A DNA stretch of 28,364 bases, taken from a virus. The stretch lies in the IMG/VR virus record IMGVR_UViG_3300025127_000194, positions 1 to 28,364 of that record, one strand, 5' to 3'. The notes beneath the pieces were generated by a model that saw only the letters and a program-made list of their open reading frames with translations, did no database searches and was not told the DNA's origin. Both the position numbers and the translations under genes were made by a program. This document shows, piece after piece, positions 1 through 28,364 of this stretch (its first letter is position 1; the number at the start of each line of letters is the position of its first letter).

Positions 1-114
1 TCGAGCAGTGCGAAGGTCATACCCTGAACGCATTTCACGACCCGCGCGTTCCCACGCTTCTTCAGCGATCTCCGTGAAGTCCATCTCAAATGCAGTTGTT
101 CCAGAGGTAGCCAT
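1..114 (-). CDS. Truncated virion-associated protein, N-terminal 38 codons only
   Basis: Only the first 38 codons are present; the reading frame stays open to the window edge. The ATG begins on the base directly after the TAG stop of the upstream gene, so the two are probably translationally coupled. The visible N-terminus begins MATSGTTAFEMDFTEIAEEA and is acidic and helical. From memory, similar N-termini occur on large late proteins of marine virome phages, possibly head-tail connector or tail proteins, but this was not searched. The function is therefore an inference from its place at the end of the visible late operon. Confidence 0.6.
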   Translation of the reverse strand, partial: MATSGTTAFEMDFTEIAEEAWERAGREMRSGYDLRTAR

Positions 115-345
115 CTATTTTTTCTTCGTTGTGGTTTTCTTAGCCGCTGCTTTCTTAACTGGTTCTTTCTTTGGTTCTGGAGCCGGTGTGGGCTGTAAAT
201 GCTCCAGCCTAGCCTTAGCCTCTTCCTCGCTCATCAGACTCGCATCTACTACGGTATACGTGCCGTCTTCGTTCTTGCTGCCAACTTGAAAGACAGGACG
301 CCCGTCTGAAAAATTGCCGTTTTGAAAAACTTCTAGTTTATCCAC
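115..345 (-). CDS. Small late-operon protein with Lys/Ala/Pro-rich tail
   Basis: 76 aa, function unknown. The start is GTG, supported by an AGAGG Shine-Dalgarno about 8 nt upstream, and it overlaps the stop of the preceding gene by 8 nt. The N-terminal ~40 residues look like a small beta-rich fold (VFQVGSKNEDGTYTVVDASL), followed by a short acidic helix. The last ~25 residues are Pro/Lys/Ala-rich and end in a run of Thr and Lys, so they are probably disordered and positively charged. It is one of several basic small proteins in a row here. A virion or DNA-binding role is possible but unproven. Confidence 0.7.
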   Translation of the reverse strand: MDKLEVFQNGNFSDGRPVFQVGSKNEDGTYTVVDASLMSEEEAKARLEHLQPTPAPEPKKEPVKKAAAKKTTTKKK

Positions 346-715
346 TCTTACTACCTCTTACGTATAAGGTTTTCTTTCTACGGTTGCCCATGACTGCTCC
401 GCAACCTTTGTGATTTTCACGGACAGGGCCACCTTCTTTTTTTCTAACTATACGCCTACCTTTCGCAGAAGCTGGAGATGTGCGTACCTTTGCTTTAGGC
501 GTGTTAGATACCACCGTCTTACCTTTTGCCCCAGCTTTCTTCTTTTTACGTGCTGTGGTGGCTCGTTCAGACTGACTCAGCGACTGTGCCTTAGCTTTAG
601 GTAGACAGCGATCCGGGTTCTTTTTGTCTTTCGACGTACCACATGGCCCCTTGATCTTACCATCGGTGCCGATACGTACCCATTGCTGTTCTCGCCACTG
701 TTTAAGCTGACCCAT
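338..715 (-). CDS. Small basic phage protein, DUF6321-like
   Basis: 125 aa, very rich in Lys and Arg. The N-terminal part has the conserved-looking segments WVRIGTDGKIKGPCGTSKDK and NPDRCLPKAKAQSLSQSERA with two cysteines. The middle is low-complexity Lys/Ala/Arg, and the C-terminus carries KGCGAVMGNRRKKT. I associate the N-terminal block with the phage family DUF6321 from memory; no search was made. The start ATG overlaps the stop of the preceding gene in a TAATG arrangement, which indicates coupled translation inside the late operon. The biochemical role is unknown; the charge suggests nucleic-acid contact in the virion. Confidence 0.75.
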   Translation of the reverse strand: MGQLKQWREQQWVRIGTDGKIKGPCGTSKDKKNPDRCLPKAKAQSLSQSERATTARKKKKAGAKGKTVVSNTPKAKVRTSPASAKGRRIVRKKEGGPVRENHKGCGAVMGNRRKKTLYVRGSKSG

Positions 716-999
716 TACTTTACCTTCCGCGCTCTACGTATGGCTTCTTTGCCACGTTTAGCAATGTCTGCTTGCGTACGTTTACCTGCTGCCTTAGCTC
801 TTTGCTCTAGCACCGTAAGTATCTGTATCTTCCTAGCAAAAGGCTTATTTACCTTTTTTACTTTAGCCACCGTATCGCGGGCATCTTGAGCGGTTGCATA
901 CTTTATAGACACCGTATCTCTAGGATTCTCGTCCGTATACAGCCTGCGCCCGCTACCCTTTGGCTTCTTACCTGTACCTACCTTCGGATCTTTAGCCAT
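715..999 (-). CDS. Small basic phage protein, DUF5872-like
   Basis: 94 aa, strongly basic. The N-terminus reads MAKDPKVGTGKKPKGSGRRL followed by YTDENPRDTVSIKYATAQDA, a pattern I recall from the phage family DUF5872 (memory only). The C-terminal half is predicted helical with many Lys/Arg (AKRGKEAIRRARKVK at the end). The start overlaps the previous stop by one base (TAATG). It sits in the middle of a run of small polycationic late proteins. The function is unknown; the late-operon position suggests a virion component or assembly factor. Confidence 0.75.
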   Translation of the reverse strand: MAKDPKVGTGKKPKGSGRRLYTDENPRDTVSIKYATAQDARDTVAKVKKVNKPFARKIQILTVLEQRAKAAGKRTQADIAKRGKEAIRRARKVK

Positions 1000-1178
1000 T
1001 ACTTCTTCTTTTTCTTGCTGCCCTTTGCGTAGTTAGGATCTTTGCAATACTTAGAAGCTGCCATGTTTGCGTATGCAGACGGGTAGGTATCAAACGTACG
1101 CTTGGCCCACGCCTTACCTTTCGGGCAGATCTTACCGCCCGACTTCACCTTACCGCCTGACTTGTAATAACGTCTCAT
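999..1178 (-). CDS. 59-aa basic late protein with two cysteines
   Basis: A 59-aa gene that fills what would otherwise be a gap. It starts at an ATG sharing ATGA with the TGA stop of the upstream gene (1175-1178), and its TAA shares a base with the next gene's ATG (TAATG), so both ends are coupled to neighbours. The protein starts MRRYYKSGGKVKSGG, has a central KRTFDTYPSAYANMAASKYC segment and ends in KGSKKKKK. Two Cys (residues 18 and 45) could form a metal site or be incidental. Function unknown, but the fit to the operon makes it a convincing gene. Confidence 0.75.
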   Translation of the reverse strand: MRRYYKSGGKVKSGGKICPKGKAWAKRTFDTYPSAYANMAASKYCKDPNYAKGSKKKKK

Positions 1179-1717
1179 CGCATCTTCGCTGGACGCACGC
1201 CCTTACGAGCGATACCGGCACCGCGAACCTTTTGCTTAGTTGCCCGCTTTTTGCCGCCTTTTACGCCGCCCTTAGTAGCCATCTTGGACTTCATGCCGCC
1301 TTTGGCGTAGCCCTTCGGCCCTTTCTTCATGCCGCCCTTAGAATAGCCTCTAGGGCCACCCGCAGCGCCCCCCTTAGTAGACATCTTGGACTTCATGCCG
1401 CCTTTCTTGAAAGTCTGACCAGTCGGTTTCTCCATTGCACTTGCTGGAACTTTTGCGGTAGCCATTCCGGGCATAAGCATACTTCTCATACCAGAGGCTT
1501 TCTTAGCAGGTGTTTTCTTTGTGTTGGCTTTTTTCTTCGCAGCAGCACTACGTCCACCTATGACGCCTCTACCTTGCAAAATATCGGCTTGCGTGACCTT
1601 GCCGTCTTTGTTCAGGTCTGGGAATTTACCCTTTCTCTTTACCTGATCGCCCTTCTTAAACTTTCTAGGCCCGCCCATAACACCGCCTTTAGTGCTCATC
1701 TTAGACTTCATCTTCAT
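1175..1717 (-). CDS. Lys/Gly-rich repeat protein with an EF-hand/dockerin-like loop
   Basis: 180 aa. I chose the ATG at 1717 because a GGAG lies 7 nt upstream; a longer frame begins at 1744 without such a signal. It overlaps the preceding gene by 17 nt. Near residues 34-45 the sequence DLNKDGKVTQAD has the calcium-ligand spacing of an EF-hand or dockerin loop (D34, N36, D38, K40, T42, D45). Around it are three copies of a MKSKM(S/A)TKGG unit and several KGGM units, together making a highly basic, Gly-rich, probably flexible chain. The function is unknown. A structural or DNA-contacting virion protein is the likeliest reading, with the loop as a possible calcium-stabilised element. Confidence 0.75.
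   Translation of the reverse strand: MKMKSKMSTKGGVMGGPRKFKKGDQVKRKGKFPDLNKDGKVTQADILQGRGVIGGRSAAAKKKANTKKTPAKKASGMRSMLMPGMATAKVPASAMEKPTGQTFKKGGMKSKMSTKGGAAGGPRGYSKGGMKKGPKGYAKGGMKSKMATKGGVKGGKKRATKQKVRGAGIARKGVRPAKMR
1269..1405. repeat. Internal coding direct repeat, two 35-bp copies
   Basis: Positions 1269-1303 and 1371-1405 carry the same 35 bases with one difference that I can see. A third, more diverged copy lies near 1685-1711. They encode the MKSKM(S/A)TKGG units of the Lys/Gly-rich protein. Near-identity at DNA level suggests recent duplication or recombination within the gene. Confidence 0.8.
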
Positions 1718-2396
1718 CGTCTTTCTCCGCGTACAAGTTATCAAACACTTGATTCACGTCCAGCGTGTAGTCCAGATCAGACTTGCTGTAGTGAATGTGT
1801 TGAGAAGGGCGAAAATCTGGTGCGCCTTCTCCCGTTTCAAACCAAGCGGGATGTGTCACCCGCACCCTATTGTTTGGTAGAGCTACGATGTTACCCGTCC
1901 ACTCACCAGCATCCAGTAACTCCATCACATGACTCTGCTTGTGTTGTGCAGGGTCATCAGCAATCTCGTTGTTCGTATAGTCCACCGTGAACATATACTT
2001 CGCGGGGTACATTTCCCCGTCTATCTTTGCCAGCCAAGGGCATGGTGTAGCTCTATCAAGCACGTACACAGCGTGATCCCTCGAACTGCAATCCCAAGGC
2101 TGTGCTGCCCACACAGGCATAGGTTCGGGCCAATCCTCTAACGGAGTATCCCCCACCAACGCTGTAATCGGCATCCGTGCCCACATTGCACCTCCATGCA
2201 CATTGGGTTCGTCTTCTTCGTCGTATGTTTCAGCTCCAGTAAAAATTACCTGAAAACTCAAACACCTAGTCGGCATTGTTGTTACTGCAATCGCCATAGC
2301 GTGAATAAACTCGCCATGATACTTTTCGTGATTATGGGTGTACTCTTTCCTCACCCAGCATTTGAAATACGGTACGTTGCTCTGCAAGTACGCCAA
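1701..2396 (-). CDS. Conserved late protein of unknown function, 231 aa
   Basis: The start is TTG at 2396, immediately after the TAG of the upstream gene and preceded by a strong GGAGG six bases away, which decides this unusual start. The protein begins MAYLQSNVPYFKCWVRKEYT and has an aromatic-rich middle (GGAMWARMPITALVGDTPLE; MPVWAAQPWDC). It ends in a long acidic stretch EKDDEDEV. I recall similar proteins in marine virome phages but know no function. The mixed, Trp-rich composition, unlike its polycationic neighbours, suggests a globular virion or assembly protein. Confidence 0.75.
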   Translation of the reverse strand: MAYLQSNVPYFKCWVRKEYTHNHEKYHGEFIHAMAIAVTTMPTRCLSFQVIFTGAETYDEEDEPNVHGGAMWARMPITALVGDTPLEDWPEPMPVWAAQPWDCSSRDHAVYVLDRATPCPWLAKIDGEMYPAKYMFTVDYTNNEIADDPAQHKQSHVMELLDAGEWTGNIVALPNNRVRVTHPAWFETGEGAPDFRPSQHIHYSKSDLDYTLDVNQVFDNLYAEKDDEDEV

Positions 2397-2714
2397 CTAA
2401 CACCTCCATCGTCTCCTTGCCTGCCGCAGCCTAGAATTAGGATCTGCTGCCGCTTTAGGAAATTGTTTCATTTGTCCGGCAGAACGTGCACAGAACGACT
2501 TTCTACGTGCTGCACGCTTTCCGGTTGGTTTCTTTTCTGTTACTGCGGTTTGTAGCTTACTACCGGGATTCTTGCGTCTATACGCCTTTACCCCCGCTTC
2601 AGTCATGCCTGCGCCAGACTTCGTAGGACGAAAGTTCTTTTTGTTGCGCTTAGGCATACCCCCCTTACTAAAAGAGGGGCAGCTTTCGACCTTCTTCTTG
2701 TAGTAGCTACGCAC
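2397..2714 (-). CDS. Small basic phage protein with MTEAGVKAYRRKNPGS motif
   Basis: 105 aa, very rich in Arg and Lys. It starts at GTG two bases after the upstream TAA, with AAAGAG in the preceding gene's last codons as a weak ribosome site; an ATG at residue 20 is an alternative. The core GAGMTEAGVKAYRRKNPGSK, TAVTEKKPTGKRAARRKSFC and ARSAGQMKQ, then an Arg-rich end, is a pattern I recall as widespread in phage genomes as an unnamed domain. Function unknown. It is the first of the run of basic small proteins after the structural genes. Confidence 0.75.
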   Translation of the reverse strand: MRSYYKKKVESCPSFSKGGMPKRNKKNFRPTKSGAGMTEAGVKAYRRKNPGSKLQTAVTEKKPTGKRAARRKSFCARSAGQMKQFPKAAADPNSRLRQARRRWRC

Positions 2715-2716
2715 TA

Positions 2717-3118
2717 TTAGAACTCTTTACGCATGTACAAAATAATCGTGTACGTATCTGCGCTAGTATGTCCTACCGTAGTAAAGTTAATGTCACCTGT
2801 CTTACCAGATCCTGCATTGTTAGTCAGACCACCAAATACAGTGTAGTCATGGTTGCCGCTTTGGTTTTCACCTAGCTCAATACAGAACTGGTCAGTGCTA
2901 GCATCAAACAGTATCTGCACTTTCATACCGATACACTGCCACCAGATGCGCTCTATCTTTACACCTGTGCATGTTTGCCCGTTCTGGCTAGTTTGCAAGC
3001 CACTAACGTCAACTTTAGTAACAGCAGATTCACCAGTGCCGTCCGATATATTGGTGAACTTCATCACCGTATGCGTCGGGCCATCAATCAGAGTCTGTGA
3101 GGTTACAGCATCAGCCAT
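2717..3118 (-). CDS. Putative virion structural protein, 133 aa
   Basis: Beta-rich, Gly/Thr/Ser-rich protein starting MADAVTSQTLIDGPTHTVMK, with the strand-like segments MKFTNISDGTGESAVTKVDV and DINFTTVGHTSADTYTIILY. A GGGGGC lies just upstream of the ATG. From memory, such proteins appear beside capsid genes in marine phage contigs and are annotated as structural. The position two genes after the major capsid gene and the all-beta look fit a capsid decoration, head-completion or fibre-like role, but the exact role is not visible. Confidence 0.65.
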   Translation of the reverse strand: MADAVTSQTLIDGPTHTVMKFTNISDGTGESAVTKVDVSGLQTSQNGQTCTGVKIERIWWQCIGMKVQILFDASTDQFCIELGENQSGNHDYTVFGGLTNNAGSGKTGDINFTTVGHTSADTYTIILYMRKEF

Positions 3119-3130
3119 GATCGCCCCCTA

Positions 3131-3679
3131 TTACGCTATTTGTACGTACTCAATGATGAACGTAAAAGAACCAGCGGTAGTTGCATCAACAGTATTAGTA
3201 ATGTTGCAAAAAATAGTTCTTGCAGCAGAAGTATACTGAACAGAAGCGGGTGCAGTTGTGCCACTTTGGGTTTGTAAAACCAAAGAAGTAGTTGTGACGT
3301 TACCCACTACAACCGTAGTACCACCATCCAAAATCTCATCAGTCACTGCCGCAACAATCTGTGCGCCAGAGCTAGAAGTACCAACCTCATAACCTATGTC
3401 ACCCGTACCAATAACTGGCGAGACATCACAAAAAATCTTGATGTCAGTAATGATTGTGTTTGCGGGCTGCGTAAACTCACCAATAGTCGGGCTGTCACCC
3501 GCCGTGGTGTTGACCGTAACGCCCGTAGCAAAGCCAACGTGCTTTACGTATTTGTTCGTAACAATACCAGTAGACGCAATGTCCACTACATCAGTGAATG
3601 CACCAGTGCTTGCGTTTTTTGAAACAACTTTGAACCCGTTCTCTGATCGGACGGGGCCGTTAAACGTAGTATTAGCCAT
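3131..3679 (-). CDS. Putative virion structural protein, 182 aa
   Basis: Starts MANTTFNGPVRSENGFKVVS with AGGAG six bases before the ATG. The composition is Thr/Val/Ala/Gly-rich with repeated short strands (TTSLVLQTQSGTTAPASVQY), typical of phage surface proteins. It is the first gene after the terminator that follows the major capsid gene, so it may be transcribed by read-through or from its own promoter, which I could not identify with confidence. The N-terminal FNGPVRS(E)NGF pattern recurs in phage head proteins I remember. A decoration or head-fibre role is an inference. Confidence 0.65.
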   Translation of the reverse strand: MANTTFNGPVRSENGFKVVSKNASTGAFTDVVDIASTGIVTNKYVKHVGFATGVTVNTTAGDSPTIGEFTQPANTIITDIKIFCDVSPVIGTGDIGYEVGTSSSGAQIVAAVTDEILDGGTTVVVGNVTTTSLVLQTQSGTTAPASVQYTSAARTIFCNITNTVDATTAGSFTFIIEYVQIA

Positions 3680-3745
3680 TGTAATCTCCTGTCGTGGCTA
3701 GTGTCAGATGCGGGATGCACCTGTCAGGGATGAGATACTTATACA

Positions 3746-3778
3746 GTAGAAAAAGAAAAGGGGCAACAGTGTGCCCCT
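3746..3778 (-). terminator. Rho-independent terminator after the major capsid gene
   Basis: On the minus strand the hairpin AGGGGCA-(6-nt loop)-TGCCCCT (plus-strand 3759-3778) is followed by a T-rich run interrupted once by C. It begins 17 bases after the major capsid stop. The 7-bp perfect stem with a U-tract is a standard intrinsic terminator. It would limit transcription into the downstream structural and basic-protein genes relative to capsid. Confidence 0.8.
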
Positions 3779-3794
3779 CTTCTTATGCAGCGTT

Positions 3795-4703
3795 TTACGC
3801 TCCGGGTGAACCGAAAATCCCAAGTGGGTCGGACACGCCAAAAGAATAACGCTCGCGGGCTTTATAGCGCGAGTTGCCCGTATCGAAGTCTGCATCCATA
3901 GATGTAGCCATCGGGGTACGAACAAAGTGCTTCAAGCCATTCGGTACGTCAGTGGTCAAGAAGAAAGCATCTGTGTCAGTCAGATAGTGATTGACTGTGT
4001 AGCCTTCTGGAATTGACCCATTGCTGCGGATCGCGTTCAAGTCGTTGTCAGCGGTTCCAACTCGACCTTCAGTCTCCAGCAAACGAGTTGCCACAAACAT
4101 CAGATTGGGTGGGATGACCAGCTTACGAGGACGTGCTGCGATCAACAGACCACGCTCATCAGTCCAACCAGCGATCTGGATAACGGCGGCTTCCAAAGAA
4201 GTCTCGTTAAGATCAGCCGCGACAGCGGGACGGTTTGAGTTAGTGCCACCAGAAACAAGTGGGTGTGCAGTTGAACACAGAGTCTGTCCGTCACCGTAAG
4301 TGGTGCCAGAGGCAAACGCATTGTTCAAAATTGCAGCACCTTTAACCTGCTTGGTGTACGCCATAGCGCGTGCCAGAGCCTTCGTGTAACGAGCTGACAG
4401 CGAATCGTAGAGATTATCTTCGATTGCTTCCTCGGTAACACTAAAGCCCATAGCTATCGTCTCGTGCGTATAGCGAGCAGTAAATGCTTCTTGTGCGTTG
4501 TCATACTCAATGGCAGAACCTTCGTCCTTGACGGGTGCTGCGGAGAAACCTGACAACTTGGTTTCTTCTTCAAATGAGCGGTCAGAAGTCTCTGATTCAA
4601 AGATTTCTTTATGCTCTTCACCGTACTTAGCGTACTCCATTCCAAACAAAGCGTTTAGTCCGGGCAGGAGTTCTTTAAGTAATTGCGCTCTTGAAATAGC
4701 CAT
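3795..4703 (-). CDS. Major capsid protein, Mu gpT-like
   Basis: 302 aa. The start ATG has AGGAG upstream. The sequence resembles the Mu gpT-type major head proteins: GMEYAKYGEEHKEIFESETS near residues 21-40, EETKLSGFSAAPVKDEGSAI around 46-65, YTHETIAMGFSVTEEAIEDN around 78-97, and a C-terminal RYKARERYSFGVSDPLGIFG. The length agrees with that family. It assembles the icosahedral shell, presumably on the scaffold encoded upstream. The neighbouring genes (terminase, portal, scaffold before it; structural proteins after) fit exactly. A terminator directly follows. Assignment is by remembered family pattern and position, not by search. Confidence 0.85.
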   Translation of the reverse strand: MAISRAQLLKELLPGLNALFGMEYAKYGEEHKEIFESETSDRSFEEETKLSGFSAAPVKDEGSAIEYDNAQEAFTARYTHETIAMGFSVTEEAIEDNLYDSLSARYTKALARAMAYTKQVKGAAILNNAFASGTTYGDGQTLCSTAHPLVSGGTNSNRPAVAADLNETSLEAAVIQIAGWTDERGLLIAARPRKLVIPPNLMFVATRLLETEGRVGTADNDLNAIRSNGSIPEGYTVNHYLTDTDAFFLTTDVPNGLKHFVRTPMATSMDADFDTGNSRYKARERYSFGVSDPLGIFGSPGA

Positions 4704-4716
4704 TTTACCTTACTCC

Positions 4717-5310
4717 TTATACGCCAGTGGTGTTGTCGAACGCATGACCTGCGTTCCACTTCACATAGGCTTCGGTAAACCCGCCAGAGCTGTTCTTGGT
4801 TTCTTGAACCAAGTCAACAATGCGGAAAGGAAGGGTGTTAGTGGTGGCAGACGAATCAGAAATACCAGAACGGGAGTTACCCGAAATACTATCCCCAGTG
4901 TTGTCTACACCAGCTACATTTGCGCCAATGTCAGTTATCGCCAAGTCACCAATCGTTGTGCCAGAAGACAAAACAGCGGCCTTGAACAAAACATCAGTTG
5001 CATCACACACATACGCTTCAATATCAGAAGCGGCGGTGCTAGCAATATAATTTTGCCTAAAGGTCTTTTGATTGGTGTTGGGATCGGTGTACGAAACACC
5101 CATGAAAACTCCGATTGGAGTCATAGCAGCGTCAAACGTATCACGTTCAACGGTGCCTCCGGTCACTAGCTTAACAGCGTCCCCATAGAAGATCGCGGTT
5201 CCGTAGCCACTAGCAATACTGTAGTGCCGTACGGTACCCACATAAGGTACACCACTTAACAGTTTGACCGGAACAAGCCCATAAGGGCCACTTACAGTAG
5301 GATAAGCCAT
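4717..5310 (-). CDS. Putative capsid-associated structural protein, 197 aa
   Basis: Starts MAYPTVSGPYGLVPVKLLSG with a TAGGAG Shine-Dalgarno. It is Thr/Ser/Gly-rich and beta-rich; segments such as IASGYGTAIFYGDAVKLVTG and TPIGVFMGVSYTDPNTNQKT recall a common phage head protein that sits next to the major capsid gene. It is probably a capsid decoration or minor head protein. It lies 13 bp upstream of the major capsid gene in the same transcript, so the two would be expressed together at high level. The specific role remains an inference. Confidence 0.7.
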   Translation of the reverse strand: MAYPTVSGPYGLVPVKLLSGVPYVGTVRHYSIASGYGTAIFYGDAVKLVTGGTVERDTFDAAMTPIGVFMGVSYTDPNTNQKTFRQNYIASTAASDIEAYVCDATDVLFKAAVLSSGTTIGDLAITDIGANVAGVDNTGDSISGNSRSGISDSSATTNTLPFRIVDLVQETKNSSGGFTEAYVKWNAGHAFDNTTGV

Positions 5311-5322
5311 TTTAAGCTCCTA

Positions 5323-5772
5323 TTAAGTTCCATTGCCAAAAGTCACCTTTGTCTTTCTGTCGTTAAACAAAGGCATACGTGCGTCATTTTCACGCATCAG
5401 GTTGTTATCCACAGACTGTATTTGGTTTCTAGCTTGCTGTTCATAGTGCGCGTTTCTCTCATCTGCAATCTCTTGAGGTACTTTGCACAGCATGAGTCCG
5501 CCTTGGACGATGTTATCAGCAAACTTTTCTTGCTCCACGTTCAACACTGTGAACTGTGGGTAGTCTTCGGCCCTTACGGGTTCCCAACCTTCGCGTAGTT
5601 TTGAGGATACGTTAGTGGCATCTACCTGACCTAGCATAGACACACGAACCCAACGGAACACATAACCATCTTCGGGTTCAGGGGTAGGTAATACCTCTGG
5701 ACGCTGCCAAGATCGTTTACGAGTTTCCGCTTCACGAGTTACATTGTCTCGCTTGATTCTATTTTCAGCCAT
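5323..5772 (-). CDS. Conserved phage protein between scaffold and capsid genes
   Basis: 149 aa, function unknown. The ATG overlaps the scaffold stop by one base (TAATG). The N-terminus is charged (MAENRIKRDNVTREAETRKR), followed by GYVFRWVRVSMLGQVDATNV and KLREGWEPVRAEDYP, a compact Trp-containing domain. The C-terminal third is Asn/Gln/Glu-rich and helical (DERNAHYEQQARNQIQSVDN). I recall this RWVR-x-REGWEPV pattern from many marine phages at this place. Its fixed position suggests an assembly cofactor or minor head protein. Confidence 0.7.
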   Translation of the reverse strand: MAENRIKRDNVTREAETRKRSWQRPEVLPTPEPEDGYVFRWVRVSMLGQVDATNVSSKLREGWEPVRAEDYPQFTVLNVEQEKFADNIVQGGLMLCKVPQEIADERNAHYEQQARNQIQSVDNNLMRENDARMPLFNDRKTKVTFGNGT

Positions 5773-6803
5773 TAATTTTTCCTCGCTTCTAGTGCAACCT
5801 GTCTGGCGTATTCTTCCAGTGGTACTCCAAGCCGTTTAGCAAGTGCAACCTGTGTTTGCGATAATGTCACCTTTTTAGGTGCTGTGCTCCGCGTAGCGGG
5901 TGCAACCACATTCGGTTGTTGCTTTCGTTCTTCTCGTGCCTCTGAAGGGACTTCTCCGAAATAACCGGGGAATACCTCTCGCATACGGGCGTCAATGCGC
6001 TCGTAGTATTCTTCGTTTTGAGGACTTACGCCCTCTTTAATCAATTTATGATGCACTCCATATGCAAAACTTTGCATTTCGGGGTCTTCATCAAACCAAG
6101 GGTTAGCTGCTCGCCACTCTTCGGCCCTGTTATCACGAGTATATTGCGGTGTAACAGGTTCTTGTGTGTCTTGTACAACAGTTTCTTCATCCTGTAAAGC
6201 CGGTATCTTAAAATTATCTAGCTTATCGGACTTTATCTTTGCACTGGTTAATTTATCTTGTGCTTCGAGCACTGCCTCTGAGTCACCACTATCATACGCT
6301 GCTTTATAAGAGCGCTTAGCACTTTCCATCTCAATGGCTGCATTACGTTTTGCCTGCTCAAGTAATGCTTCTTGATTTTTAGTTACATTACCTTTTAGCT
6401 CTTTGTTTTCATCAACGAGTCTTTGCGCTAGAGCCTCTAGCTCTTGTCGCTCTCTGAGGGCGGCTTCTTTTGCTCGCCGCTCATCGTGGTAGCCTTTACT
6501 AAAGTGCTTAATCCGGTTACGCACTTTTTCAGAGTAACCTTCCAGCTCTTCATCTGTAACGTCAGACGGTGGTTCAGATGGCTTGCGGTTACGATCAACC
6601 TTTGGCGTGTCATCCACAACCTCAATGTCCAGCTCATCTGGTTCTGTTTTAGCCTCAACTTCAGGTTCGACTGGAGTATTTGCATACTCTTCCGCAGTTT
6701 TTTTACCAGAAAGGTCAATCTCAACTTCACCAGAGTCCTCCACTTCTATAGAAGTATTCTTCTCTTCGTCGGGAAAACTATACTCAACTTTTTGAAACGG
6801 CAT
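5772..6803 (-). CDS. Putative capsid scaffolding protein
   Basis: 343 aa. It is dominated by Glu, Asp, Lys and Gln and starts with an acidic, probably disordered region (residues ~1-90). A long predicted coiled coil follows (about 105-195, with KEAALRERQELEALAQRLVD and LLEQAKRNAAIEMESAKRSY). A short conserved-looking AEEWRAANPWFDEDPEMQSF block lies around residues 230-250, and a basic C-terminal helix (SQTQVALAKRLGVPLEEYAR) could bind the capsid protein, as scaffold C-termini commonly do. Composition, coiled coil and location between portal and major capsid genes all fit a scaffold. No motif proves it. AAGGAAG precedes the ATG. Confidence 0.7.
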   Translation of the reverse strand: MPFQKVEYSFPDEEKNTSIEVEDSGEVEIDLSGKKTAEEYANTPVEPEVEAKTEPDELDIEVVDDTPKVDRNRKPSEPPSDVTDEELEGYSEKVRNRIKHFSKGYHDERRAKEAALRERQELEALAQRLVDENKELKGNVTKNQEALLEQAKRNAAIEMESAKRSYKAAYDSGDSEAVLEAQDKLTSAKIKSDKLDNFKIPALQDEETVVQDTQEPVTPQYTRDNRAEEWRAANPWFDEDPEMQSFAYGVHHKLIKEGVSPQNEEYYERIDARMREVFPGYFGEVPSEAREERKQQPNVVAPATRSTAPKKVTLSQTQVALAKRLGVPLEEYARQVALEARKN

Positions 6804-6812
6804 CTATCTTCC

Positions 6813-7181
6813 TTACGCTCGTGATACACCACGGGGATCTTCTACAACAGCTTCAATAGAATCATCATTCATCAGACGATACTCTACGTCACCAACCTTA
6901 AACCTAGTGCCAGAATTAGCACGAAACATAACGTAGTCACCTTGCTTACACCAAGGCCCAGTAGGGAACCTCTCAGCGTCATTATAGGCTTGTTGTCCCA
7001 TATCCATTACAAGGCCAATGATTGACATGACGTATTCTTGGTTTTTTGTAGTATCAGTCTTTAACAGGTCAGTGCCGTCAAAGGTTTCTTCAATCTGCGG
7101 TAGTGCAACCAACACCTTATAGCCCACAGGCACAGGTAGTTGTGCTTCCAACTCTTCAACTGTATCAACAGCTTCACTCAT
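6813..7181 (-). CDS. GroES-like co-chaperonin
   Basis: 122 aa from the ATG at 7181, chosen because GGAG lies 7 bases upstream; the longer frame from 7211 lacks this. It overlaps the 64-aa gene by 8 nt. The sequence follows the Cpn10 pattern: PVGYKVLVALPQIEETFDGT (first strands), a mobile-loop-like LLKTDTTKNQEYVMS, then IIGLVMDMGQQAYNDAERFP, GDYVMFRANSGTRFKVGDVE and the final strand YRLMNDDSIEAVVEDP. Phage co-chaperonins such as T4 gp31 replace host GroES so that GroEL can fold the major capsid protein. Here it is co-transcribed with capsid genes, which supports that role. Host specificity cannot be inferred. Confidence 0.8.
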   Translation of the reverse strand: MSEAVDTVEELEAQLPVPVGYKVLVALPQIEETFDGTDLLKTDTTKNQEYVMSIIGLVMDMGQQAYNDAERFPTGPWCKQGDYVMFRANSGTRFKVGDVEYRLMNDDSIEAVVEDPRGVSRA

Positions 7182-7368
7182 CGTCGTACTCCATTTTGCG
7201 CGAGAGGTCATCTACATAGCCCAGACAGGTTTCGAGACCTCGAATTAAACCTGTGGTTTCCTTATACATGGAGAAGTCTTTAGCCCCTCCACTACTGAGA
7301 AATTGTAGTGCAGAATCCTTATCGGATTCGATTCGTTCTTTTAGCACGTCTAAGACGGTTACAGCCAT
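7174..7368 (-). CDS. Small helical protein following the portal gene
   Basis: 64 aa, function unknown. The ATG shares one base with the portal TAA (TAATG), and the 3' end overlaps the co-chaperonin start, so it is coupled on both sides. The sequence (VTVLDVLKERIESDKDSALQ; TGLIRGLETCLGYVDDLSRK) predicts two helices, perhaps a helical hairpin, with an acidic end. Similar small proteins are present at this spot in phage genomes I remember. It may be a portal or head assembly cofactor; nothing in the sequence settles it. Confidence 0.75.
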   Translation of the reverse strand: MAVTVLDVLKERIESDKDSALQFLSSGGAKDFSMYKETTGLIRGLETCLGYVDDLSRKMEYDDE

Positions 7369-9830
7369 TATTGGCCTCGGTTGTTATTGGAGTCCTTTAT
7401 GGTCTTGAGTAAATCAAGATCCAACTTTGTATTGTCCTTTCTGCGGTCTGCGGCAAGTTTAGCGCCTGCTTTCTGTGCGTCAATTTGTAATTCTTGTTGT
7501 TTTATTGCTAATTCAGCTTGATCTATTTGAGCGTCTTGCATGTTCTCACGCGCTTTTAACTCTAGCTCTGCCTGTTTAAGTTGTGCGTCCAGTTGGTCTT
7601 TAGCTGCTTTACGTTGTACTTCTTGTTGTTTGATTTGTAGTTCTGCCTGCTGCATCTGTACAACGGGATCTTGTGCTTTCTGCTGTGCTTGCTGCTGCGC
7701 CACTTGCTGCTGTTTCTGCTGTGTAAGTTGCCTACCTGCGTCAGCCACCAACTTAGCAAGATTAACCTCAACTTGCTCGGGCAACTCTTCGTTCGGTGGG
7801 GGCAACGGTGCGCCCAGCTTTTCTTCCATCTGTTTGCGGTAGTTGAAGCCAAGGTGTTCTGCTATGTGCGCGTGTAATGCTGCCATAATCGGCTTGGCCT
7901 GTGGGTTTTGCCCTATCATTTGCATCATTACTGGATCTTGCATAAACGCTTGGTGCGTTGCGATATGCGCCTCGTGATCTTGATAAATAAACGCTTTCAA
8001 CGGCTTACCAACCAACGCATCCATATTTTCACTTACTGGATCTGTAGGTTTAGCATCATCGGTTGTCGGAACAAGTTTGTCTGCGTTCTTAACCCCCAAC
8101 ACTTCGATCATCTGTCTATGCAGTTGAGGCAAGTTATAAATCTGGGGTGCAGACTGCGACATCTGCAATACCGCTTGATACTGCACAACCCGCTGAGCCA
8201 TCGTAGAACTGTTCGGGTCGCTGACAGGTATAACATCAACCGACATATAATCTGCAACGCGAGCACTTACTTCACCACGTACCGGCTCGTACGCATACTC
8301 TTCCGGCGCATGTTCCGCCATGATTGCTTTTAAGAGCTTAAACTCCTGCTTCATAGCGTAGTGAACACGGGCCTGTACCGCAGCCATGGGCTTAAGCGTG
8401 CGCTCTAACAACGCCAACGTAGTACCCACCGGCGCGTTCGCAGACATATCAGAGATGTTCATATCGCTGATAGCGCCTAGCCTACGACCTTCATTTGTAA
8501 TTCTTTCTAGTAACGCAAGTAGCGTTTGACTCGGTTCTTTATAAGGAAGCGGTAGAATGTTGTCGCGTATGCTACCAGACGGTACATCAACGTCCTTAAA
8601 CTCTCCGGGTTCAATCGGCGTGTCGTCACCTTTGATCCGCAACCCACGAGACTTCAGACCCCCCGGCAAATTAGCTAGCGTGCCAGCGTCCACCAGTTGC
8701 CGTATAATAGACGTGCCCGCCTTAGCGTACCCCCCTATGATATGAATAAGGCCAAGCCCATAGAACCCAAATCCCGGCACATACACATAGTGTACGAAGT
8801 GTTGCCGCTTCAACATTAACGAGTCATCGGGGTTCCAGTTTCGGCGTATAGAGAGAATCTGATTTGTACCGCGCTCCAATGTCACCACGTACGGCTTGGC
8901 TATCTCGTCGTCATCTTCGTCAACACCATCAATAACCAAATCGGCGTGCACTTCGTATAAAGAGTAGCGATCATCGTCTGTCAGCGAGTAGCCACCTTCC
9001 TCTGCCTTACGTTCTTCTATATCTGTGTGGTATGCCTGCGGTTCGCCCAGTTCTACTTCTCTGTAAAACCCACCAGCCTGTAACTTTTTTAACTCGTTCT
9101 TAGTCTTACGCATGATATGCGTAACACGTTCTGCGGTTTCAATGTGTGAAGCGCCATAGGGCACGACCACATCTTCCGCAGGTATGTACATGGCGACCTG
9201 TCGGCCTATGTTCGGATCAAAATACACTTTCTTAAACGCACTACCAGCCAAGCCAAGGCTATACAACAAGCGCTCATGCTCTGACCTGTACTCCACCATG
9301 CGCTCGGTCAGTTCGTAGTTCATATCCGCTTTTACGCGGTCTGCGGCTTCTTCCTTGTCTTTATTTTCTTCGCCAAGAATTTTGACTTTTACCGGCCCAG
9401 CGGCAGGGAACGTCTCAGACATGGTTTCTGCTTGGAAACGTATAGCTGCTTCAGCGAGGACTGTGGAGTACACACCACATGCACCATCCCATGGCTCAGT
9501 ACGCTCTTCATACTTGAAGCCCAATACATCCAGACCTTTAACAAAACTATCGGCCCAGTCTTTACGGCTATCATAATCGGCGGATACAAGTCCTACTAAC
9601 TCATCAGCAAGTTCAGCCAACACACTGTCTTCCAGTGCTTCAGCTAGATTTGCGTCAAAGGGAAGCATGTCTGTGGGTTCTGCGTCGGGGATAATAGTGA
9701 TTTCCACACTACCGTCACTCATGGTCACCATCTCAGGATCGACAATCTCAATCTCCAGATCAGGTGTTTCTTCATCTACACCTGCATCAATACCTTCGGG
9801 TGCCGCATACAAACCTTTTTCTATAGCCAT
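7368..9830 (-). CDS. Portal protein
   Basis: 820 aa, in the size range of the large portals of P22-like podoviruses. Residues 1-80 are acidic. The main body follows, with DYDSRKDWADSFVKGLDVLG, YEERTEPWDGACGVYSTVLA, a long central domain with RNWNPDDSLMLKRQHFVHYV, YVPGFGFYGLGLIHIIGGYA, and the loop region SDMNISDMSANAPVGTTLAL. Residues 701-820 form a Gln-rich coiled coil (QLTQQKQQQVAQQQAQQKAQ and repeats of AELxxKQQE), reminiscent of the C-terminal barrel of P22-type portals. It forms the ring at the capsid vertex through which terminase pumps DNA. It lies directly downstream of the terminase large subunit, the classic order. Start codon ATG; the ribosome site is weak, so coupling with the terminase gene (9-bp gap) is likely. 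Confidence 0.85.
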   Translation of the reverse strand: MAIEKGLYAAPEGIDAGVDEETPDLEIEIVDPEMVTMSDGSVEITIIPDAEPTDMLPFDANLAEALEDSVLAELADELVGLVSADYDSRKDWADSFVKGLDVLGFKYEERTEPWDGACGVYSTVLAEAAIRFQAETMSETFPAAGPVKVKILGEENKDKEEAADRVKADMNYELTERMVEYRSEHERLLYSLGLAGSAFKKVYFDPNIGRQVAMYIPAEDVVVPYGASHIETAERVTHIMRKTKNELKKLQAGGFYREVELGEPQAYHTDIEERKAEEGGYSLTDDDRYSLYEVHADLVIDGVDEDDDEIAKPYVVTLERGTNQILSIRRNWNPDDSLMLKRQHFVHYVYVPGFGFYGLGLIHIIGGYAKAGTSIIRQLVDAGTLANLPGGLKSRGLRIKGDDTPIEPGEFKDVDVPSGSIRDNILPLPYKEPSQTLLALLERITNEGRRLGAISDMNISDMSANAPVGTTLALLERTLKPMAAVQARVHYAMKQEFKLLKAIMAEHAPEEYAYEPVRGEVSARVADYMSVDVIPVSDPNSSTMAQRVVQYQAVLQMSQSAPQIYNLPQLHRQMIEVLGVKNADKLVPTTDDAKPTDPVSENMDALVGKPLKAFIYQDHEAHIATHQAFMQDPVMMQMIGQNPQAKPIMAALHAHIAEHLGFNYRKQMEEKLGAPLPPPNEELPEQVEVNLAKLVADAGRQLTQQKQQQVAQQQAQQKAQDPVVQMQQAELQIKQQEVQRKAAKDQLDAQLKQAELELKARENMQDAQIDQAELAIKQQELQIDAQKAGAKLAADRRKDNTKLDLDLLKTIKDSNNNRGQ

Positions 9831-9839
9831 AACTTATCT

Positions 9840-11402
9840 CTAGTAGAATCCGCTTCCACGTCGTTTGAAATACTGTGTTTCTTCCGGCTCGTCTGTCGGT
9901 AGCCTGATAAATCCACCCTGTCTAAAACGCATGAGTGCCATGACCGTTGAGTCAACCAAGTCATCATGACTCATAAACGGAAACCCAGCAATCTCCTCAA
10001 CCACCTCTTCTGCCCATCGTGTAGGAGGAACCCACACCAAACCAGACGCGACAATATCAGATACTGAGTTAAGACGTGCAAGTTTATCGCCTGATCCCCT
10101 GTGCGGCGTATATTCTGAAACGGGTAACCCCATACGCCTCATCTCTTGGTACAGCGCCGTGCCCGATGACTTTTTCTCTACGATGAACGCATCAGGCTCC
10201 CACTCAGAGTATTCCTCCATCGCCATGTCTTTTAGCTCTGGAAACTCCATGCGCTTCTTTATACTGTTTAGCAGGATGATATTATAGTTGTCTGTCTCCT
10301 CATACAGAAACACACCCCACGTAGTGAGCGCCGTGTAGTCCGCACGGTTGTGTTTTTCTGCTGCCGCATCCAGCGACATAATAATGTATTCGCAGTTAGG
10401 TGGATTCTCTTGATCCCATATCTGCCACCACTCACGTTTGACCAGTGCGGCCTCTTCTGCCGTGGGTGTCTGCTGATACTGAGCGTTCCACTGGAATGTC
10501 GGCATGGATGCCTTGGTTCGCAGTAGCGCCTCTAGGTCAAAGAACTCAGGCCATAGTGGTTTTTCTACGATCTCCTCTGTTTCCTCGTCCTCAATCTCCA
10601 ATATGGCGGGAAACTCGACTACCTCGTACTCATCTGCTCTGTCGTTCTGCACCATATCGCGTGTAACACGCCCAGTGAGGTCATCCATGTGCCATCGGGT
10701 CTGAATTATAGCCACACGGCCCCCCGGCATCAGACGAGTACGCGCTCCAAACGTGAACCATTCGTACGCTTTTTCAAAAACAGTAAAATTACCGTTAATT
10801 ACGTCCTGTTCCGAGTGCGGATCGTCTACTAAGAGTAAATCAGCGCCACGACCAGCAAGAGCAGAGCCAATACCACACGCATAATACTCACCACCGACGT
10901 TTGTGTTCCATCTACCAGCTGATTTTGAGTCACTTGCGAGCTGAACTGTAGGAAAAATGGCTTGATACGCCTCCGTAGAGATAAGATTTCGCACTTTTCG
11001 ACCAAAATCTACTGCTAAATCAGTGGTATGCGACACCATCATCACTTTTTTATTAGGATTGCGCCCTAAAAACCATGCCGGAAAGAAAATAGAGACAAGT
11101 TGGGACTTACCGTGGCGTGGTGGAATGTTTACACAGATGCGATCTTTCCTACCTTTCTCAATATCCATGAGCATATCTGCCAACATACGGTGATGTTTGC
11201 CCACAATATAGTCAGGTTGCATTTTTTTGCAAAATTCTATCAGGTCATCGTACGCCGCTTTGTTGGATTTACGGACTTCCAACTCATCAACGATGCGATT
11301 TATCTCAATAACCTCTTCGTCGCTAAAGACTTCTAGGTTATTAAGCATCTGCTCGACTTCTTCTTCGCTAAAAGAAGGTATAACAGGGCTGACACTAGGC
11401 AT
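9840..11402 (-). CDS. terL: Terminase large subunit (packaging ATPase-nuclease)
   Basis: 520 aa from the ATG at 11402, which overlaps the small-subunit stop by 8 nt; a TTG at 11414 could add four residues. The N-terminal ATPase has Walker A PPRHGKS at about 94-100, Walker B LLLVDDP at about 189-195 and the following coupling region. The C-terminal RNase H-like nuclease shows an Asp in MSLDAAAEKHNRADYT (about D345), a Glu in AFIVEKKSSG (about E409) and an Asp in MSHDDLVDST (about D480-481). It cuts concatemers and drives DNA through the portal using ATP. All expected catalytic residues are present, so it should be active. Confidence 0.95.
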   Translation of the reverse strand: MPSVSPVIPSFSEEEVEQMLNNLEVFSDEEVIEINRIVDELEVRKSNKAAYDDLIEFCKKMQPDYIVGKHHRMLADMLMDIEKGRKDRICVNIPPRHGKSQLVSIFFPAWFLGRNPNKKVMMVSHTTDLAVDFGRKVRNLISTEAYQAIFPTVQLASDSKSAGRWNTNVGGEYYACGIGSALAGRGADLLLVDDPHSEQDVINGNFTVFEKAYEWFTFGARTRLMPGGRVAIIQTRWHMDDLTGRVTRDMVQNDRADEYEVVEFPAILEIEDEETEEIVEKPLWPEFFDLEALLRTKASMPTFQWNAQYQQTPTAEEAALVKREWWQIWDQENPPNCEYIIMSLDAAAEKHNRADYTALTTWGVFLYEETDNYNIILLNSIKKRMEFPELKDMAMEEYSEWEPDAFIVEKKSSGTALYQEMRRMGLPVSEYTPHRGSGDKLARLNSVSDIVASGLVWVPPTRWAEEVVEEIAGFPFMSHDDLVDSTVMALMRFRQGGFIRLPTDEPEETQYFKRRGSGFY

Positions 11403-12033
11403 CGGTGAGGCCAAGCTCGTCGTCTACGTCAAAAGAACTTTCTACGTACTCACCTTCTACCACTTCTTCGTCGGGAGTTATTAGCTTCTCCAGTTTCCCA
11501 CGTAACTTATTACGCAGATCATCTGTGGACTGATGCGTGACCGTTACCTCTGACTTCTCTGCGAACAACCCCACATCAGAAATTTTACCCAGAAGCTCCA
11601 ACGCACGCATACGTATGCGCGGGTCGTCGTTCTCGGACTCTAATAAAAGTTTATTTGTTACGAGGTACCTAATCTGCACTGCACTTTCTGCAACAGAATG
11701 CCCAAACTCTTGCAGTATGTTGTTTGTTAAAACAAGGGAGGCAGGGGTAAGCGCCGCCGCTTTCTTCGCAGTAACTTTGCGAGAAGTCCTATCAGGATCA
11801 TCAGCATACGCAATAGCAATTCGTGCAGCCGTATCTTCATCTTCTGATGTGGGTTCCAAGTCCAATCCGTGTTTGGAAAGCTCAAGCGCAGTATTACATG
11901 CTGCTTCCGCTCGCTCTTTCAGATCCATATTCGGCAAATCGTCAGTAAACGGCACGCCGATTTCGGGTTCGATAGATAAAGGCATAGGCATGAATTGTGT
12001 CGCTGGCTGGTAGCCGTTGGCGAAAATATACAC
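11395..12033 (-). CDS. terS: Terminase small subunit
   Basis: Up to 212 aa. The listed start is a GTG without a clear ribosome site; ATGs at 11991 and 11985 are equally possible. The recognisable part is TAKKAAALTPASLVLTNNIL, followed by DDPRIRMRALELLGKISDVG and LFAEKSEVTVTHQSTDDLR. I know that pattern from small terminase subunits, which recognise the packaging site and regulate the large subunit. The C-terminus is acidic (EEVVEGEYVESSFDVDDELG), as expected for the portal- or TerL-interacting tail. It is the first gene of the leftward operon and overlaps terL. Confidence 0.8.
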   Translation of the reverse strand: MYIFANGYQPATQFMPMPLSIEPEIGVPFTDDLPNMDLKERAEAACNTALELSKHGLDLEPTSEDEDTAARIAIAYADDPDRTSRKVTAKKAAALTPASLVLTNNILQEFGHSVAESAVQIRYLVTNKLLLESENDDPRIRMRALELLGKISDVGLFAEKSEVTVTHQSTDDLRNKLRGKLEKLITPDEEVVEGEYVESSFDVDDELGLTDA

Positions 12034-12064
12034 AAAAAATTTTTTCAGGGGGACTTTTATTTTT

Positions 12065-12192
12065 GGGGTGGGGGGGTTCCTGTGTAGAGGGGGGTGGGGT
12101 ACCGAAACTCAAAAAATTGCTGAAAGTTCGTGCAGATTAGTAATACAGAGAACTGCTAGGAGTCACAAGCTGTGCGCGGGGGGTCGGGGGGG
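12065..12192 (+). other. Two G-tract clusters in the divergent intergenic region
   Basis: The plus strand holds four G-runs at 12065-12068, 12070-12076, 12089-12094 and 12096-12099 (4, 7, 6 and 4 Gs, with 1-, 12- and 1-base spacers). Two more lie at 12178-12183 and 12186-12192. The first cluster satisfies the G3+ four-run pattern of a potential G-quadruplex. The region lies between the leftward operon and the next rightward gene and encodes no credible protein. Confidence 0.6.
12140..12168 (-). promoter_or_regulatory. Candidate leftward late-operon promoter
   Basis: Read on the minus strand, TTGTGA (12168-12163) and TATTAC (12145-12140) are separated by exactly 17 bases. Each matches four of six sigma-70 consensus positions. 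A start near 12133 would give a leader of about 100 nt before terS. It is the best leftward candidate I found, but weak; a late phage promoter may instead need an activator. Confidence 0.35.
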
Positions 12193-12208
12193 TGTGGTGT
12201 TTCGTTAG

Positions 12209-12226
12209 TGTCTAACGTGTTAGACA
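12209..12226. promoter_or_regulatory. Dispersed palindromic operator candidate, site 1
   Basis: TGTCTAACGTGTTAGACA, two perfect 8-base arms around GT. It is followed by ATTGG, as at site 2. It lies 46 bases before the isolated gene at 12273 and on the leader side of the divergent region, so it could control either direction. The preceding G makes a GTG that opens a 31-codon frame, probably fortuitous. Confidence 0.75.
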
Positions 12227-12234
12227 TTGGTATT

Positions 12235-12254
12235 AAATGCCATTTTTTGCATTT
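12235..12254 (+). other. Small hairpin downstream of palindrome site 1
   Basis: AAATGC and GCATTT form a 6-bp stem around an 8-base T-rich loop (CATTTTTT). It stands 8 bases after the palindrome. A different 6-bp stem with a similar loop follows site 2, so stem sequence changes while pairing is kept. Confidence 0.5.
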
Positions 12255-12272
12255 ATCTGGTGACTTGCTACT

Positions 12273-12869
12273 ATGTATTGGTCGCCAGCGATGGCGGCAT
12301 TAACTAAAACTAATAGGAGAAGTACCATCAGTACTTATAACAACAAGCAAGCAATGGCCGCAGTTCGTAAATTTAGCAACGCGGAGGCGCAAGCCAATGA
12401 TGCGGCGCGAGAGTTCGTCGAAAGTGGTGGTAAATCAGTATGGCTCGCCGATAGCGAAGTTCAATTCGCACGGCTGAAAGAGTCGGATCCGACTAACCCA
12501 GTCAAATGGAAGGACTTTCATCAGGCGATTCTACAATCACGCGGCGATCGCGCTTTTATGCTCTACAACAGTGATCCCAAGGCATTGTCCGACGACGACA
12601 AAGCCGAAAGGCGAGCGGTTCAGAAAGGCATGAAACAATACACTTCCCGATTCATCGGGCGAGTGAAGACGATTGAAGCCGCACTAGTGGCGGAGGCGAA
12701 CGGCGAGAAGGTAATACGCAAAACGCGCCCAGTGCTGGAACGGCTGAATGAGCACGCGGATAAAGCGAAAGGCATTCTTGAAAAAGATGCTCAAGCCGAG
12801 GCTCCGCAGATCACCGGCGAGGATCGAGCAGCATGGGCAGCATGGATCGCCGCCAAGCCTAAAGGCTAA
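12273..12869 (+). CDS. Isolated early/accessory protein of unknown function, 198 aa
   Basis: Highly charged, Ala-rich, mostly helical protein: YNNKQAMAAVRKFSNAEAQA, SDPTNPVKWKDFHQAILQSR, DKAERRAVQKGMKQYTSRFI and a C-terminal GEDRAAWAAWIAAKPKG. The ATG at 12273 has a GGTGA about 9 bases upstream; ATG at 12291 is an alternative. I do not recognise a family. It stands alone between the two operons, is preceded by a palindromic operator candidate and followed by its own strong terminator. Its codons look more GC-rich than those of neighbouring genes by eye. That arrangement resembles a moron, an independently expressed accessory gene, but a packaging or replication role is not excluded. Confidence 0.75.
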   Translation: MYWSPAMAALTKTNRRSTISTYNNKQAMAAVRKFSNAEAQANDAAREFVESGGKSVWLADSEVQFARLKESDPTNPVKWKDFHQAILQSRGDRAFMLYNSDPKALSDDDKAERRAVQKGMKQYTSRFIGRVKTIEAALVAEANGEKVIRKTRPVLERLNEHADKAKGILEKDAQAEAPQITGEDRAAWAAWIAAKPKG

Positions 12870-12884
12870 CCACTAACCAATCAG

Positions 12885-12918
12885 CCTCGGTCAGCATTTG
12901 CTGATCGGGGCTTTTTTT
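12885..12918 (+). terminator. Strong rho-independent terminator
   Basis: CCTCGGTCAGC (12885-12895), loop ATTT, GCTGATCGGGG (12900-12910) form an 11-bp stem with two G-U pairs, followed by C and seven T. It starts 16 bases after the stop of the 12273 gene and insulates the downstream control region from its transcription. Confidence 0.92.
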
Positions 12919-12937
12919 CGTCCCGACCTTGTGAGGC

Positions 12938-13027
12938 CAGTTCCTAACGTAGCGTTGCGTGGCGAATCGTAGCGTGGCGAACGTACCATAAGAAGTTACG
13001 AAATCAGTTCCTAGCGTAGCGTTGCGT
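12938..13027. repeat. Direct repeat, two 23-bp copies
   Basis: Positions 12938-12960 and 13005-13027 share 23 bases, CAGTTCCTA(A/G)CGTAGCGT and then TGCGT, with a single difference. Between them GCGTGGCGAA occurs twice (12957-12966 and 12972-12981). The repeats sit just left of palindrome site 2 and the origin-like region. They could be protein-binding iterons or the remains of a duplication. No gene overlaps them. Confidence 0.8.
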
Positions 13028-13044
13028 ATCGCGTACTAGCATAG

Positions 13045-13062
13045 TGTCTAACATGTTAGACA
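13045..13062. promoter_or_regulatory. Dispersed palindromic operator candidate, site 2
   Basis: TGTCTAACATGTTAGACA is a complete 18-base palindrome including the centre AT. It is followed by ATTGG, shared with site 1. It lies between the 23-bp direct repeats and the TGTTCC cluster, far from any gene start, so a role in origin control or in the long leader is possible. Confidence 0.75.
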
Positions 13063-13076
13063 TTGGCAGAAGTTGA

Positions 13077-13094
13077 ATGTGCCTTTTTGCACAT
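13077..13094 (+). other. Small hairpin downstream of palindrome site 2
   Basis: ATGTGC and GCACAT pair over 6 bp around CTTTTT. It is the counterpart of the hairpin after site 1, with different stem bases but kept complementarity and a T-rich loop. It stands 14 bases after the palindrome. Confidence 0.5.
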
Positions 13095-13097
13095 GGG

Positions 13098-13420
13098 TAA
13101 TGTTCCATAATGTTCCCCGTTTGTGCCCCTAATGTTCCCTTTTTTTTAGGCAAAAAGGAACAAATGACAGGTGTCGTACGATTGTATCTGGTGGTATCTG
13201 GCGTTAACTGCATATGCGTTCAAAGGGTTTTCTTTGTAATGTTCCTTTTTTAAGAAAATATATATATACGGTAGGATTTTGAAGGTACACAAAACGCTTT
13301 TGTTCCCTTTCCTCCCTCCCTCGCTGGCAGGTATTCAAATCCTCAAATTTTGGAACAATGGAACATTCGAGGTTTTTCAATGACTTACCCACCACCACTA
13401 CGGAACATTGTGGAACATTA
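13098..13420. other. Candidate replication origin: inverted TGTTCC iterons around an AT-rich core
   Basis: Ten (A/T)TGTTCC motifs occur in about 320 bases. TGTTCC starts at or near 13101, 13111, 13133, 13240 and 13301; the reverse GGAACA at 13157, 13352, 13360, 13402 and 13412. The outer pairs make an inverted repeat: TAATGTTCCATAATGTTCC (13098-13116) against GGAACATTGTGGAACATTA (13402-13420), one mismatch in 19. The midpoint, 13259, falls inside AAAATATATATATA (13255-13268), an easily melted stretch. A pyrimidine run lies at 13299-13320. No credible gene overlaps; two minus-strand frames here lack coding character. Clustered iterons, symmetry and an AT-rich core are what initiator-dependent origins look like. 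A complex operator for the promoter at 13477 is the alternative. Confidence 0.55.
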
Positions 13421-13476
13421 CACCCGTAGCTATCTCACACTACCTCTAAATACCAAAAAGTACGAAACTTAAACAC

Positions 13477-13505
13477 TTGACATCGGGTACCAGATATGAG
13501 ATAAT
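13477..13505 (+). promoter_or_regulatory. Near-consensus sigma-70 promoter for the early operon
   Basis: TTGACA (13477-13482), 17 bases, GATAAT (13500-13505): perfect -35, five of six at -10, optimal spacing. Transcription would start near 13512 and run into the early operon through a leader of about 90 nt that contains palindrome site 3. This is the strongest promoter I see in the window. Confidence 0.85.
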
Positions 13506-13569
13506 GCGTTAATGGATGGGACGTTACATATTGCTTTGACGGGTTTCGTCGCGCCCATAGAAAATAAAA

Positions 13570-13587
13570 TGTCTAACACGTTAGACA
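13570..13587. promoter_or_regulatory. Dispersed palindromic operator candidate, site 3
   Basis: TGTCTAACACGTTAGACA, perfect arms, in the leader about 60 bases after the predicted early start point and 17 bases before the first early gene. The flanking A makes an ATG (13569) in frame with that gene, but there is no ribosome site before it, whereas AAAGGAGG precedes the ATG at 13605. Binding here could block elongating polymerase. Confidence 0.75.
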
Positions 13588-13604
13588 CAAACAAAGGAGG
13601 CCGT

Positions 13605-13889
13605 ATGCCAAGACGATACAAGCCAGTTCGCAAGCCACGCCGTATTCGCGTGTTCAAGCCGATGACGTTGCAAACCATCGAATCGCAACAGCAGCCAACT
13701 TCTGGTTCGCGTGTGAAATATCCGTCGCATGTTGGCGCAGTAATCAATCACGCGCTAACGGGTTACGACGCAAACGACAGAGACAACCGGGACGGACAGA
13801 AGAACAATCTGTTCACTGTGTCCATCCCATACAACAAAGGTGCGTATCAGGTCATACCTGATGGCGACATCGAACACATTGGGAGATGA
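13605..13889 (+). CDS. First early-operon protein, 94 aa, basic N-terminus
   Basis: The start at 13605 is decided by AAAGGAGG just upstream; the frame is open back to 13512 and includes an ATG at palindrome site 3. The first 20 residues are MPRRYKPVRKPRRIRVFKPM, very basic, followed by polar sequence and a small likely strand region (NNLFTVSIPYNKGAYQVIPD). I do not recognise a family. As the first gene after a strong early promoter it may act in host takeover or bind nucleic acid through its basic arm; this is inference. Its TGA overlaps the next ATG (ATGA). Confidence 0.75.
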   Translation: MPRRYKPVRKPRRIRVFKPMTLQTIESQQQPTSGSRVKYPSHVGAVINHALTGYDANDRDNRDGQKNNLFTVSIPYNKGAYQVIPDGDIEHIGR

Positions 13890-14086
13890 GTATGTGTGAT
13901 GACGAAGAACTTTTTGTGATGAAGGTGCGTGGGTTCCTAAACGCAGTTGAGTGTGAGGAGAATCTGAAAGCTAGTGGTGCCGATAGACGTTTGTTTTTCA
14001 TGTGGTTCACCGAAGAGGAACGCGAACGACTACTGACTGATTACGAGCATCACTTGGATAACGAGGAAGAAGTTGATTATGTCTAA
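13886..14086 (+). CDS. Small acidic early protein
   Basis: 66 aa starting at the ATGA overlap with the preceding gene; a second ATG lies two codons in. It is acidic and helical (MCDDEELFVMKVRGFLNAVE; TEEERERLLTDYEHHLDNEE). Function unknown. Its last codons and TAA stop fall inside palindrome site 4, so the operator sequence is constrained by two overlapping genes. Confidence 0.7.
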   Translation: MSMCDDEELFVMKVRGFLNAVECEENLKASGADRRLFFMWFTEEERERLLTDYEHHLDNEEEVDYV

Positions 14087-14273
14087 CGTGTTAGACCCTT
14101 GTGTGCTTTGCGGTATGCCGATCAAGCCACAAGCAAATGGATGGGCAGGTGGGCATAACGCTCAGCCTATAAAAGAAGGCCAGTGCTGTGACGTGTGTCA
14201 CCCGCTGGTCATAACTAAACGGATGCTCGACAGCGTCGGGTTCAATAAGGAAGGAGAAGTAAGTGACTTTTAA
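14079..14273 (+). CDS. Small zinc-ribbon-like protein
   Basis: 64 aa. Two CxxC pairs are visible: CVLC at about residues 8-11 and CDVC at about 38-41, spaced as in a zinc ribbon, with NGWAGGHNAQPIKEGQCCD between them. I recall similar HNAxPxKEGxCC proteins from many phages, function unknown. The ATG at 14079 is the one created by palindrome site 4 (MSNVLD N-terminus); a TTG at 14073 is the other option, with GAGG upstream. It probably binds zinc and may contact protein or nucleic acid. Confidence 0.75.
   Translation: MSNVLDPCVLCGMPIKPQANGWAGGHNAQPIKEGQCCDVCHPLVITKRMLDSVGFNKEGEVSDF
14080..14097. promoter_or_regulatory. Dispersed palindromic operator candidate, site 4
   Basis: TGTCTAACGTGTTAGACC, one mismatch at the last base. 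It overlaps both the stop of the acidic 66-aa gene and the ATG of the zinc-ribbon gene. Confidence 0.7.
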
Positions 14274-14592
14274 TTTTGATGAAGTAGCGGTGCATGTGGA
14301 GCGGAACCATCTACAACGCATCGTAACTAGCTATGTGCCAGCAACAGACACCAAGTCGGCAAAGATCAAGGCCATCAACACGATGGGTGAGAAAGGCGAC
14401 GAGGTGTTGGTCGAGGTCAGTGGGAGTATGGATTTGCAGGACTACCACGACTTAGCTGCCATGCGTATGGCTGAGAAACTGGATTGGATACCGAAGTATT
14501 ACTTGCTACGGGCCATAACGAACTGGGGTGTCCTAGACAAAGACGAAATGCCGCTAAGCGGTTTCATTTATTTACTAAGAGAAAGGAGATAG
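14263..14592 (+). CDS. Early protein of unknown function, 109 aa
   Basis: Starts at GTG 14263 with GGAAGGAG upstream, overlapping the zinc-ribbon gene by 11 nt. The protein has an N-terminal FNFDEVAVHVERNHLQRIVT, a possible small beta region (GDEVLVEVSGSMDLQDYHDL), then a helix and aromatic segment (AEKLDWIPKYYLLRAITNWG). No family recognised. It directly precedes the MoxR/VWA module with only 2 bases to the next ATG, so it is co-transcribed and may function with it, but nothing shows this. Confidence 0.7.
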   Translation: MTFNFDEVAVHVERNHLQRIVTSYVPATDTKSAKIKAINTMGEKGDEVLVEVSGSMDLQDYHDLAAMRMAEKLDWIPKYYLLRAITNWGVLDKDEMPLSGFIYLLRERR

Positions 14593-14594
14593 AC

Positions 14595-15557
14595 ATGTCA
14601 GATAGTCTAACATGTTCGACATTACCAGAACTGCCATCGCAGGCTGAGATCAACGTACCGTCCTTGGCAAGTGCTGCCAAGCTGGTCGAACTGAACGTCT
14701 CAGCATGGGACGGTGTGATAACCGACGATGACGTTTCGCAGAAGGTCGCAAGTGACAACAATGCCGATTCTAATGCAGGTACGTACCGCAAGAAGCTATT
14801 TGCCGGTAACAAGTTACTCAAAGAGATACACAGACTCAAAGGCGCTGCCCGTAACCATGTGTATTACCCGAGCACGATGCCATTCAAAGACCGTGGGCCA
14901 CGCATGATCTCGAACGCTGCGTACCCTGACTTCTACACGGAGATCACGTCGGTCAAGCAACAGTTCGATGTCAAGGTCGAAGAGTTCTTGAGGGACTATG
15001 ACCTGTTCGTAGATCAACAGCGCGGTGTGCTGGGTGATCTGTTCAGACCACACGAATATCCAAGCAGAGATGCCATCAGAGACAAGTTCAGTATGCAGAT
15101 ATTCCAGACTCCGTTTACACACGGTGAACACTTTGCCGATGACATCTACGACACGGCACTCGAAGAGACGCGCAAGCAGTACGACAACCACATACGTGAG
15201 AACTACGTAAACGGTATGAACAAGATACTGGGCGAGCTGCGTGGGTACTTGGAGAACATGGTCGAGAAGCTGACCGACGAGGAAGACGATTACGGTTTGT
15301 ATATCAGTGACTCTTACAAAAACAGTAAGAACAAGATATTCCGTGACACTCTTGTGCCGAATGTACTCAAGGCCGTGAAACTTGTTAAGGCGTGTAACCT
15401 TGTTGGTGATACGCGGATCTCAGCACTTTGTGACCGGCTGGAGAATGATCTGTCGCGGGTCACACCCGAAGCACTCAGGGACGATCAGTTCTTGAGAGCG
15501 CAAACCAAATCCATGACACAAAACGTCATTGATAACCTTCCATCACTGGAAATTTGA
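14595..15557 (+). CDS. DUF3150-like protein of the MoxR/VWA module
   Basis: 320 aa from ATG 14595 with GAAAGGAG upstream. It is largely helical: VSQKVASDNNADSNAGTYRK near 50-70, then TYRKKLFAGNKLLKEIHRLK, a long middle with DFYTEITSVKQQFDVKVEEF and a second helical half (NHIRENYVNGMNKILGELRG). Length, helical content and position immediately before a MoxR-type ATPase and a VWA protein recall the DUF3150 family found in such phage clusters; this is memory, not a search. It may be an adaptor or substrate for the ATPase. Codons 4-9 carry the degraded palindrome site 5. Confidence 0.7.
   Translation: MSDSLTCSTLPELPSQAEINVPSLASAAKLVELNVSAWDGVITDDDVSQKVASDNNADSNAGTYRKKLFAGNKLLKEIHRLKGAARNHVYYPSTMPFKDRGPRMISNAAYPDFYTEITSVKQQFDVKVEEFLRDYDLFVDQQRGVLGDLFRPHEYPSRDAIRDKFSMQIFQTPFTHGEHFADDIYDTALEETRKQYDNHIRENYVNGMNKILGELRGYLENMVEKLTDEEDDYGLYISDSYKNSKNKIFRDTLVPNVLKAVKLVKACNLVGDTRISALCDRLENDLSRVTPEALRDDQFLRAQTKSMTQNVIDNLPSLEI
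14604..14621. promoter_or_regulatory. Degraded copy of the palindrome, site 5
   Basis: AGTCTAACATGTTCGACA differs from TGTCTAACATGTTAGACA at two bases. It lies within the first codons of the DUF3150-like gene. It may be a weak operator or a decaying one. Confidence 0.5.
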
Positions 15558-15579
15558 TAACAAAACTAAGGAGACCATT

Positions 15580-16692
15580 ATGAGTTTAGCTCAAGATATG
15601 TACGCCGTTTCACTAGAACAAGGCGTAGACGCAATCGCTGCAACAGGCAGAGAAGGAGACGGTGGCATTGTCTACCTTGCCGAGGGCCATATGGGTACGG
15701 GCAAGACTTCGATGCTCAAGATGCTGGCTAAGAAGTTCCCGAAGAACAAGGCGATCTTGTTCGACTGCACCACCAAGGACTTGGGTGATCTGATGATCCC
15801 CAACATCAAGCTCAACAACGAAGTGTCATACGTTAACTTCGCAACAAACGAAGAGCTTGGCTTGCACCTCGACGGGCCAGTCACTCTGTGTCTTGACGAG
15901 TACGGCAAGTCAAACCCATCAGTCAAGCTGGCGCTGCTCGGTGCGATGCAAGAGCGGATGTTTGCAGGTAGGAAGTTACATCCTGACTCAATCATCTTTG
16001 CGACGACTAATCTGGGTGCCGAGAAGGTCGGTGACTTGTTACCACCACATGCGTGTAATCGGATTGTCCGAATGCGGATACGTAAGCCAGACCATATGGA
16101 GTGGGTTGCGTGGGGTGTCGAGAACGGCATTGACCACACTGTACTTGGCTGGGCCAAGGAGACCCCGCAGTTGTTCCAGTCCTTCGAGGAAGTGCAAGAC
16201 CCTAACGACAATCAGTACATCTTCCACCCCAAGGCGAAAGAACGTACATCGTTTGTCACACCGCGCTCACTGGAGAAGGCGAGTCACATCGTCAAGAAAC
16301 GTGAGGAACTGGATAGCTTTGTCATAACAAGTTTATTGACAGGGATCATCGGTGACCGTGGTGCACAGGATCTGGCGGCGTTCGTCAAACTGGCTAACGA
16401 TCTGCCATCACTGGAGTCAATCAAACAGGATCCAGAAGGTGCGCTAGTGCCAACGACTCCATCGGGCACTTGCATGGTGGTGTATCGAACACTGGGTTCC
16501 ATCGAAAGATCTTGGACTCCGGCATGGTTCACATACATGAAGCGTCTTGACAAAGAAGCACAAGGTTACTTCATCAATGGGGTTCGAGATAAGAACTACG
16601 ACGAAAAGCGCCGAGAGATCGTTGTGCAGGATGCCGGTTACGGTGAATGGTGCAGCAATAACTCTTGGATGTTCACAGCCGATAAGGTGTAA
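15580..16692 (+). CDS. MoxR/CobS-like AAA+ ATPase
   Basis: 370 aa from the ATG at 15580, chosen for AAGGAG upstream; the frame extends back to 15529. Walker A is GHMGTGKT at 36-43, Walker B LCLDEYGK at about 103-110 (D106, E107), and sensor 1 is IIFATTN at 138-144 with N144. An Arg after the LPPHACNR segment (about R161) could serve as the arginine finger. These mark a MoxR/CobS-type AAA+ ATPase, which forms rings that remodel or load metal into a partner, usually together with a VWA protein. Exactly such a partner is encoded next door. Target unknown. Confidence 0.85.
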   Translation: MSLAQDMYAVSLEQGVDAIAATGREGDGGIVYLAEGHMGTGKTSMLKMLAKKFPKNKAILFDCTTKDLGDLMIPNIKLNNEVSYVNFATNEELGLHLDGPVTLCLDEYGKSNPSVKLALLGAMQERMFAGRKLHPDSIIFATTNLGAEKVGDLLPPHACNRIVRMRIRKPDHMEWVAWGVENGIDHTVLGWAKETPQLFQSFEEVQDPNDNQYIFHPKAKERTSFVTPRSLEKASHIVKKREELDSFVITSLLTGIIGDRGAQDLAAFVKLANDLPSLESIKQDPEGALVPTTPSGTCMVVYRTLGSIERSWTPAWFTYMKRLDKEAQGYFINGVRDKNYDEKRREIVVQDAGYGEWCSNNSWMFTADKV

Positions 16693-16701
16693 GGAGATAA
16701 C

Positions 16702-18033
16702 ATGTTACTAGCAATAAAGATAACGGAGGAGCAACGGCTCCAGAAGTGTGTCGTAGATATTATGCGACACCCGCGCTACATGTGGTCAGCTGGTGTGCTG
16801 ATGCTGGGCAAGCTGGAGGTTGTCGAAGACATACCCACGGCTCGCACCAATGGCGTCGATGTGCAGTTTGGACGTGCGTTCATACAGTCATTAACTGATG
16901 CACAGTTACGGTTTGTGCTACTGCATGAGCTGTATCACAAGATATACAAACACCTCACCACATGGCGGTGGATGTATGACAAGGATGCAGAACTGGCTAA
17001 TGCGTCTTGCGACTTCAACATCAACGGCAAGCTGGTGGACGAAAACAAAAAGCCAGACTATCGGATCAACGGCAGGATGGAGCAGTTCGCTACCATGCCC
17101 ACCAATGATAACGGTGAACGGATAGGTTTGTTTGACGAGAAGTACAGAGTCAAAGATGGCTGGCTGGATTCCTCTGCTATCTTCAAACGGCTATATGAAG
17201 AGCGCCGTGGGGGTACGGGTACAGGTACAGGTAAAGGTGCTGGCGGTAACGGTACAGCCCCCGATGAAAATGTTGTGGTGGGCAGAGGTGTCCCAACAAA
17301 TGGTCAACCTAGTAACGAGTTACCACAAGGCTTTGACGAGCACGACTGGGACGGCGCACAAGAAGTACCCGCAGACGAACAGAAAAAGAATGCGCGTGAG
17401 ATTGACGAAGCATTACGTCAGGGCGCTATGGCGGCAGGCAAGATGGGGTCAGGTGGTAACAGGTCACTCGAAGAACTACTTGCACCACAGATAGACTGGC
17501 AAGAAGTGATGAGAGCGTTCGTCAACGATGTGTGCAGGGGCAACCACTTCTCAACATGGAAGAGGCCCAACCGCAGGTACATCGGCGCTAACATCTTCAT
17601 GCCCAGTGGTATATCAGAGACCGTTGAAGATCTGGTGTGCAACATCGACACATCCCTGTCGATACGGCAGTGGCACATTACCTTGTTCTTATCAGAGCTA
17701 GCCGACTTGTGCGAAACAGTCAGGCCGAATCGGGTTCGGCTGTTGTACTGGGACACTCAAGTTTGTCGTGAAGAGATCTACGAAGGTGAAGAAATAGATA
17801 GCATCCGCACGTCAACAAAGCCAGAGGGTGGCGGTGGCACAAGGATAAGCTGTGTAACTAATTACTACAAAGAGCATGACATCAGGCCAACCGCGTCCAT
17901 CGTCTTTACAGACGGTTACTTGGGCGGTGAATGGGGTGATTGGGATACACCGCTACTGTGGTGCTTACTCAACAACAAAGCTGCCAAGCCACCCATCGGC
18001 AGTTACGTACACATTGATGAGAACAAACTTTGA
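16702..18033 (+). CDS. Metallopeptidase-like VWA protein (DUF2201-type), MoxR partner
   Basis: 443 aa, AAGGAG before the ATG. The N-terminal domain has HELYH at 75-79, a HExxH zinc motif, followed by H84 and CDFNIN near 103-108, typical of the putative metallopeptidase domain paired with VWA. A low-complexity Gly/Thr linker lies at about 169-183. The C-terminal VWA-like domain carries D316-T-S-L-S320 (DxSxS), T380 after GGGG, and D404 in FTDGY, which together make a complete MIDAS metal site. MoxR ATPases work with VWA proteins as in RavA-ViaA, CobS-CobT and NorQ-NorD. The 9-bp gap to the ATPase indicates joint expression. Confidence 0.85.
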   Translation: MLLAIKITEEQRLQKCVVDIMRHPRYMWSAGVLMLGKLEVVEDIPTARTNGVDVQFGRAFIQSLTDAQLRFVLLHELYHKIYKHLTTWRWMYDKDAELANASCDFNINGKLVDENKKPDYRINGRMEQFATMPTNDNGERIGLFDEKYRVKDGWLDSSAIFKRLYEERRGGTGTGTGKGAGGNGTAPDENVVVGRGVPTNGQPSNELPQGFDEHDWDGAQEVPADEQKKNAREIDEALRQGAMAAGKMGSGGNRSLEELLAPQIDWQEVMRAFVNDVCRGNHFSTWKRPNRRYIGANIFMPSGISETVEDLVCNIDTSLSIRQWHITLFLSELADLCETVRPNRVRLLYWDTQVCREEIYEGEEIDSIRTSTKPEGGGGTRISCVTNYYKEHDIRPTASIVFTDGYLGGEWGDWDTPLLWCLLNNKAAKPPIGSYVHIDENKL

Positions 18034-18034
18034 A

Positions 18035-18076
18035 ATGTCTAACACGTTAGACCTAACTGAAACTAGGAGAAGATAG
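18035..18076 (+). CDS. Possible 13-codon leader peptide over the next ribosome site
   Basis: The ATG formed by palindrome site 6 opens MSNTLDLTETRRR and stops with TAG two bases before the next gene's ATG. Its last codons AGG-AGA-AGA are the Shine-Dalgarno of that gene. Translation would therefore pass over the downstream ribosome site. There is no good ribosome site for the leader itself, so translation is doubtful and the ATG may just be part of the operator. Confidence 0.25.
   Translation: MSNTLDLTETRRR
18036..18053. promoter_or_regulatory. Dispersed palindromic operator candidate, site 6
   Basis: TGTCTAACACGTTAGACC, one mismatch at the last base, in the 45-bp gap between the VWA gene and the gene at 18079. 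Confidence 0.7.
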
Positions 18077-18078
18077 AT

Positions 18079-19011
18079 ATGTACACGCATGAGAGTGCTT
18101 TTTTCACACACAAGACTCACTTAGGACAAGAGTGGGATGTGACCCAACCAATCACAGACGAACGGACAAACGTGCGTATGTCCCACGCTTTCGCCAAAGA
18201 CTTGAAGGACGAGATGCGTTGGGTGAGCTTTCGACAAGATCGCAAGTATGCGGACAAACTATGGGTTTGTGACGATAGCCCGTTCCCTCTGGGGTTTATT
18301 GCCTACGGTAATTACACCGACGCTGGTAAGGGAAGCAAGTATGTAGTGGGTTCCCGCGTCATTGAGAACAACAAGTATGCTTCATACAGTAACCAGCACT
18401 GGATGCTGATGAGTAAGAACAAGGGCACGGCACTGCGAAATGCCAAGCGGTATCTGCGAGGCTGGATTGCAGGTGAGATGGCTGAAGGAAGTATTCAAGA
18501 CTTCCAAAGAGCAAGGACGAAGGTGGTCGATGAGCTTAAAGGAGAGCTACGCGAGCACAAAGGAGAGATGTCGTTGATAGCCAACACGTCAAAAGACAAT
18601 ACTGCTTACGACATGCTCAAGAGACTTATGCACCACATACCCGAAGACAGTGAGATATACAGACGGATGCAGAAGTGCACAGAGCTTGAACGTGAGATAG
18701 GCGAAGACCAATCTCAAGATGTCACGGCTACGTTTGTTTGCATCAAAGAACCTGTATCCGGTCACCCAGTACTGCACACGGTGGTGATACCGCCAGATGT
18801 GGTGAACGGGGGGTATTGGAGAGCGCACCACCCTAACTATTTTCAATCTGATCATATCAACACGACTATTGATGGCGGTAAAAAAGCTGACCAGTTCTAC
18901 CATCTAGCAGAGTTTGTTAACAGGTTAACCGTGCTGGAGGCTGGCACGTATGTGCGCGGCGTTGGTATGAAGATTAGCGAGGATATGTTCTATGTCCACA
19001 CCACCGTATGA
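18079..19011 (+). CDS. Early protein of unknown function, 310 aa
   Basis: AGGAGA lies upstream of the ATG. Mixed alpha/beta, soluble and charged: DEMRWVSFRQDRKYADKLWV and FPLGFIAYGNYTDAGKGSKY early; a helical, charged middle (DFQRARTKVVDELKGELREH, LEREIGEDQSQDV); and ETFVC-like strands near 210-230 followed by HHPNYFQSDHINTTIDGGKK. I do not recognise a catalytic motif or family. Palindrome site 6 just before it suggests separate control from the MoxR/VWA genes. It overlaps the next gene by 20 nt. Confidence 0.75.
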   Translation: MYTHESAFFTHKTHLGQEWDVTQPITDERTNVRMSHAFAKDLKDEMRWVSFRQDRKYADKLWVCDDSPFPLGFIAYGNYTDAGKGSKYVVGSRVIENNKYASYSNQHWMLMSKNKGTALRNAKRYLRGWIAGEMAEGSIQDFQRARTKVVDELKGELREHKGEMSLIANTSKDNTAYDMLKRLMHHIPEDSEIYRRMQKCTELEREIGEDQSQDVTATFVCIKEPVSGHPVLHTVVIPPDVVNGGYWRAHHPNYFQSDHINTTIDGGKKADQFYHLAEFVNRLTVLEAGTYVRGVGMKISEDMFYVHTTV

Positions 19012-19336
19012 CGAAGCTAAGCATGGTTACTATGAAAGCCTATCTATGGTTCAGGACATCGCAACAACGCTGGGTAACCAGAACAAGTTAAGCCATGATG
19101 GGCCAGTCTATCATGTAAATGCAGATCCTGAGTACGACTGGTGGAAAGTGTTGTGTATTGGTATCGAATGTGTTGACAACGACTATACTGGTACATACTA
19201 TTCATCGGACGAACTGCCGGAAGAACTGAGAGATAAGATACTCAGACTTTCGGTTCTGGAACCACAAACGCCACAGGTAGCGGGGGTCGGACTTCGGTCT
19301 GGCCCCACAACTTTCTGGGTGTTTAGCGATGTCTAA
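18992..19336 (+). CDS. Early protein of unknown function, 114 aa
   Basis: The ATG at 18992 lies inside the end of the previous gene, with GAGGA upstream. The protein is acidic and aromatic (YHVNADPEYDWWKVLCIGIE; CVDNDYTGTYYSSDELPEEL) and ends FWVFSDV. No family recognised. Its 3' end contains a UUCG-capped hairpin (19283-19306), and its TAA stop lies inside palindrome site 7, so its last codons are under non-coding constraint. Confidence 0.7.
   Translation: MSTPPYDEAKHGYYESLSMVQDIATTLGNQNKLSHDGPVYHVNADPEYDWWKVLCIGIECVDNDYTGTYYSSDELPEELRDKILRLSVLEPQTPQVAGVGLRSGPTTFWVFSDV
19283..19306 (+). other. Stable RNA hairpin with UUCG tetraloop inside a coding region
   Basis: GGGGUCGGAC, loop UUCG, GUCUGGCCCC form a 10-bp stem with two G-U pairs and a C(UUCG)G cap, one of the most stable tetraloops. 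There is no U-run after it, so it is not a standard terminator. It lies 23 bases before palindrome site 7 and could pause polymerase, protect a processed 3' end or shape the downstream leader. Confidence 0.6.
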
Positions 19337-19347
19337 CGTGTTAGACA
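19330..19347. promoter_or_regulatory. Dispersed palindromic operator candidate, site 7
   Basis: TGTCTAACGTGTTAGACA with flanking A and T, giving the most extended copy (20 bases of symmetry around the centre). It overlaps the stop of the 114-aa gene and precedes the VRR-NUC gene by 22 bases. Its ATG (19329) opens a 26-codon frame that runs into the nuclease gene in another frame. Confidence 0.8.
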
Positions 19348-19369
19348 TTTTCAAGAGAAGGGGACTGTC

Positions 19370-19693
19370 ATGGCAAAAACGCCAGAGAAGAAAGTTAAGG
19401 ACAAAGTAACCTCTGTCCTAAAAAGCATCGGTGCGTACTATTTCTACCCTGTATCGGGTGGATATGGTCGCAGCGGGGTGCCCGACATCGTTGGGTGCTA
19501 TCAAGGTAAGTTCTTCGGTATCGAATGCAAAGCAGGAGCGGGGAAACTAACCACGCTCCAAACCAAAAACTTACAAGAGATCCGTGCTTGTGATGGCATC
19601 GCCATGGTTGTCAATGAAGACAACATACATGACGTGCTAGCTGAGCTGACGGAAACCACAACAAACCCTAACCAGTTAGAGTTTAATTTTTAA
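19370..19693 (+). CDS. VRR-NUC domain nuclease
   Basis: 107 aa, GAGAAGGGG upstream. The PD-(D/E)xK core is visible: GGYGRSGVPDIVGCYQGKFF with D39, then GIECKAG with E52 and K54, followed by a helix starting TTLQTKNLQ (Q64). Length and motif order match stand-alone VRR-NUC phage proteins, which cut branched or flap DNA structures, often as Holliday-junction-type resolvases. The place at the head of the replication genes fits a role in recombination or in clearing branched DNA before packaging. Confidence 0.88.
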   Translation: MAKTPEKKVKDKVTSVLKSIGAYYFYPVSGGYGRSGVPDIVGCYQGKFFGIECKAGAGKLTTLQTKNLQEIRACDGIAMVVNEDNIHDVLAELTETTTNPNQLEFNF

Positions 19694-19706
19694 TTAGGAG
19701 ACCACA

Positions 19707-20240
19707 ATGGCGAATGGAACGAAAGCAGCGAAGCTGCGTAGGTATTTTAAGAAAAACCCCGAAGCGACAACTAAGGAAGCTGCGGCGTGGGCAAAGTGTA
19801 GCTACGGGAACGCTTGGACGATCAAGCAAGAGTTCTGCAAGAAAGCGGCGACGAGCGATCCCTTTGAAACCAGCGCCCGTACATTTAAGCGTGTGGTGAA
19901 TGATGCTGGGGTTACTGCACTTGAGCTTTCACACCCTCCCACACCCAAATATGCAAACGATAGCAGGCAGGATCTTATAAACGAGTTACCACAAACACTG
20001 GTACAGGACGACAAACACGAACCTGTAACTAGTGACGGAAGCACTGCGTCTTACTACGAACTGCCTACTGAAGCAAAAGAACTCCAAGATCTTATCTCTC
20101 ACAAAAATATGAACGCACAGATCGGAGAGATCTTTCGTGCTGCGTATCGTTATGGGCAATCGTCACACAGTGATATGTTACGTGATGCAAGAAAGATTAA
20201 GTTCTATGTCGATGCTGAGATAAAACGTCTCGGGGGATAA
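19707..20240 (+). CDS. HTH protein with DUF3310-like C-terminus
   Basis: 177 aa, AGGAG upstream. The N-terminus (KLRRYFKKNPEATTKEAAAW then AKCSYGNAWTIKQEFCKKAA) looks like a winged or simple helix-turn-helix. The middle, ~55-120, is polar and probably a linker. The C-terminal 50 residues (MNAQIGEIFRAAYRYGQ, MLRDARKIKFYVDAEIKRLG) match the layout of DUF3310, a short phage domain with a conserved RYG-K and DLRKAxxYxxxEI pattern. Joining the two is unusual. DNA binding is probable, and an autoregulatory or replication-control role is possible. Family calls are from pattern memory. Confidence 0.65.
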   Translation: MANGTKAAKLRRYFKKNPEATTKEAAAWAKCSYGNAWTIKQEFCKKAATSDPFETSARTFKRVVNDAGVTALELSHPPTPKYANDSRQDLINELPQTLVQDDKHEPVTSDGSTASYYELPTEAKELQDLISHKNMNAQIGEIFRAAYRYGQSSHSDMLRDARKIKFYVDAEIKRLGG

Positions 20241-20245
20241 CCTAT

Positions 20246-20440
20246 ATGACGGATAAAAAAGAACCGCTAAAGACTTTCTACGTAACCGTCGAAGAGACCA
20301 TCTCAGTGCAGGTGGCAGTGGAAGCGAAAAACGAAGAAGAAGCGCGATACCAAGCCATAGATGACTGCGGCACGATAGTTCGTATACCCATAACCACAGG
20401 TAAAGCTGTTATAGCTATATCTGAGAGGGAGCGGGTGTAG
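20246..20440 (+). CDS. Small protein resembling DpnD/PcfM
   Basis: 64 aa. FYVTVEETISVQVAVEAKNE followed by EEARYQAIDDCG gives a beta-strand pair then a helix, the layout of the DpnD/PcfM-like family as I remember it (strand of aromatic/valine residues, VEAxxExEA). Function in that family is unclear. Its TAG shares a base with the GTG start of the polymerase gene, so the two are translated together. Confidence 0.6.
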   Translation: MTDKKEPLKTFYVTVEETISVQVAVEAKNEEEARYQAIDDCGTIVRIPITTGKAVIAISERERV

Positions 20441-22272
20441 TGGATTTGATTACACTCGACTTTGAGACATACTACGACAAAGAGTTTTCTCTTAGTAAGT
20501 TAACAACAGAGGAATACGTCCGTGACCCGCGTTTTGAGGTCGTGGGCGTAGGAGTAAAGGTAAATAATGGCAACACGGAATGGGCTTCTGGAACACGCGA
20601 GGAACTTCAAGAATACCTTGACGGGTTTGACTGGGCTAATAGCATGGTGCTGGCTCACAACACTATGTTCGATGGCGCTATATTGTCTTGGCTATTTTCT
20701 GTTCGCGCTAGGGTTTATTGCGATACTCTTTGTATCGCCCGTGCTTTACATGGGGTGGAAGTTAGTGGAAGTCTCAAAGCGCTATCCGAACGCTATCAGA
20801 TAGGTGTCAAGGGCACAGAAGTATTAGATGCGTTGGGTAAACATCGTGAAGACTTTACTGAGGACGAGTTGGATAGTTACGGGGACTACTGCATCAATGA
20901 TGTAGAGCTTACCTACAAGCTATTCAACATCTTCTTACGCAATGGGTTTCCAAAGAAAGAGTTGCGGGTCATCGACTGCACGTTGCGGATGTTTATAGAA
21001 CCGATATTAGTTTTGAACTGCAAGCTACTGGAGGACAACCTGTATGACATCAAACGATTCAAGGATAACTTGTTAGCAGAAGCGGGTGTATCTGACAAAA
21101 AAGAGCTGATGAGTAGCGATAAGTTTGCTGATCTGCTTAGAAATGCGGGTGTCGAACCCCCCATGAAGGTCAGTCCCACGACAGGCAAAGATACCTATGC
21201 GTTCGCTAAAACTGATGAAGGATTCAAGAGCCTTGTAACGCATGAGAACTCCAACGTACAGGCACTTGTTAACGCACGTTTGGGCTTGAAAAGTACCTTG
21301 GAGGAAACTCGTACTGAGCGGTTCATAGATATAGCGAAACGTGGCACTTTCCCAGTTCCAACAAAATACTACGCAGCGCATACAGGCAGATGGGGTGGTG
21401 ACGATAAGGTCAACGTCCAGAATCTACCTAGCCGTGGGCCGAATGCTAAGAAGTTAAAGCGTAGCATTACCGCACCTGATGGGTACGTTCTAGTGGACTG
21501 TGACTCTTCGCAAATCGAAGCACGAGTATTGGCATGGTTTGCAGAGCAAGACGATCTGACCCAAGCCTTTGCGGATAAAGAAGATGTGTATGTGAAGATG
21601 GCTTCGCGTATCTACGGCGTTGCAGAATATGAGGTAACAAAAGAACAGCGGTTTGTTGGTAAGACTACAATCCTCGGTGCAGGTTACGGCATGGGGGCAG
21701 TGAAGTTTCAAGCACAGCTACAGACGTTCGGTACAGACATAGAACTGGACGAAGCACGGCGTATTATTAACATCTATCGTGACGCTAATTGGAAGATCTC
21801 AAATCTATGGCGCGATGCGAACTATGCGTTGCAGTATATGGAGCGTGGCGAGTCATTACCGTTTGGAAAGCGTGATGTTATAGAAGTGGTGAGTAAAAGA
21901 CACGGTATCAAGTTACCGTCTGGTCTGGTTATGAAATACGAAGATCTGGAAGGAACTAAAACTGGCTACGGTGTTGAGTACACATACAAAACAAGGAAAG
22001 GCCGAACCAAGATCTACGGTGGCAAGGTTATTGAGAACGTGTGTCAGGCACTAGCACGTTGTATTATTGCAGAACAAATGTTAAAAATAGCAAAGAAGTA
22101 TCGCCCAGTGTTAACTGTGCATGACTCTGTGGTAGTATGTGTACCCAAGGAATCTGCGAAGGCGGGTCAGGAGTACATCGAAGCGTGTATGCGCTATGTG
22201 CCAGAGTGGGCAGAAGGGTTACCACTAGACTGCGAGAGTGGTATGGCTAAATCATATGGAGATTGCGAGTAA
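20440..22272 (+). CDS. polA: DNA polymerase I family A with 3'-5' exonuclease
   Basis: 610 aa, GTG start overlapping the previous stop. There is no 5'-3' exonuclease domain. The proofreading domain is intact: D7-x-E9 in LDFETYY, D78 in NTMFDG, and Y150/D154 in YCINDVE. Polymerase motif A is VDCDSSQIEAR with D355 and E360 (Ser where cellular Pol I has Tyr after the Asp). Motif B is R404-x3-K408-x3-L412-x3-Y416-G. Motif C is V-H561-D562-S (Ser instead of Glu). L412 corresponds to Phe762 of Escherichia coli Pol I, making this a Leu762-type phage polymerase. It should be the main replicative polymerase. Confidence 0.95.
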   Translation: MDLITLDFETYYDKEFSLSKLTTEEYVRDPRFEVVGVGVKVNNGNTEWASGTREELQEYLDGFDWANSMVLAHNTMFDGAILSWLFSVRARVYCDTLCIARALHGVEVSGSLKALSERYQIGVKGTEVLDALGKHREDFTEDELDSYGDYCINDVELTYKLFNIFLRNGFPKKELRVIDCTLRMFIEPILVLNCKLLEDNLYDIKRFKDNLLAEAGVSDKKELMSSDKFADLLRNAGVEPPMKVSPTTGKDTYAFAKTDEGFKSLVTHENSNVQALVNARLGLKSTLEETRTERFIDIAKRGTFPVPTKYYAAHTGRWGGDDKVNVQNLPSRGPNAKKLKRSITAPDGYVLVDCDSSQIEARVLAWFAEQDDLTQAFADKEDVYVKMASRIYGVAEYEVTKEQRFVGKTTILGAGYGMGAVKFQAQLQTFGTDIELDEARRIINIYRDANWKISNLWRDANYALQYMERGESLPFGKRDVIEVVSKRHGIKLPSGLVMKYEDLEGTKTGYGVEYTYKTRKGRTKIYGGKVIENVCQALARCIIAEQMLKIAKKYRPVLTVHDSVVVCVPKESAKAGQEYIEACMRYVPEWAEGLPLDCESGMAKSYGDCE

Positions 22273-22460
22273 TGGAATTTACACCGTGGGACGAACTGTC
22301 TATCAGCCAGCGGGATCGACTTCATGCCGCTGATTCCGTTATAGAGGATGCGACATATTTACGGGAAGCCATGAACGCTAAAGAGATAACATTTGAGCAA
22401 GCTCTTATGGCACTACTTATATCTGAGTTACGTAACTTATATTATGCAAGTGGTTCGTGA
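22272..22460 (+). CDS. Small helical protein after the polymerase
   Basis: 62 aa from the ATG overlapping the polymerase TAA (TAATG). MEFTPWDELSISQRDRLHAA and ITFEQALMALLISELRNLYY predict two or three helices with an acidic face. No family recognised. Coupling to the polymerase gene suggests co-expression with replication proteins. Confidence 0.7.
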   Translation: MEFTPWDELSISQRDRLHAADSVIEDATYLREAMNAKEITFEQALMALLISELRNLYYASGS

Positions 22461-22684
22461 GAATGAGTTACGTTATCTTGTTTACAGGTACGCCGCTCAT
22501 GGATGGTAAATACACTCATATTGAAGCTGCTTATGGTGCTAAAGAAAGGTTTGTCAGAAGGTTTCCGAAGCTACGGTTTGACATAGCGCAGGTAAGTGAC
22601 AAATTCGATCTTAGTGATGACATCTTCTGGGCAAATTATAAAGCGCGTCTCGAACAGGTGTACGATGAGGATGATGAAGATTGA
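22457..22684 (+). CDS. Small early protein of unknown function, 75 aa
   Basis: GTG start in a GTGA overlap with the previous gene; an ATG two codons later is an alternative. MSYVILFTGTPLMDGKYTHI then AYGAKERFVRRFPKLRFDIA gives a strand-helix-strand-like pattern, and the C-terminus is very acidic (YDEDDED). Not recognised. The next gene begins in a TTGA overlap. Confidence 0.65.
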   Translation: MRMSYVILFTGTPLMDGKYTHIEAAYGAKERFVRRFPKLRFDIAQVSDKFDLSDDIFWANYKARLEQVYDEDDED

Positions 22685-23352
22685 ACGTAGCGCCTTGGTC
22701 ATTCAGTAAGATTAAGGCATTTCAACAGTGTCCTAAGCAGTTCTACCATGAAAAGGTGCTTAACCAGTATCCGTTCAAAGAGACTGAGGCAACACTGTAC
22801 GGAACAGCTTTTCACGAAGCTGCGGAAACATACATCCGTGACGGTGGGGAGCTTGACCCAAGGTTTTCGTACGCTAAGAAAACTTTGGATGCGCTGAACG
22901 CCAAGAAAGGTGAGAAGCTGTGCGAAATAAAAATGGGACTGACCGAAGACTTAGAAGCGTGTAGTTTCTTTGCTAAGAATGTTTGGTTCCGTGGGATAGC
23001 TGACTTGTTAATCTTAAATCGTGATGACAAGTTAGCGTGGGTGATTGACTACAAGACCGGCAAGTCGGCAAGATATGCTGACAAGGGACAGCTGGAGCTT
23101 ATGGCTTTGGCTACCTTCAAGCACTATCCCGAAGTGGAGACCGTTCGGGCTGGGCTATTGTTTGTAGTGAGCAATGATCTAATAAAGGATCGTTACACCA
23201 CAGAAGATGAAAAGGAACTGTGGGCAAAGTGGATGGGAAACTACGCAGGTATGAGGGCTGCATTCGATAACGATGTGTGGAACCCAAATCCTAGTGGGCT
23301 ATGCAAAGCATGGTGTCCTGTTCTTGAGTGTCCACACAACGGAAGAAACTGA
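22681..23352 (+). CDS. Cas4/RecB-like PD-(D/E)xK nuclease with Fe-S cysteines
   Basis: 223 aa, TTG start sharing TTGA with the upstream stop. N-terminal WSFSKIKAFQQCPKQFYHEK carries C17. Catalytic residues are visible as H45 in GTAFHE, D108 in RGIADLL, D123-Y-K125 in VIDYKTG and Q137. The C-terminus has C208, C212 and C217 in GLCKAWCPVLECPH. One N-terminal plus three C-terminal cysteines is the 4Fe-4S arrangement of Cas4 and AddB-type nucleases. The protein probably resects DNA ends, 5'-to-3' or both, for recombination-dependent replication. No CRISPR genes are nearby, so it is not part of a CRISPR system here. Confidence 0.88.
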   Translation: MNVAPWSFSKIKAFQQCPKQFYHEKVLNQYPFKETEATLYGTAFHEAAETYIRDGGELDPRFSYAKKTLDALNAKKGEKLCEIKMGLTEDLEACSFFAKNVWFRGIADLLILNRDDKLAWVIDYKTGKSARYADKGQLELMALATFKHYPEVETVRAGLLFVVSNDLIKDRYTTEDEKELWAKWMGNYAGMRAAFDNDVWNPNPSGLCKAWCPVLECPHNGRN

Positions 23353-23654
23353 TGCCATACAAGAACAAAGCAGACCGCAAGAAACAGAAAAATCCTCCTG
23401 TGGGTAGTAAGGCGCATGAGGCACGTATGGAAAGACAACGTGCACGTCGAGCTATGGACAGAACGAGCCGCGATGCCAACAACGATGGTCGGGCAGATAA
23501 ACGTGAAGGCAAAGACGTAAGTCACAATAAGCTGTTAAGCCGTGGTGGTTCAAACAAAGACGGCGTGCGTGTAGAAAGTAAAAGCGCCAACCGTAGTCGT
23601 AATGGTAAGAAGCCTTTGAAGAAAGCATCTGCCAGACCACGGCGTAGGCAGTGA
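23352..23654 (+). CDS. Small basic HNH-like protein
   Basis: 100 aa from ATG 23352, overlapping the nuclease stop (TGATG). It is very rich in Arg and Lys. The core KDVSHNKLLSRGGSNKDGVR followed by VESKSANRSRNGKKP has the D(V)xH...GG...N...NRSR spacing of an HNH endonuclease. The first half is a basic helix (MERQRARRAMDRTSRDA). I recall such proteins as a conserved phage family. It could be a nicking endonuclease or a DNA-binding relative; the full catalytic set is not certain. Confidence 0.7.
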   Translation: MPYKNKADRKKQKNPPVGSKAHEARMERQRARRAMDRTSRDANNDGRADKREGKDVSHNKLLSRGGSNKDGVRVESKSANRSRNGKKPLKKASARPRRRQ

Positions 23655-23740
23655 GCGAGGAAGTCAAAGGTATTTTAGCTGGAGTTAGTGTCGCTGCTGG
23701 TATATATCTCGTAGCGTTTGTTTTGTATTTATTGGCTTAG
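23651..23740 (+). CDS. 29-aa single-pass membrane peptide
   Basis: A GTG in a GTGA overlap with the HNH-like gene opens 29 codons ending in TAG. Six polar residues (MSEEVK) are followed by about 22 hydrophobic ones (GILAGVSVAAGIYLVAFVLY then LLA), a clear transmembrane helix with an acidic N-terminus. Coupled start and composition favour a real gene, though short. It could modulate host membrane functions, superinfection or lysis timing. No family known to me. Confidence 0.55.
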   Translation: MSEEVKGILAGVSVAAGIYLVAFVLYLLA

Positions 23741-23774
23741 GTCAGGGGGTCTCCTTTCTCCCAGTTAGCACGTT

Positions 23775-23913
23775 CCCGTCCGTGTGACCGAAGACGGGAC
23801 TTATTCATAGTGGGGGGCATATGGGGTCGGGTGAGTGATGGCATCCGACTGCTCCCAAGGCGTTATCCTTAAGCCTTGCTAAAGAAAGGGTGAAATGAAG
23901 TGCGCTCCCCCAC
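23775..23913 (+). ncRNA. Candidate structured RNA / leader element with three-way junction
   Basis: Lies in the 327-base stretch 23741-24067 that has no firm gene. Pairings I can trace are: hairpin CCCGTC/GACGGG (23775-23780 with 23793-23798); outer helix 23810-23817 with 23906-23913 (8 bp, one G-U); inside it, a 9-bp hairpin 23825-23833 with 23842-23850 and an 8-nt loop; and a 6-bp hairpin 23856-23861 with 23873-23878. The outer helix thus closes two hairpins. The single-stranded part of the junction holds AAAGAAAGGG and an ATG (23895), so folding could gate translation. No known RNA family recognised. Confidence 0.45.
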
Positions 23914-23996
23914 GCATCGTTAGTTGTGGCGATGAGTTTGAAGGCGTCAATTTCACCAGCCATCACAACCAGTTTTGGGGTACGGCCCGTCAGTAA
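23895..23996 (+). CDS. Possible 33-codon ORF within the structured leader
   Basis: ATG 23895 with AAAGGG about 6 bases upstream opens 33 codons (MKCAPPRIVSCGDEFEGVNF and then a His- and Trp-containing end) and stops at TAA 23994-23996. That stop overlaps an ATG in the helicase frame (TAATG), the coupling style used throughout this genome. It might be a short gene or a leader that couples to the helicase. No homologue known to me. Confidence 0.35.
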   Translation: MKCAPPRIVSCGDEFEGVNFTSHHNQFWGTARQ

Positions 23997-24067
23997 TGGT
24001 GGGCCTCAACCGGATGCTCGGCGTAGGCAAACCTTACGGCCCTGCCCCACTTTTTATTGGAAGGGAT

Positions 24068-25603
24068 ATGAGAGTCATAGACAACAAAGCCTTACTACTC
24101 AGGCTCCGCAATAACCAACAGGTCACGCAGGTCATACCTAAAAGTAAAGCACTACCTGATAACAAAGTAGTGGTTAATTGGGGTATTGACGAAACTCATG
24201 TGCTCAAAAACCTCGGTATAAACGCACCGTCTCCTATCGAAGGGCGGTACGAATGGACGGGTAAACACCAACCGTTTGCCCACCAAAAAACTACTTCGTC
24301 GTTCCTAACCCTCAACAAACGCGCCTTCTGTTTCAACGAACAGGGCACCGGCAAAACAGCCAGTGCGATCTGGGCAGCAGATTTCTTGATGAACCAAGGG
24401 AAAGTAAACCGTGTGCTGGTTATATGCCCGCTGTCGATCATGGATTCTGCATGGAAAGAAGATCTTTTTACCTTTGCCATGCACCGTACCGTCGATATTG
24501 CTTACGGTTCTGCTAAAAAACGCGCCGAAGTAATCAACAGTAGTGCCGAGTTTGTAATAATTAACTATGACGGAGTGGAGATCGTAGAGGACGATGTAGC
24601 AGCAGGTGGGTTCGATTTAGTAATTGTTGACGAAGCCACACACTACAAGAACTCACAGACGAAGCGGTGGAAGACACTGAACAGATTGCTTGGCCCTGAC
24701 AAATGGCTTTGGATGTTGACAGGTACACCCGCAGCGCAAAGTCCAGTCGATGCTTACGGCCTAGCAAAACTCGTTAACCCGAAAGCTGTACCTCGCTTCT
24801 TTGGGTCGTTTAGAGATATGGTCATGTACAAAGTGACTAACTTTAAGTGGATACCCAAACCCGATGCTACCGAAACCGTCTTCAAAGCACTGCAACCCGC
24901 GATACGGTTTACAAAAGAAGAGTGCCTAGACTTACCTGACATTGTTTACACAAAACGAGAAGTTGAGTTAACCCGGCAACAGAACAAATACTACAAAGAA
25001 CTGAAAGACAAAATGGTTATGCAGGCGGCTGGTGAAGAAATCACTACACATACCGCAGCCGTAAATATGAACAAGCTCCTGCAAATAAGTTCTGGTGCAA
25101 TCTATACAGATAACGGTGAGACTTTAGAGTTTGACATCAAACACCGATACAAAGTGCTGCGTGAAGTCATAGACGAATCAAGTAAAAAAGTTTTGATATT
25201 TGTGCCGTTCAAGCACACGATCAAGTTGCTTGCCGATAAGCTACGCGCAGATAAGATCACCACAGAGGTCATTAGCGGGGCGGTCAAGGCAACAGATCGC
25301 ACGCGCATATTCAAAGACTTTCAAGAGAAGAGTGACCCCAAAGTATTAGTTATACAACCACAGGCGGCAGCGCATGGTGTAACGCTCACCGCTGCTAACA
25401 CGATAGTGTGGTGGGGGCCAACAAGTTCCGTCGAAACCTACGCACAGGCGAATGCTCGTATCCACAGAGCGGGTCAGGATCACAAATGCACAATCGTGCA
25501 GTTACAGGGATCGCACATCGAAAAGCGTGTGTACGCATTGCTAGACAATAAGATCGACACGCACACAAAAATCATAGATTTGTACAAAGAAATACTTGCG
25601 TAA
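24068..25603 (+). CDS. SNF2/DEAD-type helicase
   Basis: 511 aa from ATG 24068, with GGAAGGG just upstream; an in-frame ATG at 23996 would add 24 residues (MVGLNRMLGVGKPYG...) and is coupled to the preceding short ORF. Motifs in order: Walker A EQGTGKT 91-97, Ia VLVICPLSIM about 117-125, II DEAT 188-191, III LTGTP 217-221, V AAAHGVTLTAA about 433-443 and VI QANARIHRAGQ 460-470. The whole is a compact SNF2-family ATPase without added domains, as common in phages. It probably translocates on duplex DNA in replication or repair, between the nuclease and SSB genes. Confidence 0.92.
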   Translation: MRVIDNKALLLRLRNNQQVTQVIPKSKALPDNKVVVNWGIDETHVLKNLGINAPSPIEGRYEWTGKHQPFAHQKTTSSFLTLNKRAFCFNEQGTGKTASAIWAADFLMNQGKVNRVLVICPLSIMDSAWKEDLFTFAMHRTVDIAYGSAKKRAEVINSSAEFVIINYDGVEIVEDDVAAGGFDLVIVDEATHYKNSQTKRWKTLNRLLGPDKWLWMLTGTPAAQSPVDAYGLAKLVNPKAVPRFFGSFRDMVMYKVTNFKWIPKPDATETVFKALQPAIRFTKEECLDLPDIVYTKREVELTRQQNKYYKELKDKMVMQAAGEEITTHTAAVNMNKLLQISSGAIYTDNGETLEFDIKHRYKVLREVIDESSKKVLIFVPFKHTIKLLADKLRADKITTEVISGAVKATDRTRIFKDFQEKSDPKVLVIQPQAAAHGVTLTAANTIVWWGPTSSVETYAQANARIHRAGQDHKCTIVQLQGSHIEKRVYALLDNKIDTHTKIIDLYKEILA

Positions 25604-25661
25604 GCCACAAGCTGCTATTACTATGCAGTCCTCACCATAAAATACCACTATGGGGATGCAA

Positions 25662-26075
25662 ATGGATACGAGCATTGAAGGCAGCACTCTGCCTATAGAT
25701 AAGTTAACTAAGGTTTTCTTCAAGATAAAAGAAAAGCGCGAAACATTGAAAGCAGCTTTTGACTCTGAAGACCGTGAACTGGAAGCGAAACAAACTAAAA
25801 TTAAGGCTGTTCTTTTAGATCACTTGAAGGCCACAGGCCAAAAGAGTGGTAAGACTGAAGCAGGCACGTTTTATCGCTCAGTGAAACAACGGTACTGGAC
25901 AAACGATTGGGAGTCCATGCACAAATTCGTACTAGAAGAACAAGTGCCAGAGTTTTTTGAAAAGCGTCTGCATCAAGGTGCCGTGAAACAGTTTCTTGAA
26001 GACAACCCAGATAAGTTACCCAAAGGACTAAACGTAGATTCGGAGTACGTCCTTACGATGAGGAAGTCTAAATGA
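25662..26075 (+). CDS. Conserved early phage protein, coiled-coil N-terminus
   Basis: 137 aa from the third in-frame ATG (25662), chosen because GGGGA lies 5 bases upstream; 25650 and 25656 are alternatives. A charged helix (FKIKEKRETLKAAFDSEDRE; LEAKQTKIKAVLLDHLKATG) is followed by GTFYRSVKQRYWTNDWESMH and FFEKRLHQGAVKQFLEDNPD. The layout of coiled coil then RYWxxDWE then EKRLxxGxVKxFLE is one I remember from many marine phages, where it is sometimes compared with Gp157- or Gam-like proteins. A recombination accessory role is a guess. Confidence 0.7.
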   Translation: MDTSIEGSTLPIDKLTKVFFKIKEKRETLKAAFDSEDRELEAKQTKIKAVLLDHLKATGQKSGKTEAGTFYRSVKQRYWTNDWESMHKFVLEEQVPEFFEKRLHQGAVKQFLEDNPDKLPKGLNVDSEYVLTMRKSK

Positions 26076-26317
26076 ATACACTGGTGCCAATCGAAGACGT
26101 AGCAAAGCATTTTAGCGTGAGTCTATCCACGGTTCGTAAATGGGCGCGTGATGGAGTCATACCAGAAAATATGTATGTGAAAATAGGACATACCCAGCGG
26201 TTTGACCTAGATCGTGTGGCAGATGCTTTGATGCGGTACAAAGAAAAAAGCTCATCGGAAACCTACGAAGTAGCGTATGTGGAAGGTGGTTTTGGTGATG
26301 TTGATGACGACATCTAA
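26072..26317 (+). CDS. Small helix-turn-helix protein (MerR/excisionase-like)
   Basis: 81 aa, start in an ATGA overlap. VPIEDVAKHFSVSLSTVRKW then ARDGVIPENMY is a clear HTH of the MerR/excisionase type (HTH about residues 7-31) with a wing-like IGHTQRFDLDRVADALMRY. The acidic tail GGFGDVDDDI could contact partners. No integrase is in the window, so an excisionase role is unsupported. It is the only small dedicated DNA-binding protein in the early operon and thus a candidate for binding the dispersed palindrome, though MerR-type HTHs often bind other site types. Confidence 0.8.
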   Translation: MNTLVPIEDVAKHFSVSLSTVRKWARDGVIPENMYVKIGHTQRFDLDRVADALMRYKEKSSSETYEVAYVEGGFGDVDDDI

Positions 26318-26973
26318 TGCACCGGATAAGTATTCAAGGAGGTAAGTTTTCTGGGGCGAAGAGCGGCACTGAAACTACGTTAGATGTAGTTATTGTAAAT
26401 GCAGGGCCAGTATCACGTTCTTATTATGCGGGAGAGTTTGACCCGCAGCTTACAAAATCTCCTACATGTTGGTCGGTAGATACACAAAGACCAGCGGCAG
26501 AAGTGCCAGAGGATCAGAAACAAAGTTCGAGATGCATGGATTGTCCTCACAATATCCGTGGTTCTGGAGCGAAGGGGGGTAGAGCCTGCCGATTCTACCA
26601 GCGGCTAGCAGTCGTTGAAGAGTCAGACTTTGATACGGTGTATCAGTTACAGGTTCCCGCCAGCAGTATATTTGGTAAAGAGGCAAGTAAGAGTTGTATG
26701 CCCTTGCAAGCCTACGCCAAATTTTTGAGTGGGCATGGCACACCGTCTATGGCGGTTGTCACCAGAATTAGTTTTGACGAAAACAGCAGTGTGCCAAAAC
26801 TTTTTTTCTACCCACGAAGAGCGTTAGAAGAAGAGGAACTAGAAACGATTAGATTGCTAGTAGATCAAGACGATGTACTAGAGGCGATTACAACCAGTTT
26901 TGTGGTTGAGTCACTGTTCAATGTAGCGGAAGGGTTCAATATAAATAGCCAATCAGGAGACCAAAATGGCTGA
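26317..26973 (+). CDS. Cys-containing phage protein preceding the SSB gene
   Basis: 218 aa, ATG overlapping the previous TAA. A possible zinc site is formed by C51, C73, C76 and C91 in SPTCWSVDTQRPAAE, SSRCMDCPHNIRGSGAKGGR and ACRFYQ. Later segments (VYQLQVPASSIFGKEASKSC; MPLQAYAKFLSGHGTPSMAV; EAITTSFV) look like a beta-rich domain. I recall a conserved, unnamed phage protein with CxxCPxNxxGSG next to ssDNA-binding proteins. It overlaps the SSB gene by 8 nt, so a shared role in ssDNA handling is plausible. Confidence 0.7.
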   Translation: MHRISIQGGKFSGAKSGTETTLDVVIVNAGPVSRSYYAGEFDPQLTKSPTCWSVDTQRPAAEVPEDQKQSSRCMDCPHNIRGSGAKGGRACRFYQRLAVVEESDFDTVYQLQVPASSIFGKEASKSCMPLQAYAKFLSGHGTPSMAVVTRISFDENSSVPKLFFYPRRALEEEELETIRLLVDQDDVLEAITTSFVVESLFNVAEGFNINSQSGDQNG

Positions 26974-27706
26974 AGATTTTATGCACTACCAAATGACTAA
27001 TGTGGAGGCGTTATATCCAAAACTTGATACTACATACAAGTTTGATAATCGCGCTAACGGAGGTAGAGGTGGTTCTGTCAAGTGCGATGCACTGGATGAC
27101 GGTGCCGAATACTCTATGTCGTTTTTAATGGCTGAAGCAGAAGCTAAAGAACTGTACAAAGCGATGAAGAACGCTTACAAGCAAAAGAAAGAGGACAGTT
27201 GGCCCGACAAGTTCCCACTCCCATTTAAGAAACAGGAGGACGGTAGGTTCTTAGGTAAAGCCAAGTTGAAAGGGGCATACGGCACCGATAAAACAACACC
27301 CCCTCTGCAAGTGGACGCAAAGAATAACAAGTTACCAGCAGACTTTCAGTTGACCTCTGGTAGCATCGTGAATCTTGCGTTTACCTTTGTCCCTTACAGC
27401 GTACAGGGCACCGGCGTTAGCCTACGTCTTAACGGCGTACAGGTTATTGATCTCAAGCCAATGCAGTCCCGTTCACCCTTTGGTGTTGTGGACGGTGGGT
27501 TTGTGGCCCAGCCGGATAACCCGTTCAGTGATACCACAAAAAGCACCGATGTCGAGTTGGAAGATGACGACTCAGATGACATCTTTAATTCTGTTGAGGA
27601 AGAAGCCCCAGCACCGAAAGAGCCTAAAAAGGTTGTCAAGAAGTCTGCCCCTGCACCCACAGACGATGATGACGTTTCCGCTCTGATTGAGGAGTGGGAC
27701 GACTAA
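26966..27706 (+). CDS. Phage single-stranded DNA-binding protein with acidic tail
   Basis: 246 aa, AGGAG upstream of the ATG. The N-terminal ~180 residues form a likely OB-fold (YQMTNVEALYPKLDTTYKFD, LKGAYGTDKTTPPLQVDAKN, SGSIVNLAFTFVPYSVQGTG and VSLRLNGVQVIDL), the pattern of T7 gp2.5/DUF2815-like phage SSBs. A flexible, Pro/Lys-containing stretch is followed by a strongly acidic tail, DDDDVSALIEEWDD, with an aromatic residue near the end as in gp2.5 and bacterial SSB. The tail would recruit polymerase and helicase partners. It lies between the helicase and primase genes. Confidence 0.82.
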   Translation: MAEDFMHYQMTNVEALYPKLDTTYKFDNRANGGRGGSVKCDALDDGAEYSMSFLMAEAEAKELYKAMKNAYKQKKEDSWPDKFPLPFKKQEDGRFLGKAKLKGAYGTDKTTPPLQVDAKNNKLPADFQLTSGSIVNLAFTFVPYSVQGTGVSLRLNGVQVIDLKPMQSRSPFGVVDGGFVAQPDNPFSDTTKSTDVELEDDDSDDIFNSVEEEAPAPKEPKKVVKKSAPAPTDDDDVSALIEEWDD

Positions 27707-27720
27707 CTTAACGGGATACC

Positions 27721-27772
27721 CACTGCGGCTAGGTAACACCGAAAAGGGTGTGGCGACACCCCTGCCGCAGTG
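27721..27772 (+). promoter_or_regulatory. Two-state hairpin after the SSB gene
   Basis: CACTGCGGC (27721-27729) pairs perfectly with GCCGCAGTG (27764-27772). Inside, GGGTGT (27746-27751) can pair with ACACCC (27756-27761) around GGCG, or its last five bases can pair with ACACC (27736-27740) around GAAAAG. The two inner pairings exclude each other. No U-run follows. It lies 8 bases before palindrome site 8 and could be a pause, processing or attenuation element between SSB and primase. Confidence 0.55.
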
Positions 27773-27780
27773 TCTCTTGA

Positions 27781-27798
27781 TGTCTAACACGTTAGACA
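27781..27798. promoter_or_regulatory. Dispersed palindromic operator candidate, site 8
   Basis: TGTCTAACACGTTAGACA with flanking A and T, perfect arms, 24 bases before the primase ATG. Its own ATG (27780) opens a 40-codon frame that overlaps the primase in another frame, without a ribosome site. Confidence 0.8.
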
Positions 27799-27822
27799 TT
27801 TTGGAATTTTACGGGTGCAATT

Positions 27823-28364
27823 ATGGATACAAGAATTTTCTTGCGGAAGATTCTGCCCAGCCAAGGAGTATACGTTCTCTGGTGCAACAACACAGAACTT
27901 AAAAGACACACACGAACACTGTCATTTGAGGATATAGATGAGTTAGCAGCGCAGGCAACGGGATACGACGATAACGGTTGGGACGCTTATTTCGCGTTGA
28001 GTGCTTTCAAGGAAGAAGGCACTCGTAAGGCAACAGATGCTTCACATATCAAAGCTCTGTTCCTTGACATTGATGTGGGGGAGGACAAACCACACACTAG
28101 CAAGCAACACGCACTGCAAGAGCTAAAGCGTTTTTGTAGCGTGTTAGACCTACCTAAACCGATGCTTTTGGACTCAGGTGGTGGGATACACACCTACTGG
28201 GCATTTACGGAAGACGTAAACATAGCGGACTGGAAGCCGGTAGCTGAGAAGTTCAAGGCTTTATGCGCCGAACACAAGTTTCTCATAGATACAGCAGTGC
28301 CTGCGGATGCAGCTAGAGTGCTACGCATATTAGGTACGCACAATTACAAGTTCGATACCCCCGT
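27823..28364 (+). CDS. Archaeo-eukaryotic-type primase (PrimPol), truncated at window edge
   Basis: 180 codons are present and open at the right edge. ATG 27823 has only a weak ribosome site (GGGTGCA). Motif I is LFLDIDVGED near residue 85-92 (DxD), motif II is SGGGIHTYWAF near 130-139 (SxH), and motif III is DTAVPADAARVLRILGTHN near 155-173 (the metal-binding Asp and the conserved R-x-LR-x-x-GTxN). These are the AEP primase hallmarks. Such phage enzymes often continue into a helicase domain, which would be outside the window. It primes the phage polymerase. An operator candidate and a two-state hairpin precede it. Confidence 0.85.
   Translation, partial: MDTRIFLRKILPSQGVYVLWCNNTELKRHTRTLSFEDIDELAAQATGYDDNGWDAYFALSAFKEEGTRKATDASHIKALFLDIDVGEDKPHTSKQHALQELKRFCSVLDLPKPMLLDSGGGIHTYWAFTEDVNIADWKPVAEKFKALCAEHKFLIDTAVPADAARVLRILGTHNYKFDTP

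Follow-up and report, generated by a model that had tools for sequence, protein, structure and literature searches.

The locus at positions 13,098 to 13,420 raises the question of what function is served by a dense cluster of short repeats arranged around an AT-rich stretch in a phage genome. The DNA analysed here, referred to as the window, is an IMG/VR virus record of 28,364 bases and represents a fragment of a phage. Its terminase is 43-48% identical to the terminases of HTVC027P, HTVC023P, 023Pt_psg01 and DSL-LC04, and a search of annotated phages at the DNA level with the region gave no match. Close relatives (terL 83-95%) are found in IMG/VR, some of them as near-complete contigs of 57-62 kb in which the gene order is unchanged. 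Judged from its sequence, the array is very probably the replication origin of this phage. It had been proposed as a candidate origin in an initial annotation of the window, and this proposal is supported by the layout and melting core found in 69 arrays and by the Cch/SaPI-Rep type helicase encoded in the operon.

The sequence WTGTTCC is found exactly 10 times between 13100 and 13418 and just 5 more times across the rest of the 28-kb window. Local Markov simulations (n=300) gave a maximum of 2 sites per 320-bp stretch, and the ten (A/T)TGTTCC motifs that had been reported within about 320 bases are borne out. Short specific repeats clustered beyond chance, one of the characteristics of iteron origins, are thus present. 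In its fuller form the iteron is the 9-bp sequence TAATGTTCC. The left part of the array comprises an outer doublet, TAATGTTCC-A-TAATGTTCC (13098-13116, plus strand), a single iteron TAATGTTCC (13130-13138, plus) and an inverted iteron TTGTTCC (13157-13163, minus), whose slot is filled in 57 of the 69 arrays. These are followed by two GTATCTG repeats (GTGGTATCT, 13184-13200, plus), moderately conserved in the gap between the left iterons and the core, and by a central iteron TAATGTTCC (13237-13245, plus) that lies flush against the core. To the right are an iteron TTGTTCC (13300-13306, plus), a pair of minus-strand iterons (13352-13358 and 13360-13366), a conserved non-iteron block, TCAATGACTTACCCACC (13377-13393; family consensus TATCAAgGACTTACacaCC in the alignment of relatives), and an outer doublet (13402-13420) that reads TAATGTTCC-A-CAATGTTCC on the minus strand and repeats the left doublet in inverted form, apart from one mismatch. 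Taken as 13097-13116 and 13402-13421, the outer doublets form a 20-nt inverted repeat that is 95% complementary (19/20 nt), in agreement with the 19-bp repeat with a single mismatch described earlier. The alignment of relatives also reveals a degenerate leftmost slot, AATGTGCC (13076-13083, plus; family consensus AATGTTC), and with this eleventh slot the array amounts to about 11 sites spanning about 345 bp.

The AT core, TTTTTTAAGAAAATATATATATA (13246-13268), is the predicted unwinding element by duplex stability. Within the window, duplex stability over 40 bp is lowest at 13228-13267, and the midpoint of the array, 13259, does lie inside the AT-rich core as had been claimed, within AAAATATATATATA. 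A further characteristic of iteron origins, an adjoining AT-rich DNA-unwinding element, is therefore present as predicted from duplex stability. When each locus is scanned over its full length, the weakest 40-bp segment falls within the array in 65 of the 69, against 2.2 expected by length alone, although part of this excess would be expected of any intergenic region because promoter regions are generally AT-rich.

The array had been placed at the point where two operons diverge, which proved incorrect. The minus-strand terS gene has its start at 12033, and the divergence from the terS-terL operon lies at 12034-12272, while a plus-strand gene (12273-12869) and a terminator (12883-12912) separate terS from the array. 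The intervening gene encodes a fast-evolving, all-helical protein with homologues in 39 of the genomes searched and a KRYWQQQIGAR-like motif common to relatives. It was considered as the initiator and rejected, its model being all-helical with no known fold match. The array lies directly upstream of the early promoter, a sigma-70 type sequence, TTGACA-17-GATAAT (13477-13505, plus), that serves the early/replication operon and is kept in relatives. On the left lies a conserved element with the consensus TGATACCAGTTcttagaGTAGCGTTGaGCC (13000-13028, plus), of which the window has a second copy from 12938. The flanking direct repeats, first given as 23 bp, are real and measure 36 nt at 12938 and 13005, with 81% identity. 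The element CAGTT-N6-GTAGCGTTG adjoins the array and is duplicated in the window (12938-12973 and 13005-13040); a similar CAGTT-type element is visible in the alignment of most relatives, but a strict pattern places it beside only 19 of the 69 arrays. The reported pyrimidine tract also exists, at about 13306-13322, and is not conserved in the alignment of relatives. A search of Rfam returned no RNA at the array. Elsewhere in the window, Rfam gives a match to Mu-gpT-DE RNA (RF03012, 68.6 bits) at 3677-3729 on the minus strand, adjoining the predicted capsid gene.

The operator palindrome noted in the flanks is likewise real, and the copies at 13045 and 13570 are two of 7-8 dispersed copies. These two putative operators are TGTCTAACATGTTAGACA (13045-13062) on the left and TGTCTAACACGTTAGACA (13570-13587) on the right. 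The 18-bp palindrome, TGTCTAACRYGTTAGACA, is located in early-region gaps of the window at 12209, 13045, 13570, 14080, 18036, 19330 and 27781. Most relatives checked possess a multi-copy palindrome of their own with a different sequence, for example GTTCTAACATGTTAGAAC in G001, GATAAGTN4ACTTATC in G016 and TTTACGGAATTCCGTAAA in L184, and none was detected in G008. These palindromes may constitute a lineage-specific set of dispersed operators resembling stoperators.

Arrays were collected from terL relatives and by two further searches with the MoxR-like gene. The search for the iteron in related phages, recommended in the initial annotation, yielded 69 distinct arrays (that of the window included), all in a matching gene neighbourhood and all sharing a layout that is spelled differently. 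In this layout, left iterons, mostly plus-strand TAATGTTC, are followed by the melting core, by right iterons that are mostly on the minus strand, and then by the sigma-70 promoter. In the alignment, the left element and the left iterons come first, then a single inverted iteron and a central iteron that adjoins a TTTTTTaAAAAATATA core; two inverted pairs on the right and the promoter complete the order. Eleven slots are recognized, each filled in 37-63 of the 69 arrays, and their geometry is fixed. With the least stable point of each locus taken as the reference, there are 269 plus and 49 minus sites to the left, and 78 plus and 223 minus sites to the right; both flanks of the core carry two or more sites in 65 of the 69 arrays. 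Among the array-bearing relatives counted, no other 400-bp stretch of a record has as many AATGT sites as its array, the margin being 3 to 12 sites and wide in most. The array and the next-best stretch have 12 and 3 copies, respectively, in G001 and 16 and 4 in G015, with narrow margins in G012 (7 and 4) and G017 (11 and 8), the five-base core AATGT being unspecific.

No such AATGT array was found in the first 50 kb of each of the distant relatives HTVC027P, HTVC023P, 023Pt_psg01 and DSL-LC04. In the close relative G029, the interval from terS to the early gene that follows (47034-48407, equal to L106 7034-8407) contains no array; the contig ends nearby, and the array may have been moved or lost. 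A contig search with the core pattern for arrays outside this phage group gave chance-like matches, and the array-bearing viral matches were the same phages. ACGGCTA repeats in the related phage L178 were rejected as iterons because they are in-frame coding repeats; they belong to a long tandem stretch (3160-3646) that precedes the MoxR gene, and no iteron array was observed there.

The iteron core AATGTT is mostly kept among these phages, while the bases that follow vary by genome (CC, CG, CT, AC or TC), and one lineage carries AATGTCC. Identity of the variable triplet is 0.41 within an array, 0.27 for the same slot across arrays and 0.20 otherwise; shuffling triplets within slots, which leaves genome kinship in place, gives at most 0.21. 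The final iteron bases thus change together within a genome, and the simplest reading is that they are recognized by a phage-encoded, sequence-specific protein. Mantel correlations with iteron-type distance are r -0.11 for TerS and -0.23 for TerL, compared with 0.34-0.51 for g14589, 0.33-0.38 for a helix-turn-helix (HTH) protein and 0.25-0.31 for the primase-helicase, whose winged helix shows no covariation with the type of iteron (r 0.13, p 0.20). Covariation was discarded as a pointer to the iteron reader: early genes reach r 0.3-0.5, but several unrelated neighbours do likewise. Tip-level parsimony on neighbour-joining trees, in which TerS is associated with iteron type as much as g14589 and the early genes, was discarded for the same use, as it did not separate the candidates.

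The operon to the right of the array encodes a family A DNA polymerase, a PD-(D/E)XK exonuclease, a SNF2-type helicase, a gp2.5-like ssDNA-binding protein and, last, a primase-helicase, the candidate initiator, of which the window contains the first 180 amino acids (27823-28362, plus) before it is cut by the window end. In relatives this is a single protein of about 950 amino acids that combines a primase-like N-terminus with a Cch/SaPI-Rep type helicase. It contains DUF927 (E 2.8e-24) and a weak match to a primase-polymerase domain, and it has PHROG matches to phage primases. Sequence comparison relates it to two solved structures, 5dgk (SCCmec Cch) and 8tch (SaPIBov1 Rep). A structure model of residues 380-964 from a relative (mean pLDDT 76.5) matches 5dgk with Z 27.3 over 475 residues at an rmsd of 12.7 A and 8tch with Z 23.7 at 13.4 A, values so high that the domain arrangement is poorly matched even if the domains match; the next-best structural match has Z 11.6. 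The C-terminal end of the helicase is predicted to be winged-helix-like (strand-strand-helix-helix-strand-strand). In SaPI Rep helicases the C-terminal domain is the part that reads the iterons, and SaPIBov1 Rep and Cch (DUF927) are relatives (PMC7581432). The most likely initiator, and the putative iteron reader, is the primase-helicase, with its AEP-like N-terminus and DUF927. An alternative candidate reader is a conserved 81-aa HTH_17/excisionase-like protein (26072-26317, plus). The window also contains, in a row at 14589-18033, DUF3150-like, MoxR-like ATPase and VWA/DUF2201 metallopeptidase-like genes, which most relatives keep.

In the proposed mechanism, a phage-encoded initiator would bind the roughly eleven 9-bp iterons, which form two facing groups flanking the AT core. 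The initiator would then melt the core and load the helicase, and replication would start there and probably proceed in both directions. Cumulative GC skew, which had been put forward as a whole-genome check, does not bear on this. Its minimum in the window is at 11958, at the flip in gene direction and 1.3 kb from the array, and not at 13259. The sign of the skew tracks gene strand in five near-complete relatives, and in near-complete relatives gene strand and replication direction are confounded, so that GC skew speaks neither for nor against an origin and was rejected as proof of one.

The location of the candidate initiator gene, 14 kb from the array and unlike that in PICIs, counts against an origin, as do the winged helix that fails to covary with the iterons and the array-less stretches read in the distant relatives, and other functions of the array have to be weighed. 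The array could be a multi-site operator, whose iterons are coated as a filament by a phage regulator controlling early transcription, with the AT stretch as part of the promoter region. The conserved sigma-70 promoter that follows the array, the two palindromic operators that flank it and the correlation of the excisionase-like HTH protein with iteron type (r 0.33) are consistent with such an operator. Yet a near-consensus promoter would not need about 11 sites over 345 bp on both sides of the core, facing symmetry about the weakest duplex is unnecessary for regulation, and the separate dispersed palindromes already look like transcription operators; an operator is accordingly considered improbable.

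That the array is a packaging (pac) site for the small terminase subunit, TerS, is rated as very unlikely. Such a site would suit the positions of terS and terL, whose starts in the window lie 1.1-1.7 kb left of the array, with a similar placement in relatives, and the contig ends of the near-complete relatives, scattered over the map, fit headful packaging. The tip-level association of TerS with iteron type also equals that of the early genes on the neighbour-joining trees, whereas the distances of TerS and TerL lack the correlation that in early genes reaches r values of up to 0.49, and covariation weakly disfavours a TerS site. A melting core and a symmetric array of about 345 bp are not known as features of pac sites. 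Many short sites in conserved phase can serve partition complexes, and the array might in principle be a centromere-like or other nucleoprotein site involved in partition, the phage nucleoid or recombination. This is the least probable of the alternatives and hardly to be expected: neither a partition ATPase nor a recombinase was found among the window genes searched, a set that includes only a minority of the late-region proteins, and a single array with a melting core beside an early promoter fits initiation better.

As a replication origin, the array can be compared with several known systems. In PICI origins an AT-rich region is always flanked by two sets of iterons (PMC6092414), and the array likewise has two sets of short iterons on either side of its predicted melting region. 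The likeness to the PICI/SaPI pri-rep-ori extends to the initiator-helicase, which belongs to the SaPI Rep/Cch family by sequence and predicted structure in relatives, the window providing its first 180 residues. The differences are that the present replicon is a phage of about 60 kb with its own polymerase and not a satellite; that primase and Rep are fused into about 950 amino acids, whereas pri and rep are separate in PICIs; that the array lies at 13098-13420 and the rep-like gene begins at 27823, whereas the PICI ori is directly downstream of rep; and that the origin is upstream of the early promoter. The array would work like a PICI/SaPI origin and yet not be a member of that class, because of the gene fusion and the distance to the initiator gene. 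SCCmec Cch, a self-loading helicase, provides the best structural match of the phage helicase (5dgk) and shares DUF927, but it has no fused primase; the comparison with it is one of helicases. In phage P4, alpha unites the initiating helicase and the primase in one protein (PMC7145576). The fused protein described here would work alike, as a functional analogy to P4 alpha/ori (type I iterons). The P4 ori, like the array, has short iterons in both orientations, with an iteron sequence that is not that of the array. Iteron plasmid origins of the RepA/TrfA type and lambda ori also combine iterons with an AT-rich unwinding region; there the iterons usually lie to one side of that region, whereas the array has them on both. 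No initiator of the RepA, TrfA or lambda type families was found among the genes searched. The best reading of the array is that of an origin of PICI-like plan in a phage.

These results provide a probable replication origin and a predicted initiator for a group of phages that is known here for the most part through metagenomes. The origin plan has so far been described as common to PICIs and to no other known bacterial replicon (PMC6092414), and it is now placed in a phage of about 60 kb with a fused primase-Rep protein. It is conceivable, though rather doubtful, that the arrays define replicon specificity groups comparable to plasmid incompatibility groups, in which the iteron set drifts together with its initiator and diversity is maintained because co-infecting phages compete or because satellites would exploit the origin. 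If so, the PICI-type origin plan would be widespread in lytic-type phages and could have given rise to PICI replicons. The bases read by the initiator become directly testable, since dozens of natural variants of one origin are available.
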